64,000 bases of DNA from Dictyophora rubrovolvata (taxonomy: Eukaryota; Basidiomycota; Agaricomycetes; Phallales; Phallaceae): contig CP114119.1 of assembly GCA_029959195.1 (NCBI GenBank), positions 1,860,001 to 1,924,000 of the forward strand, read 5' to 3'. Shown in pieces: positions 1-64,000 of this stretch. Below the pieces are notes generated by a model. The model had not been told where the DNA came from. It saw nothing but the letters and a program-made list of their open reading frames with translations, and made no database searches. How positions within the stretch are numbered: position 1 is the stretch's first letter; every line of letters starts with the position of its first letter. Both the position numbers and the translations under genes were made by a program.

Positions 1-396
1 AATGGCGTTTCTCTCCTCTTCCTCTTTCTTCAACCAATTAAATCCTTTGCCTAAGGAGGTAAATCCATACTGCTTATTTCCTAGATTAACGGTTCGCTGT
101 ATTCGGAACATTGGCTCGGGGGCTAACCAACCATCATCGGAGGCGGCAGTAATTTCGTCGACAGCGGCGAACGGGGCATGTTCTATAGTTTGTGCGACCG
201 CCAGGATGATAGCCTACGAAAAAAAAATACCAAAAGAAATTTGAGAGGGAAACTGCACTGCAGAAAGCACAAGGAGTGGAGAAAAAGGATGTAGGAAAGA
301 AAGTTGAAATAACTCAGTGGTCCAGGGTCCGCCGGTGAGCGGCTTTTCGGCTTGGGTGGTGTGAGATTGATCGACTCTTTTGAAAAAGCTCAGCAT
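1..396 (-). CDS. Unrecognised protein, N-terminal part, runs off the left edge
   Basis: A plausible minus-strand gene is cut by the window edge. An ATG at 396 (or in frame at 423) opens a frame beginning MLSFFKRVDQ. A GTGCTT donor just below position 271 and a pyrimidine-rich CGTAG acceptor at 214-218 join it in phase to a second open exon at 213-1. That exon stays open to the edge and reads like real protein, with stretches such as DDGWLAPEP, NLGNKQYGF and GFNWLKKEEEE. I do not recognise the family. The start lies about 200-225 bp from the divergent LSM1 start, so the two may share a promoter. The intron model is a guess; only the second exon looks convincingly coding. No function is proposed. 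Confidence 0.45.
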
Positions 397-620
397 GTCG
401 GGGAAAAGTACATGCGATGTCATATTCACCCCATAACTCACAATACCAATATAATATTTGGGATAAAGCGTGCTTCATTTTCATTCTGCTGTGGCTGAGC
501 CCAAGAACCCGGTAGACTGGTTTATTCCCTGTCACATATCTGTCACTGGGCTTTTCCGTCACCATCTCTGTTCATTTTCTACCTCTCGTTTTGTTTCCTT
601 TCATTGCAAATTCTGTGGTA

Positions 621-1257
621 ATGGCTGAAATGGATGCCTTGATCCCCTTCACAACGTCCGGCTCTCTTATCGATTGTGTGGACAGTATGTAAACTACCCC
701 TTTCCCGTTCCACCCATACACCCATCGACCTTGTTTTATTAAAAATAAATAAAAATACAACCTTCAAGAAAAGATGCTCGTTGTTTTACGCGATGGACGT
801 AAGCTATTTGGGGTCCTCAGGTCATATGATCAGTTCGGTGCATCATTCGTCGCGTTTACTTCCTGTACAGCTGTCCAACTAATCATTGCCCCCTTTTAAA
901 AACTCTCAGCCAATCTCGTTTTAGAAGACACCGTGGAACGGGTTCATCACGGCGACGTATATGCTGAAGTTCGCAGAGGAGTCTTTCTCATTCGTGGTGA
1001 AAACGTCGTCCTACTGGGTGAAATCGTGCGTTATTAACTTAATCTTTGGGCACCAACCAAGGCATATCAAATTAATTCCCTGAAAGGATCTTGATGCCGA
1101 GGACGAGATCCCATTGCAGCGCATTGACGCTGCACAAATGATTCCGGTACACGAAGCTGAGGTTGCCGCCCGTAAACGACGGGAAAACGTCAAAGCAAAT
1201 ATTTTATATGAACAATTCGGCTTTTGTCGAGAGGGAGGCGAAGGCGATGGGTATTAA
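621..1257 (+). CDS. LSM1: U6 snRNA-associated Sm-like protein LSm1 (mRNA decapping)
   Basis: LSm1 is part of the cytoplasmic Lsm1-7/Pat1 ring, which binds oligoadenylated mRNA 3' ends and promotes decapping. Exons are 621-684, 769-837, 910-1025 and 1087-1257 (139 residues). The Sm fold is complete: PFTTSGSL near residue 8, the Sm1 part with VLRDGRKLFGVLRSYDQ and ANLVLEDTVER, and the Sm2 part GVFLIRGENVVLLGEI at about 68-83. The C-terminal YEQFGFCREGGEGDGY block is the LSm1-specific tail. Length fits fungal LSm1. The intron at 838 uses GTGCAT as donor. The gene is convergent with the SPP1-like gene, with 239 bp between stop codons. Identification is very secure. Confidence 0.95.
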
Positions 1258-1496
1258 AATTGTCTTATATTTGCATATTCCTGTGACATTGGATCCTATG
1301 CTATGTATACGCTGTAATCATATATTTCCAGTGAATTATACCCTTCCACGACAAGAATACGGGTTCCAATTTTCAGAATCATTAATACAGAAAAAGAGTC
1401 TACAACAATTCAGAACGAGACAAAGTAGATAGTACAGTAAGGGAATAAAAGTGATAAAGTAAAGAAAACCGTAAAACTGCTGATTGTTTTTTTTTT

Positions 1497-4400
1497 CTAT
1501 CGAGTAATCCTTTTTGCTTTCCTGCTAGAGCGTGGATGAGGATACAACTCTTCGATTTTACTTTTGAGGTCGCGTTCCGTCTCCGTTAATTGTTTTATGC
1601 TGCCATTCTAGTAAAGCCCGTTAGAGTGAATGAGCCTTTTCGCTGGCATTATTCGCTTACCTTACAGTCCACTTCCATCTGCAACTCTAAATCACGAACC
1701 GTTTTCCAGCCATTATGCCGAGGGCATTCTATAGGACCATGACATAGCCATGACATTTTTCCTGAGTTTTCACTTTCACCGTCATCATCCTCGTCTTCCC
1801 CTTGGTTGCTGTATAGGGCCTTTTTCCCTTCCACACCAATGATCCATCTTGCCCATTCATGATCACCCATCTCAAGCCTCGTATCCCATCCACAAAACCT
1901 GTCAGACGCTCGCTCAACCGCAAGGTCGAGCAATCTTCGGCGAGTCATGACATACTCCAATTCCAGCTTAAATTTATCTCTTGACGAGCGGATGGCCCCG
2001 AGATTATGTTTTAACGCTTCCAAACGTATTTTATCCCCATTTGTCCATGGACGTACTTTTGTGCTGGGAACGTTCGACTTCGTACCGTTCAGGGTAGTCT
2101 TGACAATTTTTCCGTCATCCTCTCCATTCTCTAACTTGATCCTTTTACTGGCGTATGATCCGTCATGTAAATACTCAACCGAAACCCCCTCTCTTTTCTT
2201 TGCATGTCGGACTAAAGGCCATATTTCGTTCAGATCTTTCCCGGACCGAGCAATCTTGGCACGCATATGAGCAATTCCACAGGCATCACAGCAGTATTTC
2301 GAAAACGCTCCTTTTGCTGCTTTCCAACAAGGAGGACCTTTGTCAAACTCGGGGATATAATGAGTCCCACGATAGCATCGTGCCTTGTAAGTGGTTTTGA
2401 GACCAGGATGCGCTTAAAAGTTATAATTAGCGGTCAAAGAAGCGATATAAGGCTTTGAGAGAGTAGACTCACCCTTCTTGCATTTCTCACATATGAACTG
2501 GTCTACCAAATCAACTTCTTGATCCGGCATGCCAACACAACTGGGGTGGTACCATTCGTCACATCTATCGCAAGCGATCATGATCTTATCTTCATTGTAA
2601 GGGGTACCGCAGATACAGTATAACCTTTCTTCCGCAGTTACAGGGGTAAGGTCCGGAGTAGGTTCGGGCATAACAGAAATGGATCGGGCGGTTGAACTAG
2701 CATTACCGGTTTTCTTGCGAGAGCCTGAAATAAGCTTATTGGAACGACCTGAAGGTTTAGATGAAGATCCAAGAGCAGTAAGGTTTCCGGAACTCGGCGA
2801 AGAAGGTGTCAGTGGTTCTGAGTCGGGTCGAACGGTCTTTGACTTGGTTGGCTTTCCGTGACCTCGAAGTTTCGGTGGTTTGACCTTGAAATGTCGATTA
2901 ATTTTTAATTTAGAAAGTTTATAAAGATTAGCAAATCGTACAGACCTTGGGAGTTTTACGCGGAAGTGTAGCAAGGGGTACGACCGATGTTTTAATATCG
3001 GGCTTGATTTGAACATCATCCACAAGCGAAAGCAGTTCGTCCTCCAAAGACTGGTCATCCACCTGGGAACTGACAACTGGTGCAACGTCTAAACTCATAT
3101 CCATCATGATGACGTCCACAGTATCTTCGTCCTCTTTCTTAGCCACCTCCAAAACGGAGGATTCACCATCCGCAGATTCAGGGTGCGTCTTCGACGGACG
3201 GTCTTCGTTCAAGATAATGACGGTTTCAAAAGGAACGCTATTTTCAATAGTGTTCGACGATGGAATTTCAGCCTTAGGTGAATTCGCCTTCTCTACATCT
3301 TGTATCTGTATCCCTCCCTCTCCTTCATCGGAAACTTTAGAGGATTGTGCCAAATCCAACATCAAAGCCGTGACACGAGTTTCACGTGCGGGTTCCTCAA
3401 CACTATGTATCGATTGCTCATCGCATTGTAATGTCTGTCCTCGAGACTTGGGAGAAGAGACACTTGGGCTACGCATTGACAACGGTGGCTGATCATCAAC
3501 AAGCGGCGATGAAGAAGGATCATTGGAACTCTCAACAACATGAACAGGAGCAGGCTCTTCTTTAATTTCTACCAGTGATGCTACCATGGGTTCATTCGTT
3601 TGTGACGGTACCAGTTGATCGTGGGCATCTTCCAGAGATACAACCGTGACTTCGATGGGAATTTCGTCGAGGTTATCGGGAAGAGGACTTTTCTCCGCCT
3701 GGTGAGGTGCCACTTCAGCGCGGGTGTTTTCCGTAGCTTTCTCAGCGTGAAGTTCAGGGGTTGATGGTCTATCAGTAACCTCGGCCATCTCAACGTCGTG
3801 CGGTATAAAGGAACCCTCGCGATGAACAGAGATTCTATCTTCGAGAGAAATATCCGCCACCGCGGTAACTGTCTCCGATAAAGCCAGTACCGGCAGGGGA
3901 GCCGCGACGGTTATTGGAGGTTGCGGAGGGGGTGTCGGGGTGAGCGGACGCGTCAAGGTTTCATGAACAGATGAAACTGGACTTTGTTTAGGTTCATTGG
4001 CAGCTAATATAGGACACTGTCCAGTTTCGTCAGCGGCCGGTGGAGGACCTTGTCCAACGTCCTTGTCAGCTGACATGGGCCTTTGTCCAACTTCGCTATC
4101 AACCGGCACAGAACCTCGTCCAACTTCGTTATCAATCAGAACAGGGCTTTGCCTAGAATCCGGGATATTCGCCACTTTTTGCCCCTCGTCTACAGGCCCA
4201 GCGACCCCTCCAGCGGGTGAAGGAAAATGATATTGAATGGAATCATACAAAACCGGTGCACCACCGGGCAAGGCTGGCGGTAAAGATCCGCGAGGAGATG
4301 GATGTCCTAGAAGTAAATTAATTACAAATGTCTCAAAGTATTTTTGGAATATAAAAGACTTACGGAGCTCAGCCTCAGAGTTCTTTGTCGAGCTCAGAGT

Positions 4401-6950
4401 ATCCGTCGCAGAAAGATGAGGTGAATGCGAGGGTTGTTTGGGAGGGGTTGAAGGAGACGCAGTGCGTTCAGACTTTGGTGGCGAAACATTTCTGCTGTAT
4501 TCATCGGCTTGCAGCGGCGATCCGATATCTCTTGTCACCATTTCTGAATTAGACTGTGAAAGCGCAGTTCTGGGCACAGGCGACAAGGCAGAGACACCTT
4601 GAGGATAATTTCCTCCTAGTGCTTCATTTCTGTCTTTTAAATAAGGATGCAAAGATTGAGGCTCGGGATTTAGAATTTTAACACGAGAGAAAGGCGGAAG
4701 AGATGGAGATCTGGGCCTTGGAGATGCAACGTTGACAAGGTCGAAAGACTGTCCTCTATCCTCCTTGGCTTGACGAAGAACATGAGAAACGCTTTTTTCA
4801 CCAACGTGGGCGCTGGGGTGAGAAGTGGCACTTTGCTGTCGTTCAGGATTAGGAACAGGAAGCGTCCCAAGAGGAAGGGCAGGAATGCGTGTCAAGGGCT
4901 CCTCCGGACGAGAACGACTGGGTTTAGAATAAGAGTCTGACTCTTCGCTTGATCTTGGGTCCATGCCGATTGCGGGCTGAAAAGTATCGACAGCCTTTCG
5001 CTGAACAGACACTTTACCCTCCATGCCAGGACCATTATTCCATAATTTAAATCCTCTATCGTTTGATGGAACGAGGTTCCTATCCTGTGGGTACGATAAC
5101 TGTGAAGGGGTTGAGTGTGGTCGTGTTTTTTCAGATATCACCTCTGCTATGCCCATCCTAGAACTGTCAACCCGTCGCTGGTCGTAAGATACCGGGCGCT
5201 TAGGTATAATAGCATTCTTTTCGGAAGGTTTTCTTGCAGCCTCTGCATCAACGTTATTCAGAAGATGGTGTGCGATTGGAATCTTGGAATGTCTCTGATT
5301 TTTTTCCCAAGCATCTTTACCAGGCTCTAGGCCCAGTGGTGGAACGATTTCCGACGCACGGCTGGTCCTTGGTCGCTGTTGAGGTGAGATCGGTCTTAGC
5401 GGTAGAACAAAGGAAGGCGTATGAAGAGAGGGCGGGGGTATATTTGAAGCAGAGATGAAGTGCGGCATCGATGATGGATATGGCTGCACAGACTGAAGTA
5501 CCCCTCCTTGATTTCCCGGGGAGAGGAATGTAGGTGGATTAGCATTAGATGCTTTTCCAGATGCGCCTTGGGGTGCCGATCGTTCTTTGGGCTGCATGGG
5601 ACCCCGAGAAGATGGCACATTATGTGAATACTGAGCTGATCTTGGCCGCACTTGGGGACCACCAATGTTTGAGACAGAGCTATGAGGATGATAGCTAGGG
5701 CTAATCGGAGAAGTGATTTGACCTGATATAGTAGCCGGGGTCAAAGACAGTGGCAAGGTTAAATCAAGTCTGGGAGGTAATGAGTGCGGATGAGAAGCGG
5801 ACTTTGAGGAAGAGGAACTGTAGCTTTCGACGTGTGAACGGTGCTGGGTGTGTTGTGCGTGAGGCGGCGGGTGCAGCTGAGCTTTGACAGAAAAAGATTG
5901 AGGGTAGTGAGGACTGCCAATATGATTACTGTGAGCAGACTGGGGCGTGGAGGGGCTCTGAGAGGGCGAAGTATAATGGCTTGCAGATGTAGAATGTATG
6001 GGGGTTCCACGTGGGTCTTGACGAGTGGGCAAAATCTGCATCTCTGGGCTTCGAGGAATGTTAGAGTGATAATGATAGGGAACGTTCTTTGTTTCTGCAT
6101 TAGGGAAATTCGAGCGCTGATACTCGCGTTGATCCTGAGGATGTATTACTTCCCTCATTCGGTCGACTTGATTTCGATCATGCTCTACTACGTCCTTGTC
6201 ACGACCTCGACGCGAGAGTGCTGAAGGGGGATGTAAAGGAGAACTTGCGAACTTGACATTAGTTGCGTTCCGAGACATACCAGGACCCACGGAGACGCGC
6301 TCGGAGGCGACGGTTCGTGTGAGTACAGATAACAAGCTGTCGCTAGTATCGGCGTGTGATGTACTCTTCAGATGAGGTGAGGAAGAAGGAAACTGTCTGC
6401 TGTCTCTTTCTCTGTACTCGCTTGTATTTGGATGAAATGCGGGATATGATGGAGTGTGTTGTGCATAGGATGGTTGGGTTTGTACTGGTCGGCGTGATTG
6501 AGAGTCTACTGGGTGTTCTCGTTCGGAGTATCTATCGCTGTATAAAGGAGGAGACAGATAGTACGGATGGGAATGCCCCTGTTCTGTTTGGATTTGAAAA
6601 GGTGGGGAATCTGAAGCGGGAGCGTAGCTATAACTTGGGCGTGCATGGTAGCGGGTCTCCTGAGTGTGCTGGGACACTCTGTTGTCAACTTGCGGCTCAT
6701 ACCAAGCAGGGTTTACATTTAAGTTTGCACTCGCATTTGGAATTATAGAACTAGAGTAAGACTGCGATTCAGCAGATGTAGTTTCCCTGGAGCGCCTGTG
6801 GAAGGAATCGACATCGTGCACTGATTCGTTTTCAGGACGATACGAGCGGTGCTGACTGGGTGATTGTTGCAAAGGGCTCGATTCCGGATGCTTAGAGGGT
6901 TGAGAGTCCGAAGACAACAACGCAGATATGGACATCCGTTTCGAAGCCAT
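1497..6950 (-). CDS. SPP1: Giant PHD-finger protein, SPP1/CXXC1-like COMPASS subunit
   Basis: Exons (minus): 6950-4364, 4306-2946, 2884-2473, 2412-1661 and 1607-1497, giving 1,740 residues. Spp1/Cfp1 proteins read H3K4me3 within the Set1/COMPASS methyltransferase. The diagnostic part is C-terminal: a PHD finger at about residues 1403-1455 (YCICG, then CDRCDEWYHPSC and CEKC, C4HC3 pattern). A second cysteine cluster (KARCYRG, PPCW, SKYCCDACG) follows, then a helical region with CHGPIECPRHNGW, the arrangement seen in Spp1/CXXC1. The first 1,300 residues are disordered, rich in Ser, Pro and His, and include five 11-residue repeats. Usual Spp1 length is only 350-650 residues, so the extension is notable. 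The start MASKRMSISALLSSD resembles fungal regulatory proteins. Fusion of two genes cannot be excluded, but the frame runs cleanly across all junctions. Confidence 0.8.
3975..4150 (-). repeat. Coding minisatellite, 33-bp (11-residue) units
   Basis: Inside the SPP1-like gene about five degenerate 33-bp units lie in tandem. They encode 11-residue repeats with the pattern D-x-E-V-G-Q-x-P-x-x-A (for example DSEVGQRPMSA and DKDVGQGPPPA). The units differ at several positions, so the array is not freshly expanded. Confidence 0.75.
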
Positions 6951-9900
6951 AGTATAGTTGGGGGGATGAGCAGGTAATGGTCAAGGACGAAGGAGCAGAC
7001 GCGCAGGATTGGAACTGCATTGGCCGGCTGCCGCGCCAAGTGTAAGGCTGCAAAAAAAACAAGGGCCGCGCTTCTACTTACGATACCCTGCAAACATGTC
7101 CGAGCCCGAGCTGCACTTGCTTTGACACAACGACATGCTCAGCAAAAAGCGATGTATTCAAAAAAAAAACAAGGTACGCTATGTGACTCCCTTGCAAAAC
7201 GAAAAGACGAGCAGCTCAAAGGAATGACACCTGTTGACCACTTCCGTTATACTTACATCCAAACTGATGCTGCTTACTTACTGGCTGGCGATAATGCAAT
7301 TAGACCGGGAATCATAATCAACTCGCGGCTATGGCCAGAGTCTAGAAGACGTCGAACGGCCTTGTTGGGAGGACCCGCTGAGACTGTCATCAAGCGCTGC
7401 TTATTGCGGGCAGCCACCTTCTAGCCTCAAAAGAACTCTTTTATGAGAGGTCGCCACGCTTTCCGCGTGTACCCGTCATCCTTAAGGATTATCCCGTTTT
7501 CTCTCGATACCTCACGCTGAAAATCCACGACTTATCCAAATAACTCTAAACCGTCACTTAACCTCTGGACCGTCGGTGATTTCCTTCGAAGATTAGGCTC
7601 TTACTGCTTCCATTGCTTTACTTTCCTTTTTGGTCGGAATCGGTTTGAGTTTTGTTTTGTTGCTAATACTACTCATTTTCCCTCGCTTCTCATGTCCGAC
7701 GAGGCCTATCTTCCAACCTCTGAGCCCATCCTCGTCTCGTCCCAATATTTCTACGCCGGTGTTGTCGGATCTGCCCTCTCAATTCCTTATCTCCTGGTGA
7801 AAGATAATAAGTTGATTCCAAATTGAACAAACCGAAACAATCGAGCGAAACAAAATGATACAAACCCATCTGTTCAGTTTCATAACCGGTCTTGCTTTTG
7901 CTACATGGACTCTGGTAGTGCATTCTTCTTCAGACTTCGCTCGTAATAATTGTTTGTTAACGGAAAATAAAAAGTCTCTTATCAAGCGATTGGCACGCGT
8001 ATATTCCACACGCCATGTGCTGCAATTTCCCCTTCTCGTCAAGCTCCTTTTCGTCATAGACTCATCGCCCTCCGACTGCTCCGCTACGCCATTTTTCGTC
8101 CATTTTACGCAAGAATTGCGCCCTAATGATAGGTTCTTCCTTTTGTCTGACATCAGATAATTGTTACCTGTAATATTCCTCCGGAAACACACATGCTCCC
8201 AGTACTTTGCCGTGAAAAGGCCCAATGTCGGCAAGGCAAAATCTGTCAATTAAAGTTGAACTTCTTTTCTGACAAAGAGATAACAGAATCATCCTCATCA
8301 ATCGGCATGGAAAGTTGCAGGAATTCACCTCTTATACATAAGATCCGGCATCAGTTAAATCAATTTTAATTTTTCCACCCTTCTCGAGAATGTTGCAGTT
8401 ACTTATAGGATCGCTATCCCCAAATGTCATGTCATGTCATTTTTATTGCGTTGGCTCAAGGTTCGAACTCGATATTTGTTTTGTGGAAGAAGTTGAAAGT
8501 GGACCGTTTCCTACAAAGATGGACTGAGCGGGGTGGAGTCTGTCTTGGGAAAATTACCATAATTTGATGGTTGCGTTACGCTGCATGATGGAGCGTGGAA
8601 CTTGCGACTAGCTGGCCTCTTTTTGGAATTGCATGTCTTATCTGCATGGGTTTTTACATGTATGCAGCGAGCTCCTAACCCTAGCGTGGCTTACTGGCAC
8701 TATCCGCTTATGGTGTTCTGCCCAATCTTGGTCCAATTTTCAATTTACTATGATATGACACTGTTATCCGGCGAGTAATACTCATATCTAAGTGTATTGA
8801 TATGCTAGTTGGAGGGTGGGCCTGTGACTTCTCCTTTCGGTGGTATATTCTTTCACCTTCTTTTCAGCCCAATTTTCTTTTTGACACTCGCCCTGGTTAT
8901 CATTTGTTATCAAATCTTCAGGCATCAAGATTCAATACCCTTTCATGAAAACGGCTGTAATGGGTTAATATCAGCACCCACGACCGAGACTTAACAGACT
9001 CCAGTCGTCGGGATGATTTGTATGGTTATAATTAAATGCTCCGTGTGAGCTTAATGGTCCGGATCTTGGTTATTTCCATTGATATCCTGTGAACGTTGTT
9101 CAAACAACGGCCAGGCTTAATCGCGTCGGCACTATGCGTTTAATATTCACATCACAACCTCTACGGTTACTAATGCTGGCTTCATGTGAAGTAAGCTCTG
9201 TTCATTTAATGACACGGCGTCCATTTCATTAGAGTTGCGGAAGTGAGTCACTTTTGCATAATTTATGTGATCTCTGTTTGGCTTACAATAAAGGTCGAGC
9301 CTTAATATCCTTTCAGCACCTCTTTTGAACAAACGCTTATCAATATCTATTCGCGGCTGAATGAGTCTCTCAGGATCCTAGTTTTTTTTAGGATAATGCA
9401 TACGTCCTATCATTCACCCCTTTACATGACTGAACTACGACCGTCAGTTCCTCCATATCAGGCCAACGCTTGTGTTAACTACCTCGATTCGATCGGATCC
9501 AAAATTTAACTCGAACTTGCCGTTTCTCACTCCATTATCGCCGAGGTGAAAACAGTCAAACTATTAATAAATATCTTATACTTGCCTTTGCTGTGCAAGA
9601 TGATATCTTTTCTGCGATCAAGAGACGCCGTGCACACAATAATGAGGAACTGTTTCCGACTAATTCTGTGATTTTCGAGCTTGATCGAAGAAATCCGCAC
9701 CATATGGTTCTTTTGGCGGGTCTCAAATTCCTTCAGTGATTTAGGTTCTTAGTCTAGCTTTCTGGTGAATTCAGTGTCCTTCAAGCGGAATTTGGCAGAA
9801 CACAAATACTCCAAATAGTATCCCCTGTCTATGTGAGTAGTTGGGTCAAAATTAGGGGTTACGAAGGTAAATATAGTTTTCGATCTTTGACAGGACTTAG

Positions 9901-12900
9901 TCGCGCTGATAAATATGTCAGTCTGATCGTAGTTTGTTTCTCGCAGTTTCTCACTGTCAAACCAATTTCACACCTTCCGTCATTTTCAATGCTCGACCAA
10001 AACGTCGCTAATCTAACGCTGATTCTCTGTCAGTATATCCTTTTGAGCACCGTTGATGTTGATTATGATGATGCTGACGTCGATTTCATCGCTTAACCCT
10101 ATTATAGGAGGCATCGAATTTCGAGCCGCATGTCTAAACAAATATGCACATGTACCGCTCCTGCTTGGTTTAAAGAACCAAACCAATGAATCTACCAATT
10201 TCAAAATATTAGGTTTCCAGGATGCTCCTACTTGACAACTTGCAAGTCAAGAAGATTTCCGGATTCTTATGCACCATTGAGAGACTAATTCAGTTCTCTT
10301 CATGAGTAACATTTACTCTCATGAAAGATAAGCTGACAAGCATATCTCAAGCTAGATTAGATCTTATTTAAACGATCGGGATTTCAACAGTTGAATCGCC
10401 AGGCATCGCTTTTCAAGTGGGCACGGTCTATAATAGAAGGACTCCGAAAACTGGCAATTAATTTATGATCAGCTGCTCGCAATTAATCCTCGTAGGTATG
10501 ATCATAAAAACATGGTTGAAATGTAGGTAACCTGGAGTTATAACAACTAATGACCGGAGTTGTGCACTCGGGCTTAATGCCATTCCGACGATGGTGTTTT
10601 TGGTGCCTCTGGTATGTTCCTTAGAAGATTAGCTTAAAAATTAGAAGAATACAAAATATGATAAAAAGCCTGATTTCGCTGATCTACTGCAACTTGTCTC
10701 AACCGGAAATCTTGTCAATTAGTCCTCTGGTATTAAGGAGTTAACAGGCTATAGTCGGAGCCAGAGACGAATATTCCTAGTTGCATGGTCCGATTGAATA
10801 AACCAACTTGTTTGCTTAGTCCACACTGAACATGATCAAGCGGAAATCGGAATGACCGTTGTGGGTGTCCTGAATTTGGTCTGGAGGTTACTTAATAAGG
10901 GGGGAAAGCTTTCCAGTGACATCAACAAAGATCTGTCTTCTTTTTTTGCAAATTTACTAAATAGAGCCAACGTTGAGCCGTCCGGGCGCGGCGACGGCGG
11001 CGCTGTTGGGGGGTTATCGAAAACCTCCAACTGTAACCGTAACTGATCAAGACCGCTAAGTCGGCACTGCCCAAGGTTCAAGACTAGTAGTGAAGATACC
11101 AGATGTTAATTTCTTCTAGAAAGTATTTGAGCATGTTGATTGTTTCAAAAGTTCCAAAGATTCAATAAACGCAAAGGCCATCATAGATTGCGTTTCGCAC
11201 CTGGGAGCTTGATTAACTCCATGTGCATAGATATACTAATTGGCCGCTCGATTGCCATGAGCGTAACCGAATAATCTATAGTACACCTTGTTCCTTGATG
11301 TGGTGGTGATGGGCTTCAGACTCAAATATATTTGGCGGGATATACTTACTGTATGTAAGCCACATGGAACTTGAAATGTCCTGCGCCGATGATGCAACCT
11401 GTGCCGCTGTCCCGGAGCCGCCGTAGTCTCCATAGCCAAGTTTTCCAACTTTAACGGGCTAGTAAACGCCCTGCGTGCCTTTTTTAATAATTAACGAGAC
11501 TAAGTCAGAAGGAGAATGTCTGTGTTCCAAAATGAACATGCATTCGAATCATTTAAAGTAAAGGGGGGGAAATCAGTCAAATTATTCCAATAACCTTAAA
11601 TTTGAAAAAGATTGATAAAGCCTAGTGGGCGTGATGCTCCCTGTTGACTCCAAGCCCCGAACAAAACAAAAGACCAAGTTCGTCATAGACATTCCTCTGA
11701 GAGGATTCATGAAATGACATTGAATAACCTCAAGGTGATATGAATGACTATCCGGGTCAATCGAATCCCGTGGGAGACGGGTTCCTGTTAGTAATGATCC
11801 CAACTTCGGAAGGACTCCTCGAAGCACCTTTGTAATTGGGAATCGCGAGAATTGGATCATCTGCAAAAGCAGTTGGTAACTCGATATGCGATTTATAGTC
11901 CTAGATGGCGGGACGGGGCCTGGAGCATAGAAGGGTAAATCTCAATATCAATAAATTACGGTACATAGGTACTAGTATGCACTTCAAGTGACTGCGGCCG
12001 AATCTGAATCTGTTAAGCCACCAAGGTGAAAGAAAGACGCCATCATCAATGAGTTATCGCACCTGGAAATAGGATATGACACTCGAAAAGTATCCAACAT
12101 CGATTACTATTCGGATTACCTTATTATACCTCTTACTTATTAGACGTATTGCTGAAATTGATGACATTCAAACTCAATCCAGACAAGTTGACTTATCAAT
12201 GCCGGAAGTCCAAAGGCAGTTCTCGGTTAGATTCGTAAAGGAGTTATTTGCTCGTTGCGAACGATCCCTTTTCCAAGTTTGGTGAGCGGCCACTATCGCT
12301 GAAAGAAGAGTTTTCAAACGCGAATAGTGCCAGTCGCAACCCGTAGGTTTCCGATGTCGAGTGTTCTGATCGCGATGTTTACTACATGATATAATCCTCC
12401 AAGCGAATGATGGAATATAACAAAATACAATACCTCGCATCACATAAGCTGTACGCCACCAGGTACGCGTCTTTGGACAGAGCTGTCAATCGAACTTGAA
12501 TCGAATTAAAAAAAAACCGTCTGCACCAGTCCATGGCATTAGTGAGACATGCAAAGCAATCCGCAGGAGGAACAGAAAATCGGGAAGGCAGCCTGAGATA
12601 ACTGTAACCAAGCGTCATGTCTCTTCCTGTGTCGATCACTTTGGCCAAATAAAGAGACCTAGCGTTTTCCGAGTGTTAAGTGCATAAGTGAAAATGATGA
12701 TCTATAGAAAAACTATTTCCCGTGACCGCATGATTACTGATGATCATGCACACCCTCAAATTCACCACCAAAAAGAATTGCAACCAAGGGCTACGGATAT
12801 GACGGTGCAAACGAGTTGGGTATACGTGCTGCCGGCAAGATGAGATAATACGTTAGAACTTCCAGTGAATTCTTATGCTGAGCAAGGAATAAAATGTCGA

Positions 12901-13432
12901 CTGGAGGACTCGTAATCGAAAAGATAGACATTAGCGTATGGTGTAGAATTAGTTGATACGATAAGACACATACAATGACCATTGATGCAAATAAGCCAGT
13001 TGAGAGGAGGGTCGGGCAATTAAAGTTGTCGCAATTAACTTACTTTCGATAAGAAAATAGGCACACAGTTAGATAGGGTAGTAATGAGGATGCAATATAA
13101 CAGTGGACTAATATTAGTCGAGTCGACTCAGACGAGACGGAAGCGCTGACTGTTTTTTGGCGTACCTTGAGAATATGCCGTAAGGGAAAAATAGGCGCCG
13201 AAAGAGGTAAGCACACCACCGAACCCACCCTCGACGTCAAGAAACTAAAAGGTGATTATCCAAATTCATTTTATTTCGTTGGAATTATGCATGGAATACG
13301 TCTGTGGATAAATTCGTGTTGCATTTGTAGTCGTTTTGACAGATATTTGGGATGGATGCGGTGGATTGCAATTGGATGACATTCCCCCCTGTGCAAGCTT
13401 TTCTGACGCTTTTTTTTTCAGTAGGTCGCAAA
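6951..13432. other. Gene desert of about 6.5 kb
   Basis: Between the SPP1-like start and RPL32 I find no exon that I can assign. Open frames are short (at most 156 codons, minus strand near 7,779-8,249), lack recognisable motifs, and cannot be chained by good splice sites into conserved protein. The first 500 bp should hold the promoter and 5' leader of the SPP1-like gene. The last few hundred hold the RPL32 promoter. No terminal repeats, transposase or reverse-transcriptase motif, tRNA or tandem array was seen. Base composition does not differ obviously from other intergenic DNA here. Confidence 0.6.
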
Positions 13433-14058
13433 ATGGCCCCAACCATCCCAATCGTCAAAAAGCGCACGAAGGCTTTCAAGTGAGCAAGCTTTGACTATCG
13501 AGATTGGACGATGCTTTAACTTTTTTTGACTTTCATAAAGGCGCCATCACTCAGACAGATACCACCGCGTTAAGGAATCATGGCGTAAGCCTAAAGGTAT
13601 TGACAATCGCGTGCGCCGTCGGTTTAAGGGCCAGCTTCCCATGCCAAAGGCAAGTTTTTCTTTCAATACGGGAAAAGTCACCCGTCATTTCTAATTGAAT
13701 TATATCATATTAGATTGGTTATGGTAGCAACAAGAAGGTGAAGTGGAGTAACGCTCTCAGAATATTTCAGTATGATTTATGATATGAGCAGACCCGTCAT
13801 CTAATGCCCAGCGGACACAAAAAGCTCTGCGTTCACAATGTTCGGGATATCGACTTGTTACTTATGCACAACAAGAGTTTTGCCGCCGAAATCGCACACA
13901 ATGTCAGTAGCAGGAACCGCATAGTCATCTTAGAGAGGTATGTAGAATGACTATGACTTGTTAACGACATTATCATATTCATAATTTTATTTTGCAGAGC
14001 AAAGTCCTTAGGTGTCAAAGTCACGAACCCAGCTGCTCGTTTACGGTCAGAGGAGTAA
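13433..14058 (+). CDS. RPL32: 60S ribosomal protein eL32
   Basis: eL32 is a core protein of the large cytosolic ribosomal subunit. Exons: 13433-13479, 13541-13649, 13714-13737, 13792-13937 and 13998-14058, 128 residues, the normal eukaryotic length. Conserved blocks are [55 protein letters not shown] and [12 protein letters not shown]. The second intron (13650-13713) begins GCAAGT, not GT. Joining AAG to ATT is the only way to give the conserved PKIGYG junction, so this is a real GC-AG intron. The third exon has only 24 nt. The gene is followed on the same strand by RPL13A, 517 bp downstream. Confidence 0.97.
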
Positions 14059-14194
14059 GCATGTATGCCTGGCATATTTTATGTTTTGCATCGCCTATGG
14101 TCTATTTCACTGTCCATGTTTTCCATGCTCATATTGGTACATTTCAACACAAATAAATTTCCGTCTATGACACCAGTTTTGATCTGGAATTTTA

Positions 14195-14325
14195 TTGGCC
14201 TTAAACCCTAAGCCCCAAACATACTAAAAATTTGGAGTCTTTCTATTCACGAACGACCTATATTGGCCTTAAATCCTAAACATACCAAAAAATGGAATCT
14301 TTCTATTTCCGAACAAACTTATCAG
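14195..14325 (+). repeat. Imperfect 68-bp tandem duplication with telobox-like motif, upstream of RPL13A
   Basis: Two imperfect copies begin TTGGCCTTAAA at 14195 and 14263. Both continue with CCTAA, an A-rich stretch, and TCTTTCTATT followed by CGAAC. The first copy holds AAACCCTAA (14203-14211), the telobox/Tbf1-type motif known from fungal ribosomal-protein promoters. In the second copy it is AAATCCTAA. The duplication ends about 250 bp before the RPL13A start, so it may be part of its promoter. Confidence 0.6.
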
Positions 14326-14575
14326 TTGCGTAAACTGGAAAAGAACAAAAAAGGAAGCAAAAGATTTTCTCTGTTATCGCAGTTCTGGCGGAGTTCGCCA
14401 AGCGTTCGGAAAGCGTATCACCTAAGCAGCTGTAAAGTCACTGTGTTAGGTCTGACTCGGGCAAAGTAAATAACAACACTCCGCCAAATCCTCAAGACAC
14501 CTCAAGGTGATAAATCGATTCTTCAGAGCACCATTTCCAGATTATTGATATACTTTTAACATCTGCTAGACTCTC

Positions 14576-15412
14576 ATGGCCACTTTCTACTCACAACCCG
14601 TCGTCATTGACGGTAAGGGTCACCTTTTGGGCCGTCTTGCATCTATCATAGCAAAGCAAATTCTTTCTGGCCAAAAAATCGTTGTTGTACGTTGTGAGGA
14701 GATTAACATCAGTGGCAGCTTCTTCCGTAATAAGGTAATGTGTATTATCTTATCCCCTCCGTAAAGAGCTACAGCGGTTAACACGCCCTTCTTGTTTCGT
14801 TTCGTTTCTTTTCTTTTCTTATCGTAACACGATAATAACAGATGAAGTATCACGCGTTTTTACACAAACGTCATATCGTTAATCCCAAAAAGTCTGGTCC
14901 CTTCCACCACCGTGCACCTTCCAAGATTCTTTACAGGGCCATCCGGGGTATGGTCGCACACAAAACCCCTCGTGGTACCGCTGCCTTGGAGAGATTAAAG
15001 CTCTTCGAAGGCGTTCCTCCTCCTTACGATAGAAAAAAACGCATGGTTGTGCCAGAAGCGTTGCGGGTGTTGAGATTGAAACCTGGTAGAAAATACTGCA
15101 CTGTGAAGGTTCGTGTTTGTGGAGGGTTCTTTCAGTTACAGAGGAAGAATACTAAGTTCTTTTTTTTTTGTAGCGGCTATCTCATGAAGTTGGTTGGGGC
15201 TACAAGGATGTTGTTGACCGCCTAGAAGAGAAGAGGAAGTTGAAAGCCAAGGCTTTCCATGAACGCAAGGTTCGTCGTGTTTTTTTTTTAAGTCTATCCT
15301 AGTTCAGGTTCTGACCTTTTGATTCTTCCAGATCGCAGCTCTCAAGTTGCGCTCAAAAGCGATCGCGAACCAAGCGTCGTCATACGAAAAGCTCACTAGC
15401 CTCGGTTACTAG
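14576..15412 (+). CDS. RPL13A: 60S ribosomal protein uL13 (L13a/RPL16)
   Basis: uL13 is a large-subunit ribosomal protein near the exit side of the subunit. Exons: 14576-14734, 14842-15108, 15174-15269 and 15332-15412, 200 residues, the normal length. Recognisable blocks are [20 protein letters not shown], the KYHAFLHKR segment, [40 protein letters not shown] and the C-terminal [17 protein letters not shown]. Intron boundaries are canonical, with T-rich acceptors. The gene sits in tandem with RPL32, which suggests coordinated expression. The ATG is the first in frame and lies in a CTCTC context. Confidence 0.97.
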
Positions 15413-15437
15413 ATCTTCCTAGACTTCTTTTTTAAAG

Positions 15438-15464
15438 AAAAAGACATGCAGTAGATGTCTTTTT
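15438..15464 (+). other. Perfect 10-bp hairpin in the RPL13A 3' region
   Basis: AAAAAGACAT (15438-15447) and ATGTCTTTTT (15455-15464) form a perfect 10-bp stem with a 7-base loop, 25 bp after the RPL13A stop. It could act in 3'-end formation or be chance; only the symmetry is seen. Confidence 0.5.
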
Positions 15465-15743
15465 TTATTGTCTAGCGTATTTCTACCCTATTTTTTTTCA
15501 AGCCAGTGATGTTCTTTTTTTCTATGACATGTTCTTAACATACGCGACGCACATGTAAACATTATATGCGTTTTTATGGTATACAAGCTTTGAACTACAT
15601 ACATATCTGAGTTCTGATTAAGTAATGATTCCTCGCGGTAAATTAGCGCGTATGTCCAGAGTGGTGTACAGGACTTTTCCACCTTCCCCACTGGAAGTCC
15701 AAAATCGATCTCATACGAATTTTCATCTTCTGAAAAAAACCGG

Positions 15744-17000
15744 ATGATAGAAATGATATATATTGCAAGACACGGTCAGTCGTCTTAATAAATACCCCAG
15801 AGACGCTGTAACCTCGAGCTGAGCCTCTTTGAGTAGGTTTCCGGCAGAATTGGATCAATGATCTGTGGTGTGTAGCTTAATCTCAACAACAATAACTATA
15901 TAACTAAATTACAATATCCATCTTTGTCAGGAAAAGTCCAACAGACACTCCGCGCGATCCGCCCCTGGCTGCTTATGGAGAGGTGAGAGACAGTGCTACA
16001 CACCAGTGCCAAACTACTAGTATCCAGGATACATTTACTATAAACCCCACATTCAATCTTAACTCAGAAACAAGCCCGAGAACTAGCAAATTATATTGCA
16101 TCACTACCAGAAAATGAAAGGCCAACAGCGATATTTTCCTCCCCATTTTGTAAGTTTTTGAACCGATCCCTAAGGAAACTCAACCTCTTCCTCATCTGTT
16201 GCCATCTTTTGTTTCAGACCGGTGTGTACAAACAGCGGCGCCTATTGCCGCATCACTAGCACTATCATTACACGGATCATCATCCTCATCCTCATCATCA
16301 TTATCAACACTAACACCAATATACATCGAAAACGGGCTTTCAGAGTGGTTTTCACCCGTCGTACCGGGCACAGGACTCCACCCCAAACCACCCGCCGCAC
16401 CCGTCTTATCCTCTCTTTTCCCCTCTTTCAACATCGATCCGGAAACTAACTGGTCCCCCGTATGCATCCCCTCCCGACTCGGTGAAACAGTTCCACAACT
16501 CCACGAGCGATGTCGGGAGTTTTTAACAGCTTTTATTCGGCGTATTGACTCGGAAGCAGCAGCAGCAGCAAACCATACTACTACACATGATCGACATCGC
16601 TGTGTTTTGCTGATGACACATGCTGCGACTGCTATCGCGCTCGTCAGGGCACTCATACAAGACGATACTTTGTCCATGCGCGTCGCGTGTTGTTCGTTGA
16701 CTGTCTTGAAAAGACGGAAAACCATCACCACCACCACCGATTTGGGATCTCAATGGGATATCTTAGAATTGACTAGAGGAGATTTTTTAGAAGGCGGTTT
16801 GGAACGCGATTGGGGATTCGAAGATGTCGTTTTAAATGGAACTGAGGTACTTGTTCATGCCCATATAAAAAAAACCACCGATTTTTTATTTAACTCTTCC
16901 TACTTTTAAGGTAATTTTGCATGAAGGTGTACCGGGAACGGAGAACGAGGTAGAAGACACATCATCTGGTTTCCAAATCATACCCTCTTCAAAGATATGA
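15744..17000 (+). CDS. Histidine phosphatase (phosphoglycerate-mutase-like) family protein
   Basis: Exons: 15744-15774, 15837-15867, 15931-15982, 16068-16149, 16218-16846 and 16911-17000, 304 residues. The phosphate-binding RHG motif is in MIYIARHGFRQNW. It is followed by PRDPPLAAYGEKQARELA, then SSPFYRCVQTA, and the second catalytic histidine in LLMTHAATAIALVRAL near residue 210. This arrangement matches the fungal branch that includes yeast YNL108C and the N-terminal domain of TFIIIC subunit Tfc7. Substrate is unknown. A Ser-rich insert follows SLALSLHG, and an Ala run (EAAAAANH) precedes the second histidine. Two starts, ATG at 15744 and 15753, are in frame; the second fits the family better. 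Confidence 0.85.
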
Positions 17001-17952
17001 CTCAAGAACCGTAACTACATAGAATAGATGTATACAAGAGATACGCCTCAAATAATAATAAATTATCGAATGCATACTAATAACACTGGCGGCGATCCAT
17101 TGAGTTTTGCAGCCCATTCTAAGCCAGAGGCAGGCAAATCAAGATCAAAATATATGTAGGTGTTATTATAATAGCAACAGTGTGTTATTACTCTTGGATA
17201 CTGATAATAATTTGTCACAGTTTTTCAAATATACGTAGTATGTATATAGGAGTATATTATTATTGTATACCATTAATAGCATTTACGTGCACGTGTGCTC
17301 CTCATACATCTTTTGCATGTTTTTTTTTTGTTTATAAAAAAAAGGAGGACATTCTGCATTTTTGGATGAGCGGGAGGAGAGAGAGGAACAGGAAGGCAGA
17401 CGACAGACGCAGGAATTCGAAGGCGAAGCGAAAGAGTGTCTAATAGCCTCGAACATGAAGAAGGCGATTTCCCGGAAGGTAGAAAAAAAAAGACGGGTCG
17501 GTTTCAATGATTCAATAGGAAGCAAAGGGGGGGGGGAGAGGGAGCGCAGGTCACGAGCATGGGTCAAAAATCGGATACTAGTAGTGCAAGATGTAATGTA
17601 GTAGAACTATAATAATCGTTATCATAGCAGACAGAAGGGACGAGAGGGAGAAGAAAAGAATAGGACTAATAGGATTAAGGAGGAAGGAAAGAAAGGAGAA
17701 AGAAAAGAATCGAATATTTTATTGAAAAGCGGTTTTAAGGACTCTCGGCATAGGGAAACATGAAGCAGTATAGGAAATGGGGACGGTGGTCTCAGAAGAG
17801 TAAAGAAAAAAAAAGCGATAGTCTTTTTGTTTTTCCCAGGTGCCCCGACGGAAAGGAGGAAGAAAACGTCAATAAAATCACGAATGGTGACCTAACAATA
17901 GTTGAACGAGTAAGGAGGAGTGGAGGGAGGAAGAAAGAAAGAAAAATATAGA
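17001..17952. other. Intergenic region between convergent genes
   Basis: The stretch is purine-rich on the plus strand from about 17,350 to 17,950, with many GGA and GAAA runs. It likely holds the two 3' untranslated regions. No exon, RNA gene or repeat family could be recognised. Confidence 0.5.
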
Positions 17953-19395
17953 TTAATCCTGAACGTCGGTGCTCCCCTCGCGTCCGACTCGTCTCTCCTT
18001 TTCCATCTCCAGCTGGTTATAAAGGAGGAACAGAGCTTTCTCGTTCGATTCCGAAGTTCCAATTATGGTAAACATTCTCTCACCGGTCTCATCATGGGGA
18101 GTTTTTGCGATGCTAATTTTGGAACCAGAAAGACGACGAATTTCGGTAATTTTTGTGCCGCCACGACCGATGATACAGCCTACCATATCGGAGGGAATTG
18201 AGATATTTTGGGTGCGGAGGTTGCCGGATTGAGGTGAAGAAGGGGACGAAGAAGAGGTGACACCAGTGAGACCATTTGGAGAAGAAGAGCGATGAAGAGA
18301 CGAGGATGAATTGTGGCCGTGATGGTGGGAATGGTGATGGTGGTGGCGGGAGGGAGGCGAACTGTTGTGATGGCGGTGGTTGTTACTGTTACTGTTACTG
18401 TTGTTATTGTTATTGTTATTGTTGTTGTTATTATTATAGGGCGGGGTAGAGTTAGAGTTAGAGTTAGAGTTAGACAGGGTGTTGTAAGAAGAGGATTGGT
18501 GGGACAAGTCGCCATTGCGACGGGGGACGCCGGAGAGGTTGCCGGAAGAGTAAGCATTGCTGGAACGTCTGGCGGGATGGGATCGACCTTCGGTAGTACC
18601 TGGATGGAAAAGAACGGTGCCTACACCGCGCTCCCAGTCTTCAAGGAGACATTTACCGATTTCCTCGATAGCGGTACCGATGCTGTCGGCTGTTCCTTGG
18701 ACGACGACGATACGCTCTGTGGACTGAGGTAGCATCTCTTTCTCGGCGACCATTCGAGCGCCGGAGGAATCCTGGATAGCCTTTATTTTGAGACCGCTTC
18801 TTCCGATAATGGTACCCATGAGATTGTGGGATATGAGAAGATTAACGGATGTATTGGTGGAGGAAGGGGAATAGCCGGAATTTGAGGCTGTTTGTGATGG
18901 GGAAGATGGGGGAGCGTTAGCGAGCAATTGGTTGATAATGAGCGTATAAGCCTTCAGAGGAGAATAATGAGAATAATGAAAGAAAAGAAAGAAAAGAGAT
19001 CCATCAAGAAAAACACAACACACTTTTGCTACGGCTTCAACGCTCCCGGTAACACTCAAGACCCGCTCGTGAACACCTGGAACAACTTTGCTGACGCCAG
19101 CTTTGACACCGCTCTGATCACGGATGTCCGCGACATTTTTACCGCTTTTTCCAATGATTATGCCTGCTTCTTTTGTGGTGACGAGAGCTCGGAGAGTTAG
19201 CGTATCGTGTGCAGCGGTGGGGGAATCTGTCGCTGAGCCATTCACTGAATCTGAGTAAAATAGAATAAAATAAAATAAAATAAAATAAAAGATGAGATGC
19301 GTTTCTTTCTTTCTTTATAGATTGCAGTGGAGGTGCACACCTTCTTGGGTCTTGGATGAGTCACGGGGTGGGGACGGGGAAGACGACGAGGGCAT
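17953..19395 (-). CDS. Triple KH-domain RNA-binding protein (PBP2/HEK2/Rnc1 type)
   Basis: Exons (minus): 19395-19341, 19250-19024 and 18951-17953, 426 residues. Three KH domains are visible: KH1 about 35-105 (AGIIIGKSGKNVADIRDQSG), KH2 about 125-200 (MGTIIGRSGLKIKAIQDSSG), and KH3 about 335-405 (VGCIIGRGGTKITEIRRLSG). All three GXXG loops are intact, so each should bind single-stranded RNA or DNA. The layout matches poly(C)-binding-like proteins such as S. cerevisiae Hek2/Pbp2 and S. pombe Rnc1, which control mRNA stability and localisation. Between KH2 and KH3 lies a low-complexity linker with Asn, Ser/Asn and His runs, encoded by microsatellites. Which paralogue it is cannot be fixed. Confidence 0.88.
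18379..18474 (-). repeat. Coding microsatellites: Asn tract and Ser-Asn hexamer repeat
   Basis: The plus strand shows GTT/ATT trinucleotide runs (18379-18439) encoding about 12 consecutive Asn plus Ser-Asn pairs. A GAGTTA hexamer repeated four times (18448-18474) encodes alternating Ser-Asn. Both are in frame in the linker of the KH protein and are likely length-variable. Confidence 0.85.
19263..19290. repeat. (AAAAT)n microsatellite in the first intron of the KH gene
   Basis: About five uninterrupted copies of AAAAT/TAAAA lie between the first two exons of the KH-domain gene. It follows a TTTCTTTCTTTC run on its other side. Confidence 0.85.
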
Positions 19396-19663
19396 GGAGG
19401 GAGGAAGAAATAAGCGAGATTGAGAAAGAATAAGGGCGGGTGAAGAGAGAGAGAGAGAGAAGAGATACCCAGCGGGGAGAGAGTGGATGTGTCGGAGGTT
19501 GAGTGGTGTTTAGCAGTAGTAATACTGAGACAGGCGACGAATTTACGTTGCTTACTAAAGCCGTTCCTTTTTTTTTTCGAATCGGACTTTGAATGATGTC
19601 ACATGCGTGCAAGTACTACAAATTTATATATTTATTCACTAGTGTTTCATCTCATTTCAAAAC

Positions 19664-21197
19664 TCAAAATACAACGTATGCACTGGCATAGCTGACGCTG
19701 GAATCGTTGACATTGTGGCACTGGCTGCTCTGGGCATACCGCACCCACTTTATCGCCGTCTCCTTCCCTCCGCTGATCTCTCCAGACCCAAGCGACCCGA
19801 TCAACACGCCAATGGGGTGTCGTCCACAAATAGTATTCTTCGTCCGAACCAGGTACTCTGCAAATTCGTCGTGACACTTTGTCGCAGCCGCAGCCGTAGC
19901 CGTAGCCGTAGCCGTAGCCGTAGCCGATGGCGATGGCGATGACGACGTCTCTTCCTCGGTCAGCGTCAGTATCCGAAGGGCTTCTCTGTCCAAGGCCTCA
20001 ATTGAGGCATGGATGGGAAACGTGGCAATGGTAGACGGCATCGCCTGCGACCGAGACAGTCGGGTTCCCGTTGACTCTGTTTCTCCTTTCGGGTCAGGAG
20101 GCGTCGTGTAGTAGAATGTATACTGGAATCGGGTTCCCCTAATAGATAATATATACATAAATATAATTATAAATATAAATATCAACATTAACATGTCATC
20201 ATGACTCACCAATGACAAAAGTCAGAAGACACGACACAAATCGTATCTTGTCTATCCAAGTATGGCGCCAATAGTCGCCCGAACATTTGCTCCTTCTCTT
20301 TCGAGATCCCTCCTACGAGTATGGGAACGATTTGTATATCCTGTCTGCACTCAATAATATTCTCTTCAATAAAAAGTCGCCCTGAATGCAATGCCTGCTT
20401 AGCCTACCACTGACCCTTGAAACACCTTTCGGATATATGGAAGATGCATTTCTATACTGTGCTCCTCTTCATCAGTCGAAACACTCATGTCTGTAAACTG
20501 TCCACCAGCTCTGAGTTGCGAGATAGCTGCAAGGAACATTGGTTATAACTGTCCGAGTCACTCTCACTGCGGTCTCGCTCTTTCACTTACTTTCCAGATC
20601 TAACGGGAGGTTGCCAATCGGGGTGGCGTATTCTGTCATAGTCGACAATGCGCATCCGTCCATGTAGACATGATGCGACGGTCCCAAGATAAACACGCGC
20701 TTTCTGATAAAGTCAAGGTCAGTCACCAAGCTAGCAGAATTGGGGCGAGTCGACATGCATTCCGTCTGTATCGATGCTCTTGTAGGCCCAGGCTGCAGTA
20801 GCTCCAGAGTATGCGTATCCAGCATGTCTGATAATGTAAAATTATAATAATGCATTGTCATCATCCTCGCCAACAACGTACGGTGCTATGATCGCTTTGC
20901 AGCCTTTAATCGGGGGACTGTATCCAATCTCAGAGTCCTCAGTCACCGCAGAAAGCCAGTTATTGAGCTCAGCATCCAGTCGGTGTCCTGAATGACCCCC
21001 TCAACGCTTTACACGATTTGACATCAAGCGATGGCACCGATCATGGGCTTACGGTTAGATGTGTACCACGTCCCCGCATGTGTCGCTCGTCTAAATGAAA
21101 GTGATGTATAAATATTTTATATATATATATATATGATATGATATGTAAAAACAACAACGAGTTAATAGTGTTCTGATACTCGCCTACAAGTCGACAT
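19664..21197 (-). CDS. MEMO1: MEMO1 family protein (yeast Mho1 homologue)
   Basis: Exons (minus): 21197-21184, 21090-21053, 20987-20882, 20827-20759, 20703-20591, 20526-20426, 20394-20210 and 20138-19664, 366 residues. MEMO proteins are copper-binding relatives of class III extradiol dioxygenases. Metal-site residues are present: the His in [10 protein letters not shown], the His pair in LGPSHHV, and the Cys in [17 protein letters not shown]. Family blocks [26 protein letters not shown] and [13 protein letters not shown] also appear. Human MEMO1 has 297 residues. The extra length is a Ser/Pro and Thr-Ala run before CHDEFAEYL, from a GTAGCC microsatellite. The intron at 20395-20425 is only 31 nt. 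Two introns (donors after 21184 and 20759) appear to start with GC. The first exon and start are less certain than the rest. Confidence 0.9.
19884..19926 (-). repeat. Hexanucleotide GTAGCC repeat inside MEMO1
   Basis: About seven GTAGCC/GCAGCC units on the plus strand encode alternating Ala-Thr then Ala-Ala in the MEMO1 protein. The array lies between conserved blocks, in a loop absent from human MEMO1. Confidence 0.85.
21119..21134. repeat. Short (AT)n run in MEMO1 intron 1
   Basis: Eight AT dinucleotides in a row in the first intron of the MEMO1 gene. Confidence 0.7.
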
Positions 21198-21335
21198 TTC
21201 TTCCTCTCCGCCGTTTGGGAAAAAGCGAGCGATCGGGATTGAACAACGTAATCGGAGGTGGGAAATTCAATATCTTGGAGCTAGCCGATAACGCGTAACG
21301 TCTAACGCGCGTCGGATCCCTCTCTCCTCCTCAAC

Positions 21336-23181
21336 ATGCATCCTTCTCGACAAGGACAGCCGGGTCATTCATACCATCACAATAACAACCATCCCAACAC
21401 TCTGGGTGCAAGAGCAGCACACGCTCTGACCTCTGCCCTGGCAGATCCATATGGACAAGCAAGGGCCTCATACTACTCATACATCAACCGAAACTATGCC
21501 CAAGCCTATTTCAACCAGATGCTACTACACCAACAACAGCAACAGCAAAGGCCACGGACAACAGACGAAGGATACACGCTCTCATCAACCTACGACCCAG
21601 CCTCGTCCTCTACCACCACCACCACCACCACAGCAACAACAACAACAACAACAACCACTCACTCTGCTTTCCGGAACAATCACTCTTTGAGTCGTCAAGA
21701 CTTGCCTTCTTCTTCTAATGTCCCTATCCGGACACATTCATATCACCCAAGCACAAGCCAACAGCAGCAGCAGCAGCGATATCCTCAGGCTCGTCCTCCT
21801 CCTCCGCACCGTCGACAACCGGCACCGGGCGATATCAAATGTACCTATCCTGGTTGCTCATTTTCAGGGTCTAAACACACGGTGGAGATACACAGAATGG
21901 ACCGTCATTTGATATACCCTCCGGGTTGGAAAAAAAGGACGGACGAGTGGGACGCTGATCCTTCTCTCAAAGGGTTGGTGTTTGTTCTGACATCATTATC
22001 ATAAATGGTTCTTACATACATATATACATATACATAACAGGAAGCCCATACCTATCCTAGGAACGGGTTTGATACTGAATACTCCAGAGTCTATTGACGC
22101 CTGGATTGCTGAACGAAAGAAACGCTGGCCGTCTAAGCAGAACGTTGAAGAAAAGAAAAAAAGGGAACAAGAAGCGGTTCAAAGAGGCGAAATTAATCCT
22201 AGCGATTTATCCCGTTCGACTGCAAAGGGTATGAGAAAACGGAGACTTGGCAATAACGAGGAGAATCGGCACCGCTCTTCTCAATCTCAGTCTCAGTCTC
22301 AATCTCAATCTCACAAACGTGCCAGAACAGACGTTCGCTCCGGTGATAATCAAACACAACAATCCCTTGGAAAAAGTAGCTCCGTCGGTGGAACATCACG
22401 AGCGAAAAAGGAAGTAGGAGTGCCTTCATTCACAGCTGCAGGATCTAATAACCCTATCAACCCTGCGACGGATAACTACGTCAATTCGTTACCTTCCAGC
22501 CATGTTCTTAATACTATCTTATCGTCCTCAGAAATACTTGACAAAGAAGAAGAAGCAAAAGAAGAAGCAAAAGAAGCAAAAGATGATGATAATGCCGACG
22601 AGGACGACAGTCAAAGTAGCTCGGATGTTGATCCCGTCAGGGATGCCATATCTTCGAAAGGACCAGTCGATATTCCCGAAGAATATCCATCCGTCGCGAT
22701 TGTTGAAGAGCAAGATGAGATTGGACAATCTACCCTGCAAAAACATCAGGTAAGTCTTCTGTGTAATCGTGAAACTATCCAAATGCGTACCGGTCCTTCA
22801 TTTTTCAACTTGTACTTGTAACTTGATAACTCATCTTCCATGAAGTTATCCGCCCCTCAACATACTCAGGCAGAAAACACGGTTTTTAAAAACAAAAAGT
22901 CTTTTCATCCTCAGCCGAAACGGCCGACTCGGAATCCTTTTGGCTCGAAAAATAGTCTTTTACGAAATGTAAGTTTCGAGTTTTTTTAAAACTCCTCCGT
23001 TCTCACTCTACTCGAATTTCTTCAGTTGTTGCTTCCCGAAATCAGGAATACTATCTCTAACCTCTCACAAGCGATTCACTTTCTCGCCGAAAATGACTTT
23101 CTAGTTGGCGTTGAACTAAAACCAGGAGACGCTGACGCTCAGCTTATACGAGTGTTAGACAACAAAGAAACATCATCATAA
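21336..23181 (+). CDS. NUFIP1/RSA1-like box C/D snoRNP assembly factor
   Basis: Exons: 21336-21973, 22041-22749, 22846-22968 and 23026-23181, 541 residues. NUFIP/Rsa1 tethers Snu13/15.5K and the R2TP-HSP90 machinery during box C/D snoRNP assembly. Evidence: a C2H2-like finger near residue 168 (CTYPGCSFSGSKHTVEIHRMDRH), then the NUFIP1 conserved domain, LNTPESIDAWIAERKKRWPS with a Lys-rich tail. A PEP-like motif (PKRPTRNPFGSKNSLLRNLL) is split by the last intron. Low-complexity His/Asn, Gln, Thr, Ser-Gln and acidic Lys/Glu runs fill the gaps. The start lies 138 bp from the divergent MEMO1 start. The Asp-rich segment near 22,545-22,620 is coding. Confidence 0.85.
21612..21656 (+). repeat. ACC/ACA trinucleotide repeats encoding poly-Thr
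   Basis: ACC runs followed by ACA/CAA runs encode a 16-residue Thr-rich tract in the NUFIP-like protein. Similar CAG/CAA runs at about 21533-21549 and 21759-21776 encode poly-Gln. Confidence 0.85.
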
Positions 23182-23516
23182 TATGATCTTGACCGCCTTC
23201 CTTAATATCTCAGTCCTCTCTTGATGGGATAATTTCGGCGAATTCCAATAGTCCTCCGTTGCTCTGTTCGACTTTATTGCTTGCTTAGGTAACCTCCTCG
23301 TTGACACTCCCATATGTACAGACATCAAACTTTGAGTTGACTAATAACACGGATAGGAAAAAAAATGATGCCGATAACAAAATTGATTGATAACTGATAT
23401 AGGAGTACAATGCTATATGTATGCGAGACACTTGTCCGATGATCCAATGATCCATATACCCATAATATAAAAAAAAGCATTCGGCCTTATCCGAACAAAA
23501 ACAAGATTCGAGAATA

Positions 23517-25295
23517 CTATAAACTTCCCCATCCCTGGCCTACCTTTACTTTCTCAAATATCCGAAATAGAGATATAACCAAATTCGTCACATAAAATAT
23601 TAGGGCGACCATAACGACAGCTATTAAAGTACGCTGATAATCACAAAGATGGTTCGCAGTTTCAAGCATTTCCGGAGTAGCTGAATTGGTTAGGTTAAAA
23701 TAAGCAAAAGGATTCTTTAATTAGAACAATAGCTTTTTTTTCACAAAGTGAGGAAAAGAATACACGTACGATTCTCTCCGAAGAGGGACGGAAGAGACGG
23801 TAATTCCGAGAACCAAGAGATTGATGAAGGCGGTGCGCAATTTAACCGTGATGTAAAATAGTTATCAAATGAGAGTGCTAATTCCGCAGACCATGCGCAA
23901 ATAAATAGCACTTCGAGGAGGGTATATGCCAATTTAGCCGAAGTCCGCCATAGACCAAGTGGCCGGCCGAAGTATTCAAACTGATTTTTGAAAAGAAAAA
24001 AAAAAAAGAAAAGAAGTTGTTATAAGCAAGTCGTGTTGCAGCGAATTCGTAATGTAGCTATTAACTCACATAGATAGCAACCATAACATGGATTAAGGTT
24101 AACGGAGCAAAGATTATGGCTAAGAATCTGGTCAAAAAACAAGAAACATGCATCAGTTCGCTTCTAAGTTATCATTATAGCGATTCCCCCTTACGGCGAG
24201 CTACCCACTGCCCCTAGCAACCTGTCTTTTTCCTCAACAATACGTATTCTGATAGCAAATGCAAGCGCCACAGTCGTAAATGAAATGTTTATGATACGGG
24301 AAACCTGTCCATGGGGAAAGATTAAGGGAAATGAAAATTGAAAATGAAAATGAGCAGTGGAGCCGATTTAAAAATAAACGTACCAAAGGAACAGAGTTAT
24401 TATGCAAAAGGTAATGTCGTATTCGCTTTCGTAACGGTTTATGGCTTCTGTCAATATAGTCTTGACCATTTTCTTTCGTCCGTGACATATAAGGGGCGTT
24501 GTTCTCCAAATCACCTCGACGGGTGAATATATTATTCTGAGCACGAGGCGTCCAAGGAGTGTCCCACCCGGGTGTTTTAGTATGCGAAACGGTGAATGGG
24601 GGTTCTGGCGGGACAGGAAGCTGTAATCGCGGCAAAGCTAATCTACCCTCACGTGAAGTACCACTCGTAGTAGTATTATTAGTATAAGTGGTAGTGGTAG
24701 TAGCAGTAATCGGCTCTTCAGGTGGAAGTGGAGAACGAGAAAACCGTTTCGTTGGAAATAATGTTGATGAATTGGGATATTTGATCAATCTTGGAAGAAT
24801 GGGACGAGTCGGTACACTGGATGACGGATTGTCATCTGTGTTCTGTTTATTATTCTTATTATTATTATCGTTGAGATCAACAGACGACGAGGAATTTGAC
24901 TGCCGAGTGAGTTTCACGTGAGGGAATAAGAAGTTCCAGAGGTGGTTGCTGTTGAGGGAGCTACCATGACTTAGGGACAGATCTGATATGGTCGGTGCTA
25001 CATCCCCCGTCGGGCTTCCGGACGGGCGACTTCGATCGAATGTCGCACTGGCACCAGTTTCGTCCTGGGGTGAATCCGGTTCGTCTTTAGCCCATGCTAA
25101 ACAAAACAAAACACTTCTTTAGACATAAAATCGAACAGAAAAGGAAAAACGATTACTATACTTACGAGGAGCTGTTACTACAGGTTTAATCGTGGGTCGC
25201 GATGTCGCTGCACTTTGCTTCGCTGAAGTGCTTTGTAGGCTACGTGTTAAAGAAGGCTCTCGTGAATGTGGGTTATCGGGCAACTGAATCGACAT
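23517..25295 (-). CDS. Fungal four-helix membrane protein, SRF1 (phospholipase D regulator)-like
   Basis: Exons (minus): 25295-25166, 25096-24384, 24304-24195, 24127-24070, 23980-23770 and 23680-23517, 461 residues. The N-terminal half is disordered, with Asn and Thr runs. The C-terminal half has about four membrane helices: [47 protein letters not shown] and [19 protein letters not shown]. It also has blocks typical of the fungal SRF1 family: [32 protein letters not shown] and [10 protein letters not shown]. Yeast Srf1 regulates phospholipase D Spo14. The family name is recalled from sequence pattern and not confirmed; function here is inference. It is convergent with the NUFIP-like gene, 335 bp between stops. 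Confidence 0.7.
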
Positions 25296-27302
25296 AAATT
25301 AAAGTAATTGGTTATTAGGTTGAACTTAGAATTGAGGATGTGAAGAAGAAAAAAACAGTTGTAGTGGGGAAAAATCGCGACCTTCACTACGGCTTGATGC
25401 GACGTCAAAGGGAGACGAGATTAATGAGTCATCAAGATTACATAATTATCAAGGCACGCGGCCCGGAAATGACGAAGTCGATCGGCAACAACTTGGCAAA
25501 ACTCACACCAATATTGAATTCCGTCAAGCCTTCAACATTCCATTATGTACTTGCTTTGCGGTCTCTGTGAGTCAAATCGTTAACCGACTTGGATCGAAGA
25601 TCTCGACGCCCGTTCCGAGTTAGGTTAGAAAAAAGCCGACGTCAAAAGCGCCACAAAATCATGAAAAGACTCGTGCTTTTGAGATCGCAAAACCATTTGA
25701 AGATTGCCTTCTTCCTTCGTTAACCGTATCAACATCAAGACGCTAGAATTTTCATTACTCACCTTACCGTGAGATCTGTTTTCCTTCAGTTTTGGTCACA
25801 GAGAGTAGTGGACTGTAGAAATTTTGAGTCGACCCGGAGCTGCAAGAGTATTACAACTAATATTGATCATGTAATAGTAGCGTCCTTGGCAGTGATACTG
25901 CTTAATACTTATACCGATTTCACCTGAGATTCAAGTTATGGTCGTGTGCAAAGTAAAAGTCAGCCAAGACACGAGTGAAATTCCAATTTTGGGAAAAATC
26001 TGAATCTGGAATTCTTTTCGACAATAATATATATAAGTATCCACACGCCATCAAATGTTTTCGCGACTCGCGTAGCTCAAAACGTGATGGCTCTGTGAGA
26101 GAAAAAAATATGTACATGGGTGGAATTTGATTCACGAATGTTGGGTGTATGATTTTCCGAAATCGCGTTTCCCTCCAGGCTTATATTACTACTCTCGACG
26201 CGGCCTCCCAACAGTTTCAATTTTACAAAATAAGCCCAAGATGCAATAGCTGTATAAGAGCCCGTCAGATCAGACGGTCGCCTTCTGTGGTTCCTGAATG
26301 GCAATAAAACCTTGGGAACCACGTTAATAGGGTGTCTGTTAAACCTTCAAGCATTCAGCTTCCAGATTCGGGAGATGCCATTCTCAAGCTCAAGCTGTCC
26401 TATTTCTGTAAACTTTAAAGTTGGCCCTGTGTTGTGTGCATGCAATAATAAAAGGAACGCAAATTTTGATCTTGATCACTGGTCTAGAGCCATATACATA
26501 TTCAGTTAGACAATCAGTTCAACGTCAAAAAAGATTGAAGACAAAACGTTCTCTTGGGACGACCATGATAATGGGCTAGCAGGATTTGCGAACCTTGTTT
26601 GTGGAATTGTCTACGTCATGCTACATAAAGATCATAGCACATTGTTTGCCCTGTGTCACTTCCATTAGACCGGAGCTACATTTAACCTGGAAACCGGTTC
26701 CGTTGAATAGGTTCCTTAGAGTAATAGGATATTGATAAGTACTTAACGGCTTTTTCCAGGATACTATGGCTCAATCAACGAATACAGGAGGTCGAGAAAA
26801 AGGATTTGACATCGCAAATTTCCGGTCGTATCCTTCTAAATTTGTACGTTAGCAAAGTCAAGAAACTGTCTGACTAACAATCGTATCATATCATTGAATG
26901 CCAGCCCGTCTACATGAATAGCATAAAGACAAACTCGCACACGAGTGTTCCTGAGTCGGGGCCATCCTAGATTTGCCGTTTGCTTCTAGCTTGCGTGAAA
27001 CCTTTGTGGGTGGAGACACGACGATACTATTGCTCAATTAAAAAAAGGACAGTAGCTTCACACGTGGCCTCACGTGGTTTGTTTGAGAACCTAAACATAA
27101 GAAGATGATGGACATCGAAAAGACGTTCGCAGTAGTTCAGCGTTCTCCTAATAACGACGGTACAAAGAAGCGTCGCTATGCTCCGAGGGCTTCCGATCAA
27201 TGTCAAGTAAGCATCTTCAGTCAGAATACTCCCCTTCAAAAAGAATGGATATTCTTGAAAGAGTTGAAACAAATTCAAATAAGTAGGGAAAGGAGGGATT
27301 AG
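25296..27302. other. Intergenic region of 2.0 kb without a gene
   Basis: Open frames here are below 85 codons and carry no recognisable motif. The right part should contain the 3' end region of XRCC2 and the left part the SRF1-like promoter. No repeats, RNA genes or mobile-element features were recognised. Confidence 0.5.
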
Positions 27303-28554
27303 CTAGGCCGCCACAATATCTCGCTCCAATATGCGGAATCTGAATGTGCCAAATGAATCGCCAGAATATACTGCCCCGTCGTCAGTGGGAGCTATTCGCA
27401 CATATCCTTGAACTTCTATTGGATCTGAGTCTTCTTTTCTTCGTAGTTTTTTCATGAATGACTCCGGTTTCTTGTGAGCAGAAGTGTGTTCCAACCGGAG
27501 ATTAAATGCTTCTCTGTTTGTTTTCGCCGGTACACCAAACAATGTTATGTGTATATCGACTTGTAAGCTTTCTTCTGGCACTACGAGCCTAGGGGGAATA
27601 TCGAAGAGAGAGGGATATAGCGTTCGGGGGACCTGTTCGGGAAAAGGATCAAGGAGCCTATCAAGAGAGAGATCAGTGCTTGTGGGGTAGAGTCCCCAAT
27701 TTACTAAAACAATAATTGGCGCATGTGAAAGTTTAAACGATTGTAGAGAGCGCAAGATATGTTTCTGAGGGTTAAGTCGGAATGATGGAGCTTTGGGGGC
27801 AGAAGGTTCAGGCTGCCATTTGTCTATCCAATGAAACGAACTGATGGAATCAACAAAAAGAAACCGAATGTTTTCTTCCGGCATTTTTTCCATGTGGTAT
27901 TTAGGAAGGTTTTCGAGTGTTGCAGCCAGTTGAATAGAGGATTGAGGACGAAATATATGCAATCTAGAGAGGGATTCCAAAGCAACGGCAGAAGTGTCTA
28001 TGAATGAAGTGTTTTCCTCGCCACAAGCCATATTGAGACGGGTAATTAAGATACCACGGAGCCGAGAGAGATTCCACCGGGCATCACAATCCAGCACGAC
28101 GACAGAGGATTGCCAGCCACCAAGATGGACCGTGCATTTTGCGGGAACGTCAAGTTCTTTGGGCAATAAGCAATGTGCCGCCAAATGATATAGGAAATGA
28201 GTCTTTCCCGAAACAGCAGGGCCTTGAATCTCTATCACATCTCCGGGATTGAGGGGTGAATCCTTTGTAAGTCCAAAACTTCTGGCATGTTCCAAGATAT
28301 AGCTATCAAGCTCTGGGAAGTGGGTAAAATTTGCCGAATAACCTAATGCAAAACCTTATCAGATTTTGTTATTCTATAACATTCGCGAGACTGATGTCTG
28401 GACGGACTCGGTCGACGAACAACATTAAATAACTGCAGCAAGCGTTAGTTTAATGAGCAAACGAGAAGTTATTATCATGGACAACCTGCTGTGCAGTCTC
28501 TGTGAAGATTCCCTTGTAAATATCATCGAGTGAAACTCCACTCTCGTGAGTCAT
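27303..28554 (-). CDS. XRCC2: RAD51 paralogue XRCC2
   Basis: Exons (minus): 28554-28486, 28432-28381 and 28342-27303, 386 residues. XRCC2 is a RecA-fold RAD51 paralogue that supports homologous recombination. Evidence: an N-terminal MTHESGV resembling the ESG start of XRCC2, GDVIEIQGPAVSGKTHFLYHLAAHCLLP with an intact Walker A (GPAVSGKT), VVVLDCDARWNLSRLRGIL, and FLFVDSISSFHWIDKW, the Walker B-like strand with the XRCC2 FYWID signature. The second intron is 38 nt by this model. The last exon is very secure; the first two small exons rest on frame consistency. Yeast lacks this gene, but many filamentous fungi keep it. It is divergent from the coiled-coil gene, starts 244 bp apart. Confidence 0.87.
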
Positions 28555-28798
28555 TCGAAGAAGCAGTTGGAAGAATGTTTATTATGCTTTCCATCGTCTC
28601 AGTTGTCAAGAAAATAATAATAAAAAGATACGCACATACCTTGCGCACCCTATTGAAAGAATTTCGATGCTAGAACGTGATCATCAATTATGCGATGGGT
28701 TCTGTCTGGCACTGCGACGTATGCTCAGTGGTTAGTTAATTGAGAGCGGGGGTCACGGTGACCAGATGTGACAATCACGCCTTGTAACTTTTGCCTTG

Positions 28799-31331
28799 AT
28801 GGCTACTAGTAGTCCTAGTCCTCCTCCGGTGTCCCGCCCTCCTCGCAGGCCAGTGTCGATTGCTGGCACGCTGAATTCCCCAGCCTCTAGACCCAAGCCC
28901 AGTTCTGTTTCGGCAATATCCAAGGGCGCAACCGCGCGGGCAGCTGTGTCGACACGCTCAGGACCGCCGTCGAATGGTCGGAGAACACCCAATACCACCG
29001 CCTCGTCCCCAAGGTCAAGTCCTGTTCCTGGCGAGGAATCTCAGAGCTCTCGGGATGCCCTGCTTTCTAGTTTGAAACGGGAAACCGAACAGAGGGAGGA
29101 GGTACGCTACTTCTTTCATTCTGTTATATTTCCAACCAGAGTGCAAAGTTTTTTTGACCTAACTATAGTTACTTGTACGTCTTCAAGAAAAAGAAACCCA
29201 AGTAAACGAAGCTCTCAAAGAAAATTCTAGTATTTCTACCGCATTACACGCCGCCGAAAGTCGTCTTTCTGAGTTCTATGCCGAACAAGCTCGGATGGAA
29301 GAAGAGATGGCTGCTCGTATGGAGATCAACGAAAAGTTACGCACACAAGTTCGTGAACTGGAGAAGGACAAACGAGAAGCACTACGACGATACGCCGAAC
29401 AAACTGCAAGCTTTGAAGCTGAACGGCAAGCTTTATATGACAATGAACAGCATCTCAAATCCCGTATTCAGTCATTGACTGCTTCGCGCAAGCTTCAGCA
29501 GGAAGCAATAGACCAGGCTAAAGAAGAACTGGCGGAGCGTTCTTCTTCAACATCACCTGAAATTCAGGAAGACCACCGTGACATGCTGTTTCCTTCACCC
29601 CGGCCACCTCGCCCCGCTCCGAAAGACGACGACCCGGACGTTTCCGACGGCCCTGAAATAACTTCTTTGAAGCTCGAACTGTCTACCCTTACTACTAGTC
29701 ATGCGTCCCTTCAAACGACTGTTCAAATTCTTCAGGCAGAGCTGACCGAATTAAAGCGTGTTAACAATGCTTTACAGGAGGAAAATGAGAGCTACAGCCT
29801 TTTGCTTATGGAAAGGGCTTTGAACGGTTCAGGTGCGGATATGTTGCGACGAGTAGGTGGGCAAGACGAGGCTACCAGCAGCCACACAGAGTCATTTAAT
29901 ATCGCGGAGGACCGGAATCTCCCCGAAGAAATTGAACGAGGCAGCATACGCTCGAGTAAAAAATCCAACTTGGACCGTGTCATTGAAGACGACGAATATA
30001 CGTTCGATGCTCACAACAATGGCGATATACCAGCCTCTTTGGCAGCGGAGTTACAACCACAAAAGGAAGACGTTTCAGCGCCACTTTTGAATCAGAGAAG
30101 GAGACGAACTCGTGCTAGTTCGACTTCACCATCGCATCCAGGAACGCCTGTCGGGGAGTCTCTGGCAGATCTGCCCATCACAGGTCCCGGCCTTGATCTG
30201 GCGGCTGAACTAGGTCGCGCAGAGAACAAAGATATTTTAGACGGCGGTGGCACCACAAGCTTATCGAATTCTGGTCAGAAGTTTTCGGATTCGCCGATGA
30301 TGGTTAAAGATTCGGGCGGTGAAGTCGAAGCGCTCAGGCAGGAGGTCAGGTCCCTCAAGGATGCGAACAAGGCACTATCGTTGTATGCAAGCAAGATCAT
30401 TGATAGGATTATCATGCAAGAAGGGTTCGAGCAAGTTCTTTCCGTTGATTATGACAGTAAGTCCTCCGGTCTTAGATCCCCCGGCGCCTTCGAGGGAGCA
30501 GTAGCTAAAGCCAAGGAGACGCCTGCAAAGTCGACCGCCCCTAAAATCCCAGGATTCTTTTCGAATCTATCGTCATCGTCAACGCCGAAAGCTCCAGCTC
30601 CGTCAACGAATAAGGAAGGCCTGACAGAGTTTCCTAATACGGAAAAGGCCGAGAAGTTAACAGCTTTTGACGTACGCCCCACACGCCCCGTACCGTCAAG
30701 TGCGGAAAAGAGAAATCGTCGCTCAATGTCGTTTGATTGGAGGTCTTTTTCCATGTTTGGAGGAGGTTCGAGCTCGGCGCCGGAAAAGGAGAAGAATAAT
30801 TTACGCCCATTGACTCTTCGTCCGGGAGCGCCTTCTTTGACGAATGCCAGGAAACTCGAAAGCGAAGAGGATGATGATGATAAGAAGGAACGAGAACGAC
30901 TGAACGCGACGATGAAACTCATGGGCATCAAAAAGCCGCCTGAGGAAGTAAAGGCAACTTCTTCTGTTCCCGCATCTGAGGCTCCTTCCTCAAAATCTTC
31001 CTCCTCAAACCGATTCTCCTTTTTTGGCCTGATTTCTAAGTCGAGTCAGGCCCTAGTCGAGCCTTCTACACCCTCCGCAGAATTAACTAGCGAAGCTTTG
31101 GAACGGGCTGAGGCTGAAACTAGTTTGGCTTCGCTTGATGCTAGAGAGAAGGCTTTAAGTGCGGAGATTGCCAAAGGACATGGAAGTGGTTTCACAGAAC
31201 TTCAGATAGAAGGTCGTCTAAGTTTGGGAGATCAGTGGCGAAGTCAGCGTAGTCGGAGTGCGAGCGGAAAAAGTCATAGCAGCGGTGCAAGCACAGTTTG
31301 GAGCGCCGGCCTCAGAGGAGAGGAAGAGTAG
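28799..31331 (+). CDS. Coiled-coil protein of unknown function
   Basis: Exons: 28799-29101 and 29169-31331, 821 residues. The N-terminal 75 residues are Ser/Pro-rich and disordered. Residues 80-260 form a long coiled coil (LLVRLQEKETQVNEALKEN through LTASRKLQQEAIDQAKEELAE). A second helix pair appears at about 295-335 and a third near 510-550, with ALRQEVRSLKDANKALSLYASKIIDRIIMQEGFEQVLSVDYD. The last looks like the most conserved part. The tail has Phe-rich short motifs (PGFFSNLSS, FDWRSFSMFGGGSS, RFSFFGLISKS) spaced in disordered sequence. I recognise no named family; fungi have similar coiled-coil proteins, sometimes labelled M-protein-repeat proteins. No enzyme motif is seen. Confidence 0.85.
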
Positions 31332-31544
31332 CGACCTTTCTTCTCTTATTTTATTCTATTTTTTTCTTCTTCTTGCATGTCAGCGTTCGGGAAATTTTAC
31401 CTTTTGTATACCGCCACTAGCAAGGAGAGAGGTATTATATCCATTGGCCTCATATACCAGTTTGATTAATTAATAGATAAATGTAATTATTCAATATCCA
31501 CATGCACGGTCATTATTTATATATCGAACAGATATTTTTTCTCT

Positions 31545-32333
31545 TCACTGGTGCTTTACCAGGGTGTTTTGAGCATGTGTGCGAATCGTCTGAAAGGGAT
31601 TGGATACAAATTCGGGAGTTTGTAAAACCAGTTTATGGCGAAGACTCTCTAAATGGCTGTGTGGAAAATCAGAGTGAGTCAAATCAGAATCAAAAAAATT
31701 AGAAGAAGTAAAGTCCAATACAGTGTTCGTTGTCTTTGCTTAGATGTTAATGACGAAGGATTCCCCTCTCCTATTTGACCTTGACGAGCACCTAGGGTGT
31801 TGGCGTGGATGTCCGAATGATCCATGTCAACAGCGGCGATAGCTTGCTCCACAGTTTTAAGATCAGTAACGAGTTGATCGTTTGCTTTACGTTTCAATCG
31901 TTTTCGGTGTGATTTAGAGTGCGGTGGAGCAGCAATCCCCAGTCCTGTGGTCGGTGTCAAATACAATTTTTTGTACATTGTTATGATATAAATTCGTACG
32001 CTGCTTGAGAGTATCACGACGCAAACTTTGCTTCTGCTTCTTCGTCATCCCCACTGGTCGTGTTGTTTTGAGTCCCGCCGGATTACTAGGTACCCCCTGG
32101 ACCCGTAAACATCGACTCAGGAATTAGCAATTCTTTTCCTTGAGAGATAAGCAAATAATAGTTTTTATTAGTACCTCTTGATTTTGGGGATCTTTATTAA
32201 CGGCATCTGATGACTGTGTTACGACTCCGGTTTTACGAATTTGCTCGTGCCTTGGGGTGCGCTTTCTGCGACCGACAGGCTATAATTGCAGATAAGAAAA
32301 ATTTTGAAGAAAAGAGAAAGGAAAGCTTACCAT
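31545..32333 (-). CDS. SLX9: Ribosome biogenesis protein SLX9
   Basis: Exons (minus): 32333-32331, 32279-32175, 32096-32000, 31944-31722 and 31656-31545, 179 residues. Slx9/FAM207A binds pre-40S particles and helps process and export them. Family features: Lys-rich KKQKQSLRRDTLKQRLG, then SKSHRKRLKRKA, the GQIGEG segment with SLTSKQRQRTL, and the C-terminal PEFVSNPFQTIRTHAQNTL. Exon 1 holds only the ATG, followed at once by GTAAGC. No other ATG gives the frame upstream of PVGRRKRTPR. An in-frame ATG in exon 3 would give a shorter protein starting MTKKQKQ. Exons 3-5 are very secure, exons 1-2 good. Confidence 0.87.
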
Positions 32334-34707
32334 TCGCTATGACTATACCAGCTTATCAGACTGGATTAGATTCTGATTGCACTGGGAAGAGACGAGAGCT
32401 TTGAGGGTGTATTACATAATCGCTTGTATGTAAAGGTGAAGTCTCGGAGAAATATGACCCTCGTCGACACCAGAATTACATTGAACACGAGGTATTTTAA
32501 TAAAGTCCGGAGGCTGCAAGAATGTTCAAATTATCACAACGGCGGCCAATGTTAGTCTCTAAATGGGGCAGGGGCACGGTTGATAATGATTGTAGCCAGA
32601 CTTGACGACAGTATAAAAATAAATTACGATATATAATAAATACATGTGTTGCAGTTTGCAATATGAAATTAGAATATTTATCTATCTTCGTGAGCGATGA
32701 GCGTCGCAGAAAAAGAAAGAGTGAATATTCGGGAATGACAAAGGGACAAGCGATATAAGGCGAAGAAGGACATTTAAGCGAGTCTGACTGAGCCACATCG
32801 AAAGGAAGCTTGATAACATTAAACAGGGTAGAATGGCCATTGTAACAGCAATCCCATGAAGAATACGAATATGCCAAGGCACGCCGTCACGTGAGGGAAG
32901 GATAGTCTATTACTCTAATTCAGTTGCTTCCACGTGGGGGTTATACGTAGAAGATCAAGAAAGAGCCTAAGGGTGATTAATTGAATTGTACAAATTCACC
33001 GCACAGAAAGACACTACGTCCTCGATTAGGCATCGTGCATACGTTTAGTGGCGCACAAATCATGTTTACGTCCAGTCTTCGAGTCGTCATACATGTATCC
33101 CATAGGGATCTTCCTAGCTAAAAGTGTTGCCAGGCCGATATTGCGTGCTTCCCGTTACATCAGTGATAAGCGTGCCATACCCATACGTACGCTATTAGCA
33201 AGCAGGAATGACTGTTTGGCAGCCATACGATTGCGATGTTTACCTCCGTTCCCAAAAAAGATATTTTGCAGCAAAAGGCAAGGCCCAATTTAGCTCACAG
33301 TCCCTGCGAAACGATCCCAAGCGGCTCCTTGGTAATAAATCAAGCAATATCGCCAAACAGTCGCGATCGCCAACACTTGCATGCAACTGGGCAGATGTGA
33401 ACTGTGTCCGAGATGGATTTCACAAAGTTATGACGCCATTAAAAATAACCTTACTAGGCTTTTTCTCGAGCTGTGTGCTCAGATCCCTCATCATTCAGAA
33501 ATGTCACTGGTCGCTAAACAAGTCCAGAAGGCCGAATCGCGGTAAATCACCGTACAGACGCTCCCTTCTCACAACCTTTATTCTTCGGATTTTCTTGGGA
33601 TACCCCACCTATTACCTGATCTCATATCCAAATCAGATCTACTTTTTGATCGCGTGAGGAAACTGATTCCTAGGATAGTAGGCACTGTGTGAGTATGTCA
33701 GTAACTCTACTTTATACTTTATCAATTTAATCTGAACGTTTATACCTTTATTCTTTTGAACAGACGTGTGCGTTCGAACATCATCACACAGGACCGTGCT
33801 TAATTTGTGAGAGCAATGAACACGCGAAATCGTTTATCATTTTATTAAAATATGATCTCACTCCCTTATTTTTATTCTTAAATAAACTTGAACTGGTGAC
33901 TTCCGTTCTATTTTTTTTTTGTTCGTCAGAAGGCAGTTTCCTAAACATATCTAACGGTTCGTGACACCTACCCGGTTTGACCCTCATTTACACGGACCAT
34001 AGGAGAACCCAAACTCATCGTTAAATATAAAATCTGATTACACTGCATGTCAGTAGCTGCATACCATTTAATACCGGAAATATCGGAGGTCAGCCTCAAA
34101 TTCGATTCGAGTCGCCACTCTAGCAGATATGAAACTGTAAGTATGAGAATCGCTTTTAATTAAATTTACCCTTGTCTACTTTTAGACTTTCTTTGGTCCT
34201 TATTTGAAATAGATGTAGATTGACACTAATATTGGCACTGGATCGTAGGGATTCCAGATGAGCCAACCATGCAGGTCTGGAGGTTTCTGAGCTTATTGCA
34301 GTGCTTAACCAGTTTATGGCACCAGACTAATTGCCCATGTACGCATAGCTCCACAAAGGCAAATATATCAAAAAAAGGGACATTGGCATCTGAAAGAGTT
34401 TGTAGTACGATACGTATACGCAACAAAAAGAATAATATTACTTTTAAAGTTAAATGGTGCATTAAGTGTGTCCGTGAGCCCCGGTTATTGAACGATTTCG
34501 TGTCACAAATGTGATAAAAGGAGAAATAAGAAGTTCAGCAACATTCTCTGTAAACCAAAAAGGAGATGAAAAAAGATACGCGCTCTCGTGTGTGAGGATT
34601 CTTAGGTAGTCCATGTAGACAGTCATACCAGGAAAGGAACGTGGCTGTTGTGTTAGCTTTCGAACCCCGACAAAAAATTTACTTCCGTTCCACAATTTGC
34701 TGTTAGG
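32334..34707. other. Intergenic region of 2.4 kb without a gene
   Basis: Upstream of both SLX9 (minus) and eIF3b (plus). It should contain both promoters. Open frames reach 149 codons (plus strand, 33,208-33,657), but none shows a known motif or joins to others by good splice sites. No repeat or RNA gene was recognised. Confidence 0.5.
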
Positions 34708-37639
34708 ATGTCGCCAGTTGCGAATGGAATCCACAAAGAAGATGAAGATATCGATTACAATGATATAGAGGAGAGGTGCCAATTTACAAGTTTATTTGTC
34801 TTACACAGCAAACTAAACTCCAAATTCAAAGATATCGCGTTGACCGCCCAGAGGGTTACGACCACCTCCTGGTTGTCGATGGCGTCCCCGTTATTGACCA
34901 ATCCAAGTCAGAAAAGCTCATATCAAAAATTAGCAAAGATTTTGGTCGTAAGGGTGTGCAAATTAAGCCTGACCAGATGGATATCCCATGGGATGCAGCT
35001 TCAGGCAAGAGCAAAGGGTATACACATGTTTTTTTTCCCTCCGCGTATAACGCTAATTTGAGTGCGGCATGTTGCTGAAGCTACCTATTCATGGAATTCA
35101 AAACCGCAGAAGAGGCTAGTCTAGCGATGTCCACTATGCAAGGTTTCCAGTTCGACGCGAAACACACCTTCATCCTGAATCGCTTTTCTGATATTGAGCG
35201 TTATGCTGAGATGGACCCTACTTATTCCGAGCCGAAACACGCCGAGTATACACCGAGGGTATGTTTTACTCCATTGTTGTTTTTGTCTCGTCTGAATCAT
35301 ATATACAGGAGCATCTCCGTGCTTGGCTCGCAGATCCGCAAGGTCGTGACCAATACCTTACTTATCGCGGCGATGAAGTTCAAATTCATTGGCATGGTAA
35401 ACGTTCCAGCTCTGAGATTGCATATTCCAAAGCTGTATGTCTTCCTTTTTATTTTGAATTGTTTTTGGTGTTCCGCTTGACACAAGGCAGAATTGGACGG
35501 ACCTTTACCTCGCGTGGTCCCCTTTGGGAACTATGCTTGCAACGCTTCATCGTCAAGGTGTCAGACTTTGGGGAGGACCGACTTGGCAGCAGCAGCAGCG
35601 CTACGCTCATCCATTCGTAAAACTTATTGATTTCTCCCCCTGCGAACAATATCTAGTAACCTGGTCTAATGAGCCTATCGTCATTCCCGCGAAAGCTATT
35701 CAAGGGCCTCAATACTTCAGTCCCGAAGATGAGGGTAATTGTATTGCTGTATGGGAAATCAAATCGGGTAATGTGTTACGTACATTCCCCCCTCTTCCTT
35801 CTTCCGGTACCTCGGACGAAGGGCAGAAAAAACAAAATATCGTTTGGCCGGCTTTGAAATGGAGTCCAGATGGTAAATACGTCGCTCGAATTACACCAGG
35901 GCAACAAATTAGTGTATATGAATTGCCTTCCATGAATCTACTCGGGAAGAAGAGTGTTAAGATTGACGGGGTCGTCGATTTTGAATGGTGCCCTATGGAC
36001 GAGCGAGAGACGGAAAAGAGCGCTAAAAGCCAACAACCAAAAAAGGCTCCAAAAGAGAATATGATTGCATTTTGGACACCCGAAATTCAAAATCAACCAG
36101 CAAGAGTGTCCTTGATGAGCTTTCCCAGTCGTGCTATTTTACGCCAGAAGAATTTGTTCAATGTCACTGAGGTTTGTTCTCGTTTATCTATTTTTGGTGA
36201 GCTTATTTCAAATCTATCTTCTCAGTGCAAGCTTTATTGGCAAAATTGTGGCGACTTTCTGTGCGTTAGAGTCGATCGGCACACCAAAACCAAGAAATCT
36301 ATATTTTGTAATTTGGAAATTTTCCTCGTAAAGGAAAAAGATTGTCCCGTAGAAGTTGTGGAGCTTAAAGGTCAGTTTTGTCTAGCATCGACATAAATGT
36401 AGATCGACTCTTCTTTTTGTCCATCGTCGAGCATTTACTCACTTCTGATCTCATTCTGTCTTTTTTTTGTCATTTTGAGATCCGAATACTCACGTATGTT
36501 GTAATCGTAGATACGGTCACCGAGTTCTCATGGGAGCCACGAGGAGAGAGATTTGCCATAGTCTCAAGTAGCGATCCCAACTTGAACAATCCCGGACCGG
36601 GAGCAACAGTCAAAACTGACGTGAGCTTTTATCAACTGGAGAAAGGGAAGGGAGATTTTAAACTTCTGAGTATGTATTAATTTTACCCCATTATGGATGC
36701 TTGAAGATTCCTTCTCAAAATTCTCGTTTTTTTTTCTCATTTTCGATTATTCGCTGGGAATTGCCCTGTATTTCATTGGATATTGACGAAATTTTATCAC
36801 AGGGACCCTTGGTGGCAGAACGACAAATACCATTCGTTGGGCCCCCCGAGGGCGTCATGTTGTACTCGCCACAGTGGGGTCGACCTCTAAATCTGAGCTA
36901 GAATTCTGGGATCTAGACTTCAATTCTGAAGACCTAGGGGGGCGTAAAGACACAGCCTCGACTACCGTAGAATGGGGAAGTGGTATCCAATTGCTTCGTA
37001 CCACAGACCACTATGGGATGACCGATGTTGAGTGGGACCCTTCTGGTCGATATCTATGCACGAGCGCGAGCACGTGGAGACACACTGTGCGTGAATTTTT
37101 TTCTTTTGTCTTCTATCAAACTAAACTAAATCTTGAATTGGAAATTTGTTCCCCTTCAACCTGACGATCTAACTGATCCTTCCTGTCCTATCGGCACCTC
37201 CTTTTCTTCTCTTTGCTAACGAATGATGTGCTGTCTTCAGCTTGAAAATGGATATGCGATTTGGGACTTTAAGGGTCAAGAAGTTGAGAAGCACATTTTG
37301 GATCGTTTCAAGCAACTTTTGTGGCGACCACGGCCACGGACTCTTTTAAGCAAGGAACAACAAAAGACAATTCGAAAGAATTTACGTGAATATAGCAGGG
37401 TATTCGATGAAGAGGATGCAGCGGAAGAGGGCAAAGTCAGTGCAGAATTAATCGCACAAAGGAAGAGACTAGTAGACGAATGGAATGCCTGGCGGACAAG
37501 ATGCAAACGGGAAATTTCGGGCAAGGGGAAGGCACGTAAAGCTGGTGTTCCATTGGAGGAAGTGGATGAAGAGAAGGAGGAGGTAGCCGAGTGGATTGAT
37601 GAGGTCATTGACCAGATTGAGGAGGAGATTGTCGAATAG
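34708..37639 (+). CDS. PRT1: Translation initiation factor eIF3 subunit b (PRT1)
   Basis: Exons: 34708-34775, 34832-35017, 35081-35258, 35309-35434, 35491-36171, 36226-36370, 36511-36669, 36803-37086 and 37241-37639, 741 residues, the usual eIF3b size. eIF3b is a scaffold of the eIF3 complex on the 40S subunit. An RRM covers about residues 35-120 (HLLVVDGVP as RNP2, GKSKGYLFMEF as RNP1). A WD40-type beta propeller follows, with landmarks WSPLGTMLATLHRQGVRLWGG, FSPCEQYLVTWSNEP, WSPDGKYVAR, FSWEPRGERFAI, IRWAPRGRHVVLAT and VEWDPSGRYL. The C-terminal helical region (FKQLLWRPRPRTLL, then acidic) binds eIF3g/i in other species. All nine exons keep frame. Confidence 0.96.
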
Positions 37640-38131
37640 AAGAGGTCCATGCTTGAGCGTGTATATCGAGTTTTGTTTTGCAGGTGTTGTTCAAACAGTT
37701 GCTCAAGATGATTACTCGCTTGATTGAGATTGGCGAGACTGATGATTAGATAATCTAGAGTTCCCAGCAAAGTGGCGAGGAGCTCGCACGGCCAGGGATT
37801 TCTCCCCACGGGAGATCCCGGCGCGTATGTTTTAAGGACTATCCCAGCGTGATATAATTTTTCTATTTTATTACATAAAAACCGCCACAAATTAGAAGAA
37901 AGAAATATTGCTAAAAAAAAAAGTTTATAATTCAAAATAAAAATTCGAAAAATATATTTTAGTTTTTGAAATTTCCTCGACTAAATCCATCCATCTAAAT
38001 AGTAGCAGTCTTTGTGCGAGACATTTGTTTTTTTTGCCTCCCAACTTGTGACCTTTAATTCTCCTCACTGCAACCTCGTCGTTTGTCTCCCTCTGCTGTG
38101 TCTTTTTCTATCACGCTTTCGTCTTCATTGC
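37640..38131 (+). promoter_or_regulatory. Intergenic region between eIF3b and HapX, candidate promoter with a GATA-like site
   Basis: About 490 bp between the eIF3b stop and the HapX start. ATTAGATAA at 37745-37753 differs by one base from ATCWGATAA, the site bound by fungal iron-responsive GATA repressors. The last 130 bp are pyrimidine-rich, like a fungal core promoter and leader. Function is inferred only. Confidence 0.3.
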
Positions 38132-40138
38132 ATGGTCGCAATGTCTTCTGCTGTTGCATCCTCTTCTACTCTTTGGGCTCAAGGTGTGTGCATCTAATTA
38201 TGTCATCACTTCAATGTCGGCTTGTACCCTGACACTGTACCTCGCTTCCTCTTTAGCTTCCAAAGAATGGGTCATTCCTGCAAAACCAAAACCTGGTCGA
38301 AAACCGAAAAAAGATATCGCTGCTCCCCCCGCAGACGAAATTGCAGAGGTATCTCGCCTCACCCGCTGTTCTTCATGTGCCACTTGAGACTGAATTGCTA
38401 TCTCCTTGCAGGTCGATTCGAAAGGACGTCGCGTCCAAAATCGGTTAGTTTTCATTTATCTTTAAAAATGTCATTCAGTAATTAATTTTATTCTTCATCT
38501 TTGCACAGTGCGGCTCAACGCGCGTTTCGCGAACGCAAGCAATCACAACTTGCGGACTTACAAGCGCGAGTTCAGCTTTATGAACAGGGAGAAATGGAGC
38601 GGAACGTAGCTCTACAAAATATTGCTAAAAGATTAAAGGAGGAGAACGAGATCCTTCGAAAGGACAATGCCGCTTTACGTGAAGAACTGAAAAAGCTGCA
38701 CTCCGAAAGATCCTCCTCCGTCGAAACGGAACGAAAGAGATGGCGTGAAGACAGCTTAGCACCTTATCTTCAGACAGGTCGAAAACGTTATAAACCTGAC
38801 ACCGGTATTCCCGAATTGTCACCCGATTCCCTTCCGTCCACCTCACTACCATTTGTGCCATCGCCTGCATCTATGGCATCTTCCCCCGGATCTGACTCGA
38901 CCTCCTCATCTGTCCAGAATGATCCTTATTCTCCAATGTCCTTCTCAGCACGCTCACCAAATTCACCAATGTACACTCAAGCTCAACAGCACGCTACGAC
39001 CAATTTATTTCCAGGCTTCTCGGACAAAGCTCCTACGTGCATAAATGAAAATCGCACGGTCACTTCATTCGAACAGCCTTTTGAGATCGTGGATTGCGGG
39101 TTCTGCTCTCCGGATACACCATGTATGTGCCGCGAGCTGGCACTTCAACAGGTGACAGCACGCATTGCAGTACAAAATGAAGTTCCTGGCACCGGACCAA
39201 CAATCCCGACTAGTTCAAGCACTGCTGGGCCGATGGGTGCTCAGTCGCCTCCGGAAGTCAAAATGGAATCAAGGGGAAGTCTTAGTGTTAGCTCGACGCC
39301 CCAAATGACGCCAGCCCCCCGTCCAATTGCCCCTATGGTATCAATTCTTGATAACCTCCCTGCATATTCGCCTCCTGTTCCCTTACCCCGTCGTCGAGCG
39401 GCGGACCATCCGCCACCACCCCCAATATTTCCCGTGTACCCTGCCGAATCAATCACCAACCGTTCTCTAAGGCAAACCAGAGCAGATTCGCCTACTTGCA
39501 CTGGGGACCCATCAAATTGTTTTGCATGCGCTGATGACCCATTTGGGAAAGCGTTCTGCGCCGCTTTGGGCGGTTCGGTTAAAGCTTGCAGCAGCTGCCC
39601 TAGCAATGGATCGGCTTTCGATCCGGGATTTGTTGGCTGTGGCGGATGTGGAAACCCAGAGCTCTGTGGGGGCGCCGGTTCGAACTTGAACCCTAGTCGC
39701 TCTCAGTCATCAAGCGCTTCAGGAACCGAATCAACCATTTCAGCGTCTTCTTCCAATCATTTGTCAAGTACTTCGAACCAAACAATGTCTTGTAACGCAG
39801 CGTGGGCACGGTTGAAGTCACATCCGAACATTGCTTTTGCAGATCTCACACTCTTGGCTGACGTTGTTGCCCGCCGTTCCAAGTGTACCGGACCTCGCGT
39901 GGTCATATCCCCCGATCCCGAGCTCGAGATCCGGAGAAACATTTTGAACCGTGGCTCTGATGAAATGCCTGTTCTACTTTCAGACCCACATGTTCAATAT
40001 CACGACCGATCTGACACGATTGTTTCAACGTCTCCAGGGATGATGATTCAGTGCGGTCAACAACGAGTGGTCGAAGTCAATGCTGAAGGTGTCCAGGACG
40101 CCTTAGCATTATTAGATGGGGAATTTCAACGTAGCTAA
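38132..40138 (+). CDS. hapX: HapX-like bZIP iron-homeostasis transcription factor
   Basis: Exons: 38132-38183, 38257-38348, 38412-38443 and 38509-40138, 601 residues. HapX binds the CCAAT-binding complex and controls iron-using and iron-uptake genes. Three hallmarks are present in order. First, the Hap4-like CBC-binding segment SKEWVIPAKPKPGRKPKK (about 19-36). Second, a bZIP basic region (NRAAQRAFRERKQSQL, about 57-72) with a leucine-zipper helix to about 115. Third, cysteine-rich regions: CGFCSPDTPCMC near residue 250, and clusters around CTGDPSNCFACADDPFGKAFC and CGGCGNPELC. These Cys clusters sense Fe-S status in other fungi. Two in-frame ATGs (38132, 38141) exist. Family assignment is strong; target genes are unknown. 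Confidence 0.85.
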
Positions 40139-40302
40139 TTTTGCATTACCTGCGAAAATTCGACGTTCACCCATTTTGATTGATTAAACTATTTTGTAAC
40201 TGGTTATTTTTGGATTTCACATTTATAGGTTGGCATATGGTGGCATTTTTCCCTCACTCACTTTGATAGCTTTAATTTACTTATTTTTTTTTTTTGGCTG
40301 TA

Positions 40303-42780
40303 TTAGACGTCATTTAAATGTAAAATATAATCCAATGGAATACTTGTTTGCATCCATGTAACTGATGTTTCTACCCGCTGCCATTCTCTGACGTCCCTCA
40401 AAATGTCCTGCAATGGTATCCGTAGTTCCCGGCGATGAAATCGCTGATTATGGAAATTTTTTGGTGGCGGATTTCTCCGTTGATCTTTCCTTTGCGTCCG
40501 TAGATAAACAATTAAATCTCGTAATGACGCAGTACCCAGGTACTCTGGGAATGGGATTTCTGCTGGCCATAAATCTAATAATATGTTCCGAGCAGTCTTC
40601 GATCTCTTGATAAACCAATATGCACCGACGAGCGAATCTAGCGCAGCGATATCGGGTACAATTCCAGACTGGACCATTTCTTTGAACGTATCCATCGCAA
40701 GATCCGGTAAACCAAGTCGAGCATAGCCTTGTATGAGAATGGAAAACATAATCAAATTAGGCTTTACACCGTCGTTGTAGGCCTGTTCCATCATTTGTTT
40801 GGCTTGCTCCATCATCCCAATGCCTGTATACGCCTCGACCATGGCGCTGTAATGATATTTATTTGGCCGAATTCCACGGGAAACCATGATGTCAAAGACA
40901 TGCCGAGCTGCTAGGATATCCCTCTTGATTACACCTTCACGCCGGATGCGCAAAGCAAATGTAGCACGACTGCTTTTAACATTGCGCGCGCATAGAGACT
41001 TAACCATGTCTCTTAACATAGAACGAACCCCTTTCTTGGGAAAGGATCTATATGCGATACCAGCAGTTGGATCAAATATTCTGGTGCGGTGAGATATCTT
41101 CTCGATATAGAATTTTGGATTTTGACCAAAGCGTACTTGTTGAGATGTGGCATTCCATGAGCGCGGTCGACTTAGATTAAGCTCACGATGGATATAAGAC
41201 GCAAAAATAGTATTGAGATGCTCCACAGTGAGAATAGATTCTCCTGAACGAAAATTGGTTAAAGCTTGAAGCATTTCAACCAACATTTGAGGACGCGCAT
41301 GGTGATGTTCGCGAAGATATGTCAAGATGATTTGAGTAGTAGTAAAATCTGGAATAATGTTGACAGATTTTAACAAATTCAGGTATTTGTGCAATCCGGA
41401 TAAGCCCATTGAAGGAAGGGAAATACGAAGAAGAGCGTTAAATATCCAAATATTAGGCGGAACAGATGTAATACCAGAGAAAGATACCATCGCGTCTTTG
41501 ATGTCAACAAGTGAGCCCAACGCAAGAAAAGATTCTCGGTCGATAGGGAGCCCGTGACATTTGCACAAATTGTAGACTATGGAAAGCGCAACTCCGCTTT
41601 TCCCCTCGTTCCCATATGCCAGAATGATGGCTGCAACAGTCAAAGCATCAGGATGAAAGCCCATAGTCTTCATAGAATCATAAATGACGAGGATGCGAGA
41701 GACATCGCTTTTTCTATTTGCGAGCATAGTAAGAATGATGTTAAATGTGGCCTTATTCGGTTTAATCTTCGCAAGCGGTCTGGACGGAATGCGGTCATAG
41801 GCATCGAGAAAATCAACTCCTTTGGACTCTCCAATCTTTCCAGTCTTTTCGGAGGGTGAGACATCGAGTAACTTGATCAATCTTAAAACTCCAGCGATAT
41901 CTAATGCGGCTATACGAGCTTGCAAGATGCCGTTCAAAACCATGGTATCTGAAGTATGCCCAGTATTTTTCAAAGTCTCGAATGCTTGCTTTTCAATAGA
42001 TTGGTTATGTCCCAAAGTAGGATAATTAGACAAGACGAGCGCGTATGTGGATTTATCGAGAGTGAAACCGGCATCTTGCATCGCCACTAGAACTTGTCGG
42101 GCATTGGCAAGGTCACTGTTTCGAAGATGTCCTTCGATGATCAGATTAAAAGTTCTCCGGGATGGCTTGAACGAAGTAGCATCAATCTCGTCAAGCCCTG
42201 TCACAAGAAAACTATAGTCCTGAATTTCAATGCAGGAGCGCAAGTGCCAATTAAATAGTCGCAAGGTCCATTTTCCAGTGTAACGATAAGCAAGACTGGT
42301 AACCAAGTGTGCTAAATTCCATTTTTTGAGCGTTACAAACTGATAAACAATCTGTTCGTATTCGTTATGGCGCATCCCGAGGTCGGCCTTTTCAGTGAGA
42401 CGAATAATGTCGATTGCGTATGCGTGTAGATCTCCTTTGATCATGTCTTGAGCAAAACGACAGATTTGCTTGGTACTTTGAGGGTCTGTTTGCAAAGCGA
42501 GAATGTTCTGAAAGGTATAACGGATCGTATCGGGAGGAGCATTCGATCGAAGAAGGTTTTGAACCACGGCGTGCCAATTGGTACTTTGAGAGCATAGATC
42601 AGTTATTATTGTTTTATGGGATTCAGTGTTCGTATCCGAAGATTTGAGGTGGGGCTTTGAAGAATAAAAGGAGACAGAAAGATAAATCCTAATGAGTGCG
42701 GACGATCGTCCCGAACTACGGTGGGCTGAAATGGTTTTGAGCAGAGTGGAGTAATCATTGCCGGCTTTGCAAAAAAGCAT
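40303..42780 (-). CDS. Pentatricopeptide-repeat (PPR) protein, probably mitochondrial
   Basis: A single open frame of 825 residues with no intron needed. PPR proteins bind organelle RNA one base per 35-residue repeat. Repeat-like helices are clear at about 200-250 (RRTFNLIIEGHLRNSDLANA), 340-390 (NKATFNIILTMLANRKSDVS) and 640-720 (KYHYSAMVEAYTGIGMMEQA and LIMFSILIQGYARLGLPDLA). The N-terminus is rich in Arg, Ser and hydrophobic residues and lacks acidic residues after the first ten (SSGRSSALIRIYLSVSFYSS), fitting a mitochondrial presequence. Fungal PPR proteins usually act on mitochondrial transcripts; the target here is unknown. It is divergent from SPB1, starts 370 bp apart. Confidence 0.88.
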   Translation of the reverse strand: MLFCKAGNDYSTLLKTISAHRSSGRSSALIRIYLSVSFYSSKPHLKSSDTNTESHKTIITDLCSQSTNWHAVVQNLLRSNAPPDTIRYTFQNILALQTDPQSTKQICRFAQDMIKGDLHAYAIDIIRLTEKADLGMRHNEYEQIVYQFVTLKKWNLAHLVTSLAYRYTGKWTLRLFNWHLRSCIEIQDYSFLVTGLDEIDATSFKPSRRTFNLIIEGHLRNSDLANARQVLVAMQDAGFTLDKSTYALVLSNYPTLGHNQSIEKQAFETLKNTGHTSDTMVLNGILQARIAALDIAGVLRLIKLLDVSPSEKTGKIGESKGVDFLDAYDRIPSRPLAKIKPNKATFNIILTMLANRKSDVSRILVIYDSMKTMGFHPDALTVAAIILAYGNEGKSGVALSIVYNLCKCHGLPIDRESFLALGSLVDIKDAMVSFSGITSVPPNIWIFNALLRISLPSMGLSGLHKYLNLLKSVNIIPDFTTTQIILTYLREHHHARPQMLVEMLQALTNFRSGESILTVEHLNTIFASYIHRELNLSRPRSWNATSQQVRFGQNPKFYIEKISHRTRIFDPTAGIAYRSFPKKGVRSMLRDMVKSLCARNVKSSRATFALRIRREGVIKRDILAARHVFDIMVSRGIRPNKYHYSAMVEAYTGIGMMEQAKQMMEQAYNDGVKPNLIMFSILIQGYARLGLPDLAMDTFKEMVQSGIVPDIAALDSLVGAYWFIKRSKTARNILLDLWPAEIPFPEYLGTASLRDLIVYLRTQRKDQRRNPPPKNFHNQRFHRRELRIPLQDILRDVREWQRVETSVTWMQTSIPLDYILHLNDV

Positions 42781-43150
42781 GTACCGACAAATTTAAAACG
42801 AAGATAAGAGACGACAACTTTGCACGATCATCTATAACTCGGAGAATTGGCAAGCCAAAATTCGCAGACTCTGCTTCAACAACGTCACTGGGTCGTAAAA
42901 TGGAAGTTTTCTCGGCGAAAATTCTCAACTTGGCATGCTTTTCTTTAGAAAGTCGACTCTGTGAATATGGCGCCAAAATAACTCACCAAGAGTTGGCCAA
43001 GAGCACCTTCACGCAGTGTGTCTTGAATTTCAGTCTAGTGGATAACGTAAGCAGAGCTTTTACGGTCTTCTGCTCAAAAGGTAAACAAGTATAATTTGGT
43101 TCTTCAGGTTCTAATACCAAGTCATATTTTAGTTTTACAGGATCATCAGA

Positions 43151-46100
43151 ATGGGCAAAACTCAGAAAAAGACAGGAAAAAATCGACTCGATAAATACTA
43201 TAAACTTGCAAAGTACTTGTCGTTAAAGTCATATACAATTTTTTTACTGATTTGGTTTCAACAGGGAACAAGGTTACCGCGCGCGTTCAGCATTCAAGCT
43301 TATTCAACTCAATAAAAAATATCAGTTCTTGGAGAACTCCCGGTGTTGTATTGACTTGTGTGCTGCTCCTGGTGGTTGGTTGCAAGTTGCGAGCAAATAC
43401 ATGCCAGTCAACAGTTTAATTGTCGGTGAGTAACTGAAAAGATTTTCTGTTTACATTGCGTTTACATTGTGAAAGGTGTTGATCTGGTTTCTATAAAGCC
43501 GATTCCTCGCGTGTCCACTTTTGCGGCAGACATTACAACTCCCCAATGTCGCAAACTTCTGCGCGGAGAACTAAAAGACTGGCAGGCTGATATAGTCCTT
43601 CACGATGGTGCACCTAATGTCGGTGCCGCGTGGGTTCAAGATGCCTATGGTCAATCAGAGCTTGTTGTTATGGCTCTAAAGCTGGCTGTTGAGTTTCTTA
43701 TTAAGGGTGGCACATTCATCACGAAAGTCTTTCGAAGTGTGGACTACAACAACCTAATGTGGGTATTTAATCAGTTATTTGAGAAGGTAGAAGCTACGAA
43801 ACCTCCATCTTCAAGGTGCCTCAATTTTTTTTCCCTTCCAAGCAACGGATAGTTCATATTATTTTTTCTTAGAAATGTTTCCGCCGAAATTTTCGTCGTC
43901 TGCCAGGGATTTATTGCTCCGAAGCACATTGATCCAAAGTTTTTGGATCCAAAACATGTTTTCAAAGAACTCAATTTGAGCATTGGCGATGGTCCCACGT
44001 CGGGTGAAGCCCACGTTAATGTATTCCAACCTGAAAAAAAGCGGCGTCACAGAGACGGTTATAAGGATGGAGACTACACATTATTCACAGCCTCCCCGGT
44101 TGAAACTTTCATTAAAGGCTCGGATCCCGTCGCAATATTAGGTACAGTGAACAAGTTTACGTTTGCTTCCGACCAAGAAAAGGAGTAAGTGGGCATCTCA
44201 TTAATTGTCACTTGTCTCTTACAAATGTCGTGAAGATGGGCACAGCTCGACATAACGACGTCTGAAATTAAAACTCTTTGTGAGGATCTTAAAGTCCTAG
44301 GGAAAGGCGACTTCAAAGCGCTTCTTAAATGGCGTACGGGTCTCAGAGAAGAAGTACGTTTCATATAGCCCGAAAATGCATAATACTTAACTTACTTACT
44401 GGACAGATCGGTCTGGACGTGAAAACCAAACTGGTAGAAGATATGACAGAAGTCGTGGAAATAACGGAAGAGGTAGACGAGGAAAAAGAGATAGAAGATG
44501 AGGTATTATTGTTTCATTTAAAGAAATATCAAATACTGATTCTTGCTAGTTAAAACGTATAACTGCTGAGGCCGCTGCTAAATCAAAACGTGAACGCCGG
44601 CGAGCAAACGAAATTAAAACTAAAACCATTCAGCGAATGCAACTTAGGATGACGGCACCCATGGACATCGGCTTGGAACTCAGAGATCATGGATTAGAGT
44701 TAGGTCAAGAAGATGTGTTCGACCTCTCGACGCAAGAAAAGGCGGGAAGTAAGAAGCTTGGAGATAATGTTGTACATCTTATGGATGACGACGCGGGCGA
44801 ATCGGATATTGCTGAGGAAGATCATACCATGGATGAGGAGAGCGACACTGATCATCGACTATCCCATCTCGAAAACGAGCTGGATGGTTTATACGATGCA
44901 TACCGTGCAAGGAAAGCTGAACAGGATGCTAAATTTAAGGTTAAAGAAGCAAGGCGGAAGAATAAGGCTAGAGAAGAAGACTGGGAAGGATTCAAACAGG
45001 GTGACAGCGATGACGAGGGAAGTGAAGGTGGTTGGGAGAAGAACGCTAGTATCAAAGCTAAAATTGGGGAAGAATCGGAGGATGAGAGCGATTCAGAGGA
45101 TGATGGCAATGACGGCGAAGGAGGTCCAAATAAGGTGGAACGAACCCAGTCATTACCTGACGAATCCCGGAGGACGAAACTTTTAACCAAGTTAGATCCT
45201 CCTGAGTCAAAATTACAACCAAGCAAAGCGGCGCAGATCTGGTTTGCTCAGGGGATGTTCAAAGATCTTGGGACAGACTTGGATAACATTCCAGATGATA
45301 CTGCGTCTGGTAAAGAGTACCAAGAGAAGAAAACTGTTGAAGATGAGCTGGTCAAAGATAAATCGAAAGTGAGTGGAATACAATGCTAATAATGAACGAA
45401 AATTCATTAAAACAGCTGCAGGAGCCTTCAGTGTCGGCTAATGAAGAATCAGACTTTGAGATAGTACCACAAGAGCCAGATGATGAAATGGATTTATGGG
45501 ATGAGAAAAATGAAAACGAAGATGCCAAAAAGGAGGAGTATATCCGTAGTATGTTTAATTGTTAAATCTTGTTTTGATTATAGCTAACTGTCGTCAACTA
45601 GAATATGGGTTAATAACACCGGGAGCTATGACCTTGGCTCACCAGCTGGTAAATCGTCAAATAACTAAGACCCATTTAATTAACGATGGTTTCAATCGCT
45701 ATTCGTTTAACTCGAAGGACGATTTGCCAAGTTGGTTTTTGGATGACGAAGCGAAATTTTATAAGCCCAATCTTCCCGTTACCAAGGAAGCTGTTGCAGC
45801 TCTTCGTGCCAAACAGCGGGCTTTGGACGCACGACCGATTAAAAAGGTTGCTGAGGCCAAAGCGAGAAAGAAGCACCGCGCTACACTTAGGTTGGAGAAG
45901 GCGATGAAAAAGGCACAGATCACAACTGAAACGGCGGATATGACTGAAAAAGAGAAGGCTGCTCAGATTGAAAAACTTATGCGGAATGCAAAGGCTAAAA
46001 GTAAACGAGCTAAAGAAAAGGTTCAAGTGATCGTGGCAAAAGGTGCCAATAGAGGTGTCAAGGGCCGTCCTAGAGGTATTAAAGGTCGTTACACAATGGT

Positions 46101-46228
46101 GGATCCTAGAATGAAAAAAGAAGTTCGTCATGGCTTATTCTTTGAGACCGAATGATTCTGACATCTGTGTTTAGTTGCGCGCGAAGAAGCGTAAAGAAAA
46201 ATCCGAGAAAAGGAGGAGACGTGCATAA
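43151..46228 (+). CDS. SPB1: 27S pre-rRNA 2'-O-methyltransferase SPB1 (FTSJ3)
   Basis: Exons: 43151-43212, 43265-43425, 43476-43815, 43873-44184, 44236-44353, 44407-44502, 44550-45368, 45416-45545, 45584-46122 and 46175-46228, 876 residues. Spb1 methylates the 25S rRNA A-loop in pre-60S particles in the nucleolus. The FtsJ domain holds the AdoMet loop ([15 protein letters not shown]) and the K-D-K-E tetrad: Lys near residue 16-18, Asp in VLHDGAPN, Lys in FITKVFRS, Glu in [10 protein letters not shown] long acidic/coiled middle follows, then the Spb1 C-terminal domain ([55 protein letters not shown]) and a Lys/Arg tail. The last junction (GAA to TTG) is inferred but keeps frame. Confidence 0.95.
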
Positions 46229-46350
46229 TTTATTCATGACTTGCAACAAAACCTAAAATTTTTGAACCTTTCATGTAAATGCTGTGTCATCTATTGCAAT
46301 ATGCCATAATTCTAGATCTATTGACATCATTCATCCTTCATATTAAAATA

Positions 46351-49300
46351 CTAATACACTACTCTTTCGGGAGCGGCGCTTCTATTCAGAATGTCACAAC
46401 AGTTTAAGAAAGCCTCCCAATCGCGACCATTGCTCGTGTCAAAACAATTGACCTGTAATAGTTCAGTTGCTACAATCAATATCATTCCGGGAATCGTGCT
46501 CACCAAACATCTCATAGATCGCTCGTTGCTTTCGTTATCGGTAACCTCCTCAATAGCTACGGGTAATACGGAGGTATCATGAACGCTTGACCCAATGCTG
46601 GCATATAAATCTAACGTGTACGTGTGGTGTTTATATTGCAGAGTCAATGGAGGTGGCCGCGCGGGCATCGGACTGGGCCTTAAGCTTACAAGTAGACGAA
46701 ATTTAGATATGCATGGAGACTAACCTAAGAGCCATGTATTGACTGATATAATCTTGCATTTCGACAGGTATATCTGATAACGGAACGCGTAGTGATTCGA
46801 CCGATGAAAATCGAATATCCATGGGGCTAGACAATTAAAAGTTTATATATTTCATATTCTCCGAATGTGTTTATCAAGGAATTTGCCTTACCGCGACGGA
46901 AGCGCAATGTCAATAATACTTTCCATACTATTCCATATTTGGACCGATGAAAACAGCGGTTCATCCTTGTTCTTCGACTCAAAACCGTATTGGAGTGGAT
47001 TATCTCCGGATGCCCCTTGAATCTCATCGGCGAAAATATCTTTCAGATCATTGCTTATGTCAAGGCTGTCTGACCGAATGGATGATGGCAGAAAAGAGGT
47101 CAAAGATGGTGCTGAATGATTCTTATTTGGTCGATCTTTATTTGGTTTGATGTCGAAAGTGAGGACTGAAAACGAGGAGCCCTCAGGATCAGGTGTTATC
47201 GTACGATAAACGAGACGTGTAGATGTGGTTCGTGCCGGTACGACGGACTTCACCAAGGAAGGGGGTATCCTAGACAAATGTTAAGCTAAACTCAACTTGC
47301 AACACGTCAAAGCACCCATACTCTGGGATAAATGTGATTTTGCTTTTAGCGCCCCGTATCCATTCGAATAGCTTAGAAAGTGAGAAAGGCGACTCGAGCG
47401 GCGACGTGAGAGATGTTCGAAGGGATCTAGTGGGTGTAAAGGCAATATGTCCGAATCTGGGGGTTAAAATATGAGTCAAACACGTTTCCTATGGTGATAA
47501 ACCTAGAATGGAATTACGAGGCAGTGATTTGTTTTCGACGAGTCTCGTCGAAGAAATTAGGTTGCTCTAGTATATTTTTGACCGAAAAATAAATTCTATA
47601 TGAACATTGTCATTAAAAAAAGGTCGGATATGAAAGAAAAAAATACATACTTTTTATTGTCATTGTCGTGTAATCTAGTTGCACCCGAATCGCCAGTGAT
47701 CTGCTGTGGCGAGAGCGTAGCACCAAAAGTGTGCAATATTTTTCTGATCCGAAAGATTGAGGGTGACGGCAGAGAATAATGTACCTCTGGTGACGACATC
47801 TCTGGGGTTTTGGTGTGAAAGATGGTTTGATCGGAATTTAAGATGTCGAGTGCAGTGCCAGAATTCCAATGTAGGGGCATCCTATCCGGTCTGTATATAT
47901 CCAAAGGAAATAGGGAATATTCTTCTGCGTTTATATCTCCAATAGTTGCAAATGAAGGTGGATGATGCATTAACTATGGGAATTATGAGAGAGTTATCAC
48001 TGAAGATTCGCTGAGGCATGCCTGTTGCTGTGTTCTATACACTAAACGTTTCGCTGCATTAATGTTTAACGCGTCCAAAGCCGATATTTGGAACTTTTGA
48101 ACTATTTCAATGGATGGAAAAAATACACGAGAGGTATAAGCAAGGCCGCACCTTCCCACTTGACAGCTCCTCAACCAAGGCGTTCGTGTGCTTCGATATC
48201 CGACGTAATGAGTCTCCATAGACGAAATGTCTATTGCTTGGTCTAGAAAAGGACTCGGGTGTCATGACCTCCGTGATAATGTTCTGAAAGGAATCTGATT
48301 CAGAGTGCATGAACAGATAAATTTCAAACGGTACCTCTCTGCGTTTCTTCAATACCACTGCTAGTTGGTCCAAGCTATAACATAGACCGACTACCGAGAG
48401 ATCAAACCCAGTGGTAGCATGTTTGACTTGTGTCAAAGTAACACCGAATTGATCTGTAAGCTCCTGAAACGTTGAACCATTTGGACCAAGGAGTAAAAAA
48501 AACTCGTTGGTTTTTAAATGAAGAACTAAAAAAATGGACACGGTTGGCGAAAAGTGATTATGCAATATACCAAAAAAATAAAATAGTAACAGTAAATCCT
48601 CACTTCTTTCAGCTTTGCTTGTAAGATATGTCTTTCTATCGACAAGTTCTTTCAGGTATGGCCATTTCCATCTCCACCTCACGATCTCAGCAGCAAAATC
48701 ACGAGTCGTCTTGAGCTTTTTCATCGGACGAGCCTGTCCCTGTCCCTTGGGAACAGGTCGCTCAATGCCCTTTTTATACAGCGCAACCAACTGTTTTTTA
48801 TTGAACTTGGTGATAAGAGTATTCACCAACTTGTCAAACATTACATCATATTCGTCGAGCGCAGAGTCTTTCGGAGAACGGGGACGAAGGAAGGCTGTCG
48901 CTTCGGGATAAACGAAATCCAACCCGAATGGCGGGGGAGATGCTGGCTTGAAGGAATCAAGGTCTGACAATGTAGGCTCTGCTCCAGACTGGTCTAATCC
49001 TGCAGCAATAAATTTGGTAGATTTATCGAGTGTCGCGAGTGCTTTCCGCCGAATTTCCTCCTCCCGGACTTGTTTTTCTGTCTCCCTCTTGCTTCGGTTT
49101 CCTGACCCTATCTTTTTGGTTCTCGTCTTGCTCGGGGTGTTTATTTTCTCATCATTTAACGAAAAGGACGTCGAACCCGAAGTAGCCGAAGGCTCGGGGG
49201 AATCAGAATTGACATTGACATGTAATTTGGAAACAGCATTGGCCTGAGCTGCAGCAGCATAATGTCGCGTCGAAATATTTTTGAGGAAATTTCTCCCCAA

Positions 49301-49384
49301 CCTCGAATATGAACATTGACAAAACAGACAAATATGAGACGTCCCAGCTATTCGACTCGTTTTAACATAATGTCGGATGGACAT
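46351..49384 (-). CDS. SLS1: SLS1-like mitochondrial gene-expression protein
   Basis: Exons (minus): 49384-48604, 48525-48335, 48283-48160, 48101-48022, 47973-47651, 47456-47316, 47269-46892, 46826-46725 and 46678-46351, 815 residues. Yeast Sls1 is an inner-membrane-linked factor that couples mitochondrial transcription and translation. Evidence: a presequence-like start (MSIRHYVKTSR, then RLGRNFLKNISTRHYAAAA) and the SLS family block DEYDVMFDKLVNTLITKFNKKQLVALYKKG. KH-like segments follow (FLLLGPNGSTFQELTDQFGV, ALVEELS), and late blocks include RFGHIAF-like and PLSKLFEWIRG-like sequence. The C-terminal exons could be taken for a separate gene, but phases match through all junctions. The intron at 47974-48021 seems to be GC-AG, and the one at 47457-47650 is long (194 nt). 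Family call is good, exact exons moderate. Confidence 0.72.
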
Positions 49385-49470
49385 GCGCGATTGGAAAACT
49401 TGCCAGCGGGTGTCCTTTTTAACAGTGTTTACGTAACAGTCCGACAGGATAGCATAAAACTTACAGCTCA
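49385..49470. promoter_or_regulatory. 86-bp bidirectional promoter region between SLS1 and bL32m
   Basis: Only 86 bp separate the divergent start codons of two genes for mitochondrial translation. The leaders must be very short or overlap the opposite coding sequence. No motif is assigned. Confidence 0.55.
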
Positions 49471-49879
49471 ATGGCAACAACAGCGACGCTCTCGCTTTGG
49501 CAAATATCGAGATCGAGAAATGAACCGTTCCTACGGAGGATAATCCCATCGTTAACGTCGTTCTTGCCACTAGCTCTTCCCTTAATACCTTCCTTCCGGT
49601 CTATTCTCGAGCTCTTTCCGCCATTTCTCCTCGCCGTACCGAAGAAAAAGGTGTCGCATTCTCGGAAAGCCATGCGTTCTGCCAATAAAGGATTAAAAGA
49701 CAGAACAAGTAATTGATTTCATTTTCTTTGACGTTCAGTTTTTGTCGATGTTTTTTTGTATAGATATTGTAAATTGTCCGGGATGCGGTTCGGCCAAGCT
49801 GGCACACCATTTATGTGCTACATGTTATTCAGAGCTTTCGAGGAAATGGAAAAGTCAGCAGAAAGAAAAGACAGTTTGA
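49471..49879 (+). CDS. MRPL32: Mitochondrial ribosomal protein bL32m
   Basis: Exons: 49471-49708 and 49764-49879, 117 residues. bL32m is a zinc-ribbon protein of the mitochondrial large subunit, matured by removal of its presequence (by the m-AAA protease in yeast). The mature part begins near AVPKKKVSHSRKAMR, the standard L32 signature, and the four zinc cysteines are in CPGCGSAKLAHHLCATCY. The first 50 residues are Arg/Ser-rich then hydrophobic, with no acidic residue until the second half, as expected for import. Start codon is the first ATG in frame. It is divergent from SLS1. Confidence 0.92.
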
Positions 49880-50315
49880 TCGCCCGAAATTTCGTCTAGA
49901 TGTGGGACATAGAGGGCTATAAACGTCTATTTCCTCCAATTCCCGTACATTTCCAAGCAACCCGATAGCACCTTGGGACAAAAGAAGCAACACATTTTCC
50001 AAATAATAAAGGCAAAGAAGAGAGCAGAGATATAAAAAAAACGATGATCAAAAATTGAGTAGATCTACATACGCAAAAAATACCGTGATAATACAATAAT
50101 AATACAAAACAGAACATAGCATCCTTTTCTTACATTATTATTATTGCATTTGATTTGATTGTCCATTGTTTCTGAAATCGTTAATGTCGTTAAAATATTG
50201 CAGTTTACCAATGCCGTATCTTCCGCCGATATTCAACTATACAAAACATACACCGTCAAATCCTTCATAAATTAACGTTCCATCGTTGCGAAAAAAAGAT
50301 GAAGGGGAGTTGGGT
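49880..50315. other. Intergenic region between convergent bL32m and F-box gene
   Basis: About 440 bp, A/T-rich with ATT/AAT runs near 50,090-50,155. It likely holds two 3' untranslated regions. No gene or RNA is seen. Confidence 0.5.
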
Positions 50316-53300
50316 TTAAATAAGATACCTTGTCCAATTGGAAAGCCACCTCGGTCTGCTCATGGATCCGGGACCACTTCCACTCAATCCGAATCCAAGT
50401 CCTGATGAAGATCTACTTCTCCCGCCTTCCTGACTACCACTCCCATTTCGCTTCATCTCCTCTTCCTTAGCAGCATCCAGAGCTTGCCACGACCAAAAAG
50501 ACTTGAGAGCAACCCTCGTATCGTCGCATTCATCAATCTCACGACGAACGGGTGACGAAGAGGTCTCAGAAGAAGGTGATCCACAATTATCTCTATCTCT
50601 TCCATCCAAAAATCCTCCAATCGCACGCGCCTCGAAAGCTCTAAACCCAAGTCGAGGTTTGATAACACCCGCATCGAGAAGTTCGGTTACAAAACTCTCC
50701 GGACACGTTCTGCAGTCCATAACAGCGATTTTGGCATCCCCGATGCCCCTCTGCCGCACAGTCTCAACAAAAGCCCTCACAACCGCGCATGAAACACGAG
50801 TGTTGTCTACTTCCAACGTGATAAGTCGTGTGCATGAGCGAATGAGGTGTAAAAAGGCGTTATTAGTTATGTTATGAGCGTACGAAAGGATCAAGTGTTC
50901 TAACATATGACCGGGCTGAGGAGATGTCGACCCTGATTCGGAAATGGGGCCACCGTCACCACCACCAATGGACGGCGTTAATGTTTTTAATACCGTGTCA
51001 CCTACCCGACTAGCATCCTCTAAGTCAATTCGTCGGATAAATGGTGTCGTTTCAAAAAGTTTCACCAGTCCTTCTTCTCCCAAGGCTACTCCGATACCCG
51101 CGAGCTCGAGACATTCTAGCTTCGGAACCGAGTGACAGAGAAAAACGCATGCATCATCTGTAATATGAGTATACGAGAGGTTGAAATGCCGTAGGAACGT
51201 GACACGTTTGAAATATGTCCCTACGCGTGTCGGTGTGGAAGTAAAGCGGGCGGGCAGTGATAGTGACGCCGTCATATACCGTGAAGACACTTCGGTTTTG
51301 CAATAAACTTCACTTTCTCCATCCGGATTTTCATCATCATCATCATCCCACCATACAAATGCACCAAGACATTCATCCATAACATCCGAATAACTCAAAT
51401 CAAGAACCTCCAGGAACGGTGAAAAACGAGCCAAGGTAAACATTACATCCGGATCGATACCGCATATACCGGAGGCAAGGAGCATCTTCAATAAGGACCG
51501 AGTCCTCGCACACGTGCCCTCTACGTCGCTTCCTCGAACCAATTTTTCTAATCCCGTTCCACGAATACCAAGACACCGCCCGATGTCTAGTCTTTCTAGA
51601 ACTGGACAAAAAGCATTCAAAACCTCGCACGTCAGATCGTTCACAACATCCCTTCTCATGCCATGTAAATCCACCACTCGGAGCAAGGGCGACCGTAAAA
51701 GAACGTAATGTACGCCTTGCATGGTTAGACCCGTACACCCGCGCAGTGTCAGTTGTGTTAAATTTGTTTCACCCTGGAGGTTCTTGGTAACGGATAAAGA
51801 GGAGGAAGAGGAAGAAAGAGAGGAGTTGTATGAAAGAGAAGGTGCAGATGACAATTGTTCTCCGTCAGCGTTGGTCATTTCATGTGCTTTCAAAAGTGCG
51901 GCCGATATAGCGCGGAACGTAACGTTATCCAAATGTGACCATCCAGTCAGGTCTAATATACGGACAAAAGGCCCAGCTTGCTCCGCAAGGGTGAGGAGAA
52001 AGGCAGGCGGGAGCTTATTGGAACCCGAAGACACAGCTTCCCTCTGTCCCGCGTTGAACAGGCTGATACAAGGAAAAAACTTGATATACTCCCAGAGCTG
52101 GCCATCGAATACGAGGGAATGCCATGATTTCGAGACCTGCAAGCATGAAAACCTCGGTTTAGCATATAAAATAATATATAAATCTCACCGTCGCTAGTCT
52201 AACGAGCTCTCTCATTCCCCTTTCTCTTCCGACCCAGCGTGTCGATTCTGCAACCTTAGCTGTCCAAAGCAAGGTGGTTTTCGTCCTATGATAATCATCC
52301 CCGTAGCTGGACACCAGGTCCTTCAAAATGCGAAGCTGCAACTCTCGGGGTAATAACTGAAAAAATAGATCTCTGGGAGCAAGGTCTGGCGCCAGGCGCA
52401 AAGACTCGACTCCCTCAGACATTGCGCCGAAGGCAGTTTCATCGCCCACGAAAAATGCTTTCGTAGAGCAGAAAGCAAAAATATCCTCTGGTCCACAAGC
52501 TTCATCGGTCTGGACTCTTGGTGAAATTGTAGTTTCCGAAAGGATGCTCTGATCTAGAGAGGTGGGGCCTTCGTCCCCGTCCTCACTGTCATTCCTAGTG
52601 GCAGACCCGAAAGTAATATTTCGCCTCTTGGAATCTTTACGTTTGAAAACCTTGCGAATTTTATTCTGTAACGAGCTTGTGGACGAAGAGCGAGATGAGT
52701 GAGGAGAGGGGGAAGAACTGAAAACATTTCGAATTACAAAAGAAGAAAGAGTAAACTCGGACAAAGGACATACCTGTTTGACTTGGATGAGGATTTGTGG
52801 TCACTGAATCTGGAATCCTTGCGCGCAAAAGATCGCCTGATGCGATCAAATGAGCGAGAAGAAGAAGAGCGGAGAGACTTGAGAGATAAAGAGGAAAAAG
52901 AATGTCTAGGGACGGATTTAATATCGTATGAATTGAAATAGGAAGAGGAGGGAATGCTTGTATATGAAGGTGAGAGAGAAATGGGATTATTAGCAATATA
53001 GGAGTGAGGGTCATCGATATCTGAAAACTCGGGAGGCGAGACAGCATTGTCGTTAGTTAGGGATAGGTCGGCATCCTCCTGTTCGAACTCGAAGTCAAAT
53101 TCGAAGTGTGATGGTGACGATAAGGAATAGGATCTGTCGACCGATTTGCCTTTACCCTCATGGCTGGAAGTGATTTCGGAATGGGCGGACTGTTTAGCCA
53201 TGGATTCCAACAAAGCTTTCTGCTTTCCTTTGGCTTTGTCGAGTCGATTCCGAGAAGAAGAACTCGAGGCAAAGGCGGGAGACGGATCCCAGCTTCCTAT

Positions 53301-53594
53301 GAAGCTGCTTAGATCGGTATCGTAACTAGAGGGAGAGAAAGGGTCGTTGTCGGCTGTGATAGGAGAGAAGGCGAAAGCTGAGGGCGAGTTTGGAGGCGAG
53401 GATGAGTCTGAAAGGGAGCTATTTGGGAGCATGGATTGGTTAAATGCTGTTGTTGGCGATGTAGGATCCTTGGGACTGTCGTCGCCGGCGGCAGCGTCGA
53501 CGACAACAACGGAGTCGAGGTTAGAAAATAATGGAGGAGATAGTGGAGGAGGGAGTGGGTGATGTGACGATGACAGTATCACAAGGACTGGCAT
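50316..53594 (-). CDS. Large F-box and leucine-rich-repeat protein
   Basis: Exons (minus): 53594-52774, 52717-52189 and 52136-50316, 1,056 residues from the first ATG in frame. Residues 1-290 are Ser/Pro-rich and disordered. A basic patch (FDRIRRSFARKDSRFSDHKSSSK) ends exon 1 and a similar one (NKIRKVFKRKDSKRRN) lies in exon 2. The F-box is near residue 395 (LLPRELQLRILKDLV) and continues over the second intron to VSKSWHSLVFDGQLWEYI. LRR units follow (RILDLTGWSHLDNVTF, TQLTLRGCTGLTMQGV, EVLDLSYSDVMDE, ECLELAGIGVALGEEGL, EHLILSYAHNITNNAF). The likely role is a substrate receptor of an SCF ubiquitin ligase; the target is unknown. The frame stays open upstream of the ATG through a hydrophobic stretch. 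Confidence 0.85.
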
Positions 53595-53755
53595 GATGGA
53601 GATGACAAAGATAAGTAGGCTCCATATCCAGACAGGAGGAATTCGAAAAGGAGGGTCAGTTGACCAGTAGGAGTTAGTGAGAACTTTGCTGTCGACTGTG
53701 GTCACCCTGAGTGACTAGTGACACAGGCCAGCGAGGCTCAGGCCGTCTTATCACC

Positions 53756-55391
53756 ATGCTGTCGCGACTGGTCGGATTTGTCCGCTGTAGTTACCACCGG
53801 AGAATTGCTGTCTCGGCGCGGAGTATCTCGACGAGTGTGAGGGAGAAGCGGGCAGACGATGTCGTGGTCACGTTTGTGAAGCGGACGGCGATGGGGCGGG
53901 CGAAGAAGGGCCAGTTCAAAGACACGCCTGTGGATGAAATGCTGTCGTCGCTTCTCAGAGTGAGCAGTGAGCTCATTACTTGGTAGAGGACAACCGCTGA
54001 AAGCACAGCTAGGCAACGTTCGCGGAGACCAACATCGACCCCAGTAAGATACAGGACATTGCCGTGGGCACATGCCATCCACCCTCGCCGTTGTACATTT
54101 CTCGCTCTGCAGCACTCTCTGCAGGAGTACCAGCCCATGTGCCCATCCAAGTCATCAACAGACTCTGTTCGTCTGGTCTTATGGCCATGCGCAGCATCGC
54201 ACACGCCATTCAAGCAGGCGACATCGATCTCGGTCTCGCAATTGGCGTCGAAAGCATGTCACTACAGTACGTTATGTACCTTGAGCATCTTGCAGTACAT
54301 ATATGCACTCATATTTTATCCTAGTCCCCGTCCTACCCCAGAGCTTTCCTCGCCAGTAAGTGCATCCCCACAAGCACACGATTGCGTCCAGGTACGCCGT
54401 TGCCTTCTACAAAAGTTCTCACACCTCACCTGAAAAAAGCCAATGGGATGGACTTCAGAAATGGTCGCACAAACATACAACATTCCCCGTGAGAAGCAGG
54501 ACGAATACGCTCTCATCTCTCACACACGCGCCGCTAGAGCCGTGACCCAGAACATCTTTGCAAATGAAATCATTCCCATCCGTGTCCGTGCGTCACCCTC
54601 TTCAGACGGAGAGACCATCGTCGTGTCACAAGACGATACTGTCCGCCCAGGAGTAACATTGGACTCTCTCGCAAAACTCAAACCCGTTTTTCCGCAGTGG
54701 GGCGACGCATATACAACCGCCGGAAATGCGAGCGGAGTGGGTGATGGTGCTGCCATTGCAGTTCTCACCACTCGTCAACGAGCTGATAGAGAGGGATGGA
54801 AGATAGCTGCCAAGTGGGGCGGATGTGCTGTCGTTGGTACGCAAGTTTTATCATATAACGGACTTTGACTTCGTGTGAACCTATTTCAGGTGTTGAACCG
54901 CGACACATGGGAATCGGTCCTATATTTGCCATCCCACGGATTTTGGAGAAGACTGGATTAACAAAGGACGACATAAACGTCTGGGAGGTGCGCATTCCAA
55001 GATAATTTTGGATCGTGTTGTTCATTTTTTTTTAGATAAACGAAGCATTTGCGTCGCAGTTTGCTTACTGCGTAGAACAATTAAACATCTCAATGGACAC
55101 AGTCAATATAAAGTAACAGCATGTTCCTTTTCTGCGTAAACTATCACTAACATTTCGACCTACTATGTAGTGGAGGCTCGATTGCTCTCGCTCATCCTTT
55201 AGGAATGAGTAAGCTTGCAGTCTTTCTTTGTATTTTTTATCCATGTAACCTCTTTTTCTTCAGCTGGCGTCCGACTAGTCGCGACTGGCCTTGCCGAGCT
55301 AAAACGGCGCAATGAAGATATTCTTTGCGCCAGCATGTGCGTTGGCAGTGGAATGGGTGCTGCAGCCATCTTCGTCAATGAGAGATCGTGA
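53756..55391 (+). CDS. 3-ketoacyl-CoA / acetyl-CoA acyltransferase (thiolase)
   Basis: Exons: 53756-53959, 54013-54266, 54325-54391, 54440-54836, 54890-54987, 55036-55112, 55171-55208 and 55264-55391, 420 residues. Thiolases cleave 3-ketoacyl-CoA in the last step of beta-oxidation. Active-site residues: nucleophilic Cys in INRLCSSGLMA, His in GGSIALAHPLGMTG, and acid/base Cys in CASMCVGSGMGAAA; NEAFASQ is also present. Family blocks DCVQPMGWTSEM and ASGVGDGAAIAVL fit the POT1/ACAA1 branch. The residue before the catalytic His is Ala, where Gly is usual. The N-terminus (MLSRLVGFVRCSYHRRIAVSARSISTS) has no clear PTS2 and the C-terminus (NERS) no PTS1, so mitochondrial targeting is inferred. It is divergent from the F-box gene, starts 161 bp apart. 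Confidence 0.92.
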
Positions 55392-55526
55392 CTTTCAGTC
55401 TTGTATACTACTCGGTGGATATCCAGTCCGATATAAATACCAAATATATATATTCTATCCAGTATGCGAGCCGACTGAGCCGATTATGTAATCTGCCAAA
55501 AATACTTGCAACCACTCGCTCTCATA

Positions 55527-58182
55527 ATGCTCATCCTGGATCGCGTTTCTCAGCTTGTAGACCAAAACCCACAAGCATTCATAAATGGAGACAAAGAGCT
55601 TGCTGAAGCTGCCCTCAATGCCGCCAAATACATGTTCGATTTATGTATGTTCGTTCCTCCACCTAAAAAAAATTTTTGTTGTTCTTCAGAATCGCAATCT
55701 GACGAGTATGATTTATGTGAGCAGCTGTCGAACAAGAAAGTACAGCACAATCAGCTGTTACAGAGTTAATCCGATCCTATGAACCCGATACAAAACCTGT
55801 CACCCGTTCACAAGCTAAAGCAGTAGCGGACAAAGAACGCGCTTCGACTTCGACCCCCTCTCCTCCTCCTCCTCGAACGAACAAAGATATATGGAAGTTG
55901 ACTCCGATTGACTCGCTCCTTTTGGATGGAATGGACGACGACCAGGTATGGGCCCAGTTGGAATTACGGACCTCGAGCCTTTGTGAAACTTTGCAAAGCA
56001 TGCTAGAGAGAGATCCTATGGAGGATGATGAGGATGCACTAGACGAGGGTTCGGATATGGATGAAGAAGGAGAAGAAGACGATGAGGAGGAAGAGGAATT
56101 GGAATTTGATGGATTTGAGGACGGAGATGAAGAAGGCGAAGGCTACGAAGTTGATGAAGATGAGCAGGACGAGGATATTGGATTGGACGAGAGTTCGGAT
56201 GATGGTTTGCCTGAAGAAACTGCGAGTTTGCATGATCCTTCAGATGAAGAAACAGCCAGTGAAGAGGAAGAAGAAGAAGAAGTAGGCGAGGAAGATGACG
56301 GTATGGACCTCGATAGACCTGCCCCAGTCAAGTCTGCATTGTCAAAATCCCGGTCCGGGAAGAAAAAAGGCGGTCATCCGGTTCTTGACGATGACTTTTT
56401 CTCTCTTGCAGATTTTAAGGCTGAAATTGAAGAGGCGGAAGCTAAACGTGTGTCGAGAGGTCACTTGGGTGATGACGAAGACGATGAAGACGAGGATTTG
56501 GAAAGTGATTTGGATCTATTCGCCCCTGTGGATGATACAAATTTCGACGAAGAAGATTTGGATGCGGGTTAGTTGTACCACTCAAGAGTTGAATATGGAT
56601 CTCGGTCTTATCTCTTTTTTTTTTCAAGGAATGCCCTATTACAATGACTTTTTTGCGCCGCCTTCAAAGAAGCTTCAGTCGACCCAGCCCAAGAAAAAAA
56701 AGATCGCCATTCCCAAACCTAAGAAAAATAGTCTCGTGCGATTTAATGACGAAGTCAAGGTACGAAATATCAAAAGTACCGGAAAAGGGCTGTCTATCAA
56801 AGATTTGAAATGGGAAACTCTTGATGATGATGACGAGGAAGACGAGGAAGAAGAAGAAGATGACGATGATGAGGGCTTTCCTCAAGACTTTGAAGACGAC
56901 GATCAAGACGACAGCGAGGAAGGTGATGAAGATAGCGACGCTGAAAACCAAGAAAATGAGGAGGACGATGAAACTAACGAGGATGACGATGGGGACGAAG
57001 GTCGAGATGCTATCGAAAGATTCAAGGATGACCTATTCGCGGATGATAGCGAGGAGGAAGGTCCTTCAAAAGGTAACCATTTTCTCACTCGTCCCACAGT
57101 TCATCTTTTTTTTAACGCCAGCCGTCCCGTCTAGATCTTTCGACATATGAGTCTCGTCAAGCTGAGATTGCCACACAAATAAAACAACTGGAAGAAGAAA
57201 ATGTTGCACCAAAGTCTTGGACGCTTATGGGTGAGGCAACGGTGCGACAAAGACCTGTCAATTCGTTACTTGAGGAGGACTTGGAATTTGAAAGAGTGGT
57301 AAAACCTGTACCTGTGGTTACAGAGGAAAGTGTAAGCTCGTTAGAAGAGTTGATAAAGATGCGGATTTTGGACGTATGTCTTGCCCTTGTTCACGTTTTT
57401 GTTGTTCAAGTTGCACAGTTTAACTGACTTTCTTTTTTTTTTTTTGACGGAAATAGAACAAGTTTGACGACGTTGTGCGAAAAAGATCAGTAGAAGATAA
57501 ACCCTTCCTTCCTTCACGTCTTTTTGAACTGGACGATAAAAAATCATCAAAAGGTCTAGCGGAGATATATGCCGACGATTATACTGCTGCTGCTAGCGGT
57601 ACATCAACCGATGTGCGAGACGAAAAGTTAAAACAACAACATGCTGAGCTTACCGAGATGTGGGAGAAGATATGCTATAAACTCGATGCTCTCACCAATG
57701 CACACTTTGCTCCGAAACCAGTAAGAAGATTTATTATCTCCATTCACATTTATAGTAGTCGCTTATTTCAAAAAAAAAACATATAGCCAAAAGCCTCGAT
57801 CACTACAATTTCAAACGTTGCTACTGCAACTATGGAATCTGCCTTACCGACAGCAGTGTCCATTACAACAATGCTTGCACCTGAAGAAATATATGCGCCT
57901 GACTCTTCGACTCTTCGTTCGAGGGAGGAAATGACGCCAATAGAGAAGAAGTCATTTAGAAACAAACAACGCAAAGCACGTAAGAAGGCTCAAGACATTA
58001 TCAAGTCTGCAAAGGATAAGCTCGCGAGTAGCAACAACAAACCTTTCGGCAAATCCATCAAAAAGGAAAAAGAAAAGGCTCTTAAAAGCGTCGTTAAAAC
58101 GGGCAAAGGCGTTTCAGTTGTTGGGAAACAGAGTCAAAAGCAAAACGATAGACAGGCTGGTAGTAAAAATCTTAAACTGTGA
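55527..58182 (+). CDS. MPP10: U3 snoRNP protein MPP10
   Basis: Exons: 55527-55644, 55725-56567, 56629-57072, 57135-57373, 57457-57720 and 57787-58182, 767 residues. Mpp10 works in the SSU processome at the early pre-rRNA cleavage sites with Imp3 and Imp4. Evidence: N-terminal FINGDKELAEAALNAAKYMFDLS, very acidic central blocks (Asp/Glu runs at about 56,020-56,300 and 56,820-57,060), GMPYYNDFFAPPSKK, SWTLMGEATVRQRPVNSLLEEDLEFERVVKP, RILDNKFDDVVRK, and LTEMWEKICYKLDALTNAHFAPKP. The C-terminus has EIYAPDSSTLRSREEMTP and a Lys-rich tail. Intron 1 (55645-55724) contains an internal CTTCAG; the later GAGCAG acceptor is the one that keeps frame. The start is the first ATG of the open frame. Confidence 0.94.
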
Positions 58183-58302
58183 GGCCGGATTATGCCTGCT
58201 ATTGTCCATAATGATGATGGACTTGTATCGGTCCATATTAATAAATACAACTTGCACCATAAAAAAAAGCTATGAATTGTTATATGGCGGGAAAAATTCT
58301 GC

Positions 58303-59554
58303 TCAAGTGAATTTATCAAACTAAAAAAAAGGTAATTGAGATTTAGGTTGGGTTGTGGATGGCATGAATGACATACACGACGCGTTCCCAGGACAATCTT
58401 ATTATCGAGATTTGTCGTCTTATTATCCATACGTTCAAGGCGTGTGTTTTGATTGTCAAGCTCTTGTCCCATCGTGGAACTAAGCGCCTTCAAACGCTTG
58501 GCCATATCGTCGATTTCATCCAAATTGTCTTCGATCTCATCTTCGACCTCGTCATCAGAAGCCGAAGCTTCAAACTGGTAGCGTTGTCGCGCGTCTTTCC
58601 TCTTAGCGAGAACCTCCGCAGTCTTGAACCTACCACTGCCACCCCCTGCATCGCCCGCGTAGGCTTGAGCCTGTCCAACACGGCTTTGAGTTTCACGAAC
58701 ATCCCGCATCGCCTTTTCATGCTCCTCTCTCTCTTCCTGGTGACGAGCGAGCAACTTGTTTTCTTGGGCGATCCGTTTGCCATCTTTGTTAATTACAAAA
58801 ACAGGTCGAAATATAGAGCGATTAAGCTGTTTGAGCTCGTCTTGCTTGTCTTCTACACGATTAACAAAGCCTTTGGCAACATCCAAGTGTCGCTCGGTGT
58901 TTGCCAGTTTTTCTAAAGCGCAGCGAAAAGGTTGAATGGAAGAAGATTCATATAAAATATAAAAGAACACTCACCGGACTGATCACCGAGTCTAGTCAGG
59001 GTGTTTCGAGCGGTCTCTTCGGCCTCCCTAGCAATCCTCAACGCATTTCTAGTCGAAGCGGCGCTGTCTTGTTTGAGCGCACGGGTTTGTTTCTTGATCC
59101 CTTCAACCTCATCTTCTTCATTTGCCTCAGAAGGCATACTTTCCGGAAAATCGCGAGAAGCAGTATTGTCCGCGAACCTTCCAGTGGGTTTATTCTTCTC
59201 AGGATCATAGCCAGAAAACAGCTCCGCCCTGTCTTGATCAATATTGCCTCGGCCACGAGCGTATGGATCGCCTACAGGATCATTACGACGGAAACGCTCT
59301 CCCAGATTTGTATTAGAAGCAGCCCGCCCAGCTGAAGCAGGAGCTGTAGACTGAGGTCCTGCGCCCTGAGCAGCTTGAGACCGTTCATAAGGATCGTTGT
59401 TCATGAATGATGGTGGTTGATTGTGAGAACGGGAAGCGATTCCTGGAGATGGACTGCGTCCTATACCAGCACTTGCGCCTGTACCTAAGTAACTAGAACG
59501 AGCCGGCTCGTTGACTGGGGGTATCGCTGAGTCTTTCTTCCGAAACCACGACAT
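58303..59554 (-). CDS. SEC9: SNAP-25-type t-SNARE SEC9
   Basis: Exons (minus): 59554-58975, 58912-58377 and 58320-58303, 377 residues. Sec9 pairs with Sso and Snc SNAREs to fuse secretory vesicles with the plasma membrane. The start MSWFRKKD is usual for fungal Sec9. Residues 1-150 are disordered. Two SNARE helices follow. The first runs from EEDEVEGIKKQTRALKQDSAASTRNALRIAREAEETARNTLTRLGDQ across the intron. The second is DEIEDNLDEIDDMAKRLKALSSTMGQELDNQNTRLERM, with the zero-layer Gln expected in each. There is no membrane anchor, as in other SNAP-25 proteins. The last exon has only 18 nt by this model (ending FDKFT); another donor 2 nt earlier would end the protein sooner. It is convergent with MPP10, 120 bp between stops. 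Confidence 0.9.
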
Positions 59555-59796
59555 GGTGATGATGGTAGGTGAGATATAAGATGAACCAGCTTGGCCGGGT
59601 CGCTTACTCAATATAGTAAGCCCGTGACCGCGCGTGACGAGTGACAGAAGTTCGGCTGTGAGAGTCACATACACACGCCGGTTAAATAACTCATCCCAAC
59701 CAAACACTGAACAACGGCAAATCACATATATTTATATGGGATAACAGTTCGTCACAATAGATGCTTTATACTGTTGTTCGCATCGGATTTTAAAGC

Positions 59797-60895
59797 ATGA
59801 AATTCTCAGTCATCAAAGCCTCTAACGAGTCTGTCAGAACGGTTGACGAACGTGTTCTCGTTGTTGGAGGGACGCAAGGTATTGGACAAGGAATTGCTGA
59901 ACGCTTTGCTCGTGCTGGAGCTGAGGTTTGGATTGTGGGACGCAACGAAAGCCTGGGTGTGGGTTTTTTCTATATGATTGATGAATTCTAATAGTCTTTC
60001 AAGCAAATGGAGTTCTGGCCAGCTTAAACAAATTGAGCGAAACGTACAAAGCGAATGGTCAAGTTCGCCATCGCTTTTTCAAAGCGGACTTATCTCTCAT
60101 TGTTGACACTGAAAATATGGCCAAGGACTTAATCACTGAAGCGAGCTCTTCAGGAATTAATCACCTCGTTATGTGTCAAGGTAGACTATTGCCAGTATTT
60201 TCCCAATGAATACAACCATTCACATGTTATTAATTCAGGTGGACCACCAAACGGAACTTACCTTCCCACGTCCGAAGGAAACGATTGTCATTACGCCGTT
60301 CAAGTTCTCTCTCGGTTTATCTTGGCGTACAGGTTAACAGAAGGAAGTGAACCTACTGTCAAAAATTCTGTCATATCAATCATGTCTCCCGGTTACGCCC
60401 TCTCGGATTTTGACGACATTGAACTATCAAAGGCCCGAGAGCGTGGTAAGTTTGGCATCTTAGTGGCAGGCAAGCGTGATTCTGCTGTTTTGGATGCTAT
60501 GACTCTGGTACCGTGCCACAACTTTTAATACACATGGTCGCCCATCTCAAAAGCATATGTTTTAGGAATTTTCTGCACGTACAAAGAATGTATGTTTCAT
60601 GCACCTATTCCCTGGGGCGGTAAAGACGACCTTCGCCCGTAATTCAGAGCTGCCATGGTATCTTACCGGGTTGAGTGCAATCCTATTGCCCCTCGTGGGG
60701 CGTTCGAAAGAAGATTATGCCGAAATACCGTTTTTCTTGCTAGCCAATCCCCAAGGCAAGGAATTGACGGCATCGTCCAACACTCATTTTTGGAATGAAA
60801 ATATCGAACCGATGAAGGCCCACGTGAACACTGTCAAAGAGGAGAATAGGGAAAAAGTTTGGAATCATTTGATGTCTAAATTGGCATCGTCCTAG
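59797..60895 (+). CDS. Divergent short-chain dehydrogenase/reductase-like protein
   Basis: Exons: 59797-59956, 60004-60180, 60239-60507 and 60566-60895, 311 residues. The Rossmann nucleotide loop is present (VLVVGGTQGIGQGIAERFARAG), as are a strand-4-like HLVMCQGG and a Ser in VISIMSPG. The standard catalytic YxxxK is not found at the expected place; instead the region reads LSKARERGKFGILVAGKRDSAVLDAM. Fungi have a group of SDR-like proteins with this layout and a later HxFPGxVxT block, here MHLFPGAVKTTFARN. The substrate is unknown, and it may not be a classical oxidoreductase. It is convergent with the amidase and divergent from SEC9 (starts 242 bp apart). Confidence 0.85.
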
Positions 60896-61177
60896 ATCTG
60901 CCGATGTATGCATGCTTTTGTACGATCACGAGTAGTGGAAATGACTTGGATGATTATGTACTGCTTGTCGTAGGTGATTCTCAGTACTTGTTAAATATGG
61001 CTACTTTCCAAAAGAACTCGGTGTATAATTCTCGTAGCGTCTTAATCTCAACTCCTTCTACATAAAACGTCCCGCACGGCTCAACTTTTTGGCAGCTAGA
61101 ATCTATCCATACGGTGCGAAGTGCGTGTTTATTTTTACATTTGTGTATACAAGATAAATTCTGTCTCCATAACACAA

Positions 61178-63309
61178 TTATAACGTTGAGCGATGGAGGA
61201 GGGTTGTCGACTTAATAGCATTATCTACAATTCTAGATATGGCAATCAAAGCTTCCTCTTCACACGTTCGGCCGACGACCTGAATACCGATTGGTGTGTC
61301 TTTGAAAGTCTGCGGGTTATCTTGAAGGCGTGCTTAGCGTGATTGATATATAATTTTGTAGAACCAAACTCACAGAACTCGTGGTTTGCTTTGTCTTCGT
61401 CGGACAGGAATTGATGAGGAGGTTTGACCTTATCAAGAGCTGGATCGACTTTGGTAACAGGTATAATCAGCGCAGGATAATCAAGTGCATTCCATATTAG
61501 AGTAAAATCGGCAGTGCTATATATAAATAGGTTCAGCACAAGCATTCATTCCTCGACTGAAGGCCCTTACCGGTTCTTTCCATGAGGTGGTGCAGCGAAG
61601 GGTGCCGCTGGAGAGACTATGGCATCAACAGGTCGTCCTGTCCCGGTCTGAGCTACGGTTGCTTCCCAATGATCCAAATACTCCTGACGATAGTCTCTCT
61701 TTTCTCTATGTAATTGCCATAGTTGAAACGCCGTTTTGGGATCCGGAGACAGCACGAAGGAGGGTGGAGTGACTTGGTCAAGATCCATGGTAAGGATGAG
61801 AGGTTCTTCAGTTAAAGAAGTAACAGCTAAGTAATCCTCCCTTGAACCAGCGTTCCATATAGCTCTTGCGATTGCTATAATTTCCTTATGCTTGTAAGGA
61901 ATCCACTCGACAACTAAACAAAGCAAATGAATCATTGATCTGGTACCAACGGGAGTTAGTGCACCCCAGACCTTTATGTCCAGCTTTGAGAAGGGCGTCG
62001 CGAGTCATTTCAAGGCCTCTTATCACGGGAGGATGAGGAACAATATTTCCATCATTCCATATAATGCCAAAGACAAGTTGACGTCCTCCGTTATGCTCTT
62101 TCAAGGCATATGCAGATTCGTCCCAGTGTTTGTTGACAGCTAACGGGTCTTTCTTCCACGGTTTACTGTCGATAACAGCTCTCATAAATACTTCAACCCC
62201 ATACAGGGAGGTGGATAAGGGACCAAGTACGGATGACAAGGAGTCTTGTCCTTCCATACTGTTGGAGGCCCCTCTGTAAGGCACTCTCCCGTATGAGGGT
62301 CTTAGACCGTATAGACCGTTAAATACAGCGGGGATACGAATTGACCTGAAGTAAATTCGAGACAGATTCTTGATGGATATTGTGTAACGGATCGAACTTA
62401 CCCGCCGACTAAATACGGATGATGTGAGAAATTGTCTGTGTTCGAGACAATTGTGAAATACGCACTATCTGAACCCACTCCCAGAACAGAACCTCGCATC
62501 CCAATCAAGGCACCTTCACCGCCCGACGACCCACCCGGAGTCAACAAACGGTTGTGAGGATTAAGGGTACGGCCAAAGACATTGTTGAATGTTTCGGGCC
62601 ACTGTTAGGGGGGTCATCAAGCAAAGAATTCCGACGCGGTCGGTGGAAACCCTCACCATGAGTGTCTGAGGAACGTTAGTGCGGGTGAAGGGAATGGCCC
62701 CTTGAGCAAGTAGTATTTCGACCAAGGTAGCGTTAGTTTCGGAATATTTACCGATCCAACTAACGTATCCTAATAAAATATTATCAGCTAAGCTTCCCCC
62801 GCGAGTTCGCTGAGCTTACCCATAACAGTTTCAAGGCCCTTCATAGCAAGCTGGTCTTTTAGGGATATTGGCAAACCATGCAGTGGGCCGATCACTCTCC
62901 CGGTTTTCTTAAGGTGCTCATCTAGCTGGGCTGCTCGTTGTAAAGCTTGTTCAACAAATATCTCCGTAAGACAGTTCACCTGAAAGGAGAAAAACGGTCA
63001 CGATGAGCAATTGTCTACTGGTCAAAAGCTTTTTGGACTTACTGCCTGGTGAGCAATAACAGCTCTTTTGTAAAATGCTCTGGTCACATCCACGGCCGAC
63101 CACGCACCGGACGCGAGTTTAGGCAGAAGGACTTCAATATCAGATTCTGTTATATCGACTTCAGCTGGGGAGAGTAAGCCGCATTCTCTGGGGAGATCAA
63201 GGACATTCAACCTATCGGAGGGAGGTGCTGGTATTACCCACGCCTTGGGGATTGCTGCTTGCTGTCTTAGCTTTTTATCTTGAACCAAACCTCTCCATTT
63301 TTCAGTCAT
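61178..63309 (-). CDS. Amidase-signature enzyme, fungal acetamidase (AmdS) type
   Basis: Exons (minus): 63309-63043, 62979-62820, 62769-62657, 62601-62466, 62408-62402, 62345-61972, 61913-61571, 61516-61374 and 61320-61178, 561 residues, normal for the family. Amidases hydrolyse carboxamides with a Lys-cisSer-Ser triad: Lys in PLHGLPISLKDQ, Ser in the TPGGSSGGEGALI loop, and the nucleophile Ser in GSDIGGSIRIPA. The exon at 62402-62408 is only 7 nt and supplies the IGG of that last motif; skipping it would break the frame. Late blocks include FNGLYGLRPSYGRVPY, IVSPAAPFAAPPHG, WNALDYPALIIPV and TPIGIQVVGRTCEEEALIAI. The start is the first ATG in frame. Substrate range cannot be told. Confidence 0.92.
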
Positions 63310-64000
63310 TTCTAACAAAGTTGGAGTAGGCACGCTTTCAAAGAGTCGACCAGTTTTCTCCTTCTTTCAGAATGTTCATGGTAACAAATATATATATACA
63401 TCAGTAATCTTGTGAGAACAACAGGGTGCACGATCTGATCCTGATGAATCAAGTTCGACTTAGAACAATTCCTTTATTAAATTGAGAATATGGATAGGTG
63501 GGATAAGACTACAGTGCGAATTTTCCCACGTGAAAGAATTCGACGCGAGGGTACGCATGTTCTAGAAGAGATGACTGGTAAGATAAGACGAATAAAAATA
63601 CGAAATAGACAAATATGTGAATGATATCTCAGAAAGTCAGTGATGTCAGTGCACATGATCATATCCCTCTTGAGAGGAACTGAATACATGTGCAAGTCGA
63701 CTAAGAGGTGCCAGTTGTGGTCGACGAAAACTCGACACTCTTCATTGACAAAAAAAAAAATCGGCGAGAAGTTACTCACTTTGGTCCTAGAACCAAGACA
63801 GGGATGCGCAACGTCCTGCAGGAAACAAGTGGAAGGGAAACAAGATGGGAACGTACAAGCGAGAAAAAGCTCGCTTTTTGAACCCAGACGCGTCAGTGAG
63901 TTTACGTAAACACTATACTCTGGCGCTAAAGTCCCTCTAAAGGCCCGAAAAGCATCAACCGTTAGAGTTTGACAAACCGTCGTAGCCCTTCTCAAGACCT
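63310..64000. other. Right-edge intergenic sequence
   Basis: About 690 bp upstream of the amidase. A 172-codon open frame (minus, 63,477-63,995) shows no recognisable protein pattern. No repeat or RNA gene was seen. The nearest 300 bp should contain the amidase promoter. Confidence 0.4.

Follow-up and report, generated by a model that had tools for sequence, protein, structure and literature searches.

In the window, by which we mean the whole 64,000-nucleotide stretch of Dictyophora rubrovolvata DNA analysed here, an amidase gene on the minus strand very probably contains a real coding exon of only seven nucleotides, TCGGCGG (62402..62408). Our favoured explanation, which we hold with considerable confidence, is that this is a genuine and most likely constitutive exon of a FAAH-like gene in an intron-rich genome, spliced by intron definition. 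When the exon is included, GSDIGGSIRIPA is restored in an amidase of 561 amino acids (aa).

The gene that houses this exon has nine exons and eight GT-AG introns of 50-63 nt, and it runs from an ATG at 63309 to a stop at 61178. Exon 1 (63043..63309; 267 nt), which opens with the ATG, was placed by its open reading frame together with spliced alignment, and spliced alignment also gave exon 2 (62820..62979; 160 nt), containing the catalytic Lys130, exon 3 (62657..62769; 113 nt) and exon 7 (61571..61913; 343 nt). Exon 4 (62466..62601; 136 nt) carries GGSSGG with the cis-Ser205, and its 3' end comprises GSD and the first base of the Ile226 codon; exon 6 (61972..62345; 374 nt) starts with the last base of the Gly228 codon, followed by the nucleophile Ser229. 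The gene ends with exon 8 (61374..61516; 143 nt) and with exon 9, which includes the stop codon (61178..61320; 143 nt). In spliced alignment, both runs with 6kvr agreed on the exon 8 donor, whereas both runs with 8wv2 put it 9 nt downstream. The encoded protein has a single Pfam match, Amidase PF01425, at 345.9 bits (cut-off 27), covering positions 1-444 of the 445 in the profile. The solved structures closest to it are 8wv2 (amidase family protein; 310 bits) and 6kvr (fatty acid amide hydrolase; 289 bits), to both of which the similarity is full-length, and FAAH entries such as 1mt5 (185 bits). Besides the significant full-length PF01425 match, the lysine, the cis-serine and the serine nucleophile were found at conserved spacing: Lys130, Ser205 and Ser229 lie 75 and 24 residues apart, as do K91, S166 and S190 of UMG-SP2 (Lys-cisSer-Ser triad). 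The protein shares this triad, together with the motifs GGSS[GS]G and G[ST]DIGGSIR, with FAAH and amidase-signature enzymes (PF01425; 8wv2, 6kvr, 1mt5). Judged by sequence, the gene product is a FAAH-like amidase-signature enzyme, a putative fatty-acid-amide hydrolase-like one. Scanning the window for tRNAs and, at the gathering threshold, against Rfam gave no match.

Intron 4 (62409..62465; 57 nt, phase 1) and intron 5 (62346..62401; 56 nt, phase 2) enclose the minus-strand TCGGCGG (62408-62402) exactly as a sequence-only reading of this DNA had proposed, and both introns bear the consensus ends claimed for them, GTGCGT...TTTAG (62465-62409) and GTAAGT...TTCAG (62401-62346), which look canonical. 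The exon supplies bases 2 and 3 of Ile226, the whole of Gly227, and bases 1 and 2 of Gly228; read on the minus strand, joining 62466 to 62408-62402 and then to 62345 gives in-frame GSD-I-G-G-S-I-R-I-P-A, within the joined frame ...GVGSD-I-G-G-SIRIPAVFNGLYGL.... The exon thus encodes most of I226-G227-G228, the oxyanion-hole stretch. It had been placed three to four residues before the nucleophile, but it in fact touches Ser229, as the base after the junction completes Gly228 and Ser229 comes next. With a length within 30 nt, canonical flanking introns and a reading frame that requires it, the exon has the features of a fungal coding microexon.

To score the exon against other ways of splicing the region, we enumerated all models of 62601-62250 that have at most two introns, each GT/GC-AG and 20-200 nt long (1 + 300 + 17,701 = 18,002 for none, one and two introns), and scored the proteins with a profile built from 78 bacterial amidases. 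The reading frame stayed open in 3,024 of the 18,002 models, corresponding to 2,987 distinct proteins, among which the microexon model came out on top with 301.9 bits; the next model reached 294.0 bits and the best one with at most one intron 288.4 bits. All other open models, among them two-intron variants in the 25 best listed that have GC donors or middle exons of 3-34 nt, scored at least 7.9 bits lower and were rejected. The claim that the family motif needs the exon was borne out as well, the microexon model being the sole one among these 25 to give the motif.

The bacterial set was collected in two steps. With the whole protein as query, no relative was found among prokaryote contigs; a second scan, with an alignment limited to the region preceding the motif, gave 198, and the best 80 of these were taken. 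Because the collecting pattern lies upstream of the motif, this set is not biased toward an unbroken motif. The motif was free of any insert in 79 of the 80 homologues, and the remaining contig stops before it; 71 of the 79 were recognised by the strict motif, with a constant spacing of 13 residues, and the other eight, which have variant residues at the same spacing, were read by eye. For the profile and the alignments, 78 of the 80 fetched open reading frames (those of at least 400 aa) were kept and the two shorter ones excluded.

We also used a home-made spliced aligner that was given no knowledge of the exon. Both flanking introns were recovered in six of six runs, with 6kvr, 8wv2 and a FAAH fragment as queries, each run once with a bonus for consensus sites and once without it; elsewhere in the gene, the 6kvr run without the bonus and both 8wv2 runs proposed additional or displaced introns. 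The bacterial queries were each reduced to a segment of some 150 residues spanning the motif; aligned to 62780-62150, all 78 again recovered both introns. As a control for chance, we made dinucleotide shuffles of the 120 nt that hold the two introns and the exon. Among 200,000 shuffles, AG-N7-GT with both introns of at least 40 nt occurred in 15,588, yet it encoded the exact IGG in only three, and in 23 a triplet that occurs somewhere in the bacterial set. The real alignment score of 234.4 was reached by none of 1,500 shuffles, the best of which scored 223.7; in 69 of these 1,500 the aligner did pick an exon of at most 30 nt, which sets a limit on both the alignment recovery and the exon survey that follows.

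The survey covered 18 genes of two enzyme families in the same genome. Ten are aldehyde-dehydrogenase loci (L141-L150), among which fall all of the 20 matches listed from a genome search that scored 11 of 80 candidates; the other eight are amidase loci (L023-L030) and account for 22 matches. Each locus was aligned with five of its best-matching proteins (four for L030); these queries were bacterial, with the window's own amidase protein as one of the five for L024 and for L027, and the candidate aldehyde-dehydrogenase queries came from 19 of 30 bacterial loci. The aligner over-splits distant matches, as at L023, where the best alignment had 15 introns, none of them robust, despite an open frame of 584 aa; we therefore counted only robust introns and exons, that is, those on which the queries agreed with at most one exception. 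Counting the window's exon and gene, 18 of 94 robust internal exons were 30 nt or shorter, and they fell in 10 of the 18 genes, although a few of them could be false, since the aligner over-splits and invents small exons in shuffles. Eight of the 94, again with the window's exon, were 15 nt or shorter (7, 11, 11, 11, 11, 12, 14 and 14 nt), in eight of the 18 genes. The length was not a multiple of three in 13 of the 18 small exons, including this one. A 3-nt exon that a single query proposed in L149 did not prove robust and is left out of these counts. The 7-nt exon is the shortest in the sample, yet it lies within a continuum.

Not all of these small exons are independent, as three aldehyde-dehydrogenase paralogs on contig 2 (L145, L146 and L150) have a common robust exon series of 136-11-105-99-72-298 nt and so share an 11-nt exon. 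Its three versions, TGTTTCACGAA, TGCTTTACGAC and TGCTTCATGAA, differ in sequence but are similar, and an 11-nt exon common to three paralogs is good evidence that such tiny exons are used. The matches of the three paralogs lie within about 41 kb (543,786-584,976). Another aldehyde-dehydrogenase gene (L148; contig 3, about 1.04 Mb) has four robust exons of 21-28 nt. As a separate observation, four matches that cover one and the same section of the AMP-binding domain profile lie about 4 kb apart on contig 8 (2,067,592-2,079,468) and have the look of a tandem gene array.

The same survey supplied introns for comparison, 116 in all, made up of robust ones and the remaining introns of the window gene, with introns 4 and 5 excluded. 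They had a median length of 56 nt (5th-95th percentile, 50-76.5), with 113 GT and three GC donors. Against these 116, intron 4 ranked at the 32nd percentile for its donor and at the 70th for its acceptor, and a branch-like CTCAC motif begins 20 nt before its end; for intron 5 the donor was at the 94th and the acceptor at the 89th percentile. No CTNA motif was found between +16 and -7 of intron 5, and the same was true of 36 of the 116. Thus the introns that flank the exon are of typical length and have ordinary splice sites. Two points here nevertheless count against our favoured explanation: the donor of intron 4 reaches only the 32nd percentile, and intron 5 is without a clear CTNA branch motif.

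That the exon could serve as an on/off switch had been put forward in the sequence-only reading, and our results did not support this idea. Under a regulated switch, conditions would decide whether the exon is included or intron 4 removed, and the product would be active, frameshifted or 580 aa long; we regard this as very improbable. In its favour, intron 4 has a donor below the median, and its retention would be in frame because its length is a multiple of three and it is free of stops. There are also published precedents, which we cite from excerpts of the papers: a 20-nt switch microexon in Trichoderma Xlr2 (PMC11121469), and Cryptococcus neoformans, where 10.6% of genes yield multiple transcripts, through exon skipping, alternative sites or intron retention (PMC3990503). 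However, stop-free introns of a length divisible by three numbered eight among the 117 with known phase, and with seven others like it we rejected intron 4 as special on this account. The splice sites are ordinary, the intron lengths likewise, and since exons of 15 nt or less occur in eight of the 18 genes, the 7-nt exon needs no special explanation. Its length is not a multiple of three, as 13 of the 18 small exons surveyed are not, whereas the length of switch-like microexons usually is, according to the excerpt of PMC11121469, with the 20 nt of Xlr2 itself an exception. Apart from the open frame that intron 4 keeps and the below-median rank of its donor, we saw nothing in the sequence that hints at regulation.

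The predicted products of mis-splicing bear on the same proposal. The expectation that skipping changes the frame stands for the main donor of exon 4, from which the skip product stops after 239 codons, in keeping with the prediction that loss of the exon would destroy activity. It does not stand for an alternative donor at 62461, from which the exon is skipped in frame to give 560 aa with GSD-SA-SIRIP; in strength, however, this donor ranks only at the 3rd percentile. Retention of intron 5 leads to a stop after 228 codons and that of both introns to a stop after 247, while intron 4 retained alone leaves an open frame of 580 aa with 19 residues inserted ahead of Gly-Gly-Ser. It is very unlikely, in our estimate, that splicing of the exon or of intron 4 is regulated such that an active amidase alternates with a 580-aa protein whose oxyanion hole is disrupted by the 19 residues; if it were, one gene would make a pair of active and dead enzymes, set by intron retention.

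The open frame through the 57 nt also raises the possibility that intron 4 is simply coding, which would give GSD-SAYFTIVSNTDNFSHHPYLV-GGSIRIPA with a 19-residue insert and GGSIRIPA kept. We consider this highly improbable, as the insert lowers the Pfam score from 345.9 to 321.8 bits (a loss of 24) and splits the match into two stretches, and the model that keeps intron 4 scored 278.4 bits against the bacterial profile, 23.5 bits less than with the intron removed. Moreover, the insert is absent in 79 of the 80 homologues, the last one being cut off, and a donor, a branch-like motif and an acceptor are all present in the 57 nt. Alternatively, the weak donor at 62461 (GTATTT) may open one intron of 116 nt (62461-62346), so that the seven bases are never used and the protein reads GSD-SA-SIRIP. 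This is the top one-intron model and it is open, but it falls 13.5 bits under the microexon model, its length exceeds the 95th percentile of the 116 introns, and it loses the Ile-Gly-Gly of the oxyanion hole; together with the rank of its donor, these results leave it with next to no likelihood. Finally, we find it scarcely credible that the locus is a decaying pseudogene with an exon that appears by chance, given one open 561-aa reading with three correctly spaced catalytic residues, the full-length Pfam match, and three exact triplets in 200,000 shuffles.

How a constitutive 7-nt exon may be spliced can be outlined as follows. Two short introns split the codons of Ile226 and Gly228 and leave seven bases between them. 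Each intron would probably be recognised across itself as a unit, that is, by intron definition, in which case the shortness of the exon would be unimportant. The two introns would be removed one after the other, and the mature mRNA is predicted to encode an unbroken SD-IGG-S active-site loop. According to excerpts of two reports, Cryptococcus and yeast show intron retention, taken to reveal recognition across introns, more often (PMC2397502), and a C. elegans microexon no longer depended on PRP-40 when an intron next to it was unusually short (PMC8378409). On the basis of these reports we infer that the 7-nt exon needs no special regulator. The exon itself may have arisen from two introns that came to lie close together inside a conserved motif.

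It had been suggested that the same microexon be sought in related amidases, and in the seven other amidase genes that we found in the genome the alignments put no intron at either position, which also weighs against our favoured explanation. Four of them do have introns near the motif, at 6 (L027), 12 (L028), -25 (L029) and -26 nt (L026) from the first base of the nucleophile codon, each backed by five of five queries. This suggests that introns may have been gained or moved repeatedly around the conserved motif.

Exons of this size have precedents in other fungi, again as described in excerpts of the published reports. In the bglA genes of basidiomycetous yeasts, the shortest exons, set by cDNA comparison, are 5 bp in Sirobasidium magnum and 6 bp in Rhodotorula minuta, which have two and ten exons below 30 bp and introns averaging 81 and 60 bp, respectively (PMC9142197). 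There, too, an enzyme gene has very short exons; bglA, however, is a glycosidase gene with transcript proof, while the amidase exon is known from sequence alone. Phanerochaete P450 genes contain a 6-bp exon, and microexons occur in nearly a third of the P450 set (PMC1184071). A 1-nt exon with transcript reads is present in Fusarium CYP621A and in at least 20 orthologues, and an 8-nt exon lies in a P450 motif of Phanerochaete CYP5141A1 (PMC12940212). These two P450 genes resemble the amidase gene in that a tiny exon inside a highly conserved enzyme motif was found because the motif cannot form otherwise, and they differ in enzyme family and, for CYP621A, in read support. As to Trichoderma Xlr2, reads showed glucose-dependent inclusion of its 20-nt microexon, the omission of which removes an essential domain, and the JGI gene model missed it (PMC11121469); it is likewise a fungal microexon, but its inclusion is glucose-dependent, whereas the amidase exon gave no sign of regulation. 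Among the matches listed from the literature on microexons in fungi, basidiomycetes, Cryptococcus and fungal amidases, as far as their titles and the openings of their abstracts go, there was no earlier report of this amidase exon.

As tiny exons recur elsewhere in this genome and have been published for genes of other fungi, the finding looks like routine splicing, and a new mechanism would be opened only if regulated inclusion were shown. Its lesson is one for annotation, as a 7-nt exon bears the oxyanion hole of an enzyme. A gene caller unable to place the exon would report a broken or mis-spliced amidase, and gene models that miss such exons are documented for other fungal genes, according to excerpts of PMC11121469 and PMC12940212. 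In the two enzyme families surveyed, about one-fifth of the robust internal exons (18 of 94) do not exceed 30 nt, so gene models for this genome should come from spliced alignment in which tiny exons are permitted.
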